Assembly (NCBI GenBank): GCA_016868815.1
Contig: VGFQ01000009.1
Location: forward strand, 21,811-85,810
DNA length: 64,000 nucleotides
Direction of reading: 5' to 3'
Source: Bacteroidota bacterium
Lineage (GTDB): Bacteria > Bacteroidota > Bacteroidia > Chitinophagales > Chitinophagaceae
Part shown: in pieces, positions 1-64,000 of the stretch
How positions within the stretch are numbered: position 1 is the first letter of the stretch
Layout of the letters: the number at the start of each line of letters is the position of its first letter
Translations under genes and position numbers: made by a program
The notes under the pieces: generated by a model
Told to the model about the DNA's origin: nothing
The model's database searches: none
The model's input: the letters and a program-made list of their open reading frames with translations, nothing else

Positions 1-319
1 CATAGCGCGCCACCGCATGCGGAACGGCCCGTACGCCCATTCCGGCATAGTCTTTCTTGAGCAGCATCTTGTCGTGGAACTCGAAGGGCTCCAAGTCCCA
101 GGTCTGCATTGGCTGGATGCCGAAATACAACAGGATGGCCTGCTTCACCCATTCGTGGACTTCCCATCCACCCTTGATGTCCGGAGATGCCACCCTGAGT
201 CGACCCTTGTCGACCTCCTCGATGACGGCCCGGACAGCCCCCGCATATTTTTCATCCTTCAGCAGCGATCGGTCTTGCCAGGCCGCTGCGATCTGATCCC
301 TGAGTTCCTGCATTGCCAT
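1..319 (-). CDS. dapD: 2,3,4,5-tetrahydropyridine-2,6-dicarboxylate N-succinyltransferase, N-terminal part (cut by window edge)
   Basis: Manual reverse-strand translation MAMQELRDQIAAAWQDRSLLKDEKYAGAVRAVIEEVDKGRLRVASPDIKGGWEVHEWVKQAILLYFGIQPMQ... resembles the DapD N-terminal domain; open to the window edge, so absent from the ORF track. Confidence 0.88.
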   Translation of the reverse strand, partial: MAMQELRDQIAAAWQDRSLLKDEKYAGAVRAVIEEVDKGRLRVASPDIKGGWEVHEWVKQAILLYFGIQPMQTWDLEPFEFHDKMLLKKDYAGMGVRAVPHAVARY

Positions 320-393
320 CCTTTTGCGCAAATCTAGGGCTTCGGCCCGGATGCCTGCACCGGCCTCAGAACCCTTTTGGCTATTTTCGCAGC

Positions 394-1398
394 GTGCCCC
401 GTTCCATCCTCCTTATACAGACCGCCTTCATAGGGGATGTTATCCTCGCCACCGCCATCGTCGAAAAGCTCCAGGCCACACATCCCGAGGATCAGATCGA
501 CTTCCTGGTCCGCAAGGGCAATGAAGGATTGCTGCAGGGCCATCCTTTTCTTCACGAAGTACTGGTCTGGGACAAATCGAAAGGGAAGATCCTGAACTTG
601 TTCTCGCTCCTTCGGATCATCCGTCGGCGGCGCTATGATGCCGTCATCAACGTCCAACGCTTTTTCGCCACCGGACTGCTCACCGCCTGCTCAGGGGCTC
701 TAATGACGATTGGTTTCGACCGGAACCCACTTTCTCTTTTCTTCTCCAGACGCGTCCCCCATGCTGCGGAGAAGGGAGGAGCCCCCCTTCATGAAGTGGA
801 CCGCAACCAACGTCTCCTCGCATTGCTGTCCGCTGGACCGCCCGCCCGGCCACGTCTTTATCCCACCCTGGCTGACTATGAAGCCATTCGTGCCTATCAG
901 TCGCAGCCATACCTCTGCATCGCACCTTCTTCCGTATGGTTCACCAAGCAGTATCCCGAAGAAAAATGGGTGTCATTGATCCGACAGGTGCCGGCCGACT
1001 GGAACATCCTGCTCCTGGCAGGTTCCTCAGAATGGACCCTCTGTGAGCGGATCCGGCAGGCTTCCGGAAAACCTGAGCGCATCCATAACCTTGCGGGCCG
1101 CCTGAGCCTGCTACAATCGGCCGCCGTACAGCAAGGTGCGCACATGAATTTCGTCAACGACTCAGCCCCCCTCCACCTCGCATCGGCCATGAACGCACCT
1201 GTCACCGCCATCTTTTGCTCGACCATCCCCGCCTTCGGCTATGGCCCGCTCTCGGATGACGCTGCGATCATCGAACACTCGGAGGGACTTGCCTGCCGGC
1301 CCTGTGGCATACACGGCAAAAAAGCTTGCCCCCACCGACATTTCAAATGTGCCTACGGCATACAAGATCAGCAACTGCTGCAGCGCCTGCCGACCTGA
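394..1398 (+). CDS. glycosyltransferase family 9 (heptosyltransferase-like)
   Basis: VPRSILLIQTAFIGDVILATAIVEKL...NDSAPLHLASAMNAPVTAIFCSTIPAFGYGPL is GT9/WaaF-like; GTG start at 394 preferred over the ATG at 313, which overlaps dapD. Confidence 0.85.
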   Translation: MPRSILLIQTAFIGDVILATAIVEKLQATHPEDQIDFLVRKGNEGLLQGHPFLHEVLVWDKSKGKILNLFSLLRIIRRRRYDAVINVQRFFATGLLTACSGALMTIGFDRNPLSLFFSRRVPHAAEKGGAPLHEVDRNQRLLALLSAGPPARPRLYPTLADYEAIRAYQSQPYLCIAPSSVWFTKQYPEEKWVSLIRQVPADWNILLLAGSSEWTLCERIRQASGKPERIHNLAGRLSLLQSAAVQQGAHMNFVNDSAPLHLASAMNAPVTAIFCSTIPAFGYGPLSDDAAIIEHSEGLACRPCGIHGKKACPHRHFKCAYGIQDQQLLQRLPT

Positions 1399-1437
1399 CC
1401 TCAAGCCTCCTCTCATTTTGCCTATTTTTGACAACAC

Positions 1438-2859
1438 ATGGACATCCAGTGCACACCCACCGAAGCAGCCCTCATCGCACAACTCGCCGCTGCCGCACAA
1501 GAGGCGCATGTAGAAGCCTGGCTCGTTGGTGGCTTTGTGCGCGATAAGCTGCTCGGTAGGCCCTGTGCAGACATGGACGTAGCCTGCCTGGGAGATGGCA
1601 TAGACCTCGCCCATCGCATGGCTGCCCGCTTCCGCCCCGCCCCCCATGTCTCCTTCTTCAAGAACTTCGGCACCGCCCATATTCACGTTGAGGGATACGA
1701 CATCGAATTCGTCGGAGCCCGTAAGGAAAGCTATCAGAGAGGATCCCGCAACCCGGAAGTCGTGCCTGGAACCCTGCAAGACGACCTCGAACGCCGCGAC
1801 TTTACCATCAACGCCCTCCACGTCGGCCTCAATCCATCCGATACCGGACAACTATTCGACCCCTTCCAGGGCCTGAAAGACCTCAACGAAGGCATCATCC
1901 GAACGCCGCTGTCGTCCGATACCGCCTTCTCTGACGACCCCCTCCGCATGCTGCGTGCCATCCGCTTCTCTGCACAGTTAGGCTTCAAAATCCACCCCGA
2001 GACATGGGAAGGCATCCTCCGGAACCGCGACCACATCCGCATCGTCTCGCAGGAACGCATCACCGAAGAACTTAACAAGATGCTCGCCTGCCCCAAGCCT
2101 TCCGTAGGCTTCGACATCCTCTACCGTACAGGACTCCTCTGCCTCGTCTTCCCGCAAATGACAGAGCTTGCAGGCGCAGAATACCGCGACGGCATGGGGC
2201 ATAAAGACAACCTATACCACACCCTGCAAGTACTCGACAACATCGCCCCACACACCGAAGACCTATGGCTCCGCTGGGCCGCCCTGCTGCACGACATCGG
2301 CAAGCCCGCCACCAAACGCTTCGAACCTGATACGGGCTGGACTTTCCACGGCCACGAGGTTGTCGGCGGACGAATGGTGCCCCGCATCTTCACCCAACTC
2401 AAACTGCCACAAGACCAGAAGATGCGTTTTGTGCGGAAGCTTGTAGAACTACATCTACGACCCATCAGCCTCACCAAAGAGAATATTACCGACTCCGCCA
2501 TCCGCCGCCTACTATTCGACGCCGGCGAAGACCTAGAAGCCCTCATGACCCTCTGTGAGGCCGACATCACCTCTAAAAACAAGGTTAAGGTCAAACGTTT
2601 CCTCTCCAACTTCGAGATGGTGCGCGACCGACTTCGTGCCGTGGAAGAAAAAGACCAACTCCGCAACTGGCAGCCGCCGGTGACAGGAGAAATGATCATG
2701 GAAACCTTCGGCCTGCCCCCCTCCAGGCCCGTCGGCGAAATCAAGACGGCCATCCGCGAAGCCATCCTCGATGGTATCATCCCAAACGAGAAACAGGCTG
2801 CCTGGGACTATATGCTGCAAAGGGCTGCCGAGATGGGACTCACACCTCTCCAAAACTGA
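1438..2859 (+). CDS. cca: CCA tRNA nucleotidyltransferase / poly(A) polymerase family with HD domain
   Basis: LVGGFVRDKLLGRPCADMDV nucleotidyltransferase motif, RRDFTINAL, and HDIGKP HD motif. Confidence 0.92.
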   Translation: MDIQCTPTEAALIAQLAAAAQEAHVEAWLVGGFVRDKLLGRPCADMDVACLGDGIDLAHRMAARFRPAPHVSFFKNFGTAHIHVEGYDIEFVGARKESYQRGSRNPEVVPGTLQDDLERRDFTINALHVGLNPSDTGQLFDPFQGLKDLNEGIIRTPLSSDTAFSDDPLRMLRAIRFSAQLGFKIHPETWEGILRNRDHIRIVSQERITEELNKMLACPKPSVGFDILYRTGLLCLVFPQMTELAGAEYRDGMGHKDNLYHTLQVLDNIAPHTEDLWLRWAALLHDIGKPATKRFEPDTGWTFHGHEVVGGRMVPRIFTQLKLPQDQKMRFVRKLVELHLRPISLTKENITDSAIRRLLFDAGEDLEALMTLCEADITSKNKVKVKRFLSNFEMVRDRLRAVEEKDQLRNWQPPVTGEMIMETFGLPPSRPVGEIKTAIREAILDGIIPNEKQAAWDYMLQRAAEMGLTPLQN

Positions 2860-2899
2860 GGCACCCCCGCCGCATTCGTAAAACATTGTACCTTCATAT

Positions 2900-3466
2900 A
2901 TGCCTGCTTATCGTTTCCGCATCTACTTTGAAGAGGATGAGAGCGTATACCGCGACATCGCCATACGCCACGACCAGACCTTCATACAACTGCACGAACA
3001 AATACTCAAAAGCTACGAGTTCGACAGCAAACACGCCGCGACCTTTTACCGAAGCAACGACCATTGGCATAAAGGACGCGAGATATCCCTCGAGCGATAC
3101 GACAAACCCTATCGGGCAGAACCCCTGCTGATGTCGGAGACCTCCATCGTCTCAGAAATCAACAACCCGAATCAGAAGTTCATCTACACCTACGATGTCA
3201 ATCGCAACTGGACCTTTTTGGTCGAACTGATCGCAATATCCAAAGAAGTGGCGTCAAACCTTAGCTATCCCGCCATCGTTCGTAAGGAAGGCATCGGCCC
3301 CAGCCAGTATGGCACCAAGAGCATCCTGGGCGATCGTTTCATGGACGTAGAAGAAAAATACGACCTCGCCGCTGCCAGCGAAGGGTTTGGAGAAGAGGGC
3401 CAGGAGGGAGAGTCCAAAGAGGCGGATGAAGGTAGCGAAGAGGCATCCTCCGAAGAAGAATTCTAG
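2900..3466 (+). CDS. plasmid pRiA4b ORF-3-like family protein with acidic C-terminal tail
   Basis: YRFRIYFEEDESVYRDIAIRHDQTFIQLHEQIL...FIYTYDVNRNWTFLVEL matches the pRiA4b ORF-3-like fold; tail EGQEGESKEADEGSEEASSEEEF. Confidence 0.7.
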   Translation: MPAYRFRIYFEEDESVYRDIAIRHDQTFIQLHEQILKSYEFDSKHAATFYRSNDHWHKGREISLERYDKPYRAEPLLMSETSIVSEINNPNQKFIYTYDVNRNWTFLVELIAISKEVASNLSYPAIVRKEGIGPSQYGTKSILGDRFMDVEEKYDLAAASEGFGEEGQEGESKEADEGSEEASSEEEF

Positions 3467-3468
3467 GC

Positions 3469-4395
3469 ATGGCTGCCGCCACCGAGAAGACGGTCATCAT
3501 CGTCGCAGGCCCTACCGCCGTCGGCAAGACAGCACTGGCCATCCAGCTGGCACAGCACTTTGACACGGAGATCCTCTCGGCCGACTCCCGCCAGTGCTAC
3601 CAGGAACTGTCCATCGGCGTCGCCAAGCCCTCGCTCCGGGAACAAGCCGGCATCCCCCATCACTTCATCGACTCGCATCGCGTGACAGACAAGGTCAATG
3701 TCGCCGTCTTCGAGTCCTATGCCATGTCCATCGCAGAAGATGTATGGAAACGCCACGACACACTCATCGTCTGTGGTGGGACAGGCCTCTACCTGCAGGC
3801 TTTCCTCCATGGAATCGACCCCATCCCCCCGGTACCACCCGCTATTCGCCTCGAAGTGGAAAGATTATGGAAAGAGGGAGGACAAACAGCCTTGGCAGCA
3901 GCTCTCCGGGAGGAAGACCCTCTCTACGCCGCCGATGGGGAGATGAGCAACCCGCACCGCATGCTGCGGGCATTGTCAGTGCTGCGTGCCACGGGCCATT
4001 CTATCCGGCACTTCCAGCATCATACACCAGCCGACAGGCCTTTCCGCCGCTGCTGGATCGGTCTAGAACTGCCCAGGGAGGCGCTCTATGCCCGCATCGA
4101 TGCCCGTGTAGATGCTATGATGCAACAAGGCTTACTGGAAGAAGTACAGTCCATGTGGCACCACCGGCACCTCAACGCATTGCAGACCGTTGGCTACAAA
4201 GAGCTGTTCCAACATTTGGAGGGATCGTCCACCCGCGAGGAAGCCATCGCTCATATCAAGAAGCATACCCGGCATTATGCCAAGCGGCAACTCACTTGGT
4301 TTCATTCGATTTCGGAGATACAGTGGTTTGAGCCCGGTAGTGAGGACGAGATTTTCTCTTATCTGAAGGCGTCCCTTGGCCCGCTCAGAACTTGA
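3469..4395 (+). CDS. miaA: tRNA dimethylallyltransferase
   Basis: VAGPTAVGKTALAIQLAQHFDTEILSADSRQCYQELSIGVAKPS and YAKRQLTWF motifs. Confidence 0.96.
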   Translation: MAAATEKTVIIVAGPTAVGKTALAIQLAQHFDTEILSADSRQCYQELSIGVAKPSLREQAGIPHHFIDSHRVTDKVNVAVFESYAMSIAEDVWKRHDTLIVCGGTGLYLQAFLHGIDPIPPVPPAIRLEVERLWKEGGQTALAAALREEDPLYAADGEMSNPHRMLRALSVLRATGHSIRHFQHHTPADRPFRRCWIGLELPREALYARIDARVDAMMQQGLLEEVQSMWHHRHLNALQTVGYKELFQHLEGSSTREEAIAHIKKHTRHYAKRQLTWFHSISEIQWFEPGSEDEIFSYLKASLGPLRT

Positions 4396-5920
4396 AACCT
4401 ATCGTCAGCAGTAACGTGCCCAGTCCACTGCGGAGATCTACCGGGGCAAAGAAGCCATTGTCGAGCTGATAAGGGTAGTAGCCATCCTTGCCTATCTGAT
4501 GGACATAGGTGACGTCAATGAATCTGCCCTTATCGCGATAACCAAAACCACCACTCAGGTTCATCCGGTTGCCGCTTAGGGCATTGCCCTCGTACGGGTT
4601 CCCATAATACGCCACACCGGCCCGTAGCATGAGGGTTTCAAACTTCAGTTCTCCGCCGACGCGTGCGTTGATGACCGACCCGAAACTTCCACTGACCGCT
4701 TTGTTCAGGTCGTTCAGATACGATCCTAGGTCGACAGCCGGGTCTGCACTGCTGAAGCTGGCACCGCCGTAGTTGAGGTATTCAAGGTCGACGCTGATGA
4801 AGCCCCGTTGCTTCGCTACATCAGCATCTTCTCTGAAGATATAGGCCAGGCCAGCCATCAGCCGGAGGGGATTGCTGAAGTTATAGGTGAACTCACCGTC
4901 CATGTCGTTGTTGAAATCTCGTGATGACTGGGTCTTGGTTCCTGTACCGAAATAGCCCTCGAGGTCGGTCGTCACAGTGCTGGCATAGCTGTCCTTCAGG
5001 TTGAAGAGCGTCGGTGTGTGGATGGCAAGTCCTAGCCGAAGGCTTTCGACGGGCCTGACAATGACGCCCAGCTTCAGGTTGATACCTGTGCCGGCGGTCG
5101 ACAGATAGTCTTCTACGGTAAAGTAGTTGAAATTATTTCTGGTGTTGGTCGTCGCATCTGCCTCTCGGTAGATGCTTTTTCTTTCGTATTGGAGGGTATT
5201 CCAGTTGACAGACCCTCCGAAAAAAATTTTATCGCCTACATTACCGCTCAAGCCCAGGCTGAACTCTGTTATGCCACCGCTCGTCTGTAAGGTTTGCTCC
5301 TGGTTGACGCCCGTACGGGGTGTTGCCAGCGACCTGTATCCTTTGACGATCCCGCCGGGCCCCATGACCGTGTCGATCAGATAGGTGTTGAATGCCAGGC
5401 TCGCGCCATAGGGGAAGGCGTTAGCGGCTCGGTTCGGGTCGCGCACGTTTTTGTTGATCAGCTCTTCCAGATATTTTTCTGAGTACGAACTCTGCGTATT
5501 GCGTCCTTTGACATAGAGTGATTGGTTGAAGTCGGCCACTCGATTGATGCCGACGCCGAAGGTGACATTTTTGGTACGTCCACTTCCATTCATCGGCAGG
5601 ATGAGTCCTGTCCCTCCCAGCCGGAAGCTGCTGCTGTTCTGGGAGGTGTTATTGCCGAGATATCCGGCTTTTTGTTTTCCGAATCCATAGGCAGGACTGA
5701 GCACGAATTCTCCCGTTTTATAGAGTCCGATGCCAGCCGGGTTGATGAACAGCGAACTCAGGTCGCCACCCAGGGCAACATTTGCTCCTCCCAGTGCCTG
5801 ATTGCGGGCGGTGCCGCTCATCGTCAGCCAGGAATACCGCAGAGCATCTGCTGGCTCCTGCGCCTGTACGGTGCTGGCAAGGATGGCTAGGAAATATAGC
5901 AATAACCGCATCCGCTTCAT
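4385..5920 (-). CDS. outer membrane transport protein, OMPP1/FadL-like beta-barrel
   Basis: Signal peptide; RNQALGGANVALGGDLSSLFINPAGIGLYKTGEFVLSPAYGF; barrel-like repeats; aromatic C-terminus. Confidence 0.8.
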   Translation of the reverse strand: MKRMRLLLYFLAILASTVQAQEPADALRYSWLTMSGTARNQALGGANVALGGDLSSLFINPAGIGLYKTGEFVLSPAYGFGKQKAGYLGNNTSQNSSSFRLGGTGLILPMNGSGRTKNVTFGVGINRVADFNQSLYVKGRNTQSSYSEKYLEELINKNVRDPNRAANAFPYGASLAFNTYLIDTVMGPGGIVKGYRSLATPRTGVNQEQTLQTSGGITEFSLGLSGNVGDKIFFGGSVNWNTLQYERKSIYREADATTNTRNNFNYFTVEDYLSTAGTGINLKLGVIVRPVESLRLGLAIHTPTLFNLKDSYASTVTTDLEGYFGTGTKTQSSRDFNNDMDGEFTYNFSNPLRLMAGLAYIFREDADVAKQRGFISVDLEYLNYGGASFSSADPAVDLGSYLNDLNKAVSGSFGSVINARVGGELKFETLMLRAGVAYYGNPYEGNALSGNRMNLSGGFGYRDKGRFIDVTYVHQIGKDGYYPYQLDNGFFAPVDLRSGLGTLLLTIGFKF

Positions 5921-5945
5921 CTGATCCGAAGGTTTGGTTCCTTAT

Positions 5946-5976
5946 GAAAAAGAGCAGCCCAGGGCAGCTCTTTTTT
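5946..5976 (-). terminator. putative rho-independent terminator downstream of the 6019..6927 lipoprotein gene
   Basis: Near-perfect inverted repeat aaaaagagcagcccagggcagctctttttt with flanking A/T tracts, between two minus-strand genes. Confidence 0.65.
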
Positions 5977-6018
5977 CATATGAATGTATGTCTGCAAGGA
6001 TTATATCCAGGCTAGAGC

Positions 6019-6927
6019 CTACTGGTCGCCACCACCACGGGGGAAACTACGAACCGGGGCGCTGCCGCCACTGGATCCCGAAGAGGATCCACCGCTTCTC
6101 TGCGGGATGTTCCGCATCTCACTGCCAGAGGAAGACGGCTCAAACGTCCGCACCGGGTTGGAGTTGCGATATCCTCCATTGTCTGTATTGTTATATCCAC
6201 CCCTAGGCCTTCCGCTCGGCTCTGTGTTGATATACCCGCCATTGCGGCTGCTGCCGCTACCCGACGGATTCCCAAACACCCGAATTCCTCGTCCTTGGCT
6301 GCTGCCTTGGGAGCCATTGTCGTAGCTGCCATAGGAACCCAGGTTGTAGATCCGGGGCCCGGTAGCACGCGGAGTCGTGGAAACCATCTTGGGGTTGTTG
6401 ATAATGACGACCGGTGAACCATAGTACTGTGGCATAAATGGGTTTCCCCACATAGAGCCCCATCCGAAGCCCATCCCGGGCCGATTGAGGCCACTTCCCC
6501 AGAACGGATCAAAATATGGATTCCATCCTCCCATCATAGGGCTCATCCAGGACATGCCAGAACCCATACCCATGAAAGGATTTCCCCACATTGAACCCAT
6601 CCCGAAGTTCCAACCCATGCCCGGACGCGACCAACGATTGAACAGGTATGGATTGTTCCAGGAAGGATTATTCCAATAGGAAAAATCATCGTCAAAGGCC
6701 GACCAGCGGTTACCTCCAGAAGATTTCATCCGAAGATATCGGTCGCTCAAATCGATATAGCCGTCATCTTCTCCATAGGAACGGTACCGGTCCTCCGAGG
6801 CAGTCGCATTCCGCTCCTGTCCGGGTGAAAAATACACATCATCCGGAGTGCTGCCGGTCTTGTACATGCTGGTACAGCTGGACAAAAGGACGATGGCTAA
6901 GGCCGAGAGTATGATTCGTGTCCTCAT
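6019..6927 (-). CDS. low-complexity Gly/Trp/Asn/Met-rich putative lipoprotein
   Basis: Lipobox ALAIVLLSSCTS; duplicated GSMWGNPFM motif; Ser/Gly-rich C-terminus. Confidence 0.75.
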   Translation of the reverse strand: MRTRIILSALAIVLLSSCTSMYKTGSTPDDVYFSPGQERNATASEDRYRSYGEDDGYIDLSDRYLRMKSSGGNRWSAFDDDFSYWNNPSWNNPYLFNRWSRPGMGWNFGMGSMWGNPFMGMGSGMSWMSPMMGGWNPYFDPFWGSGLNRPGMGFGWGSMWGNPFMPQYYGSPVVIINNPKMVSTTPRATGPRIYNLGSYGSYDNGSQGSSQGRGIRVFGNPSGSGSSRNGGYINTEPSGRPRGGYNNTDNGGYRNSNPVRTFEPSSSGSEMRNIPQRSGGSSSGSSGGSAPVRSFPRGGGDQ

Positions 6928-6961
6928 AACGGTGGGTTTCGCTGAATCTGCACTAAGTTAC

Positions 6962-6969
6962 TACTTTTG
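6962..6969 (+). promoter_or_regulatory. Bacteroidota-type -7 box (TACTTTTG) upstream of proS
   Basis: Matches TAnnTTTG; lies in the 5' end of ORF 6967..8541, supporting the internal proS start at 7063. Confidence 0.5.
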
Positions 6970-7062
6970 CCCTTCGTCAGAATATATTTGACGTACTTAT
7001 TTATAAGACAAACCGGACGCTCCGTCGGTAGCATTGCCACTGTTAAAATTCCCTTAAAAGAG

Positions 7063-8541
7063 ATGAGCAAGGAAATCACCCCCCGATCGAAAGACTATGC
7101 ACAGTGGTACAACGACCTCGTGCTCAAAGGCGGGCTGGCCGACTACTCCGCCGTCCGGGGATGCATGGTCATCAAACCCTATGGCTTCGCACTCTGGGAG
7201 AATATGAGAGATCGCATGGACCGCATGTTCAAAGATACCGGCCATGTCAACGCATACTTCCCACTCTTCGTGCCCCGCACTTTTCTCGAGAAGGAAGAAG
7301 GGCATGCCGAGGGCTTTGCCAAGGAATGCGCCGTTGTAACGCACTATCGCCTCAAAGTGGACCCTGCCAATAAGGGGAACCTCATGGTGGATCCTGACTC
7401 AAAGCTCGAAGAAGAACTGATCATCCGGCCGACGAGTGAGACCGTTATCTGGAATGCCTATCGCGATTGGATCCGCTCATACCGTGACCTGCCCCTCCTT
7501 ATCAACCAATGGGCCAATGTGGTGCGTTGGGAGATGCGTACCCGCCTCTTCCTGCGCACGACAGAATTCCTTTGGCAAGAAGGGCATACCGCCCATGCCA
7601 CCGCCGACGAGGCCGTCGAAGAAACCCGGCGCATGCTCGACGTTTATGCCGACTTCGTCGAGAACTGGATGGCCCTGCCCGTCGTCAAAGGCGCCAAGAC
7701 GGCCAATGAACGATTTGCCGGCGCCGTCGACACCTACTGCATCGAGGCCCTCATGCAAGACGGCAAAGCCTTGCAGGCAGGGACCTCCCATTTCCTGGGA
7801 CAGAACTTCTCAAAGGCCTTCGACGTGAAGTTCCTCACTCGTGAAAACCAGCTGGAGTATGTCTGGGCAACCTCCTGGGGTACTTCCACCCGGCTCATCG
7901 GAGCACTGGTCATGGCACATAGCGACGACAAAGGCCTCGTCCTGCCTCCTCGCATCGCGCCCTTACAAGTCGTTATCGTGCCCATACACAAAGGAGATGA
8001 GCAAAAAGCGCTCATAGACGAGCGCGTCCATCTCCTCATGGCAGAACTAAAAACCCTCGGCATCTCCGTCAAATACGACGACACCGACAATGCCCGCCCC
8101 GGCTGGAAGTTCGCAGAACATGAACTGAAAGGCGTACCGGTTCGCATCGCCATCGGCGTCAGGGATCTGCAGAATAATGTGGCAGAAGTCGCCCGCCGCG
8201 ACATCGGCAGTAAAGAGTCCGTTTCACTCGAAGGACTTGCCCTGCACATCCATCTGCTGCTGGAAGAGATCCAGCAGAACCTGCTGCAGCGAGCTCGCAC
8301 CTATCGGGATGCCCACATCACCCGTGTCGATACATGGGATGCGTTTAAAGAGGTGTTGGAGACGCAGGGAGGCTTCCTCTCCGCCCACTGGGATGGTACG
8401 CCGGAGACGGAAGAACGCATAAAAGAAGAAACCAAGGCCACCATCCGCTGTATCCCCCTCGACAACCCACCCGAGGAAGGCACCTGCATTTACAGTGGTA
8501 AGCCAAGCCGCGAGCGCGTACTCTTCGCCATCGCCTACTAA
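7063..8541 (+). CDS. proS: prolyl-tRNA synthetase, archaeal/eukaryotic-like type
   Basis: [46 protein letters not shown]...; [32 protein letters not shown]. Confidence 0.96.
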
Positions 8542-9344
8542 ACGGGCTGGCCCCGCTGCACCAGATACCAAGCACAGGTCGTGATGAAGTCGCGCACCCA
8601 GGGCAGCCTCGCAACCCAACGGTACTGCTCCCGGGGGTTCCATCCAAACTTGTAGCGATAGATGGGGTTGATCAGAAAGAAGGTCCGCAACGAAATCCGG
8701 TAGCCGCTCTGCCGTGCCAGCCGTTCAAACCGGCGCGTCGACAGGCCGGTTGTCTTGATCTCCAGCAGCTCTGTCACCACGGCCTCCCTTTCACCAAACA
8801 AACGTAAGACGGACCGGTAGAGGGGTGCCGGCAGCAAATGGAACCAAGGCAGGACTGAAAGCAAGCGGTTGTCGCAGACCTGCTGGTGGCCGCCATGCGG
8901 CATACACCAAGGAGGAAATCCAAAGAACAAATGCCCTTGTGGCCGCAGGAAACGCTGCAGGTATGGAATGAAACGGGCCTGGTCGGGGATGTGCTCCACC
9001 ACGTCCTTTAGGATGATCAGGTCGAAGCGGCCGTTGTAGCTGTCCAAGGCTTCAGCATCGTATATGTTGCAGTTCACCAGCTCGGCGCGGCCCTTGGCCA
9101 TGAAGCTGGACAAGAGCTCCCGGGCATAGCCTGACTTGGTCGCATCCAGCTCGATGCCCACCACGTTGCAACCCCTCTCCAGGAAAGGCACCAGCACGCC
9201 GCCCTCTCCACATCCGATCTCCAAAATCTCCATATCCTGATGGATCTGCAGCGCCTGCTCAATGAAAGGCACCATGTAGTCCCGGGCATTGTCTACCTGC
9301 TGTTGGTAGCGGACACGAAAGTCGGTATGCTGGATCAGAGTCAT
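8538..9344 (-). CDS. class I SAM-dependent methyltransferase
   Basis: [30 protein letters not shown] ... [15 protein letters not shown]. Confidence 0.85.
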
Positions 9345-9396
9345 CTAGGCTTGCTCAAAACCGGCAGGGTGACGGTATCTTCGTTAAAAGTACGGA

Positions 9397-10104
9397 TTGA
9401 CACTGGAACACTGGCAGCTGCCTTATGCGGAAGGACGGGTCTTGCTCATCGACAAACCATTGCGGTGGACCTCCTTCGACGCGGTAAAAAAAATCCGGAT
9501 CGCCACCCGGATCAGCAAGGTGGGGCATGCAGGCACTCTCGACCCGCTCGCTACGGGACTGCTCATCATCTGCACCGGACGCAAGACAAAGGAGATATCC
9601 TCCTATATGGCCCAGGAGAAAGAATATGAGGCCTGCTTCACCTTGGGATCCGTGACGTCTACCTACGATCTGGAGAGTACTCCCATAAATTATCAGTCGA
9701 TCGATCATCTCACGGAGTCTGATATCCGAAATACCTTGGCAGGCTTCCTCGGAGTGCAACTGCAAGTGCCGCCGGCCCATTCTGCCATCAAAAGGGAGGG
9801 AAGGCCCGCCTACCTAGATGCCAGAAAAGGCCGGGAGGTGGTTCTTGAGCCGCGACGGATAGAAATCCGAGAGCTGACCTTATTGCGGCTAGCGCTTCCG
9901 ATCGTGGAAGTAAAGGTTGTATGCACCACGGGTACATATATCCGAAGTCTGGCCAATGATGTCGGCCATCGACTGGGATGCGGAGCCCATCTTAGCACGC
10001 TCCGTCGGACGCGGATTGGGGAAATGCCCGTCTCGGGGGCTCTTTCTATTGATGCTTTCCTCACGCAACTCGAGCAGGAGAAGGTCTACCATCAGAAAGG
10101 ATAG
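9397..10104 (+). CDS. truB: tRNA pseudouridine(55) synthase (TTG start)
   Basis: LLIDKPLRWTSFDAVKKIR...KVGHAGTLDPLATGLLIICTGRKTK; GTYIRSLANDVGHRLGCGAHLSTLRRTRIG. Confidence 0.96.
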   Translation: MTLEHWQLPYAEGRVLLIDKPLRWTSFDAVKKIRIATRISKVGHAGTLDPLATGLLIICTGRKTKEISSYMAQEKEYEACFTLGSVTSTYDLESTPINYQSIDHLTESDIRNTLAGFLGVQLQVPPAHSAIKREGRPAYLDARKGREVVLEPRRIEIRELTLLRLALPIVEVKVVCTTGTYIRSLANDVGHRLGCGAHLSTLRRTRIGEMPVSGALSIDAFLTQLEQEKVYHQKG

Positions 10105-12485
10105 CCGATGGCGAACTGGAAGACGGGCTTGTTCCAAATTCCTGAGACGAACCATCCCCCGGCTGTGGGAGAATAGTAGCGCTCTGCCAGCGGCGTGCCT
10201 TTGTTCTGTGGCCCATAGCGAGGGTCTTTGATCGGGAAGCCGAGGTCGAACCGCAAGAGGAAATAGCTGAAGTCTACCCGCAAGCCAACCCCTGAGGCCA
10301 TGGCCAGGTCGTGGTAAAACTGGCTGGCCCGGAAGCCTGCCCGGGGGAGCTGCCCGGAGAGGTCGTTGCGGAACCATATATTTCCCACATCCATGAAGGC
10401 TGCACCTCGCATCCAAAAGCCATAGAAAGGAAATAGGTTGAAACGGTATTCCAGGTTGCCTTCCAGCTGGATGTCTGCATACTTGTCGTTCAGCCGTCCG
10501 TCGAGTGTGGTGTCAAAGCTTATGTTGGATCCGATACCAAGCTTGCGGAGCTGCCAGCCTCGCATGCTGTTTGGTCCACCGGCCACATAGCTCTTAAAGA
10601 AGGGGAGGGTCACCTGCCCTTGTCGGCTGAGGGTAGGGAAGGCCAGCCCATAGCCACTGAAGAAGCGTAAGTGCAGGCTCGACTTGCCATAGTCGATCAC
10701 CTGCCGGTAGTCCAGGTCCAGCTTAAGGAAGCGGTATAAGGTCGACAGCGGACGGCCTTCTGCCGTCAGCCCTTTGAAGAGGATGCCCGACAGGAGTCCA
10801 GACTCCTCCGCATAGACCCTCAGCAGATGGGTGCGCCGAGACGAGCCGGGAGAGAGGTTGCGGGTGTAGCTCACATTAGACCCGATAATCAACCCGTTAT
10901 TGTATGTATAGAGGAGCAGAGGGAAGTCTTGCAAGGTCTCCAGAAATAGGCTGTCTGGGTCGAAGCGTGTGTATTCGAAATTCAAGGGGCGGAACTGCCA
11001 GCTTGTATTCGTTCCCTGACGCCACTCGTATCCAAGGAAGGTATTGAACGTGCGCAGTCGGAAGAATTTGAACCGGTCGATGTAGGAGTAGTCGGCCGAG
11101 GTAATCGTCTTTCCATTGCGGACGCGGCCCTCCAGGCTGCTGCCGTAAGGCATCGCCAGCCAGGGGATGGTGAGCCGGTTGGTGAGGCTGACCTCTCCGG
11201 TCAGCAGGCGTTGGAAGTTGTTGAACTCCACGCCTGTCCGCAGATTATTCTCCAGCTGGATAGCCTTTTGGGCAAGGTTCCGATTCCGGAGGGTGAAGTT
11301 CACGGCCGCGCCGATGCGCCCGCTGCCAACCTGGATCGACTGTGTGTTGTTGATGATGGAGCTGCCCTCCAGTCCCGCCTCAAAGAACTGGCGCTTGGCA
11401 GGTGTCAGCCGCAGGGTGTAGTTGATTTGTTGGGTGCTGTCGACATTCTCGGAGAGGATGTTGATATTCTGCCAGGCGCCCAGGCGGTTGAAATTATTGA
11501 GTGTCTGGCTATAAGCCTGCCGGGTATACGGCGCGCCAGGCCGGATCTCGACCTGGTCTGCAATGAAGCGCGTGGCGAACAGTTGTTGGGTGGAGACCAC
11601 TTTGATGGAGTCGTGATATACGATGGTGCCAATGTCCGGCGCATTGGGGTCTGCATCCGGCAGCCAGTCGCTGTACACCGTGAAACGCCCGATCTGATAG
11701 GGCAGCAGGTGTGTGGAATCCCTGATGTTGTTGAGTCGAATGCGGATGTCGACCGTTGGATTTTTCAGACTGTTCCTGGCTTCTGCCAGCAATCGTACGA
11801 ATTCAAAGGGGTCCAGGCTGGGATCGATCAGCTTGGAGAAGGTGGAGTCGGCTTCTACGATGATGTCTTCCCGGGTGAATTTCTGATAGCCGTTGTTGTT
11901 GAACACCCCCACGAGTCGGTCCAGTTCCTGGTCGATGCCGGCATTCTCAAACGGAGCTCCCTTCTTCAGCAGGCATCCTGCCCGCACCTTATCCGCAATT
12001 CGTTGCAGTTGGCTGTCAGCCAGGGCATATTCGACCGTATCGATGACAAAAAGTCGGCCGGCCTCCACCTGGTATTCCAGGGTGATGCGCTGCTGATCTT
12101 TGAAGGAATGGAGGCTGGAGTCGACCCGGACCGTGCTACCCTTGTAGCCAAGGCTGCCCATCAGGAAGCGCATGTTGCGGGTGCTCTGCTCCACCGCTTT
12201 CGGCTGGTATGGATTCGGGGAGACGATGATGGGAACGGGTACGATCCAGGGGAAGCGCGGCCAGGGGATCTTGGAGGCACTGACGACGCGGGCACTGTCT
12301 TCTATCTGTTCTTCAAGGCGGGACCGAACGGAAGCGAGTTTCTCTCTGTTGGCGATACCGCTTACCTTTATCCGGTTCTCGAAAATGAATGGACGATCAG
12401 GACGGTATTCCCTAACAATGGTGCAGGACAGGATGCATAGGCTGCAAAAGGCGGCAAGAAAGATGCGGGGGGGGGTGCTGTTCAT
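10092..12485 (-). CDS. tamL: TamL-like BamA/TamA-family outer membrane lipoprotein (POTRA + Omp85 barrel)
   Basis: Lipobox CSLCILSCTIV; POTRA-like N-terminus; C-terminal FKSYVAGGPNSMRGWQLRKLG (Omp85 motif) and VGLRVDFSYFLLRFDLGFPIKD. Confidence 0.82.
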   Translation of the reverse strand: MNSTPPRIFLAAFCSLCILSCTIVREYRPDRPFIFENRIKVSGIANREKLASVRSRLEEQIEDSARVVSASKIPWPRFPWIVPVPIIVSPNPYQPKAVEQSTRNMRFLMGSLGYKGSTVRVDSSLHSFKDQQRITLEYQVEAGRLFVIDTVEYALADSQLQRIADKVRAGCLLKKGAPFENAGIDQELDRLVGVFNNNGYQKFTREDIIVEADSTFSKLIDPSLDPFEFVRLLAEARNSLKNPTVDIRIRLNNIRDSTHLLPYQIGRFTVYSDWLPDADPNAPDIGTIVYHDSIKVVSTQQLFATRFIADQVEIRPGAPYTRQAYSQTLNNFNRLGAWQNINILSENVDSTQQINYTLRLTPAKRQFFEAGLEGSSIINNTQSIQVGSGRIGAAVNFTLRNRNLAQKAIQLENNLRTGVEFNNFQRLLTGEVSLTNRLTIPWLAMPYGSSLEGRVRNGKTITSADYSYIDRFKFFRLRTFNTFLGYEWRQGTNTSWQFRPLNFEYTRFDPDSLFLETLQDFPLLLYTYNNGLIIGSNVSYTRNLSPGSSRRTHLLRVYAEESGLLSGILFKGLTAEGRPLSTLYRFLKLDLDYRQVIDYGKSSLHLRFFSGYGLAFPTLSRQGQVTLPFFKSYVAGGPNSMRGWQLRKLGIGSNISFDTTLDGRLNDKYADIQLEGNLEYRFNLFPFYGFWMRGAAFMDVGNIWFRNDLSGQLPRAGFRASQFYHDLAMASGVGLRVDFSYFLLRFDLGFPIKDPRYGPQNKGTPLAERYYSPTAGGWFVSGIWNKPVFQFAIGYPF

Positions 12486-12503
12486 GCTCCAGGTGCGACT
12501 GTA

Positions 12504-13277
12504 ATGCCCCTTGCTATGGTTTCCAAATCAAAGGTCAGGTTTATACGAGGTTTGTGCCAAAAAAAAATCAGGCAGCAAACCGATCTATATATCGTCGAAG
12601 GTCCTCACATGGTGGAAGAACTCCTCCAGTGGCGCCCTCAGGATGTGGAAGAGATCTTTGCTGAAGAAGCCTGGGCTTCCGCCTATGCATCGACATCACC
12701 AGCATGCAAGGATCGTCTACATACATCCTCACTCCATTATGTGGTGGGTGACGAGCTGGCCTCCATGAGCTGCCAGCAAGCGCCTAACCAGGTGCTAGCG
12801 CTGGTGCGAAAACGTACGCCGGCTATTGCTGTCGCATCGGCCGATCAGATCACTCTGGCGCTAGACGCCATCCGTGACCCTGGTAACCTGGGGACCATAC
12901 TACGGACGGCCGACTGGTTTGGCATTCAACACGTGGTCTGCAGCCTAGACACCGCAGAATTGTATAACCCAAAAGTCGTGCAGGCTACCATGGGCAGCAT
13001 CTTCCGCCTGTCGGTGGCGTATGTCGACCTGGCGGTCTGGCTGCAGGGCCTGCAAGGGCTGCCCGTGTATTGCACTGGCTTACAGGGCGAATCCATCCGA
13101 TCGCTTTCGCCGCTGGCAGAGGGGGTCCTGTTGATTGGGAATGAAGCCAGGGGTGTCTCAGAAAATCTGCGTGTCCTAGCCACTCATCAGATCACCATAC
13201 CGCGGTACGGTCATGCTGAATCCCTCAATGCGTCTGTCGCCGCCGGCATCCTCCTCGCGCACTGCGGCAATGGCTAA
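12504..13277 (+). CDS. TrmH/SpoU-family RNA methyltransferase
   Basis: LALDAIRDPGNLGTILRTADWFGI; LLIGNEARGVSENL; IPRYGHAESLNASVAAGILL. Confidence 0.93.
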   Translation: MPLAMVSKSKVRFIRGLCQKKIRQQTDLYIVEGPHMVEELLQWRPQDVEEIFAEEAWASAYASTSPACKDRLHTSSLHYVVGDELASMSCQQAPNQVLALVRKRTPAIAVASADQITLALDAIRDPGNLGTILRTADWFGIQHVVCSLDTAELYNPKVVQATMGSIFRLSVAYVDLAVWLQGLQGLPVYCTGLQGESIRSLSPLAEGVLLIGNEARGVSENLRVLATHQITIPRYGHAESLNASVAAGILLAHCGNG

Positions 13278-13738
13278 CCCGCATATCCGGTATCTTCCAG
13301 TAAGGAAGCACCATCGGCAGCGGCCGTCGCCAAGGCATCACAACGGTTGTTGTACGGATTGGTTTGATGCCCTTTCACCCAGATGAAACGGATATGGTGC
13401 CGCTTAGACAGCGCATGGTAGCGCAGCCATAGGTCGCTGTTTTTCTTGCCGCCGGCAAAATGGGTGCGGATCCATTTCTCTAGCCAGCCTTCCGTCACGG
13501 CCTTGACGACATACTGACTGTCAGAATACACGACAATGTCGAGGCCATCCTTGTTCAATGTCTCCAGGGCGGCGATGACAGACATCAGCTCCATCCGGTT
13601 ATTGGTCGTGTGGCGGTAGCCGGCGGAAAGCTCTTTGACTTGCCCCTTCCAGATCAGGATCGACCCATACCCACCCCGTCCCGGGTTCCCCCTGGCAGAA
13701 CCGTCTGTATAGATGGTGAGCCCGTTCTCGTGGATCAT
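13274..13738 (-). CDS. rnhA: ribonuclease HI
   Basis: MIHENGLTIYTDGSARGNPGRGGYGSIL...ELMSVIAALETL...YSDSQYVVKAVTEGWLEKW...WVKGHQTNPYNNRCDALA. Confidence 0.95.
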   Translation of the reverse strand: MIHENGLTIYTDGSARGNPGRGGYGSILIWKGQVKELSAGYRHTTNNRMELMSVIAALETLNKDGLDIVVYSDSQYVVKAVTEGWLEKWIRTHFAGGKKNSDLWLRYHALSKRHHIRFIWVKGHQTNPYNNRCDALATAAADGASLLEDTGYAG

Positions 13739-13739
13739 G

Positions 13740-14528
13740 TCAAAGGTGTATCTGACCTTGCAGATACAGGCGAGCATCGCCTGTTAGTAACACCCTCTCG
13801 CCCGCGAGGGTACATTCCAGCGATCCGCCTCTGGCAGAGAGCTGTCGGGCCTGAAAGTGGGTGATGCCTTTCATCTCAGCCCAGAAGGAGGTCAATGTAC
13901 AGTGGGCAGAACCCGTTACTGGATCTTCATCAACCCCACAGGCGGGGGCAAAGAAGCGAGAGACATAGCCGTCGGGTGACGACCAGGCGGTCACAATGAT
14001 GCCACGCGCCTCGAGGCCTGCCAGTAGCGGCATCTTGGGGGTAAGCCGCTGCACCTCCGCTTCCGTCTCAAGCCGTACGAGGTAGTCGAAGCGACCTTTC
14101 CAGACGGACGTTGGGATGGTCCCAAGGGCTTCGCCCAGCAAGGATGGAAAGTCGAAGACAGGAGTGGGCATGTCGCAGGGGAAGTCGAGCGTGTACCGGC
14201 AATCTCTGTGTCGGGCGACTTCCAACAGGCCACTCTTTGTATGGAAGTGAATGCGTTCACCGTGATGCCCTCGCTCACTGCAATGCACATGGGCCGCCGC
14301 TAGGGTTGCATGCCCACAGAGGTCGACTTCCACGCGGGGGGTGAACCATCTTAGATCATAACCTTCAGAGACCGGCACAGTGAAAGCCGTCTCCGACAAG
14401 TTGTGTTGAGCGGCGATGGCTTGCAAGCGGTCATCTGGCAGCCAGGATTCCAGCGGTACCACAGCCGCAGGATTCCCACGAAAGGGGGTATCTGTGAAAG
14501 CATCCACGATGTAGACGGGTAATATCAT
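13740..14528 (-). CDS. PhzF family isomerase/epimerase
   Basis: VYIVDAFTDTPFRGNPAAVVPLE; LCGHATLAAAHV; FFAPACGVDEDPVTGSAHCTL. Confidence 0.92.
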   Translation of the reverse strand: MILPVYIVDAFTDTPFRGNPAAVVPLESWLPDDRLQAIAAQHNLSETAFTVPVSEGYDLRWFTPRVEVDLCGHATLAAAHVHCSERGHHGERIHFHTKSGLLEVARHRDCRYTLDFPCDMPTPVFDFPSLLGEALGTIPTSVWKGRFDYLVRLETEAEVQRLTPKMPLLAGLEARGIIVTAWSSPDGYVSRFFAPACGVDEDPVTGSAHCTLTSFWAEMKGITHFQARQLSARGGSLECTLAGERVLLTGDARLYLQGQIHL

Positions 14529-14569
14529 CTTGCTGATTATGGCTTCGGTCTGGCCTCGCTAGGGTCGCT

Positions 14570-16060
14570 TCAGCTCACACGGGTGACCTTAATCATATTC
14601 GTGGGTAAGTGCATTTCTACCGGGATGCTGCCGGTATTCACCACAACGTCGCCTACTTTGAGGAACCCTCTTTCTTTTAGGATGGTGACCTGGTCGACCA
14701 TAATGTCGTCAATGCTCTCCTCCTCTTCATAGAAAAATGCGCGTACCCCCCAGCTCAGGCTCAGTTGGTTGACCAGCGTTCTTTCTTTGGTGTAGATATA
14801 CAACAACGCTTTCGGGCGGTAACTGCTCAGCATGAAGGCCGTATAACCGCTTTGCGTCATCCCGATCAGTGCCTCTGCTTCTGTATCCTCTGCCAGCTTG
14901 CAGGCATTGTAGCAGACTGCATCGCTCAGGAAGGTCGGAGAGTGGGGGAGGGGCTTCAGGTCTTCGTCTCGGTTGAAACGGTATTCGTTGCGTTCCACCT
15001 CGAGGATGATCTTCTTCATGGTCTCTACCACCAGGGCCGGGTGATTGCCAGTCGCCGTCTCCCCACTAAGCATCACTGCATCTGCACCTTCTATGACGGC
15101 GTTGGCAACGTCGGTGCTTTCACTGCGATTTGGCTTGGTACGTTCCATCATGCTTTCCATCATCTGGGTGGCTACGATGACTGGTTTTGCTCGGTGCAGG
15201 CATTTGCGAATGATCTGCTTTTGGATTAAAGGTACCTGCTCTACCGGTAGTTCCACCCCGAGGTCGCCCCGGGCAATCATGATGCCGTCAGACTCAAGGA
15301 TGATTTCCCGAATGTTGGTCAGTGCCTCCGGCTTTTCAATCTTTGCAATCACTTTTGTCTTACTGTTCCGCTCCTGCAGTTTGCTCTTGATGATCACGAT
15401 GTCTTCAACACTCCTAACAAACGATAGCGCCACCCATTCCAGCTTTTGGGCCACGATGAAATCCAGGTCGGCAAGATCTTTCTCCGTCAATGCTGGTAAG
15501 GAGATCTTAGTATCTGGGAGGTTGATGCCTTTCTTAGACGAGAGGATGCCGCCTAGCCGCACCTGCACTTTTACATCTCCTTCTCGCGTGATGTCTAATA
15601 CCACGACTTCAATCTTCCCATCGTCGATCATGATCGTATTGCCGACCTTTACATCGTCTGCTAGGTTTGGATAGGAGACGTAGATTTTCTCCAGTGAGCC
15701 GACGACTTTCTCATTGGTGAAGGTCAGGATATCGCCGGCGTTCACTTCCAGGGCATTGCCTGTGATCTCGCCTACGCGCAGCTTTGGACCCTGGAGGTCT
15801 CCCAAAATGGCGATGTTGTAGGGCTCCGTTGAGTTGATGCGGCGGATATGCTCGATGATGCGGGCCTTGTCTTCATGCATTCCGTGGGAGAAGTTGAGCC
15901 GAAATACATTCACCCCGGCACGCACCAGCTCCAATAATTTTTCATACGTGTCGCAGGCAGGCCCGACTGTCGCAACGATTTTGGTGCGATGTACCCGATG
16001 GTCCAGCCCGGCTTTGACGTCCATGTCCTGATACAGGTACTTGCTGATTTTCGTGCTCAT
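14570..16060 (-). CDS. pyk: pyruvate kinase
   Basis: RTKIVATVGPACDTYEKLLELVRAGVNVFRLNFSHG; IMIARGDLGVELP; ATQMMESM. Confidence 0.97.
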   Translation of the reverse strand: MSTKISKYLYQDMDVKAGLDHRVHRTKIVATVGPACDTYEKLLELVRAGVNVFRLNFSHGMHEDKARIIEHIRRINSTEPYNIAILGDLQGPKLRVGEITGNALEVNAGDILTFTNEKVVGSLEKIYVSYPNLADDVKVGNTIMIDDGKIEVVVLDITREGDVKVQVRLGGILSSKKGINLPDTKISLPALTEKDLADLDFIVAQKLEWVALSFVRSVEDIVIIKSKLQERNSKTKVIAKIEKPEALTNIREIILESDGIMIARGDLGVELPVEQVPLIQKQIIRKCLHRAKPVIVATQMMESMMERTKPNRSESTDVANAVIEGADAVMLSGETATGNHPALVVETMKKIILEVERNEYRFNRDEDLKPLPHSPTFLSDAVCYNACKLAEDTEAEALIGMTQSGYTAFMLSSYRPKALLYIYTKERTLVNQLSLSWGVRAFFYEEEESIDDIMVDQVTILKERGFLKVGDVVVNTGSIPVEMHLPTNMIKVTRVS

Positions 16061-16116
16061 CTTTTAGTAGGGTTCTCCTGTCAATTTTTATGTGATGGAT
16101 GCATACCAGATCTGTC

Positions 16117-17100
16117 TCAACTGGCCAGTATCTTAAAGATTTTCATCCAGTCTTCGCTGATCCGCTGCTTGGCTTTTACGGCATTGTCGAGGGGGGTATA
16201 ATGAATCCGGTTATTGACAATGCCCACCATCACATTATGCCGTCCTTCGATCAAGCTGCCTACAGCAGCATAGCCCATCCGGCTGGCGATGACCCTGTCA
16301 AGGCAAGTGGGTGACCCTCCTCGCTGGATATGTCCCAGGATGGCGACTCTAATATCCGTATTGGGTAGCCGCTCGCGGATGATCTTGGATACCTCATTGG
16401 CTCCGCCGAAGTCATCCCCTTCCGCTACGACCACCAAGTTGACCAGCTTCCGGCGTTTCTCCTTCTCCTGCAGGGAGATGAGTAAGGCCTCCATGTCGGT
16501 CTTTCTTTCTGGTATGAGGATGTGTTCTGCCCCGGTGCTGATGCCGCTATGTAGGGCTATGTATCCCGCATCCCGTCCCATCACTTCAATGATAAACAAC
16601 CTGTCATGGGCATCTGCCGTATCGCGGATCTTATCAATAGCCTGCACTGCGGTGTTGACCGCTGTATCGAAGCCGATGGTGAAGTCTGTCCCCGCAATGT
16701 CCTTGTCGATCGTGCCCGGCACCCCGATGCAGGGAATGTTAAACTCATTCGAAAACGTTTTTGCTCCATGAAAAGATCCATCTCCGCCAATGATCACTAA
16801 CCCATCAATGCCATGCTTCTGCAAGTTGGCATAGGCACGTGTCCTGCCTTCCGACGTGCGGAACTCTTTGGATCTCGCAGTTTTGAGGATGGTTCCCCCA
16901 CGTTGGATGATGTTGGCCACACTTTTCGAATCCATCGGCTGGATCTCGTCATCAATCATGCCCGAGTAGCCCCTCAACACGCCGAATACCTCCAGGCCAT
17001 GAAATAATCCTGTTCGGACTACCGCCCGAATACAGGCATTCATACCTGGTGAATCACCGCCGGAGGTGAGCACGCCAATCCTGCTGACTTTCTGTCCCAT
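16117..17100 (-). CDS. pfkA: ATP-dependent 6-phosphofructokinase
   Basis: RIGVLTSGGDSPGMNACIRAVVR; IGGDGSFHGA; GVPGTIDKDIAGTDFTIGFDTA. Confidence 0.97.
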   Translation of the reverse strand: MGQKVSRIGVLTSGGDSPGMNACIRAVVRTGLFHGLEVFGVLRGYSGMIDDEIQPMDSKSVANIIQRGGTILKTARSKEFRTSEGRTRAYANLQKHGIDGLVIIGGDGSFHGAKTFSNEFNIPCIGVPGTIDKDIAGTDFTIGFDTAVNTAVQAIDKIRDTADAHDRLFIIEVMGRDAGYIALHSGISTGAEHILIPERKTDMEALLISLQEKEKRRKLVNLVVVAEGDDFGGANEVSKIIRERLPNTDIRVAILGHIQRGGSPTCLDRVIASRMGYAAVGSLIEGRHNVMVGIVNNRIHYTPLDNAVKAKQRISEDWMKIFKILAS

Positions 17101-17285
17101 TTTTATGCATTACAAGTTGTTTGGATGGCGCAATCGATCACAGAATGTGTCGGATAGTACTTCGTTTCAAAAATACACAAAACATTCTGCCTGGAGATTG
17201 AAGGTACATTGCTTTTTGAAATTACCGGAGGGGCTTCTACGATTCACAGGGGTGCATTACATTCGGGAAGGTTAAACGAAGAGAT

Positions 17286-18179
17286 GTGCGGATACTGGTA
17301 ACGGGTGCCAATGGCTTGTTAGGCGGCTTTCTTGTACCGGAGCTGGTAAGCCACGGGCATGAAGTTTTGGCCACGGGACTAGGCCCCTGTCGCTTATGCT
17401 TCCCCTCCGGCTCAGCCTATGCATACAGGACACTGGACATCACAGAGCCCATTCAGGCTTTAGAAATCCTCCAGGATTGGCGGCCGGACCACGTTGTGCA
17501 CGCTGCGGCTATGACAGAAGTAGACCCTTGCGAGCTGGATCCGATTGCCTGCTGGCACATCAATGTGACGGCCACCCGTTTCATCGCCTCGGCGGTGGAA
17601 GCGTTGGGCGCCAGTATGACCTATGTGTCGACCGACTTTGTCTTCGACGGGCAAAAAGGGCCCTACCGGGAGACAGATCCGACCGGTCCGGTCAATGTCT
17701 ATGGCTGTTCCAAACACATCGCAGAAAAAGCGGTAATGGAAACCGTGACTCGTTGGAGCATCGCCCGGACGGTCCTTGTCTATGGTCATTCCAGCAATAT
17801 ATCACGCGCCAGCCTTATGACTTGGGTGCGGTCCAAGCTCCAGGCGGGTGAAACCATTCGAGTGGTGGATGATCAGATACGAACACCGACCTATGCGGGG
17901 GACCTGGCCATGGGCATCCGGCTGCTGGCAGAGTGCGGCGCCATAGGCATCTTCCATCTGTCAGGCTCTGATGTATTGACTCCGTGGGATATGGCCCTTC
18001 AAACAGCTCGGTATCTGAACCTGGATGCTTCGCGTATGCTGCGAGTGAATGCTGAGACCTTCTCCCAGCCTGCTCGCAGGCCCCTGCGCACCGGCTTTCT
18101 CATCGAGAAGGCCCGGCAGGAATTGGGTTATCGTCCTGTGGCGTTTGCCGAGGGGCTCCGGATGAGCTTTGAACGCTGA
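17286..18179 (+). CDS. dTDP-4-dehydrorhamnose reductase-like / NAD(P)-dependent sugar SDR (GTG start)
   Basis: MRILVTGANGLLGGFLVPELVSHGHEVLATG; YVSTDFVFDGQKGPYRETDPTGPVNVYGCSKHIAE. Confidence 0.88.
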   Translation: MRILVTGANGLLGGFLVPELVSHGHEVLATGLGPCRLCFPSGSAYAYRTLDITEPIQALEILQDWRPDHVVHAAAMTEVDPCELDPIACWHINVTATRFIASAVEALGASMTYVSTDFVFDGQKGPYRETDPTGPVNVYGCSKHIAEKAVMETVTRWSIARTVLVYGHSSNISRASLMTWVRSKLQAGETIRVVDDQIRTPTYAGDLAMGIRLLAECGAIGIFHLSGSDVLTPWDMALQTARYLNLDASRMLRVNAETFSQPARRPLRTGFLIEKARQELGYRPVAFAEGLRMSFER

Positions 18180-18189
18180 GGTCGCCCGG

Positions 18190-19113
18190 TTAGAAATAGC
18201 TCGAGTTAAATATCTCAGCTATCATGCAGCGGGCGCTGCCGCCGCCATGCGTTTCGATGGTCGTCAGCGGCGTATGTATAATTTTTCCATGCTGGGCGAG
18301 CCGTTCCAGCTGTTCCGGCCGGTAGGCGGCAAAAGCCCCGCTGGACATGACGATAAGGATCTCCTTTTGGGCCGACTGCAATTGTAGGATGTTGCCGGCA
18401 AATGCATTCATCTGGCCCATGTCGATCTCGATCACTTCCCGGCCATGTCTCTCCAGCCTTTCCTTCAAGGCTTGTCTCTCCAGGTTATCATGTAAGCTTT
18501 CCAGGCATACTAAGGCAAAAGCGTCTCCTACAGACATCATAACATTCGTGTGGTAGATGGGGTTTCCCTCCGCATCAGACGCATAAAAGGTTACTGCACG
18601 ATAGCCCATCTTTTTGCTGAACCGATCGACCAACGCAGCATCGGTGCGTTCAGATAGGCAAGCATAAGCGAGATGATCTTTTCTGTCCAACACCAGACTC
18701 CCTGTCCCTTCCAGATACTGGCCTTGTTTTTCATGCTCGGTCAGGTTCAGGATGCTTTTTACCCGAAACTTATCGCGAAACCTTTCAATCATCTGCGGAC
18801 TCCGTTCGAGCCTTCTGTTAGGGGCAAACATGGGATACAAGACCAGTGTGCCATTGGAATGAAAGGATATCCAGTTGTTTGGAAAGACAGCATCAGGCTT
18901 CGGAGGTGCTGGCGTATCATGCATGATGAGCACTTCAACTCCGTTTTCTTCGAGCAGACGGGCCAGTCCATCGAATTCTTCCAACGCAGACGCCTGCACG
19001 GTCGCCGAAGGTTCCCCCGGTTGCTGAAACGAATTGTTGACGGCCGTCTGTGCGTTGTAATGAAAGGCAGATGGGCGCACCATCAGTACATGGGATGCAC
19101 ATTGCGATTTCAT
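18190..19113 (-). CDS. ctlX: CtlX-type arginine deiminase-related hydrolase/amidinotransferase
   Basis: VLMVRPSAFHYNAQTAVNN...PDAVFPNNWISFHSNGTLVLYPMFAPNRRLERS...GGGSARCMIAEIF. Confidence 0.85.
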   Translation of the reverse strand: MKSQCASHVLMVRPSAFHYNAQTAVNNSFQQPGEPSATVQASALEEFDGLARLLEENGVEVLIMHDTPAPPKPDAVFPNNWISFHSNGTLVLYPMFAPNRRLERSPQMIERFRDKFRVKSILNLTEHEKQGQYLEGTGSLVLDRKDHLAYACLSERTDAALVDRFSKKMGYRAVTFYASDAEGNPIYHTNVMMSVGDAFALVCLESLHDNLERQALKERLERHGREVIEIDMGQMNAFAGNILQLQSAQKEILIVMSSGAFAAYRPEQLERLAQHGKIIHTPLTTIETHGGGSARCMIAEIFNSSYF

Positions 19114-19129
19114 GGAGTGGTGTTATTAT

Positions 19130-20578
19130 TTAAAAATGATCTCTATACAAAGGCATACTCATACAATGGAAACCTCCCCTGGCCCTAGACAACTCGGCAG
19201 AAGGCATTAAGATCAAGGTATCCCGGACATGATCTGGATCAAGGGTGCCTGCCTCGAATTGGTTGATTAACTCCTGAACGCCGATGGTATGAAAGCCATT
19301 TTGACGGAAGGCTTCTATCGTTTTATCATTCCGATCGTACCCCAGCACGACGCCCTCACGCAGCGCCAGTAGGTTGCAGGAGTCGGTCCATTGCTCCCTA
19401 GCATCGAAGGGGAATTCATTGTTTCCGGAGCAGATAAACATTGTCTCCTCGCGGGCACCCAGGTCATTGCGGCTGATGTCGTCCAGCAAATCTTCCAGAT
19501 GCTCGAACGAAAGAGGCTGGGAAGGAGCATTGCGGTGGAACTGAAGAATGCGGAGAGGGTCTTCTTTTCGCTTGTCAAAGGGGCTGGACGACAGCAGGCC
19601 GGGAAACTCCTGCCTGCCAGGATTCCGAGAAAAATGGCCTAGCATGACCCAGACATTCCTTTTAACCTGTGTGAACAGTGTGTCAATGTGCATATATTCC
19701 CGCTTTTTGGGGATCTGCACAAGGGTGGCCTTCTCCACGATGCCCCGTTCGAAAAGCATCATGATGGCCTGACGCGCCGCATCAATACTGGTGCGCTCAC
19801 TCACGCCTATGAGTACATGTTGCGGCGCAACGACCATCACATCGCCTCCCTCCAAGGTGACTCGCGCTTCATCGGAGTCCAGCGGCAGCAGGAAATGCTG
19901 TAGGGTATCGGGTATCTCCAGGATCTTATCTCTGGAGTGAGCAAAGACGGGATGGTTGAAAAAAATGTATTTCATCAGCAAGGCCTCCCGATAGCGGGCC
20001 TTCCTGGCAGGTCGGTTCAGGAGTATGTGCTGGTTGATGACAATGCCAATGTCGCGCGTGAAGATGAGGTTTGGCAACGGTGGGAAGATCATACGTTGAT
20101 CATCCCGCGTGCCCGTGATGAATGTTTGTGCCAGCGATTCAGGCGATAGCCCCTGCATGGATTGCTGTAAGGAGTATGCGCACCCTTCTATTGCGCAGAC
20201 GGATGCCAGCAGTCGATCGCGGATGTAGGCGTCCGCGAGGACATCCTGGAGCATCTCCTGCAGCTCCAAGACCTTATCTGATCTGTGGAAGCCCTCTGCG
20301 CCAGGCTTATAGAAGGCACGATTGGCTACTAGGCTGTCGATCTCCTCCAGTCTACCCTGGATGCGCTCGCGATCTAGGAAATACATTAGCACTTTGACGA
20401 AATAGTCATACTCCTTTCTGCGGATGGTGTCAAGGTGGATGATGTCTTCAAATAACCAGTCCTGCGCCATAGAGGGCACAACCTTTCCAAGGCCGCTGTC
20501 GGGGCTATGGATCAATACCCGACGCAGCGGGGTGATCTCTGAGGATACTGAAAGGATTGAGCTGGAACGCTCGGGCAT
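19130..20578 (-). CDS. arginine deiminase family protein
   Basis: PLRRVLIHSPDSGLGKVVP; LIFTRDIGIVINQHILLNRPARKARYRE; LEGGDVMVV; HIDTLFTQV; ARGGFHCMSMPL with the ADI-type Cys. Confidence 0.85.
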   Translation of the reverse strand: MPERSSSILSVSSEITPLRRVLIHSPDSGLGKVVPSMAQDWLFEDIIHLDTIRRKEYDYFVKVLMYFLDRERIQGRLEEIDSLVANRAFYKPGAEGFHRSDKVLELQEMLQDVLADAYIRDRLLASVCAIEGCAYSLQQSMQGLSPESLAQTFITGTRDDQRMIFPPLPNLIFTRDIGIVINQHILLNRPARKARYREALLMKYIFFNHPVFAHSRDKILEIPDTLQHFLLPLDSDEARVTLEGGDVMVVAPQHVLIGVSERTSIDAARQAIMMLFERGIVEKATLVQIPKKREYMHIDTLFTQVKRNVWVMLGHFSRNPGRQEFPGLLSSSPFDKRKEDPLRILQFHRNAPSQPLSFEHLEDLLDDISRNDLGAREETMFICSGNNEFPFDAREQWTDSCNLLALREGVVLGYDRNDKTIEAFRQNGFHTIGVQELINQFEAGTLDPDHVRDTLILMPSAELSRARGGFHCMSMPLYRDHF

Positions 20579-20671
20579 GAATTAGTGTATTCAATGGCAA
20601 AGAAGCCATTTGATTCTATGAGGTCTTGTGGCTTTTGAAGTAGTTGTTGCGTGCACATAAAAGTATAAAAT

Positions 20672-21409
20672 TCATGGAAGTGTGCCAGCTAAGGGCCATG
20701 GGTTCTCTCCCCGTATGCTACCGACGATGCCCAGCACCTGGAAGCGCAAGAACATATCCTCGCTATACCAGCGCTCCCGCCGTGTGCGCGCAATCACATC
20801 CCGATGCTCCGGGCTTTGATAGGCGAAGGCCTTCATGTCTGACTCCGAACGCCAGATGCTGAAGGTGGCCTGACGCGTCAGAGGTACTTCCCCGATGCCC
20901 AGTGACAGGATCAGCCCGGGGGTCTCAGAGAAACGATGGGATACGGCAGGCAGCTGTGTCCAAAAGACCCAGAGCCGCTTCCATCGAATGGTGGCTCTGG
21001 TCAGTACGGCCATAGGCTGCGCGTCTGTGGGAAGGACTGTCTCTTTGGTAGTTAGGACTTTTCCATCCCAGGTGCCATGTCCGCCCTGGACTTGCAATAA
21101 GATGGTGCACACCTCACATCCCAGCCTTCGCCACCATCCATCTATGGCATTTCCATACAGGGATCTTTCGACCGTGCGGGCCTGGTCAGACAAGACAGAA
21201 GATGGGAACGGCTCTTCCCGGAAAACCATCAGGGCCCACTGTCGAAGGTCAGGAATGATGTCAAACCTGCCGTTCCTGCCCGATCCCATCAGTTTGACCA
21301 GTCGGTTGCGTTTGTCCAACCATAGTGGCAGGCGCATCCATACGACAGACAGCAGGGCAAAAGGGAAGAGCCATCGGGGATACCGGGCAACCGTGAGGGT
21401 GGCGTACAT
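20672..21409 (-). CDS. spheroidene monooxygenase (CrtA)-like protein
   Basis: GIGEVPLTRQATFSIWRSESDMKAFAYQSPEHRDVIARTRRERWYSEDMFLRFQVLG resembles the conserved C-terminal segment of CrtA-like proteins. Confidence 0.7.
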   Translation of the reverse strand: MYATLTVARYPRWLFPFALLSVVWMRLPLWLDKRNRLVKLMGSGRNGRFDIIPDLRQWALMVFREEPFPSSVLSDQARTVERSLYGNAIDGWWRRLGCEVCTILLQVQGGHGTWDGKVLTTKETVLPTDAQPMAVLTRATIRWKRLWVFWTQLPAVSHRFSETPGLILSLGIGEVPLTRQATFSIWRSESDMKAFAYQSPEHRDVIARTRRERWYSEDMFLRFQVLGIVGSIRGENPWPLAGTLP

Positions 21410-21418
21410 ACTCGGGGT

Positions 21419-22330
21419 CTAATTTCTACCCATCCGCATCATCATCATGCCGCGCTCGTTTTGCATCTCAGACATCGGTTTGATGTCAAAGCCCTTTGGG
21501 ATCTCGAAGGTTTTCGGGTCGATGCTTGCATCTAGCTGCACCTTGGTCACCATCGTATGGGTTTTGAAGCCATTCCCCCGCTCCACCTGGAATTCCATGG
21601 GAAAACCCGGCAACTCGTTCAGACCTGGGATGCCGATCAAGGACATCATCCCACTACGACCGCCACCGCCAAAGCCGCTCTCCCCGCCGGGGAAGCCCAA
21701 GCCCTCAGGCATTTTGAAGTCCGGAGAATACCAGATGATGCTCTCATTTGGCTGCCCACGCTGCCCTCGGGTCCGTATGATGGCTTTGCGGCATGTCAGT
21801 CCCGCAATCTTCTTGGTTTCCTCTGTGTATTCTATCTCTGGCCGGGCAGGTGCACCAAAGCTGAAGCCAGCCCGCTGCAGGCTATCTCTCCGGGCATCCC
21901 TGCCCTCATTCCTCCGGGCATTGCGCATAGAATCCATCCGGGCCCGCATGACCTGCTCATCTTCGGGCGTGGAAAAAAATCCCGTCTTTCGCCCCATGGT
22001 TTCTGTAAGATTTGTCGTTCGTCCAGACGTTTTGTCGGTGATCACGATGTTATTGCCGAAGTCTGTATTGCTCTCCATCTTACTCCTCATTCCACTGACA
22101 TACAGCGTACTACTGGCCTCCATGCCACCACCCATCATCATCTGTCCGCCACCTTCCGGGCCGTTGGTATTATTGCCGAAATTCTCTGGAAATGTCACTT
22201 CCGTCTTGAAGCGAATGATGGCCTTTTCCACCATCCGGGGCTGGGCGATCGCTGTAGAGGTGCTCAGGCTGAGCAGAGAGATCATAACAGTTCTCATAAG
22301 AAAAGGCTTGCTGTGTGAAATGTTGTGCAT
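21419..22330 (-). CDS. GLPGLI-like secreted protein
   Basis: Signal peptide; KKIAGLTCRKAIIRTRG...IWYSPDF...IPGLNELPGFPMEFQVERG pattern typical of GLPGLI-type proteins. Confidence 0.6.
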   Translation of the reverse strand: MHNISHSKPFLMRTVMISLLSLSTSTAIAQPRMVEKAIIRFKTEVTFPENFGNNTNGPEGGGQMMMGGGMEASSTLYVSGMRSKMESNTDFGNNIVITDKTSGRTTNLTETMGRKTGFFSTPEDEQVMRARMDSMRNARRNEGRDARRDSLQRAGFSFGAPARPEIEYTEETKKIAGLTCRKAIIRTRGQRGQPNESIIWYSPDFKMPEGLGFPGGESGFGGGGRSGMMSLIGIPGLNELPGFPMEFQVERGNGFKTHTMVTKVQLDASIDPKTFEIPKGFDIKPMSEMQNERGMMMMRMGRN

Positions 22331-22445
22331 CCTAAAAGACTTTACAGTGGCAAGTTACTTCAAAAAAAACCGATGGATCCTGCGTCATATATGTTAAGGT
22401 GAGAAATTCCCGGATGGTCGGCTGATTCCCCATACTTTTGAAACT

Positions 22446-23246
22446 ATGGGTAAGCTTACAGGGAAAGTGGTATGGATTACTGGCGCATCTTCTGGCATCG
22501 GCGAGGCCCTGGCGCATGCCTGCTGGGAGGAGGGGGCCCATCTGATCTTGTCGTCCCGAAGGCAAGCCGCTTTGCTGCGCGTCCAAACAGTCTTGCCGGC
22601 AGCCAATGACAGGCAGGCAATGATCTTACCCATGGACATGAGCCGGGTGGACGACCTGCCCACTGCGGTCGACCAAGCTCTGGCACATTTCGGGAGGGTT
22701 GACATCCTGGTGAATAATGCGGGCATTAGCCAGCGCTCCATGGCTGCTGAGACACCCCTCGACATAGACCGGCGCATCATGGAAGTCAACTTTTTTGGCC
22801 CAGTGGCCCTCACCAAGGCCATCTTGCCTACTATGGTGGCAGCCGGCGGAGGCAGGATAGTTGTTGTAAGCAGCATTTCCGGTAAGTTCGGATACCACCT
22901 TCGCTCAGCCTATGCCGCCTCCAAGCACGCCTTACATGGTTTTTTCGAGTCCCTCCGCCTAGAGATGTACGACCGAGGCCTCCGCGTCACCCTGGTATGC
23001 CCTGGCCGTATCCGTACTGATATTTCCCTCCATGCCCTGACAGCAGATGGGACGGAGCATCAACAGATGGATCAGGGACAGTTGCAGGGACGCAGCGCGC
23101 ATGAATGTGCCGCCAGGATCCTCAAAGCCATCTTTCGTGACGAAGAAGAAGTCTATTTCGGAGGAAAAGAAGTGTATGCCGTCTGGATCAAACGTTTTTT
23201 ACCCTCCCTTTTTTCCCGTATTATGCGCAAGCGTAGTTCGGATTGA
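22446..23246 (+). CDS. SDR family oxidoreductase
   Basis: GKVVWITGASSGIGEALAHACWEEGAHLILSSRR; NNAGIS; YAASKHALHGFFESLR. Confidence 0.93.
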   Translation: MGKLTGKVVWITGASSGIGEALAHACWEEGAHLILSSRRQAALLRVQTVLPAANDRQAMILPMDMSRVDDLPTAVDQALAHFGRVDILVNNAGISQRSMAAETPLDIDRRIMEVNFFGPVALTKAILPTMVAAGGGRIVVVSSISGKFGYHLRSAYAASKHALHGFFESLRLEMYDRGLRVTLVCPGRIRTDISLHALTADGTEHQQMDQGQLQGRSAHECAARILKAIFRDEEEVYFGGKEVYAVWIKRFLPSLFSRIMRKRSSD

Positions 23247-23294
23247 TCATTGGCTTTCCGTACGCGCAACCTTCAAAGTACATTCCACCAAGAC

Positions 23295-24356
23295 ATGAAC
23301 TCCACAGCTACCATCGCCGGCATTCAGCAGATAGGCATCGGCGTGCTTGACGTGAAACAGGCCTTCGCCTGGTATCGAAAATATTTTGGGATCGACATCC
23401 CTGTCTTCGACGAGGCGGCTGAAGCACCCTACATGACGCGGTATACAGGTGGGAAGGTCCATAGCCGACATGCCATCCTGGCGATCAATATGCGCGGCGG
23501 CGGAGGCTTCGAGATATGGCAGTACACGAGCCGAGAACCCAGCCCTTGCACATTCGAACTGATGCCCGGCGACCTCGGCATCTTTGCCGCCGTCATCAAA
23601 TCCTCCGACGTACGTGCCAGCTTTGACAGCTTTCTATCGCTCGGGACCGGCCTCGCGTCCCCCATCGTACGAGACCCCGCCGGAAGGGATGTCTTCCTGG
23701 TGCGGGACCCTTGGGGCAACCTGTTTCGCCTCGTGCCATCGGCCGACTGGTTTGCCGAAGGTCCCTCTTACACCGGTGGTGTGACCGGCAGCGTCATCGG
23801 AGTGTCAGACATGAATGCCTCCCTCAAGTTCTATCGTGAAATTCTTGGATACGATGATATTATATACCAGGTAGAAGGTCAATTCCCAGACCTAAGCCAT
23901 CTTCCGGGCGGAGACTGCGTGTGCCGTCGCACCCTTCTGACACACCGGCAACCACGCGTGGGTGCCTTCTCCTCTCTGCTGGGGAATACCGAGATAGAAC
24001 TTATACAGGTGCTCGACAGAACACCCAGAAAGGTCTATCACGACCGTTACTGGGGTGATTGTGGCTTCATACACCTTTGTTTCGACATCAACGGACAAGA
24101 CGCGATGCGTGAAAAATGTGCCTCCATGGGCTACCCATATACCACCGACAGCCGTTCAAGCTTCAATATGGGAGATGCCGCCGGGCATTTTAGCTACATT
24201 GAAGACCCCGATGGCACCTTGATTGAGTTTGTTGAAACACATAAGATCCCCATCATCAAAAAACTCGGGTGGTATCTCGACTTGCGCCGTCGTGATAGGT
24301 CAAGGCCCTTGCCCCGCTGGATACTCAAGACTCTTTCCTTCAGCCGGGTCAGATAG
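23295..24356 (+). CDS. two-domain VOC (glyoxalase/dioxygenase) family protein
   Basis: Two VOC modules: IGIGVLDVKQAFAWYRKYFGID and GVSDMNASLKFYREILGYDD; FSYIEDPDGTLIEFVE. Confidence 0.85.
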   Translation: MNSTATIAGIQQIGIGVLDVKQAFAWYRKYFGIDIPVFDEAAEAPYMTRYTGGKVHSRHAILAINMRGGGGFEIWQYTSREPSPCTFELMPGDLGIFAAVIKSSDVRASFDSFLSLGTGLASPIVRDPAGRDVFLVRDPWGNLFRLVPSADWFAEGPSYTGGVTGSVIGVSDMNASLKFYREILGYDDIIYQVEGQFPDLSHLPGGDCVCRRTLLTHRQPRVGAFSSLLGNTEIELIQVLDRTPRKVYHDRYWGDCGFIHLCFDINGQDAMREKCASMGYPYTTDSRSSFNMGDAAGHFSYIEDPDGTLIEFVETHKIPIIKKLGWYLDLRRRDRSRPLPRWILKTLSFSRVR

Positions 24357-24889
24357 TCTCTATTGGATCCGATGTTTTTCATTCGGCTCAACCTTTTGCA
24401 TCTTCATCTAAGCGACGATGAAGGCAAGCGGGTCCAAATATTTGCCTATCCCCGCCTCACATCTATAAGGTGCTCATTAAAGATGATAATTTCTTTTTGC
24501 ACATCCGGATGCGCATTCCCCTATCTACACAGGGCCACTGCGATTTCCAAAAGAGGCCAGTATGTTGAAATTAATCAGTTCCCGCGACGGAAAACTGATA
24601 GGTCGCCAGATGGATATCCCAACCGCAGAATTGAGGCGACGGGCAGGGATGCTAGTCCTATTGCGCGAACGTATCTTCTCCAGAGAAAACCTGATTCGTC
24701 TGGCCTGGATGCAGATATGTTTGTTGTTGATCGGACTTACATGGATTTGCTGGACGAGGTTTTCAAGGCCACGAAAACACAAACATCCGTTGGTTTAATT
24801 TGATGACTGCCATCTGCCATTCACTACTCATGGTTTTTAAAGTTCCTAAGCCACTCCCGCCGATCCAGTTGCCATCTAATTGGAATTGT

Positions 24890-24897
24890 TATATTTG
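24890..24897 (+). promoter_or_regulatory. Bacteroidota-type promoter, -7 box TATATTTG upstream of the efflux operon
   Basis: TATATTTG 5 nt before the ATG at 24903; TTG at 24869-24871 with an 18-nt spacer as -33 candidate. Confidence 0.55.
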
Positions 24898-24902
24898 GTA
24901 AC

Positions 24903-25280
24903 ATGAGACGTTGGATATCCCTACTTCTTTGCCTTCAAATCCTGTCCAATGGGCAAGTGCTCTCCGAAGTGGTGAAAATGGCCAACCTCCTGGATCACTT
25001 CATCATGCACAAGGATAAGGGAGAAGTGTCTGATTGGGCTGGCTTCCTCCGCATGCATTACTTCGATCCGGAACATCGCCGTTCAGACCCGGGCCACCAT
25101 GAGCGCCTGCCGCTGCAACAGGCGACGCCCCATGCCATGCCACTCTTTATCACCGCCGATGAATATCCGCTTCTCGCAAGCATTGATCCCCCGACTTCTT
25201 TGTCCCCAGTGGCAATCATGCCCGCCCATCATCCCGTGGCGGCCAGCTACGACATCTTTCAGCCGCCCCGGACTGTCTGA
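24903..25280 (+). CDS. small His/Met-containing secreted protein at the head of a CusA/CusB-type efflux operon
   Basis: Signal-like N-terminus MRRWISLLLCLQILSNGQVLS; His-rich (HFIMHKDK, MHYFDPEHRR, GHHERL); co-oriented with cusA, 61-nt gap. Confidence 0.65.
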   Translation: MRRWISLLLCLQILSNGQVLSEVVKMANLLDHFIMHKDKGEVSDWAGFLRMHYFDPEHRRSDPGHHERLPLQQATPHAMPLFITADEYPLLASIDPPTSLSPVAIMPAHHPVAASYDIFQPPRTV

Positions 25281-25341
25281 ACACATGGTCAGACAGATAT
25301 ATTTTTTCTTTCTCTCTTCCTGAACGTCAAGACATCTGGAT

Positions 25342-28300
25342 ATGCTGAACCGTATCATTCGTTTCTCCATTCGGAACAAATTGATCGTGGCCCTTTTCAT
25401 CCTGGCCTGGATCTCATGGGGTGCGTTTGAATTCACGCGCCTCCCGATGGATGCCTTGCCAGACATCACCTCCAACCAGGTACAGGCCATCACGGTTACG
25501 CCTACACTGGCATCGCCGGAGGTAGAGCAGTTGATAACTTTCCCCATCGAACAGGCATGTTCGAACATCCCGGGTATCACAGAAATCCGTTCCATCTCCC
25601 GCTTTGGCCTGTCTGTCGTCACCATCGTCTTCCGCGATGAGACGGACATCTACTGGGCCCGTCAGCAAGTAGGGGAGCGGCTGGCGCAAATCCGCCAAGA
25701 GATACCCCCTGAGGCTGGCTCCCCAGCGCTAGCGCCTGCTACTACCGGACTTGGCGAGGTATACCAATACATCCTCCGCCCTGCTGCCGGCTATGAAGGA
25801 AAGTATACCATCGAAGACCTCCGCACCATACAAGACTGGATCGTTCGACGGCAACTCCTGGGTACCCCGGGCGTAGCCGACGTCAGCAGCTTTGGAGGAA
25901 AGCTGCGGCAATATGAAGTGGCCCTCCGCCCGGAACGGTTGCAAAGCCTAGGCATCTCCATGTCCGATGTGTACAGGGCTCTGGAACAAAACAACCAGAA
26001 TGCCGGCGGCTCCTACATCGAGCAGGGACCCTCCCTGCTCTACATCCGTGCCGAAGGTCAAGCCCGCAACATGGAGGACATTCGCCGCATCCCTGTGCGC
26101 CAGACTGCCTCCGGCATTCCTATCTTCATCCGAGACATTGCTGAAGTCCGCATCGGGCATGCCGTCCGCTATGGTGCCTTGACGTATGAAGACAAGGGAG
26201 AAGTCGCCGGCGCCGTCGTGCTCATGCTCAAAGGGGAGAATGCCGTACAGGTCATCGCCGGCATCCAGGCCCGGATAGAGCGCATCCGCCAGACACTTCC
26301 GGAAGGTGTAGAGCTTGTCACGTTTCTGGACAGGACGAAGATGGTCGGCAGGGCTGTCTCCACGGTTTCCCAAAACCTGCTGGAAGGAGCGCTCATCGTT
26401 GTGTTCGTCCTTGTCTTCTTTCTGGGCAACCTCCGTGCCGGCCTCCTCGTCGCTTCCGTTATTCCCCTGTCCATGCTATTTTCCATCACCCTGATGAATC
26501 TCACGGGCGTATCTGGTAACCTCATGAGTCTGGGCGCGATCGATTTTGGCCTGATCGTCGACGGCGCAGTCATCATCGTAGAAGCTATCCTGCATCGCCT
26601 CCACCTCGAAAAGATGAAGGGGGGTATCCGCCAACCAACCGATACGATGGATGCCATCGTCTCCTCTACCAGCTCGCGGATGATGAATGCGGCCGTCTTT
26701 GGACAAATCATCATCCTCGTCGTCTATCTACCCATCCTCAGCCTTTCCGGGATAGAAGGGAAGATGTTCCGGCCTATGGCCCAGACCGTTGCCTTCGCCC
26801 TCTTAGGTGCCTTGATCCTCTCGCTCACCTATGTGCCGATGATGTCTTCTTGGCTGCTCTCGCATTCGGCCGGTCATTCGCTGAAGTTTTCCGAGCGTTT
26901 TATGCAGTGGTTGGGTCATGCATATGCCAAGACCCTGGCAGCCACCCTTCGTCGGCCAAAGTTCCTGCTGGGGGTTAGCCTCTTCACCCTCTGCCTGTCT
27001 TTCGGACTCGCCACTCGGCTGGGAGGAGAGTTCATACCCGAACTGGAGGAGGGCGACTTCGCCATCGATGCTCGGATAATCACTGGCAGTTCCCTCTCAG
27101 AGTCGGTAAGGGTGGCGACAGCGGCCGCCACCATCCTGCGGGGCTTCCCAGAAGTCGAGCGCATCGTGACACGCATCGGAGCCAGCGAGATCCCCACAGA
27201 TCCGATGCCCATTGAAATGACCGATATTATTGTCAGCCTGCGCGACAAGAAAACGTGGACTACTTCGGAGACCTACGATGCCTTGGCTGACACGATGAGC
27301 CGGGCCCTCCATGCCATCCCGGGCCTGACCGCCGGCTTTCAATACCCTGTGCAGATGCGCTTTAATGAACTCACCGCAGGCGCCCGGCAAGATGTCGTTT
27401 GCAAAATCTTTGGAGAAGACCTTGACACGCTCGCCTCCCTGGCACAAATGCTTGCTGCTTCCGCCCTGAAGTTAGAGGGCGTCCGGGACCTGTACGTAGA
27501 AGCGGTGACAGGCCTACCACAGGTCGTCATTCGCTACCGCAGGGATCAGATGTCCATGTTCGGGGTCTCCATCAAAGAAGTCAACCGCACCGTTCGAGCC
27601 GCCTTTGCCGGGGAGACGGTCGGGAAAATCTACGAGAACGAGCGACGCTACGACCTTGTTGTCCGACTCGATGCCTCCGCCCGGAAAGGTATTGAAGACA
27701 TCCGCCGAATGCTGGTAACCACCATCTCCGGCCGACAGGTAGCCCTCTATCAGCTTGCAGACATTTTCACGGAAGAAGGTCCGAATCAGATCCAGCGGGA
27801 AGATGCCAAACGACGCATCATCGTGGCTTTCAATACCCGCGGGCGAGATGTACAAAGCATCGTAGAAGACCTGCAAAGACGAGTAGCAGTAGATGTCAAA
27901 CTCCCTGCAGGCTACTACGTTCAATACGGGGGGCAGTTTGAAAACCTCATGGAAGCACGGCAGCGGCTGGTGATCGCTGTGCCCGTGGCATTGCTGCTCA
28001 TCTTCGTCATGCTCTACTTTGCCTTCCATTCCATACAGTATGGGCTGCTCATCTTTTCCGCCATCCCACTGTCAGCCATCGGTGGTATCCTCTCGCTTTG
28101 GCTGCGCGACATGCCCTTTAGCATCTCCGCTGGCGTGGGCTTTATAGCCCTGTTTGGTGTGGCGGTAATCAATGGTATCGTCTTGCTGTCAGAGTTCAAG
28201 AGACTTATGATGGAAGTTGGGCTGTCTGCTGAGGAAGCCGTCGCAGAAGGTACCCAGAACAGACTTCGTCCGGTTCTCATGACAGCAGCGGTGGCCTCCC

Positions 28301-29706
28301 TCGGCTTTCTCCCCATGGCCCTCAGTCAAAGTGCCGGGACTGAAGTGCAACGTCCACTCGCCACCGTCGTCATAGGAGGCTTGGTCACCGCAACCCTTTT
28401 GACACTCTTCGTCTTGCCCGCACTCTTTTTGTACGTGCAACGTCGGTCTGCTGGCTTCCGCGGCCCTCTCGCCACCGCCAGTCTCCTCGCCCTATGCCTA
28501 AGCCCGGGACTGGCCGCACAGCCATTACAAGGTATACAGTCCTCTACCACTGAACTGCTGCAGATCGCGGAAAGGAGAAGTCTGTCGGTCGCCAACACCC
28601 GCAGCATGGATGCGTATTGGCAGGCACTTGCTTCCAAAGTGTTCGATCCGCCCCGCACGCAGCTAGGCCTCGAGTATGGTAACCTCAACAGCTTCAACTT
28701 GGATACCCGATTCTTTACCAGTCAATCCTTCCAGCCACCGGTTGTCTATGCCCGAAACCGCGACTACTTTCAGGCAGGCCTGCTCTCCAACCAGGCCCTC
28801 ACCCGGCTGCGATTGCGGGATGTGAGATATCAAGTGAGGAGCCTCTGTGCCGCGTTAGCAAGCCTGCAGGAACGGGATCTCTTGCTGCGACGGCTGGATA
28901 CTGTCTACAATCGTTCCGCCCGGGCGGCAGCCCTCCGGTTGCAGACGGGCGAGACAGGTCGCTTGGCAAAGGCATCCGCTGAGGCATATGCAGGACATGT
29001 AAGACTGCAACGGCGACAGCTGCTAGAAGACTTGGTCCAGTTGCAGCAAAGGCTGGCTACCGTGCTGGATACCGCCGTTGCCTGGCTGCCATTGCCGGAA
29101 GAGCCTTTACCTGAAACGAAAGCTACATCTCCCGCCCTCCAGATCACGTCTCATCCACAGCTCGACCTTCTGCAGTCGCAGCAAGATGTCAAAAAGGCAC
29201 AAACGGAGATCGAAAAGAACAAGCTGGCCCCGGAATTCAACCTGGGATATAGCAATCTTTCCATCATCGGTTGGCAGTCGCCCGACGGATTGACACAGAA
29301 ATTCTACGGCGCAACCGACCGATTCGGACAGATTCAATTCTCCATGGGCCTGCCCATCTTCACAGGTGCAGCCCGCGCTCGAATCCGGGCAGGCAACGTC
29401 GAGGCAGCCATCGCCGCACAAGAAAGAGAGCGGACACGGAAAGACCTGTCTGGCCGCCTCGCAGAAGCCATGGCCAATCTGCGCAAGCATTCCGCCTCAC
29501 TGGAATGGTTTCAGCAGACGGGACTTGAAGAGGCGCAAGTGTTGGAATCAGACGCAGCTGCTGGCCTAGCCGTCGGGAGCCTCTCGTATGCCGAATGGGC
29601 TGTCCTGATGGACCAGGCCGTCCGCATCCGACTTGAATGGCTGCAGGCAAGGGATGAAGTCCGAAAGGCGAATGCTGAGATCGAATACATCACCGGAAAA
29701 GACTGA
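25342..29706 (+). CDS. cusA: CusA/CzcA heavy-metal RND transporter fused to a C-terminal TolC-like outer-membrane efflux domain
   Basis: RND: MLNRIIRFSIRNKLIVALFILAWISWGAFEFTRLPMDALPDITSNQVQAITVTPTLASPEVEQLITFPIE...; from about residue 1060 TolC-like coiled-coil sequence to residue 1454. Confidence 0.92.
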   Translation: MLNRIIRFSIRNKLIVALFILAWISWGAFEFTRLPMDALPDITSNQVQAITVTPTLASPEVEQLITFPIEQACSNIPGITEIRSISRFGLSVVTIVFRDETDIYWARQQVGERLAQIRQEIPPEAGSPALAPATTGLGEVYQYILRPAAGYEGKYTIEDLRTIQDWIVRRQLLGTPGVADVSSFGGKLRQYEVALRPERLQSLGISMSDVYRALEQNNQNAGGSYIEQGPSLLYIRAEGQARNMEDIRRIPVRQTASGIPIFIRDIAEVRIGHAVRYGALTYEDKGEVAGAVVLMLKGENAVQVIAGIQARIERIRQTLPEGVELVTFLDRTKMVGRAVSTVSQNLLEGALIVVFVLVFFLGNLRAGLLVASVIPLSMLFSITLMNLTGVSGNLMSLGAIDFGLIVDGAVIIVEAILHRLHLEKMKGGIRQPTDTMDAIVSSTSSRMMNAAVFGQIIILVVYLPILSLSGIEGKMFRPMAQTVAFALLGALILSLTYVPMMSSWLLSHSAGHSLKFSERFMQWLGHAYAKTLAATLRRPKFLLGVSLFTLCLSFGLATRLGGEFIPELEEGDFAIDARIITGSSLSESVRVATAAATILRGFPEVERIVTRIGASEIPTDPMPIEMTDIIVSLRDKKTWTTSETYDALADTMSRALHAIPGLTAGFQYPVQMRFNELTAGARQDVVCKIFGEDLDTLASLAQMLAASALKLEGVRDLYVEAVTGLPQVVIRYRRDQMSMFGVSIKEVNRTVRAAFAGETVGKIYENERRYDLVVRLDASARKGIEDIRRMLVTTISGRQVALYQLADIFTEEGPNQIQREDAKRRIIVAFNTRGRDVQSIVEDLQRRVAVDVKLPAGYYVQYGGQFENLMEARQRLVIAVPVALLLIFVMLYFAFHSIQYGLLIFSAIPLSAIGGILSLWLRDMPFSISAGVGFIALFGVAVINGIVLLSEFKRLMMEVGLSAEEAVAEGTQNRLRPVLMTAAVASLGFLPMALSQSAGTEVQRPLATVVIGGLVTATLLTLFVLPALFLYVQRRSAGFRGPLATASLLALCLSPGLAAQPLQGIQSSTTELLQIAERRSLSVANTRSMDAYWQALASKVFDPPRTQLGLEYGNLNSFNLDTRFFTSQSFQPPVVYARNRDYFQAGLLSNQALTRLRLRDVRYQVRSLCAALASLQERDLLLRRLDTVYNRSARAAALRLQTGETGRLAKASAEAYAGHVRLQRRQLLEDLVQLQQRLATVLDTAVAWLPLPEEPLPETKATSPALQITSHPQLDLLQSQQDVKKAQTEIEKNKLAPEFNLGYSNLSIIGWQSPDGLTQKFYGATDRFGQIQFSMGLPIFTGAARARIRAGNVEAAIAAQERERTRKDLSGRLAEAMANLRKHSASLEWFQQTGLEEAQVLESDAAAGLAVGSLSYAEWAVLMDQAVRIRLEWLQARDEVRKANAEIEYITGKD

Positions 29707-29711
29707 CACGC

Positions 29712-30851
29712 ATGAAACATCCTCTCTGTACGTTTTTATTGTTGTGGGCGATGGCTGCTTGCCGGCAAGTGGCAGAAACATCGGCCGAACAAAAGGCATC
29801 CGAAACATTCACTCGGGAAGTCAACCTCACCCCCCAGCAAAGGGCTAAGGCAGCAATCGTGACCGGCCCGCTGGAACAAAAGAAGATCCATAGCTCCATC
29901 ACTGTCAACGGAGTAGTGGATGTCCCACCTCAGAACATCATCTCAGTGAGCTTCCCGCTTGGCGGATACCTTCGGCATACTAAGTTGATACCCGGCATGC
30001 CCATTCGGAAAGGAGAGGTCATCGCAGAGATAGAAGACCCCGCCATCGTGCAGTTGCAGCAGGACTATCTGGTGACTGCCGCCCGGCTGAGCTATCTAGA
30101 AAAAGAACTGAATCGGCAGAAATCCCTGAATGCTGATAAGGTCAGCGCCGACAAGGTCCTAGAACAGGTATCCTCCGAACACGCAAGCCAACGCGCCATA
30201 CTCAGTGCACTGTCCGAGAAACTGCGTATGATCGGCCTGCAACCGGAAATACTTCGGTCAGACAGCATCACCCGAATGGTTTGCCTACGCTCACCCATCC
30301 ATGGCTTTGTCTCTAAAGTCAATGTCAACATCGGCAAATATGTGCAACCGCAAGATGTGCTCTTCGAACTCATCAATCCAGACGATATTCACGCCGCACT
30401 CTCCATCTTTGAAAAGGATATTCCCCGTGTACAGGTCGGGCAGACCGTCAGCATCTCTTTCGTCGACGAGCCCGAGACTTCCTACGAAGGTGAAGTCATC
30501 CTGCTGAACCATCATGTGGACAACGACCGAGTCGCCCTCGCCCACTGCCATTTTCATTCCAAACCTGCCCGACTCCTACCGGGTATGTACCTCAATGCCC
30601 GCATCTACCTCCAGGCATCCGCCATTCCTTCACTGCCCGAACAAGCCATCGTCAGGTATCGCGACCAGGATTATGTGTTTGTTGAGGTTGACGCCCACCG
30701 CTTTTCCCTCCAACCCGTTCGTACCGGCATACATTCAGATGGACAGGTTGAAATACTTGATGCATCGCATGAATTGCATAAATATAAGATTGTGAAAATC
30801 AACGCTTATAGTTTATTGGGATCTATGATGAATAGGGCGGAAGGGCCTTGA
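29712..30851 (+). CDS. cusB: RND efflux periplasmic adaptor (CusB-like membrane fusion protein)
   Basis: N-terminal lipobox-like MAACRQ; TVNGVVDVPPQNIISVSFPLGGYLRHTKLIPGMPIRKGEVIAEIEDPAIVQLQQDYL; 5 nt after cusA. Confidence 0.88.
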   Translation: MKHPLCTFLLLWAMAACRQVAETSAEQKASETFTREVNLTPQQRAKAAIVTGPLEQKKIHSSITVNGVVDVPPQNIISVSFPLGGYLRHTKLIPGMPIRKGEVIAEIEDPAIVQLQQDYLVTAARLSYLEKELNRQKSLNADKVSADKVLEQVSSEHASQRAILSALSEKLRMIGLQPEILRSDSITRMVCLRSPIHGFVSKVNVNIGKYVQPQDVLFELINPDDIHAALSIFEKDIPRVQVGQTVSISFVDEPETSYEGEVILLNHHVDNDRVALAHCHFHSKPARLLPGMYLNARIYLQASAIPSLPEQAIVRYRDQDYVFVEVDAHRFSLQPVRTGIHSDGQVEILDASHELHKYKIVKINAYSLLGSMMNRAEGP

Positions 30852-30855
30852 ATGC

Positions 30856-32049
30856 CTAGGACTCAAAATACGCCACACTGCCGCCGACCCATTCTTTGTC
30901 GGTGTTGTACCGGACACCGATCATTTTGCCTTTGCTGAGGCGCGCTAAGTTAGTGGCGGCCATTGGCCTGGTCTCGCCCTGCTTCCAGAGGTACATGATC
31001 CTGATCTCCACCTTAGCAGGATCCTGGGGGGTCAAGATGGCATCCGCATATCTGACTTTGCGCTGCAGGATCCAGTGCGCCGGATCGGAGACGCCTTCGA
31101 TGTCGGAAGGCTGCAGGTCGATCACCACCCCCTGTCCGGCAAAGGAAAATAGCGGCTTCAGCACGAAATCAGACATTGACCCCGGTAATGCTTTTACCTG
31201 GTCCAGAAACCAGGTCTCCGGGATGTAGGGGTGTCTTAAGAAAGGTAAGGTGTATTTACTAACCCGATAGAACCAGTCGGGATGCGGCACCCAGGTTACA
31301 TCCCAGCCGTCCCGGATGTCAATGATCTTCCCTAAGCGGTCTCGAACTGCATGCAGCTCATCAAAAATGACCCGGTTGTAGATGCGTCGGATGCGGATGC
31401 GGCGACCGTCGTGTTCGTAGTAGAGATACCGCCCTTCCGGTTTCAGCTGCGTGATGCATACCGGTTGGATGCCCAATAGATTGCGCGTGCAGAGGAAGTC
31501 GACTCGGGTCTTTTGACGTTCTGGCTGTATCTCCAGTAAGACGACCTCTTCTGGGGCACAATCCCCTACAATGACTTCCTGCAACAAGGAAGCATACCGT
31601 TGCCGATCTAGTCCGCTGAAAAAGTTTGAGAAGCCTTCCGGTATGGGGAAATGCTTTTCTAGCAACGCTGGATACATTGCTTGGAAGCCTAGCAGGCTGG
31701 GGAAGCCTTGCATTTCGATGAGCTGCGGCGAGAGCTGTCCGGCTGCATCCTCACAGATGCCAAAATCGAAAGTCAGAATCTGAGGCTGGCCGATGTCGCC
31801 GGGCACCCGGTCATACACGGGTACGGACGCGGCGGTGTAGTCAAGGAACCCTGGCTCGAGGATCTGGTCGATGATATACTCGCAGGTATCCAGGATGGCC
31901 ACCCCCAAAGCCTTGGGGACGAAGACCGGCGTCTCGGCGATGCGGAATTCAATGGCCCCAGGGTGTTGGGCCTGCAGCTCTTCTAGGAAATGGGCATACG
32001 CCTCCCTGGTGTACCGATCGTTGAATGCTTGTCGGATGCCTGGTATCAT
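30856..32049 (-). CDS. putative ATP-grasp-like amidoligase-cluster protein of unknown function
   Basis: FVLKPLFSFAGQGVVIDLQPSDIEGVSDPAHWILQRKVRYADAILTPQDPAKVEIRIMYLW resembles ATP-grasp K/E/R segments; co-directional with the GATase and ligase genes. Confidence 0.55.
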   Translation of the reverse strand: MIPGIRQAFNDRYTREAYAHFLEELQAQHPGAIEFRIAETPVFVPKALGVAILDTCEYIIDQILEPGFLDYTAASVPVYDRVPGDIGQPQILTFDFGICEDAAGQLSPQLIEMQGFPSLLGFQAMYPALLEKHFPIPEGFSNFFSGLDRQRYASLLQEVIVGDCAPEEVVLLEIQPERQKTRVDFLCTRNLLGIQPVCITQLKPEGRYLYYEHDGRRIRIRRIYNRVIFDELHAVRDRLGKIIDIRDGWDVTWVPHPDWFYRVSKYTLPFLRHPYIPETWFLDQVKALPGSMSDFVLKPLFSFAGQGVVIDLQPSDIEGVSDPAHWILQRKVRYADAILTPQDPAKVEIRIMYLWKQGETRPMAATNLARLSKGKMIGVRYNTDKEWVGGSVAYFES

Positions 32050-32111
32050 GTATCAACTGCAAGATGCAGGGTGTGACAGATTTTTCTTTCTCTTTTCGAT
32101 AGGAGGATGGG

Positions 32112-32957
32112 TCAGTTCCGTTTGGTGCCCGTGATTTCCTCCGCCGACTGTCGGAGAAAGTTAGGTAATACATGGGCGTAGGTCCATCGTATTTTATCCG
32201 GATCATCTAGCTGTTCCACCATCGATCGCCATTTCTCATAGCCGTGGTTCTCGATGACGGTCTTCTTTTTCTCATCCGTCCGTAGGTACATGCTCATGCC
32301 TTCTGCATCCGCCTCCGGATGAAACTGCGTGCCAATCATATGTGCTGAAAAGCGCATGGCCATGATGGCTCGTTCCAGGGGGATGTGCGGGCGTTCTTTC
32401 TCTATGCACAGGATAGATCCACCCATGTCGCGCAGTCGGTTATGGTGTGGCTGTATTACTTGATAGTCGCGGCTGTCAACGGCGTAGAACGGGTCAGATA
32501 GCTCACCAAAGACTGGCTCTGCACGTCCATCTTGGATCAGGTGCATCGGGAAGACCCCGAAGGAAGTTGACTTACGCTTCGACACCTCACCTATTCCATA
32601 ATATCTGCAGGCCAGCTGGAAGGAATGGCAGATGAAAAATACCTTTTTCTTTCGGGGGTTTGCCGGGTCAGCATTCCAGCGCTCCAGGCAGTGAAGCCAA
32701 TGGAAGTAACGGTGTTCCCAATCGCTACCCTTGCTTTCGAGCGGACTTCCAGGACCGCCGCTGGAGAGGTAAATGTCGAAGGAGCTGTCTGGCACGGATT
32801 GTGTCTGTCGCACTTCAAACTCCTCGCATGCCACGTCTGCCTCCCAATGATCGCGAAAGGCTTGCACGAGGTTGCGCAGGCATCGCATGCCCTGGTTTGG
32901 GACGCCTGCATAGAGGTCGAGGATGGCAATGCGCAGGCTGTTCCCTTCTGTCTGCAT
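32112..32957 (-). CDS. class I glutamine amidotransferase-like protein
   Basis: RIAILDLYAGVPNQGMRCLRNL; FDIYLSSGGPGSP; VFFICHSFQLA nucleophile; GTQFHPEADAEGM His/Glu. Confidence 0.82.
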   Translation of the reverse strand: MQTEGNSLRIAILDLYAGVPNQGMRCLRNLVQAFRDHWEADVACEEFEVRQTQSVPDSSFDIYLSSGGPGSPLESKGSDWEHRYFHWLHCLERWNADPANPRKKKVFFICHSFQLACRYYGIGEVSKRKSTSFGVFPMHLIQDGRAEPVFGELSDPFYAVDSRDYQVIQPHHNRLRDMGGSILCIEKERPHIPLERAIMAMRFSAHMIGTQFHPEADAEGMSMYLRTDEKKKTVIENHGYEKWRSMVEQLDDPDKIRWTYAHVLPNFLRQSAEEITGTKRN

Positions 32958-33005
32958 TAGTGTGTAAAAATGTAAAAATAAACCTAGTGTCTTTTATGTA
33001 GGTAC

Positions 33006-34118
33006 TTACAAGGCCGACAGGAAGCTGCCCTGGATCAGGTCTGTCACCTGTACCAGGTTCCCCGTCTCCCGGAATACCTTCAGCTGCCGGTCAGCACCCG
33101 TACCTCTGTCCATCATACGAGGAATGATCTCCAAGCCGTGGCGGCAGCCCAGGTCGTCTGCCACATCATCCACAAAGTCCAGGAGTTCCTGTATGAGTAC
33201 CCGGGTAGGCTTCTCTTCTTCAATGCCGAAGTCGATCAGCTTGCCGTCGATGCCGTAGCGGGAGGCTCTCCATTTGTTCTCCATCACCAGCGCTCGGGGA
33301 TATATCATAAAGTTCAGGTTATTAGACCGGAGCTTGTAGAGCTTGGCACAGATGCCTTGGAATAGTGCTGCGATGGCAATCGACTCGTCTACCGTCATAG
33401 GTACATCACAGATGCGGAATTCTACAGTGCCGTAGAAGGGGTGCACCCGAAGGTCCCACCAGATTTTCTTGGCGTTGTCAATACAATGGGTCTTGATCAA
33501 TAGGTTAACATAATTCTCATAGGCGCTGTAGCTGTCGAAATAGTCGGGGATACCGGTCCGCGGAAACTTATCGAAAACCTTGGTGCGAAAAGATTTGAAG
33601 CCGGTAGTCCTGCCTTCCCAGAAAGGCGAGTTCGTACTTAAAGCAAAGACATGCGGGAGGAAGTAACGGGCGCTGTTGGCGATGTGGATAGCCATCTCTC
33701 TGGAGGGCATGCCCACATGCACGTGCAGTCCGAAGATGAGGTTACTGCGCGCGGCATCCTGCAACTCGTCGACAATCTCGCGGTAACGGACATGGTCTGT
33801 GATGAGCTGCTTTTCCCAAAGTGAGAAAGGATGAGTGCCCGCTGCCCCGATCGAAAGACCAATTCCCTGGGCGATCTGCGAGATGGTCTCCCGCAGCGAT
33901 GTCACATCCCTCCTGGCCTCGTCGATGTCCTGGCAGATGTCCGTGCCCACTTCCACAACGGCCTGATGCATCTCCGCCTTGACCTTGTCGCGCAGGATTT
34001 TCTGACCCTCCAGTACGATGCGTTGCTCATGGCTGCGGAGCTCGCGGCTTTGAGGATCGATGACCATGTACTCTTCTTCCACCCCAAGTGTGAAATGCTT
34101 GTATTTAATATTTCCCAT
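33006..34118 (-). CDS. carboxylate-amine ligase, GCS2/YbdK-like (glutamate-cysteine ligase family 2)
   Basis: FTLGVEEEYMVIDPQSRELRSHEQRIV; LHVHVGMPSREMAIHIANSARYFLPHVFALSTNSPFWEGRTTGFKSFRT; GTVEFRICDVPMTVDE. Confidence 0.92.
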   Translation of the reverse strand: MGNIKYKHFTLGVEEEYMVIDPQSRELRSHEQRIVLEGQKILRDKVKAEMHQAVVEVGTDICQDIDEARRDVTSLRETISQIAQGIGLSIGAAGTHPFSLWEKQLITDHVRYREIVDELQDAARSNLIFGLHVHVGMPSREMAIHIANSARYFLPHVFALSTNSPFWEGRTTGFKSFRTKVFDKFPRTGIPDYFDSYSAYENYVNLLIKTHCIDNAKKIWWDLRVHPFYGTVEFRICDVPMTVDESIAIAALFQGICAKLYKLRSNNLNFMIYPRALVMENKWRASRYGIDGKLIDFGIEEEKPTRVLIQELLDFVDDVADDLGCRHGLEIIPRMMDRGTGADRQLKVFRETGNLVQVTDLIQGSFLSAL

Positions 34119-34144
34119 GTGTGCGGTTGACTGGCAGGCAATGA

Positions 34145-35098
34145 CTATCTCAGGGGTAGGCCGGCTATGCTGGAACGTAAATACTCACCCCAGGAAAGAT
34201 TGTCGCATCCAGGCCGGTGTTTCTGTGCCCGTTCAATGGCATAGCCGGCCATTGTTTCCACGACCCATTCAAAATTTTCTTCTCCCACGCTCCGCAGGTC
34301 AGCATCCGGGGCTGGGTTGCAGAAGTCGATGGCATATGGCACCCCATCGCGGACGGCCAGTTCCACCGTATTGAAGTCATACCCCAGGAATTGATTGATG
34401 CGCAAGACCATGCCTTGCATGGTGGCGAAGAGCTCTGCAGAGGGCTTGTGCTCCGCAGCATATCTCAGGTGATGCGGATTGCGGGGCTCGTAAGGCATGA
34501 TGCGAACATGCTTATGGCCTATGCAGTAGCAGCGGTAGTATTCTTCGAAGACGATCTCTTCCTGCAGTAACATCACCAGCTGCCCGGTCTCGGCATGCTT
34601 CTCGAAGAACTCATCCATCGAGGCCAGGCGATATACATTTTTCCAGCCTCCTCCTGCAAAAGGTTTCATATAGGCGGGAAATCCGACATACTCGAAAATG
34701 CCCTTCCAGTTGAGAGGATAGGCTAAGTTGCTGAAAGACTCGTCAGACGTGTCGTCCGGTAAATCCCTCGAGGGGAGGATAACGGTCTTGGGGACTGGCA
34801 CTCCGATCTTTGTCGCTAGGGCATTGTTGAAGAACTTTTCGTCGGCACTCCACCAGAAAGGATTGTTGATTACAGCGGTGCCGCTGATGGCAGCATTCTT
34901 CAGAAAAGCCCGGTAAAAAGGCACATCCTGCGAGATACGGTCCACGATGACGGCATAGCCGCTGTCAGCCCCCTGCATGACTTTTTCTATCCGAACGGGT
35001 TCGGCCTGGATTCCCTCAACCGCCTTTGATTGAATTCGCTGTACAAATGCTTCCGGGAAGGAACGCTCTTTACCGTGTAGAATGCCTATTTTCTTCAT
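34145..35098 (-). CDS. ATP-grasp ligase (D-Ala-D-Ala ligase/RimK-like)
   Basis: MKKIGILHGKERSFPEAFVQRI; GFPAYMKPFAGGGWKNVYRL; VMLLQEEIVFEEYYRCYCIGHKHVRIMPYEP; FNTVELAVRDGVPYAIDFCNPAPDAD. Confidence 0.85.
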   Translation of the reverse strand: MKKIGILHGKERSFPEAFVQRIQSKAVEGIQAEPVRIEKVMQGADSGYAVIVDRISQDVPFYRAFLKNAAISGTAVINNPFWWSADEKFFNNALATKIGVPVPKTVILPSRDLPDDTSDESFSNLAYPLNWKGIFEYVGFPAYMKPFAGGGWKNVYRLASMDEFFEKHAETGQLVMLLQEEIVFEEYYRCYCIGHKHVRIMPYEPRNPHHLRYAAEHKPSAELFATMQGMVLRINQFLGYDFNTVELAVRDGVPYAIDFCNPAPDADLRSVGEENFEWVVETMAGYAIERAQKHRPGCDNLSWGEYLRSSIAGLPLR

Positions 35099-35246
35099 GG
35101 GCGTCCGTATGTGAGATGGTACGGGTTGGCCTTGCAACCCATTTTCCACTCCAAAAGTATTGGCAATTGCCGAGACGATAAAAAATGCAACAACGGGGAA
35201 GCTAAAGGCGCATGCTGTTTTATCCTACCTTAACACTTCCATACCG

Positions 35247-36068
35247 ATGCGCGCGCCAACTGATAAGGCCTTGATCTCTCCGGCAGGACGGGAGACCTGC
35301 CAGCTATATTCTGAATTCCTGCAAAGGGATGTCACCCTCGACCTATACCAGCCACAGGCTGGAAGCCCGCCCTCGATCCTTTCGCTGTTGTTGGTGAACG
35401 ATGGCCAGGACCTACCCGCCATGAGATTCGGACATCTCCTGCAGCAGCTTCACTGTGCGCAGAAGATCCGCCCGCTGCTCTGCGTAGGTATTCATGCAGG
35501 ACCCGACCGTCGCCATGAATATGGTACCGCCGGCATCCCTGACTACCTCGGCAGGGGGGCCAAGGCCGACTTATATACCTGCTTCATCCTGAAGGAGCTC
35601 CTGCCCTGGCTGCGGCATCGCCTGGGTGCCATCCATTTCAAGGAGAAGTCGTTCTGCGGTTTTTCCCTGGGCGGGCTGATGGCCTTCGATATCGCCTGGA
35701 ACCATCCAGACGAATTTCGGCATGTGGGCGTCTTCAGCGGCTCCTTCTGGTGGAGGTCTCGGGCACTGGACGATGGCTATGACGAAACCCGACACCGGAT
35801 TATGCATGCCCGCATTCGAGCCGGCAAGGCTGCCCCCTGGCTGCGCTTTTTCTTACAGGCCGGGATGTTAGACGAGACTGCTGACAGGAATAAGAATGGA
35901 GTGATCGACTCCGTAGATGATACAAGAGACATACTGCTGGAACTACAGGGACATGGCTATCAACTGGGGAAAGAGCTCTGCCATCTGGAATTGCCGGATG
36001 GCACCCATGATGTCAAGACATGGGGCCGGGTAATGCCTGTCTTTCTGCAATGGGCCTTCAAAAAATAA
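35247..36068 (+). CDS. alpha/beta-hydrolase esterase (enterochelin-esterase/esterase-D-like)
   Basis: Ser nucleophile elbow CGFSLGGLMAF; GVFSGSFWWRSRA; LELPDGTHDVKTWG catalytic His context; ATG at 35247 preferred. Confidence 0.82.
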   Translation: MRAPTDKALISPAGRETCQLYSEFLQRDVTLDLYQPQAGSPPSILSLLLVNDGQDLPAMRFGHLLQQLHCAQKIRPLLCVGIHAGPDRRHEYGTAGIPDYLGRGAKADLYTCFILKELLPWLRHRLGAIHFKEKSFCGFSLGGLMAFDIAWNHPDEFRHVGVFSGSFWWRSRALDDGYDETRHRIMHARIRAGKAAPWLRFFLQAGMLDETADRNKNGVIDSVDDTRDILLELQGHGYQLGKELCHLELPDGTHDVKTWGRVMPVFLQWAFKK

Positions 36069-36099
36069 CGACGGATGCTTGGTGAGAGACATCCGTCGT
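36068..36099. terminator. putative (bidirectional) intrinsic terminator between convergent genes
   Basis: Perfect 10-bp inverted repeat acgacggatg ... catccgtcgt with a 12-nt loop, directly after the esterase stop. Confidence 0.55.
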
Positions 36100-36120
36100 G
36101 CATCATCAGTTTCTGGAATT

Positions 36121-36630
36121 TTATTCCATCCGAATACTCACTTCGGTATTTTCCCAGCGTAGGATCACCTTGCCATTCTCTACTGCATACACAAGATTTT
36201 CCACCAGCTGACTGGTTTTTTTCGCGGCTACTTTCACCCGTAAGGCGTCCTCTTCCTGCTTATATCGGTAGGAGCCCCACTGATTCCAAGTTTTATTGAA
36301 TACAACGGTCCATTCGCCTTCTCCGGGAATAGCAAAAAAGCCATATTTGCCTTTGGGAAGCGACTGTCCTTCTACTTTTACATCACTGTCCACTTCAAAG
36401 ATGGTGGCTTCGTTGGCGCCGGCCCTCCAGATTTTGCCATACGGCAAAAGGTCGCCAAATATCTTCCGTCCTTTCACGGCAGGGGAGCTATAGTCGATGG
36501 TAATGGTGGCTTTACCTGCTTTGCCAGTGGCTTTGGCAGCTGGGCTGGGCCGGCTCTGCTTGTCTTGGGCGCAGGACGGTAGGCTTGTGGCCAGTAGGGC
36601 CGTCGCCAGGAAAAAATGGATTGTTTTCAT
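36121..36630 (-). CDS. DUF2911 domain-containing lipoprotein
   Basis: MKTIHFFLATALLATSLPSCAQ; ATITIDYSSPAVKGRKIFGDLLPYGKIWRAGANEATIFEVDSDVKVEGQSLPKGKYGFFAIP is diagnostic of DUF2911. Confidence 0.9.
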   Translation of the reverse strand: MKTIHFFLATALLATSLPSCAQDKQSRPSPAAKATGKAGKATITIDYSSPAVKGRKIFGDLLPYGKIWRAGANEATIFEVDSDVKVEGQSLPKGKYGFFAIPGEGEWTVVFNKTWNQWGSYRYKQEEDALRVKVAAKKTSQLVENLVYAVENGKVILRWENTEVSIRME

Positions 36631-36726
36631 GTGATGTGATTTTTCTGTTATTAAAACGCACCCACAGGGAATTGATTGCGTAGGGGGCACTTCGTTCGGT
36701 TGCTTCGACCAACGAATATCTGCAAT

Positions 36727-37452
36727 CTATGCCTGATTGGCAAGGAGTCTGCGATACATCTGGACCGTATTTTGTAAACTATAGTACAATGCGTCGCTGA
36801 TGAGGGCATGGCCGATGCTGACCTCATCCAGCCAGGGGATCTGCTGAGACAGATAACCCAGATTGACCAGGCTCAGGTCATGTCCGGCGTTCAGACCCAG
36901 TCCCAGTCGCCTTGCCTCTGTAGCCGCCTCTACAAAGGGGCGTATGGCCGATGCCCGGTCTGCGGCATAACCAGCTGCATAGGGTTCTGTATACAGTTCG
37001 ATCCGATCCGTACCGACCTCTGCCGCCCCGGCAACCATGGCAGGGTCTGGATCACAAAAGATGGATGTCCGGATCCCGGCAGTCCGGAACACAGACACCA
37101 TCTCACGGAGGTATTCGCAGTGTACAATCGTATTCCAGCCATGGTCAGACGTCAGCTGACCCTCTGCATCGGGCACCAGTGTCACCTGCTCGGGAACGAC
37201 TTCCAGCACCAGTGCTACAAACCTAGGTTCGCGGCAGTTGCCTTCTATATTGAGCTCCTGTGTCACCACCTTCCTCAGGGCTCTCACATCATCATAGCGT
37301 ATATGCCGCTCGTCGGGCCTGGGGTGTACGGTGATGCCATCGGCCCCGAATCGTTGGATGTCGATGGCCGTCTGCACGACGTCCGGATTGTTGCCACCGC
37401 GGCTGTTGCGGAGGGTGGCAATCTTGTTGATGTTGACAGAAAGCCTCGTCAT
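36727..37452 (-). CDS. pdxJ: pyridoxine 5'-phosphate synthase
   Basis: [70 protein letters not shown]. Confidence 0.97.
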
Positions 37453-37520
37453 CTGTTCTCAAATAATCTTTACAACGGTATGCGCTCTTGCCTTGTTTTT
37501 ATCCAGTATGTCAGCTAATG

Positions 37521-37553
37521 AAAAAAGCCCCTGCAATACGCCAGGGCTTTTTT
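37521..37553 (-). terminator. intrinsic terminator downstream of ahcY
   Basis: aaaaaagcccctgcaatacgccagggctttttt: GC stem plus A/T tracts, just past the ahcY stop. Confidence 0.7.
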
Positions 37554-37576
37554 GATTCACATCACGACAGTACGCA

Positions 37577-38914
37577 TTAGTAGCGATAGAGTTCTGGCTT
37601 GAAGGGCCCATCTTTCTTCACGCCTAGGTATTCCTCTTGCTCGGCGGTCAGTTCTTCTAATTCTACACCGATCTTGGAGAGGTGCAGCCTGGCTACTTTC
37701 TCGTCGAGATGCTTTGGCAACACATAGACCTTGTTCTCGTAGTTGGTGTGGTTCTTCCACAGTTCTATCTGAGCAAGGGTCTGGTTGGTGAAGGAGTTAC
37801 TCATCACGAAACTGGGGTGCCCCGTGGCGCAGCCCAGGTTGACGAGGCGGCCTTCAGCAAGCAGTATGATGTCCTTGCCTTCTATGTTGTAGATGTCGAC
37901 CTGAGGCTTGATGGTATCCTGCGTGTGGCCGTAGTGCGTATTCAGCCAGGCCACATCTATTTCGATATCGAAATGCCCGATGTTGCAGACGATGGCCTTA
38001 TCTTTCATGGCACGGAAATGGCGCTCTGTAATCAGGTCTCGACATCCGGAGGCCGTCACTACAATATCTGCCTCTTTCACGGCATCCACCATCTTCTTGA
38101 CTTCATAGCCGTCCATGGCGGCCTGCAGGGCGCAGATGGGGTCGATCTCTGTGACGATCACCCGGCACCCCGCGCCGGAGAGCGAGGCGGCCGAGCCCTT
38201 GCCCACATCTCCATAGCCACCTACCACGGCCACCTTTCCAGCCAGCATCACATCTGTAGCCCGGCGGATGGCATCTACCAGCGACTCTTTACAACCATAC
38301 TTGTTGTCGAACTTGGACTTGGTGACCGAGTCGTTCACGTTGATGGCAGGCATCGGCAAGGTGCCCTTGGCAACCCGCTCATACAGACGGTGTACCCCGG
38401 TCGTCGTCTCTTCAGAGATGCCTTTTACATGCTGTACTAACTCTGGATACTTGTCCAGCACGACGTTTGTGAGATCTCCTCCATCGTCTAAAATCATATT
38501 CAACGGACGGTCGGCACCACTAAAGAACAGCGTCTGCTCAATGCACCAGTCGGCCTCTTCGATACTCTGTCCCTTCCAGGCAAACACGCCGATACCTGCC
38601 GCAGCTATAGCGGCGGCGGCATGATCCTGCGTGGAAAAAATGTTACAAGAGCTCCATTTGACTTCGGCACCCAGGGCAACCAGCGTCTCAATCAGCACGG
38701 CAGTCTGAATGGTCATATGCAGACAGCCCGCAATGCGAGCACCCTTTAAAGGCTGTTGGGGACCATACTCTGCACGGAGTGCCATCAGCCCCGGCATCTC
38801 GGCCTCGGCAAGTCGTATCTCCTTGCGTCCCCATTCCGCCAGGCTGATATCCTTGACTTTGTACGGTAGTGAAAAATCGATCTGTGAAATTGTTAAGCTG
38901 GACATGCTTGTCAT
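37577..38914 (-). CDS. ahcY: adenosylhomocysteinase
   Basis: [84 protein letters not shown]. Confidence 0.98.
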
Positions 38915-39009
38915 AATTTAATTGTAAAAATAAACCCTTCTGTCCGGAATATGAAGTCTTGTTGACCGTAACTCCACCCTATAGCTTAAATCGGGTATTA
39001 TGGCAACAT

Positions 39010-39714
39010 TCAAGTATGCAGGCGCCGCGAAGTTTCAAGATGGTCGCGAATGGCCTGTCTGGAAAACCGGATGGCGATGATATATGAGACGATAGCCCCT
39101 CCAAACAATAACAGGTCTGAAATTGGTTCAGGCACAAATGCCTTGTCTTGCAGGAACAGGAAGAAGTCGTAGAAGCCGTGGAAAAGTGTTGCCAACAGCA
39201 GTCCCAGTCGGATATACGTTTTCTCCCTACCCTCGGTAAAGCGTGCCTTTCCCAGATAGTATCCCATCACGATGCCAAAGCAGGCATGTGCCGGAACCGA
39301 CAGAAACATACGCAGGATGGCTGTGCCCATACCGTGTTGCATGACATATAGGATGTTTTCCAGGGTTGCGAAGCCCATCGAAACCATCACACTGTATACG
39401 ATTCCGTCAAAAGGCTCGTCGAACTCAGGCTTTCGAAAGGCATACTGCTTTACCATCAGGTATTTGCTCCATTCTTCCACGAAGGCAACCACCAGGAAGG
39501 CTTCCAAGGCTGTACTGAGCAGGCTCTCCGCCATCGAGGCAGAAAGGATGCGCATTCCCAGCATCTCGATTCCCAAAGCCAGCAGGGTGCTGAAAACACC
39601 CAACACAAAGCAGATAAGCAGATGCCTGCGGGGCTCTTTGTTGTAGCTGTCCTTAAAAATGATAAATAAGCTGATGGCGATGCCCGGGGCGATCGAGAGA
39701 CCAAAGAGTACCAT
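39010..39714 (-). CDS. prsW: PrsW-like glutamic intramembrane protease
   Basis: FIIFKDSYNKEPRRHL; AFVEEWSKYLMVK; EPFDGIVYSVMVSMGFATLENILYV; PAHACFGIVMGYYLG. Confidence 0.87.
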   Translation of the reverse strand: MVLFGLSIAPGIAISLFIIFKDSYNKEPRRHLLICFVLGVFSTLLALGIEMLGMRILSASMAESLLSTALEAFLVVAFVEEWSKYLMVKQYAFRKPEFDEPFDGIVYSVMVSMGFATLENILYVMQHGMGTAILRMFLSVPAHACFGIVMGYYLGKARFTEGREKTYIRLGLLLATLFHGFYDFFLFLQDKAFVPEPISDLLLFGGAIVSYIIAIRFSRQAIRDHLETSRRLHT

Positions 39715-39803
39715 AGAATGAATGTAAGCCTTCTCATTGAAATAGAGGTTTCCAGCGACCTTTTGTAGCTTCGCTTACCCAATTCACACAAAATATTTGA
39801 GCC

Positions 39804-42680
39804 ATGCTGCCAAGGGTATTATACCGCTCCATCGTCATCACCTGGGCCAGCCTTTTTGTACAACTACCTGTCCAGGCTCAGTATTTTGGCGGCAATCCTA
39901 CCAGTCTTAAGTGGAAGCGCATCGACACCGACACTGTCCGGGTCATCTTCCCAGCCGGCTTAGCGAAGCAGGCCAATCGCATTACAGACATCATCCATTA
40001 CCTGGGCCGTACAACGACCACAAGCCTGGGAAGTCAGATCCGTCCTATCCCGATCGTATTACAACCCCTGCCCGTCGTCTCAAATGCTTATGTCGGTCTC
40101 GCCCCCTGGCGCAGCGAGTTCTTTCTCACCCCCCCTCAGAACAGCCTTTGGCTTGGGGGACTTCCCTGGACAGACCTGCTGGCTCTGCATGAGTACAGGC
40201 ATGTGCAGCAGTTTATGAACTTTCGAAAAGGGCTGTCCCGATTCGCCTGGATTGTGGCTGGTGAGCAGGGCCAGGCCTTGGCCAACTCAATGGCCATTCC
40301 GGACTGGTTTTATGAAGGAGATGCTGTCTGGCAGGAGACAGCCCTCTCTTCGCAGGGTCGCGGGCGCCTTCCGGTGTTTTTTAACGGGTATAGGAGCCTT
40401 TGGCAAGCACAGCGGAAGTATTCGTATATGAAGCTGCGGAATGGCTCCCTCAAAGACTATGTGCCTAACCATTATCAGCTGGGATACCTGTTGGTCGCAC
40501 GCGCCAGAGAGCGACACGGGACAGACGTGTGGGCCCGCGTCACTGATCAGGCTGCCCGCTTCAAGCCACTCGTATTTCCCTTCCAGGGCGCCTTTCGCGT
40601 GACCACCGGGCAGTCATTCAAAACCTTTACCCGCGAGGCGCTTGCCCCCCGGGAACAACCCAGTAACATACCGGCCCTCCCCGAAGGACAATGGATCACT
40701 CGGCAGCCCCGACGCAACGTCGTGGAAGAACACCTGCCCTACGTCATCGGGAAAGACTCTGTCCTGCTGCTCCACAGCTCCTATCGCGACATCCCCGCTT
40801 GGCAGCTGTGGCAGCACGGACGCCTTCAGCGCCTGGCCGTGAGGGACATCGCCCTTGACGACTGGTACAGCCATGCCAACGGTTGGATCGCATACGCGGC
40901 CTATCGCCCCGATCCACGCTGGGGATGGCGCCAATATTCGGAGATAGCCCTTCTGGACCTCCACACAGGCGCACGCAGATTTCTGACCAACCGAACTCGA
41001 TACTTCTCTCCAGCCCTCTCCCATGATGCCAGACACATTGCCGCCGTTGAGGTGGCCACGGATGGAAGCTCTGCCTTGCATATCCTAGATGCCCGTACCG
41101 GAGAAATCGTAGAAAAAATGCCGAATCCGGAGGGATATTTCCTTGCCCATCCTACCTATAGCCAAGATGACACAGAAGTGTACGTCCCTGTCCGTGGTAC
41201 CCAAGGCCACATGGCCCTCGCAGCGTTTCGACGCGGCAGCGCGGCACCTCGCATCCTCGTACCTTTCTCGTCCGTTCCCATCGCCTTCCCCCGGACGGTA
41301 GGTACTTCCATTTTGTTCACTGCCTCTTGGCAAGGTCACGACCGGCTGATGTCTGTCGATGTGCGTACAGGTGCCATCACAGAAGTTGCATCTGGCTACA
41401 CTGGTATCTACGGAGCAGCCATCGACACCATCCGAAACATCCTGTACCTGCCCACGGTCACCGCCAGCGGCCAGCGCATCCTTACCCGGAACGTCGGAGA
41501 CGGGAAGCAGCTACCCGACTGGCGAGACCAGACAATGCCCCTCATTGTACCCATCGATGGCCAAGCGCGGAGCCATACACTGGCAGACAGCATCCCTTCG
41601 GTAGCTCGCGCCAGCACCAGACATGCCGCTTTTAACCGCCTGCTAAATATTCATAGCTGGCGACCTTTCTATGATCAGCCCGACTGGACCTTTTCCTTCT
41701 ACAGCGAGAATGTGCTGAACACCTTTCGTACAGAGATCTACCATCAGTACAACGAAAATGAAGGCTACAACAAGACAGGCTTTGAAGCCAGCTATGCCAG
41801 CCTCTATCCCTGGATCACTGGCAGCGCATCCTTTACCAATGGTCGCAATGTTACATTCCCAGCGGCAGGTGCTACGCCAGCCAGGACCTATCGCTGGGAT
41901 GAATGGAATGCCAACGCCGGCCTCCGACTCCCGCTCAACCTGACCAGAGGACGAAACTATCGCTACCTGACCCTTGTCACCACCTATAACATCCAGCAGG
42001 TCAGATATGAGCAGACGTCTTCCGTCAAGCAGCAAGACAGAGACTTTGCATTTGTACAATCCGCTTTGTCCTGGTCATCCCAATCCCAGCAAGCTGTCCA
42101 GCAGATCTACCCACGCTACGCACAGGTGCTATCGCTCCGCCATCGGGTAGGCATCGGTCAAACGGCAGCCAACCAGTTCCTTGCCTCTGCAGCCCTCTAC
42201 CTCCCCGGCCTCACACGCACCCAGAGTTTGGTGCTCAATGCCGCCTATCAGGCCCGCGACACACTACGGCAATACGCCTTCTCTAATAGCTTTCCCTTGT
42301 CGCGCGGTTACCCCGTGATCGATTACCCACATATGTGGAAATGGGGGGCGAACTATCATTTCACCCTCGCTTACCCCGACTTCGGCATCCTTCAGCTCGT
42401 ATACCTACTGCGTGTCCGGGCCAATATCTTCTATGATCAGTCATGGGTGCGCAGCCTGCGACAACAACGTACCTGGGCACTCCGCTCGGTCGGAACAGAG
42501 ATCTATTTCGATACCAAATGGTGGAACCAACTGCCAGTAAGCTTTGGAGTTCGTTATGCCCGACTGCTGGATACACAGCCCTACCCTCAGAAGCCTGCTC
42601 GCGACCACTTTGAATTTGTGATGCCCATTAACCTCATCCCGGACGGTGCCTTCCGCACACGCCGACTACATGGCCGCTGA
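39804..42680 (+). CDS. secreted peptidase-MA-like gluzincin with beta-propeller region and C-terminal outer-membrane barrel-like domain
   Basis: Signal peptide; LALHEYRHVQQF (HExxH) plus IPDWFYEGDAVWQET; propeller-like repeats (HDARHIAAVEV); barrel-like C-terminus. Confidence 0.7.
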   Translation: MLPRVLYRSIVITWASLFVQLPVQAQYFGGNPTSLKWKRIDTDTVRVIFPAGLAKQANRITDIIHYLGRTTTTSLGSQIRPIPIVLQPLPVVSNAYVGLAPWRSEFFLTPPQNSLWLGGLPWTDLLALHEYRHVQQFMNFRKGLSRFAWIVAGEQGQALANSMAIPDWFYEGDAVWQETALSSQGRGRLPVFFNGYRSLWQAQRKYSYMKLRNGSLKDYVPNHYQLGYLLVARARERHGTDVWARVTDQAARFKPLVFPFQGAFRVTTGQSFKTFTREALAPREQPSNIPALPEGQWITRQPRRNVVEEHLPYVIGKDSVLLLHSSYRDIPAWQLWQHGRLQRLAVRDIALDDWYSHANGWIAYAAYRPDPRWGWRQYSEIALLDLHTGARRFLTNRTRYFSPALSHDARHIAAVEVATDGSSALHILDARTGEIVEKMPNPEGYFLAHPTYSQDDTEVYVPVRGTQGHMALAAFRRGSAAPRILVPFSSVPIAFPRTVGTSILFTASWQGHDRLMSVDVRTGAITEVASGYTGIYGAAIDTIRNILYLPTVTASGQRILTRNVGDGKQLPDWRDQTMPLIVPIDGQARSHTLADSIPSVARASTRHAAFNRLLNIHSWRPFYDQPDWTFSFYSENVLNTFRTEIYHQYNENEGYNKTGFEASYASLYPWITGSASFTNGRNVTFPAAGATPARTYRWDEWNANAGLRLPLNLTRGRNYRYLTLVTTYNIQQVRYEQTSSVKQQDRDFAFVQSALSWSSQSQQAVQQIYPRYAQVLSLRHRVGIGQTAANQFLASAALYLPGLTRTQSLVLNAAYQARDTLRQYAFSNSFPLSRGYPVIDYPHMWKWGANYHFTLAYPDFGILQLVYLLRVRANIFYDQSWVRSLRQQRTWALRSVGTEIYFDTKWWNQLPVSFGVRYARLLDTQPYPQKPARDHFEFVMPINLIPDGAFRTRRLHGR

Positions 42681-42725
42681 CAGCTGGAGTGAGGATATGC
42701 CGCGAAGACCGGTTTGTAGGGCATG

Positions 42726-43310
42726 TCACAGCATGTATCGCAGTGAACATTCCAGCATGCCCAGCTGGTAAAGATTCTTGCGGCTGGCTTCGTCCGAGTT
42801 GCTCCCGTTCCAGATCCGCTCTGCGTATGTTTCTGAGAACGATTTAAAGCTATGTCCCAGCCGCAGGACGAAGCCACGGCCGCTCTGCTTCCCCATGGTT
42901 CTTCCCACACCTATCTGGGTAAACAGGCCGCTCCGATGCGCTACGGGTGTAGCGATACCCCAGCCACCACCACCCATGTTACGCTCCTCCTGGGTGGGCC
43001 AGGCGAGATTCATCCCACCACCGGCATAGGCGAAGAAATGCTGCGGCTGACGGCTGACTGCTCGCTGTATCTCGAAGAAAACCGGCACTGTCCGTAAATA
43101 ATAATAATCTAAGGCAACGCCAAGATGCGCTGAAAACCTCGATGGAAGCTCATATCCTGCCTCCAACCCCAGCCGACCACTGACGCCGCTCTGCCCATTC
43201 AGGAGGGAAAGGCCCACCGACCCTTGTAACTTCTCCCAACGGGAAGTCGACTGCGCGCCAGCCCCCCAAAAATCACAGACGGCGATTAGCAGCAGAAACA
43301 ACTTAGGCAT
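42726..43310 (-). CDS. outer membrane beta-barrel-like protein
   Basis: Signal peptide; GLSLLNGQSGVSGRLGLEAGYELPSRFSAHLGVALDYYYL; ends ECSLRYML. Confidence 0.6.
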   Translation of the reverse strand: MPKLFLLLIAVCDFWGAGAQSTSRWEKLQGSVGLSLLNGQSGVSGRLGLEAGYELPSRFSAHLGVALDYYYLRTVPVFFEIQRAVSRQPQHFFAYAGGGMNLAWPTQEERNMGGGGWGIATPVAHRSGLFTQIGVGRTMGKQSGRGFVLRLGHSFKSFSETYAERIWNGSNSDEASRKNLYQLGMLECSLRYML

Positions 43311-43313
43311 GGG

Positions 43314-44570
43314 TCAGGACTTGGAGATTACAACCTTGCCAGCGACAAAGGCCTGCGTCGGATTCGAATAGTCGATAAAATAAATGCCGTCTTTAGCGAC
43401 GGTGAGTGCGATGCGATTCCAAGCAATGACATCATACGTGTCTGACAGCGCAATGGTCTTGAGCAGCACTAGGTTCTCTGGCTTTGCCGCATCATATATT
43501 TTCAAGCCATCTGACCCATCGCAGATGAACAGCAAAGAGCCATCCTTTGAGAGTCCTTCCGGACCTTTCAAAGAATAGGTCTTCACCAGCTTGGGACTCG
43601 TGAGCTGACTTATGTCGATCACATCCAGTTGGTTGAGGTTGCCCACGCAGCGGTTGCCACTGCGGAGGGTCACATAGGCATAGGTATCGTCTGCTACCAC
43701 CGGGTCGCAGGCACGGGCATGGGTGAACTGACCCATACGTCTGGGATTGTCCTTGTTGATGGCGTCATAAATGAACATGCCCGTCTGGGAGCCGAGGAAA
43801 AGTCGGTTTCGATAGGGGAAGATGGTTTCAATATCTCCCTGTGCGAGGCCAATGGTACTGACATAGGCAGGGTTGGAGGGGTCGGAGGTGTTGAAGACCT
43901 TCAAGTCGCTCCAACTGACAGTATAGAGCCGGTCGTCTAGCAGCCCGAAGCGAGCCATGGAACCTCCGACCCCATTCGCCACACCTGGGCTGGCGGACGA
44001 CATGGCACCCTGGGACCGCAGATCGCCAGCCATGAAGACGCGGGGATTGTTCCAAGACATTCCATCCCCTGCCTTCATACGTACGACCGTATCCACGCGC
44101 GACCATTCTGTGATCACCAGGTTGGTATCTGCCACAAAGCCATTGCTATAGCGGCGGTGGGGAAAGACACCTTCAATGAACTTTTTCACCGTCACCTGTC
44201 GTGGATCGCTGATGTCTATTGTCACGAGATCTGTATAGCAGTCAGCATATAAGAAATGGCCGCGAACCGCCATGTCCACACAACCGGGAATCTTCAGGAA
44301 TGCCAGGTTTTTTGGAGAACTAGGCTGCGAGAAGTCTATGATATGGATACCCTTATCCACCTCGTTGAGGAAGACGTAGCTGCCTTTGATGAAAAGCTTG
44401 CCGGGCATGGCAATGGCCACCGGGAGCGTACTTTTCGCTTCGGATCGCACTTCTGCCCTCGTCTTGTAGACAGGGCGAAAGAAGGTATACTGCTGCCTGA
44501 CTTCATCCTTCAGGCAGGATGAGAGAACCATTGCCGCCACGATGCTTAGGAGGAATCTGGAAATCTGCAT
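43314..44570 (-). CDS. LVIVD-repeat beta-propeller lipoprotein
   Basis: MQISRFLLSIVAAMVLSSC lipobox; repeats such as GIHIIDFSQPSSPKNLAFLKIPG, DLVTIDISDPRQVTVKKF, DVIDISQLTSPKLVKTYSL, GLKIYDAAKPENLVLLKTI. Confidence 0.85.
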   Translation of the reverse strand: MQISRFLLSIVAAMVLSSCLKDEVRQQYTFFRPVYKTRAEVRSEAKSTLPVAIAMPGKLFIKGSYVFLNEVDKGIHIIDFSQPSSPKNLAFLKIPGCVDMAVRGHFLYADCYTDLVTIDISDPRQVTVKKFIEGVFPHRRYSNGFVADTNLVITEWSRVDTVVRMKAGDGMSWNNPRVFMAGDLRSQGAMSSASPGVANGVGGSMARFGLLDDRLYTVSWSDLKVFNTSDPSNPAYVSTIGLAQGDIETIFPYRNRLFLGSQTGMFIYDAINKDNPRRMGQFTHARACDPVVADDTYAYVTLRSGNRCVGNLNQLDVIDISQLTSPKLVKTYSLKGPEGLSKDGSLLFICDGSDGLKIYDAAKPENLVLLKTIALSDTYDVIAWNRIALTVAKDGIYFIDYSNPTQAFVAGKVVISKS

Positions 44571-44716
44571 AGAGATACGATTGATAATGTTATCTGGACA
44601 CAAGGGTTGGCCAAACTGCTGCATTGCTAACGATAAAACTACAGATAAACCTATCCTCATTGCTTATTTTTACATGGTTTTAACTTGTCATTAAGTCGCA
44701 GGTTATTTCATCGAAT

Positions 44717-46105
44717 ATGATAGATCCCTTGCGATATAGGCCTGTTCGGCCCATCAGCCGATTAGGTTCTATCCTCGTATCTCTTATCCGATCGGCCTAT
44801 CATGCACAAAGGCTGTTGGGAAGGGAGCAGTGGTCATTTCCCTTGGAGGGTCATCACGAGGACCCACTGCGAATGACTACGCGAGAAAGCCTTTACCTGG
44901 GATATAAGTATTACTATCGGGCCATGCTTGCTGCAGAGCCAGGCAGCGGGCTCGAGGCTTATTTCGCCGCACAGTCTCTGAGGCCTTGCATTCCGGTTGG
45001 TTTTAGTGCCGACCAGTCAGCCACCCTTTCTTTCGGTGGCGACCTGATGACGTATTCCAGCATACGTCCCGACACTTGTGCCGGACTATGGGAGGAGATG
45101 GGTGACTTCTTTTTTGGCGCCGACATCGTAGCTGCTAATCTGGAAACCCCCATGGATCGAACAAAGCCTCTCTCCACAACGCCAGAAGTCATGCTAAGCG
45201 ATATGTACTTTAACGGAGATGAAACCCTCTTGTCCATCGCCAGCGGCAACGGTCAGTATAAGGGCTATGACCTGCTTTCCGTCGCCAACAACCATTCCCT
45301 GGACATGGGTATTGATGGACTGCTGCACACGTTGGACTTCCTGCAGGAAAAGGGCATCGCGACGGCAGGGGCCGCCCGCACCAAAAGCCAATGGCAAGAT
45401 GTACCCATACTCGAAAGGAATGGGATCCGCTTTGCCTTTCTCGCAGCCACTTTCTCGTTGAACAAGGAGCAGCTGCCAGCTGAGCAGCCGTGGCTCTGCA
45501 ATCATGTGCTGCTCAATGATTCCAACCCCGACCTCTCCCCCTTGGCATTACAAGCTGCCGCGGCCCGCGCCAACGGTGCCGAGATGGTCATCGCGATGCT
45601 GCACATGGGCACAGCTTATCAAGCCTATCCCGGGGCTACCATCGTTCAGAACGCGCATCGCGTATGTGATGAGGCTGGCATCGATGCGATCATCGCCGGA
45701 CACCCGCATCACGCTCAGCCCATGGAACTTTATGACTCTCCACATACCGGACGCCAACATTTCATTGCTTATTCTCTGGGTGACTTCATCGCATACGATA
45801 TCTTCAAATGGGCCCAGCTCCCCCTGTTGCTGCGACTTACCGTCTCCAAAGGGCAAACGCCCAATGGGCCCGCTGTACTACTCTCAGATATCGAGGTGCG
45901 ACCGGCCTTTATGCATGCCGATATCCGACATGGAAATGTGAAAAGCCTGCGGCTCATGGACTACTTCCGCCTTCGAAACGATCCTTCCCTATCCGGTATT
46001 GATCCCTCTGAGAAAAGACATTTTCAGGAACTGCGCGAATTCTTCGAAAGCTACGTCTGTTCAATCCGTCAACAACACGTCTTCGAGAGGCAACGAAATG
46101 GCTAA
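44717..46105 (+). CDS. CapA-family (PgsA-like) metallophosphatase
   Basis: LSFGGDLMTYSSI; DIVAANLETPMDRTKP; LLSVANNHSLDMGIDGLLHTLDFL; IDAIIAGHPHHAQPME. Confidence 0.88.
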   Translation: MIDPLRYRPVRPISRLGSILVSLIRSAYHAQRLLGREQWSFPLEGHHEDPLRMTTRESLYLGYKYYYRAMLAAEPGSGLEAYFAAQSLRPCIPVGFSADQSATLSFGGDLMTYSSIRPDTCAGLWEEMGDFFFGADIVAANLETPMDRTKPLSTTPEVMLSDMYFNGDETLLSIASGNGQYKGYDLLSVANNHSLDMGIDGLLHTLDFLQEKGIATAGAARTKSQWQDVPILERNGIRFAFLAATFSLNKEQLPAEQPWLCNHVLLNDSNPDLSPLALQAAAARANGAEMVIAMLHMGTAYQAYPGATIVQNAHRVCDEAGIDAIIAGHPHHAQPMELYDSPHTGRQHFIAYSLGDFIAYDIFKWAQLPLLLRLTVSKGQTPNGPAVLLSDIEVRPAFMHADIRHGNVKSLRLMDYFRLRNDPSLSGIDPSEKRHFQELREFFESYVCSIRQQHVFERQRNG

Positions 46106-46722
46106 CGAGCCCCCGGGGCAAACAGGGGCCAGACCAGCAGCATGGCAAAAATGATAAATAAGATCGCAACGCCTACATCAAGGCGGCGTAAGAAGACAGG
46201 AGTGATATAGGCTTTTAGAAAAGTCGCAAAATAGGAAATGCACAGCTCTGTTAGGAAAATACCCGATAAGGCGCCGCCATAGTATAGCCAGATGCGAGTG
46301 CCGCTATAGTGGAATACATTGGTCAGCATCAGAGAGATGGCCAGCCAATTCAAGTAATTGGCCGGGTTGAGGATGTTCAAGGCGAACCCTTTGGAGGCCA
46401 GCAGGAATGGGTTGCTCCCTAAACCTTGGTTACCCGCCGGAACAGTTCTCAGCCACATGCCAGCGATGCCAAGGCCTAGCAGTAGCCCTGCTCCGCCGAT
46501 GCGCACGGCCTTTTCCATCATCCCGCCCTGCGGCAGCAGGTCGGCATTGTATCTGCTCGCAATGATAAGCAGTACATCCGACAGGATCACACCCGTCGCA
46601 ATTGCAAGCCCACTCCAAAAGCCTTTTTCAATGCTGTTCTGTACCAGGCAGAAAAAGACTGTGCCCAGCATGATGCTTAGGGCAAAGCCCGTCCCCAGTC
46701 CATTCAGGAATACTGTCATCAT
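46102..46722 (-). CDS. LysE-family transporter
   Basis: GFALSIMLGTVFFCLVQNSIEKGFWSGLAIATGVILSDVLLI; KGFALNILNPANYLNWLAI. Confidence 0.85.
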   Translation of the reverse strand: MMTVFLNGLGTGFALSIMLGTVFFCLVQNSIEKGFWSGLAIATGVILSDVLLIIASRYNADLLPQGGMMEKAVRIGGAGLLLGLGIAGMWLRTVPAGNQGLGSNPFLLASKGFALNILNPANYLNWLAISLMLTNVFHYSGTRIWLYYGGALSGIFLTELCISYFATFLKAYITPVFLRRLDVGVAILFIIFAMLLVWPLFAPGAR

Positions 46723-46875
46723 GACACGCGTTGTGGCAAATATCTGCTAATTGTCATTTTCTCCTTCATAACAACTCGCCATTTTACCCTTTACTTTACA
46801 AGCAGTATCGTACTCGTCCTTAGCACTTCCGTCCATCCTTTGCATGGCTTGGCCGCACACTTGCTGCTGTTTCCG

Positions 46876-46883
46876 TAGATTTG
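46876..46883 (+). promoter_or_regulatory. Bacteroidota-type -7 box TAGATTTG upstream of the phytanoyl-CoA dioxygenase gene
   Basis: TAnnTTTG match 32 nt before the ATG at 46915. Confidence 0.4.
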
Positions 46884-46914
46884 AAAGAGGCAATATTTGT
46901 TACATTCAAACGGA

Positions 46915-47889
46915 ATGAATACGCAGCATCCCACTATGGCGCCCACGATGGCCCCCAGTCAAGCCCACAAAGACATACCGGGAAACCCTTCCACAGCCAA
47001 GAGCAGTTTGCAGCAGCTGAACGACCGGTCGAATGGAAGACCATTGCGAGTGCTGTCTGAAGGCGACTGGCAGAGATGGAAACAGGATGGATACATCGTG
47101 GTGAAACAGGCCGTCCCCAGAGAGCAGGCACTGGCGACAGCCGACTTCATCTGGGGGTTTGAAGAAAAGGATCCACAGGACTCCTCCACCTGGTACACTG
47201 CACCGCGCGCTGAGATGCAGATGAAAGAGCTCGTCAATACAGGCATGGTAGAGTGCTACAACCACCAACATCTTTGGAACAACCGTCAGATGCCCCGCGT
47301 CTACGATGCTTTCGTAGACATCTGGGGCAGCGAGCAGCTCTGGGTGACGATCGACCGTGCTAACCTCAACTTCCCCATCCGACCCGGTCATGCGTATCAG
47401 GCTTTCATCCATTGGGACTACGACCCGGATACCAAGCCCGTCAACGTCCAGGGCGTGCTCGCCCTGGCCGACCAGACCGATGAGCGCATGGGAGGCTTCC
47501 AGTGCATCCCAGAGCTCTATCGTGACTTTGAGCAATGGAAGCTCAGTCAGCCGGCCGACCGGAACCGCTTCATGCCTGACACCACCGGCTTCACCCCCGT
47601 CAAGGTGCCCCTGGAGGCGGGTGACCTCCTCATCTTCAACAGTCTGCTGGCCCATGGCATCCGAGCCAACCACGGCGACAAGGTCCGAATCGCCCAGTAC
47701 ATCTCCATGATGCCCGCACAGGTGGACAACGAGCCTCTCCGCCAATGGCGCATCGCCTCGTGGCGCGACCGCATCGCACCCGAAGGGTACGCCTTCCCTG
47801 GCGACCCGCGACGATGGGAGCAGACCCGCTACGGCACTGCAGAACTCAGCCCGCTAGGGCGTAAGCTGCTGGGGCTGGATGCCTGGTGA
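46915..47889 (+). CDS. phytanoyl-CoA dioxygenase (PhyH) family protein
   Basis: DGYIVVKQAVPREQALATADFIW; AFIHWDYDPDTKPVNVQGVLALADQTDERMGGFQCIPELY; LEAGDLLIFNSLLAHGIRANHGDKVRIAQYISMMPA. Confidence 0.88.
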   Translation: MNTQHPTMAPTMAPSQAHKDIPGNPSTAKSSLQQLNDRSNGRPLRVLSEGDWQRWKQDGYIVVKQAVPREQALATADFIWGFEEKDPQDSSTWYTAPRAEMQMKELVNTGMVECYNHQHLWNNRQMPRVYDAFVDIWGSEQLWVTIDRANLNFPIRPGHAYQAFIHWDYDPDTKPVNVQGVLALADQTDERMGGFQCIPELYRDFEQWKLSQPADRNRFMPDTTGFTPVKVPLEAGDLLIFNSLLAHGIRANHGDKVRIAQYISMMPAQVDNEPLRQWRIASWRDRIAPEGYAFPGDPRRWEQTRYGTAELSPLGRKLLGLDAW

Positions 47890-47944
47890 GGGCCCCTGGC
47901 TTAGACGCCTGTATGCATACCTTTCCTTTCATACTGCCCCGACC

Positions 47945-49315
47945 ATGAAACTGTCAGGGGAGCCCTCCGTCCGTCCCTCCGACAGGTCAGCCGCCATGCC
48001 CAAGCTCGGCTTCTGGTCCGCTACTGCCCTGGTCGTCGGCAACATCATCGGCGGCGGGGTGTTTCTGCTGCCCGCATCCCTCGCCCCGATCGGCTATAAC
48101 GCCATCCTTTCCTGGGCGGTCACCCTCACGGGCGCCCTCTGCCTGGCCTATGTCTTTGGCGTCCTTGGCCGGCGGCTTCCGGATGCAGGGGGCGCCCACG
48201 GCTTTATGCGGCTCGCCCTGGGCGACGGCGCCGCCTTCATCGGATCCTGGGGGTATTGGCTGTCCGTATGGACCGCCAACGCCGCCATCGCCACCAGTGG
48301 CGCCTCGTACCTCACCGAGCTGATGCCGGGCATACGCGCCCTCGGCTGGGCGCCGCCAGCCGCCGCCATTGGCCTGCTGTGGGGGCTGACCCTTGTCAAC
48401 CTCCAGGGCATCCGGGCCGTCGCGGCAGTGCAGGTCGTCACCACTCTGGTGAAGGTGATACCCATCGTGGCGATCCCTCTGGTGCTGCTCCAGCGGCTCT
48501 GGGCTTCGGGCACGCAAACGTTCACGCCCTTCGACCCTGCGGCCATCACGGCGGGCCAGGTCTCCTCGGGCGTCATCCTGACGCTCTATGCGATGCTGGG
48601 GCTGGAGTCGGCCGCGGTGCCGGCTGAGCGCATTCGCCACCCGGAACGCAACATACCGCGTTCGACCCTACTGGGCACCGGCTTCACGGGCATCCTGACG
48701 ATGACGGCTTGCTGTGCTGTGATCGCCCTGCTGCCGGCAGCGGAGGTAGGCGCCTCGCAGGCCCCGCTGTCGCTCTTGCTGTCGAGCTACTGGGGCGGCT
48801 GGGCAGGCATACTCGTCGCCTTCTGCGCCACCGTATCGGCCTACGGCGCCCTCAATGGCTGGGTGCTACTTTCGGGCGAAGTGCCGGCTGCGATGGCCAG
48901 CCGAGTCGAGCTGCCCGCCTGGCTCGTGCGGCGAGATGGCCGGGGCGTGGCCCGCGTTGCTGTACTGCTGGGCACGTCCCTCTCGTCCGTCCTCGTCGCC
49001 TTCAGCTACTCAGGCAGCCTCTCGGGCGTATTCACCTTCGCCGTGACCGTCTCCACCGCTACCTGCCTTGCTCTCTACCTCTTCTGCAGCATCGGCGCCC
49101 TGGTCCTCATGCGGCGAGGAACAATACCCGCCTCCCGCCGGCTGGCAGCCGCCTCGGCATGCGCCGTACTCTTCTCGCTCGTGGCCTTCTTCGGCGCGGG
49201 GGGGATGGCCGTGGCATGGGGACTTGCCCTACTCGCAGCCGGATGGCCGGCATACCGCCATGCGTCGCGACGTGCTCGCCGTCGATGGGAAGGGGCCGGG
49301 GAGCGACATGCCTGA
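47945..49315 (+). CDS. APC-family amino acid permease (AdiC/PotE-like)
   Basis: LGFWSATALVVGNIIGGGVFLLPASLAPIGYNAILSWAVTLTGALCLAYVFGVL; GLESAAVPAERIRHPERNIPRSTLLGTG. Confidence 0.9.
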   Translation: MKLSGEPSVRPSDRSAAMPKLGFWSATALVVGNIIGGGVFLLPASLAPIGYNAILSWAVTLTGALCLAYVFGVLGRRLPDAGGAHGFMRLALGDGAAFIGSWGYWLSVWTANAAIATSGASYLTELMPGIRALGWAPPAAAIGLLWGLTLVNLQGIRAVAAVQVVTTLVKVIPIVAIPLVLLQRLWASGTQTFTPFDPAAITAGQVSSGVILTLYAMLGLESAAVPAERIRHPERNIPRSTLLGTGFTGILTMTACCAVIALLPAAEVGASQAPLSLLLSSYWGGWAGILVAFCATVSAYGALNGWVLLSGEVPAAMASRVELPAWLVRRDGRGVARVAVLLGTSLSSVLVAFSYSGSLSGVFTFAVTVSTATCLALYLFCSIGALVLMRRGTIPASRRLAAASACAVLFSLVAFFGAGGMAVAWGLALLAAGWPAYRHASRRARRRWEGAGERHA

Positions 49316-49410
49316 CCACACCGTCTTATTCCGCTGTTCTGCACAAACGGGGGCGGGTGCATGGGGAAGGCCCTGCCGCTGCCGATCACCTTAGACAGCC
49401 AATGCCATAG

Positions 49411-64000: not shown

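Follow-up and report, generated by a model that had tools for sequence, protein, structure and literature searches.

The five genes at 30856-36068 of the window (the whole stretch of 64,000 nucleotides that was analysed) raise a question: do several ligases, an amidotransferase-fold protein and an esterase that stand side by side serve one pathway, and what would that pathway make? An earlier note on this DNA had described an amide-ligase cluster of two ATP-grasp proteins, a GCS2 ligase, a class I glutamine amidotransferase (GATase, GAT) and a divergent esterase, and all of these members are confirmed here. All five open reading frames are intact, with four co-directional minus-strand genes, separated by gaps of 26, 48 and 62 bp, lying opposite one plus-strand esterase. 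The features are as follows.

30856..32049, minus strand: ATPg2, predicted circularly permuted ATP-grasp amide ligase (397 aa; AF2 model and Foldseek)
31129..31158, minus strand: ATP-binding lysine and glycine-rich loop of ATPg2, K298-P-L-F-S-F-A-G-Q-G307 (conservation and YgiC alignment)
31708..31716, minus strand: predicted Mg2+-binding motif E112-x-Q114 of ATPg2 (E in 62/62, Q in 62/62)
32112..32957, minus strand: GAT, putative hydrolase of class I glutamine amidotransferase fold (281 aa; PF00117 and conserved triad)
33006..34118, minus strand: YbdK-type GCS2 carboxylate-amine ligase (370 aa; PF04107, NF010039)
34145..35098, minus strand: predicted RimK/LysX/Ddl-like canonical ATP-grasp ligase (317 aa from ATG; Foldseek, weak TIGR00768)
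35099..35246, no strand: intergenic region from which the RimK-like gene and the esterase diverge (148 bp given the esterase ATG start)
35247..36068, plus strand: PF00756 alpha/beta-hydrolase esterase (PF00756 profile; start moved from TTG 35160)
35883..35918, plus strand: EF-hand-like Ca2+-loop sequence DRNKNGVIDSVD in the esterase (20/20 aligned esterases)

We propose that three ATP-dependent ligases of this module probably build a small peptide-like amide by an NRPS-independent, non-ribosomal route. The folds, the signature residues, the co-occurrence, the gene order and the like-for-like swaps indicate that the five genes very probably share one pathway. Of 248 Bacteroidota genomes, 73 carry the permuted ligase, 83 the RimK-like protein and 70 both; the permuted ligase and GCS2, each with 73 carriers, are found together in 68, and the RimK-like protein is present in 58 of the 59 genomes with the GATase. 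Fisher p values for co-occurrence go down to 1e-48, kinship being ignored, and are inflated by shared ancestry. The pairing is retained in three single-contig genomes (G093, G102 and G118) in which the permuted ligase lies 0.7-3.2 Mb from the RimK-like gene. In some 99 fetched loci the genes recur in the order esterase, RimK-like, GCS2, GATase and permuted ligase, the adjacent pairs being RimK-GCS2 (37 loci), GAT-ATPg2 (37), GCS2-GAT (26) and Est4947-RimK (21). The module is thus kept in many Bacteroidota and, in variant form, in Acidobacteriota, and the co-conservation in relatives on which the earlier note had hung its proposal is strong. Some of its parts are not obligatory, since GCS2 is absent from the module in four genomes, all of one family, and the GATase in 24 genomes that have GCS2 and both ATP-grasp enzymes.

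Around the cluster lie genes for RND efflux, DUF2911, PdxJ and SAH hydrolase, which are neighbours mainly in close relatives. Such turnover would suit a group of chance neighbours drawn from separate pathways, but this is hardly credible for the five genes and was rejected, as it is contradicted by the co-occurrence and by an operon order that repeats over many families and in a second phylum. A reading as a defence system was likewise set aside, the anti-phage models of PADLOC giving no match for any of the five proteins. A promoter and terminator scan gave a signal near the shuffled expectation.

Among the ligases, ATPg2 has no Pfam or NCBIfam match in profile searches; a PDB sequence search with its profile returned nothing beyond an unrelated transporter and YgiC (E 0.11). 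Its AlphaFold (AF2) model (pLDDT 91.5, pTM 0.91) matched PDB entries 1m0w (E 1.5e-12, TM 0.60), 8fbz, 3n6x, 7uk8 (YgiC), 2io7 (GspS) and 9cjn (Cp1B) in Foldseek, with 13-16% identity in the structural alignments. Because the model matches eukaryotic-type glutathione synthetase, glutathionylspermidine synthetase, YgiC/YjfC and Cp1B, ATPg2 is, on its modelled fold, a circularly permuted ATP-grasp ligase of the glutathione-synthetase/glutathionylspermidine-synthetase type. The residues D95, E112, Q114, K298, G305, G307, E348, R350 and R370 are invariant among 62 sequences, as is F303 in the loop (62/62), and the metal motif precedes the ATP lysine in the sequence, which is the permuted order. By hhalign, E112-x-Q114 aligns to the ExN found in both CP_ATPgrasp_2 and the GspS family; the K298 loop aligns to KPIFSREGANV in YgiC. 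An Arg that stands two positions ahead of the metal Asp in 14/14 CP_ATPgrasp_2 sequences, and also in GspS, YgiC and YjfC, is absent from ATPg2 (0/62); thus, the chemistry of ATPg2 may differ from that of its permuted relatives.

These relatives mark off what is particular to ATPg2. GSP_synth (PF03738; GspS, YgiC-YjfC) and the eukaryotic-type glutathione synthetase share its permuted ATP-grasp fold, and the GSP_synth type also shares the order of metal motif and ATP lysine over a long profile alignment. However, ATPg2 has no match to the PF03738 profile (one orthologue reaches 16 bits against a cut-off of 29.3), carries xxD...ExQ in 62/62 sequences where GSP_synth has RxD...ExN, and lacks the fused amidase of glutathionylspermidine synthetase; with no Pfam match, it also has no sequence-level membership in the eukaryotic-type glutathione synthetases. 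CP_ATPgrasp_1/CP_ATPgrasp_2 (PF04174, PF14403) come near it by position, as CP_ATPgrasp_2 substitutes for ATPg2 in other lineages, sited between the RimK-like gene and GAT, but ATPg2 does not match these models and the motifs differ.

The second ATP-grasp enzyme, the RimK-like protein, scores 24.4 bits against TIGR00768, below the subfamily cut-off of 143.4 (one orthologue reaches 34 bits), and its AF2 model has a pLDDT of only 73.6. Foldseek matches that model to LysX/ArgX, Ddl, RimK and RiPP ATP-grasp ligases (E about 1e-12 to 1e-10), and at least 97% of 48 sequences keep K145, G149-G151, Q179, R189, D258 and N261. The modelled fold, the ATP lysine, the Gly-rich loop and the Asp/Asn metal ligands place it in the ATP-grasp superfamily. 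Its reading frame stays open upstream of the ATG to a GTG at 35149, and a plasmid search for the protein found none. The earlier count of two ATP-grasp-like proteins stands, with the refinement that one is canonical, of RimK/LysX/Ddl type, and the other circularly permuted. Considering that RimK, LysX/ArgX and the RiPP ligases act on protein or peptide carriers, the ligases of the cluster might modify a protein or ribosomal peptide by adding amino acids, which the hydrolases might remove again. We regard this as quite improbable, as known GCS2 and glutathione-synthetase-type enzymes work on small molecules, and the fetched loci contain no small conserved carrier or precursor ORF (at least 60 aa) between the genes.

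The third ligase is assigned at family level by its profile scores. GCS2 matches PF04107 (E 1.8e-60, 205 bits over a cut-off of 21), NCBIfam NF010039 (515 bits over a cut-off of 371) and the E. coli YbdK structure 1r8g (4.8e-53). It belongs to the same family as YbdK but falls in the PRK13515 branch (NF010039), which in Bacteroidota is nearly confined to the module (70/73 genomes). Plant glutathione synthesis pairs GCS2 with the glutathione-synthetase fold, and the earlier note had suggested a glutathione-like thiol; GCS2 would make a gamma-Glu-Cys-type product, the glutathione-synthetase-fold ligase would complete it, and the esterase would act like S-formylglutathione hydrolase. This low-molecular-weight thiol is very unlikely, because a homologue of BshC, which completes bacillithiol synthesis, is present in 243 of the 248 genomes, including the one under study, with or without the module. 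As physiological correlates, neither BshC nor COX1 (237/248) discriminated module carriers. Glutathione synthesis, moreover, has no third ligase or GATase, one family carries the module without GCS2, and ATPg2 lacks the Arg described above.

Next to these ligases, the GATase scores 29 bits against PF00117 (cut-off 22.8), and its catalytic C110, H213 and E215 are invariant in 47/47 orthologues. With this triad intact and GAT adjoining ATPg2 in 37 loci, even where the RimK-like/GCS2 half lies elsewhere (e.g. L084/L085), GAT could be a glutaminase and pass ammonia on to the permuted ligase, so that the two form an amidotransferase-synthetase pair making a primary amide. We consider this unlikely, though worth keeping in view: 27 genomes have ATPg2 but no GAT match, and elsewhere GAT adjoins a different permuted ligase (CP2). 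An M29-family peptidase, which would not supply glutamine-derived ammonia, sits between GCS2 and ATPg2, in place of GAT, in several lineages (Acidobacteriota loci, G114 and G152). The one Acidobacteriota locus genome yielded no GATase in a search run without a positive control, which is consistent with the M29 swap. This replacement by a peptidase favours a hydrolytic role for the position, and the GATase most likely acts as a hydrolase that, like PuuD, cleaves a gamma-glutamyl amide or one similar to it.

The esterase matches PF00756 with 74.9 bits over a cut-off of 22; S169 (in GFSLGG) and H283 are conserved in 20 sequences, and its Ca2+-loop motif DRNxNGxIDxx(D/E) is kept in 20/20. Its translation probably starts at ATG 35247 rather than TTG 35160, since 15 of 19 relatives, taken at their mechanical ORF starts, have at most 19 residues before the aligned core, where the ATG gives 15 and the TTG 44; this start sets the length of the divergent intergenic region at about 148 bp. 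The divergent arrangement with the RimK-like gene is present in 15 fetched loci. The protein belongs to PF00756 and distantly resembles enterochelin esterase, which would agree with a siderophore or other secreted metabolite released by a Fes-like esterase, also suggested earlier. It is, however, highly improbable: the protein scores 38 bits against an equivalog cut-off of 222 (PRK10439 / NF007758), a second esterase family replaces the first in many loci, and an unsystematic look beside the cluster noted no uptake receptor. The earlier interpretation thus holds for the make-up of the cluster and for both checks it had named, co-conservation and the ATP-grasp fold of 30856-32049, while its thiol and siderophore suggestions are weakened.

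We return to the synthesis of a small peptide-like amide. Because the genes are kept together, sometimes even when scattered, one such compound is very probably made and trimmed by the set. The folds of the three ligases are unrelated or permuted: GCS2/YbdK-type, RimK/LysX-type ATP-grasp and permuted glutathione-synthetase/GspS-type. Each would probably activate a carboxylate as acyl-phosphate and couple it to an amine; a gamma-glutamyl amide is the most likely product of GCS2, and the RimK-like enzyme and ATPg2 would each attach one building block. The GATase and the divergent esterase, whose roles are predicted, most likely act as hydrolases on the product or an intermediate, trimming or recycling it. 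More tentatively, but as a serious possibility, the product may be an undescribed small metabolite or cofactor of gamma-glutamyl or peptide-like nature that is common among Bacteroidota and Acidobacteriota; the final ligase would belong to a new family of permuted ATP-grasp enzymes whose metal site is ExQ, and the GATase-fold protein would be a peptidase-like hydrolase, not an ammonia donor.

The logic of ligation followed by hydrolysis is that of the Puu pathway, in which PuuA carries out a gamma-glutamyl ligation and PuuD, of class I GATase fold, a hydrolysis; however, PuuA is a ligase of another family, and the cluster GAT and GCS2 are not always together. Iyer et al. in 2009 reportedly surveyed neighbourhoods of amidoligases of several folds with peptidases and hydrolases, the same kind of contextual system. 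Our literature search, whose scope did not take in that survey, found no description of this gene set. Cp1B, whose fold ATPg2 matches, is an ATP-grasp pseudodipeptide ligase in the NRPS-independent E-64 pathway, where Cp1B and Cp1D build a pseudopeptide by successive amide ligations; that pathway is fungal, its second ligase is of ANL type, and the available part of the report describes no set of GCS2, GATase and esterase (PMC12568646).

About one third of the sampled Bacteroidota genomes retain the set, sometimes with its genes scattered over the chromosome. As it is kept even then, it behaves like a maintained pathway, not like a transient secondary-metabolite cluster. For two of its enzymes there is no specific family model. 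If the product were named, a ligase family with no match in Pfam would gain a function, and the in vivo role of a YbdK-type ligase, still poorly known, would come to light.

The five open reading frames that the earlier note described as a compact amidoligase cluster are confirmed in position, and all are intact:

30856-32049, minus strand: second ATP-grasp protein, predicted permuted ligase (ATPg2), 397 aa; no match in Pfam or NCBIfam
32112-32957, minus strand: class I glutamine amidotransferase (GAT); PF00117 match
33006-34118, minus strand: YbdK-type GCS2 ligase; PF04107 at 205 bits, NF010039 at 515 bits against a cut-off of 371
34145-35098, minus strand: RimK-like ATP-grasp protein; weak RimK/LysX similarity by sequence
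from 35160 (TTG) or 35247 (ATG), plus strand: divergent PF00756 esterase

The spacers between the four minus-strand genes are 26, 48 and 62 bp, and 4 bp separate the 3' end of the cluster from a convergent HlyD gene. The esterase frame is open from the TTG at 35160; alignment of relatives favours the ATG at 35247 as the start, which gives a divergent region of 148 bp.

The main refinement concerns ATPg2, which is predicted to be a permuted glutathione-synthetase-type ligase. Its model has a pLDDT of 91.5, and the fold search (E values of 1e-12 to 1e-8, probability 1.00) pairs it with the glutathione synthetases of yeast and human, a GspS-like protein, YgiC, YjfC, E. coli GspS and fungal Cp1B. 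The metal motif (D95, E112-x-Q114) precedes the ATP lysine and glycine-rich loop (K298-G307), an order opposite to that of canonical ATP-grasp enzymes. In profile alignment (hhalign), the motifs of ATPg2 pair over the full length with those of CP_ATPgrasp_2 (PF14403), and a canonical ATP-grasp profile gives no alignment; the hhalign probabilities are modest (33-36%), and the result of the fold search weighs more. ATPg2 is nevertheless distinct from GspS, YgiC, YjfC and CP_ATPgrasp_2: it carries ExQ where they have ExN, and the arginine that they place two residues before the metal aspartate is absent from all ATPg2 sequences (0/62).

GCS2 is close to the E. coli YbdK structures, and C110, H213 and E215 of GAT are invariant in 47 sequences. 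The RimK-like protein was modelled with moderate confidence (pLDDT 73.6); its structural matches are LysX/ArgX, Ddl, RimK and RiPP ATP-grasp ligases (E about 1e-12 to 1e-10), and its ATP-grasp residues are conserved. The esterase of the module is either of the PF00756 Fes-like type, as in the window, or of a second, distinct family. An EF-hand-like loop, DRNxNGxIDxx(D/E), at 35883-35918 (plus strand) of the window's esterase is perfectly conserved (20/20 sequences), and this pattern suggests a structural calcium site.

Both flanks have features of their own:

25342-29706, plus strand: single 1454-aa ORF, an AcrB/CusA-type RND pump (residues 5-1032, PF00873) fused to an outer-membrane efflux protein domain (residues 1268-1452, PF02321)
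29712-30851: CusB/HlyD-like adaptor, directly after the fusion ORF
36121-38914, minus strand: DUF2911, PdxJ and S-adenosylhomocysteine hydrolase

In relatives, ORFs of a length similar to that of the fusion also adjoin the adaptor. The DUF2911, PdxJ and S-adenosylhomocysteine hydrolase genes adjoin the amidoligase cluster in this order in many close relatives and rarely in more distant ones. In many relatives the permuted ligase is followed on its 3' side by a small ORF of about 104 aa (for example L032:6530-6841), read as cupin-like from its sequence alone; none was seen there in the window.

The module is widespread. Among 248 Bacteroidota genomes at least 90% complete, with matches below about 46% identity or fragmentary ones excluded, ATPg2 occurs in 73, the RimK-like gene in 83, GCS2 of the window's branch in 73 and GAT in 59. 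All four are found together in 41 genomes, and three without GAT in 24; the other patterns are RimK-like with GAT (8), RimK-like with GAT and GCS2 (5), three of the four without GCS2 (4) and others (4). Fisher values for co-occurrence range from 1e-19 to 1e-48, a calculation that ignores phylogeny. In G093, G102 and G118, three genomes complete as single contigs, 0.7-3.2 Mb separate the permuted ligase from the RimK-like gene and both are retained, so shared operon inheritance alone is insufficient as an explanation. Most genomes of the window's genus carry ATPg2, usually adjoining GAT.

Gene order was compared in about 99 fetched loci, where the adjacent pairs are RimK-GCS2 (37), GAT-ATPg2 (37), GCS2-GAT (26) and esterase-RimK (Est4947; 21), and 15 esterase/RimK pairs are divergent. 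In lineages with the RimK-like gene and no ATPg2 match, a CP_ATPgrasp_2-type protein sits between RimK-like and GAT (7/7 loci, L073-L079). An M29-family peptidase (PF02073) occupies the exact GAT slot between GCS2 and ATPg2 in Acidobacteriota (L050, L127, L128 and L131) and likewise in the Bacteroidota genomes G114 and G152; close orthologues of this peptidase (at least 60% identity) occur in three Bacteroidota genomes, with GAT in 0/3. It is possible that GAT feeds ammonia; however, this role fits poorly with its replacement by a peptidase. Considering that hydrolases of unrelated folds fill one slot, we propose that they would act in trimming or turnover. Loci of two further Bacteroidota lineages have a leucyl aminopeptidase (M17) beside the cluster (L091:3417-4826 by Pfam, L098:1007-2419 by sequence). 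Distant RimK-like paralogues (28-35% identity) occur in G067, G146 and the Acidobacteriota G366, G340, G322 and G315; in the two of these loci that were fetched (L081 and L112) no other module gene adjoins them.

The siderophore reading is unsupported by family profile scores, and the defence-system reading is likewise unsupported, with no PADLOC match for the five proteins. No characterisation of the module was found in the literature searched, a coverage outside which the survey of Iyer et al. 2009 falls. Cp1B offers a biochemical precedent: this ATP-grasp enzyme is described as the pseudodipeptide ligase of a pathway that works without NRPS (PMC12568646).

A glutathione-like thiol is a less likely product, because a BshC homologue is present in 243 of the 248 genomes, the window's genome included. 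GCS2 and ATP-grasp enzymes both form amide bonds via acyl-phosphates. The proposal that the cluster makes a small peptide-like metabolite holds in outline, with its second ATP-grasp now assigned to the permuted type. The product may contain a gamma-glutamyl linkage, and the presence of three different ligases in one module points to a compound carrying as many as three bonds made by ligation, or to alternative building blocks.
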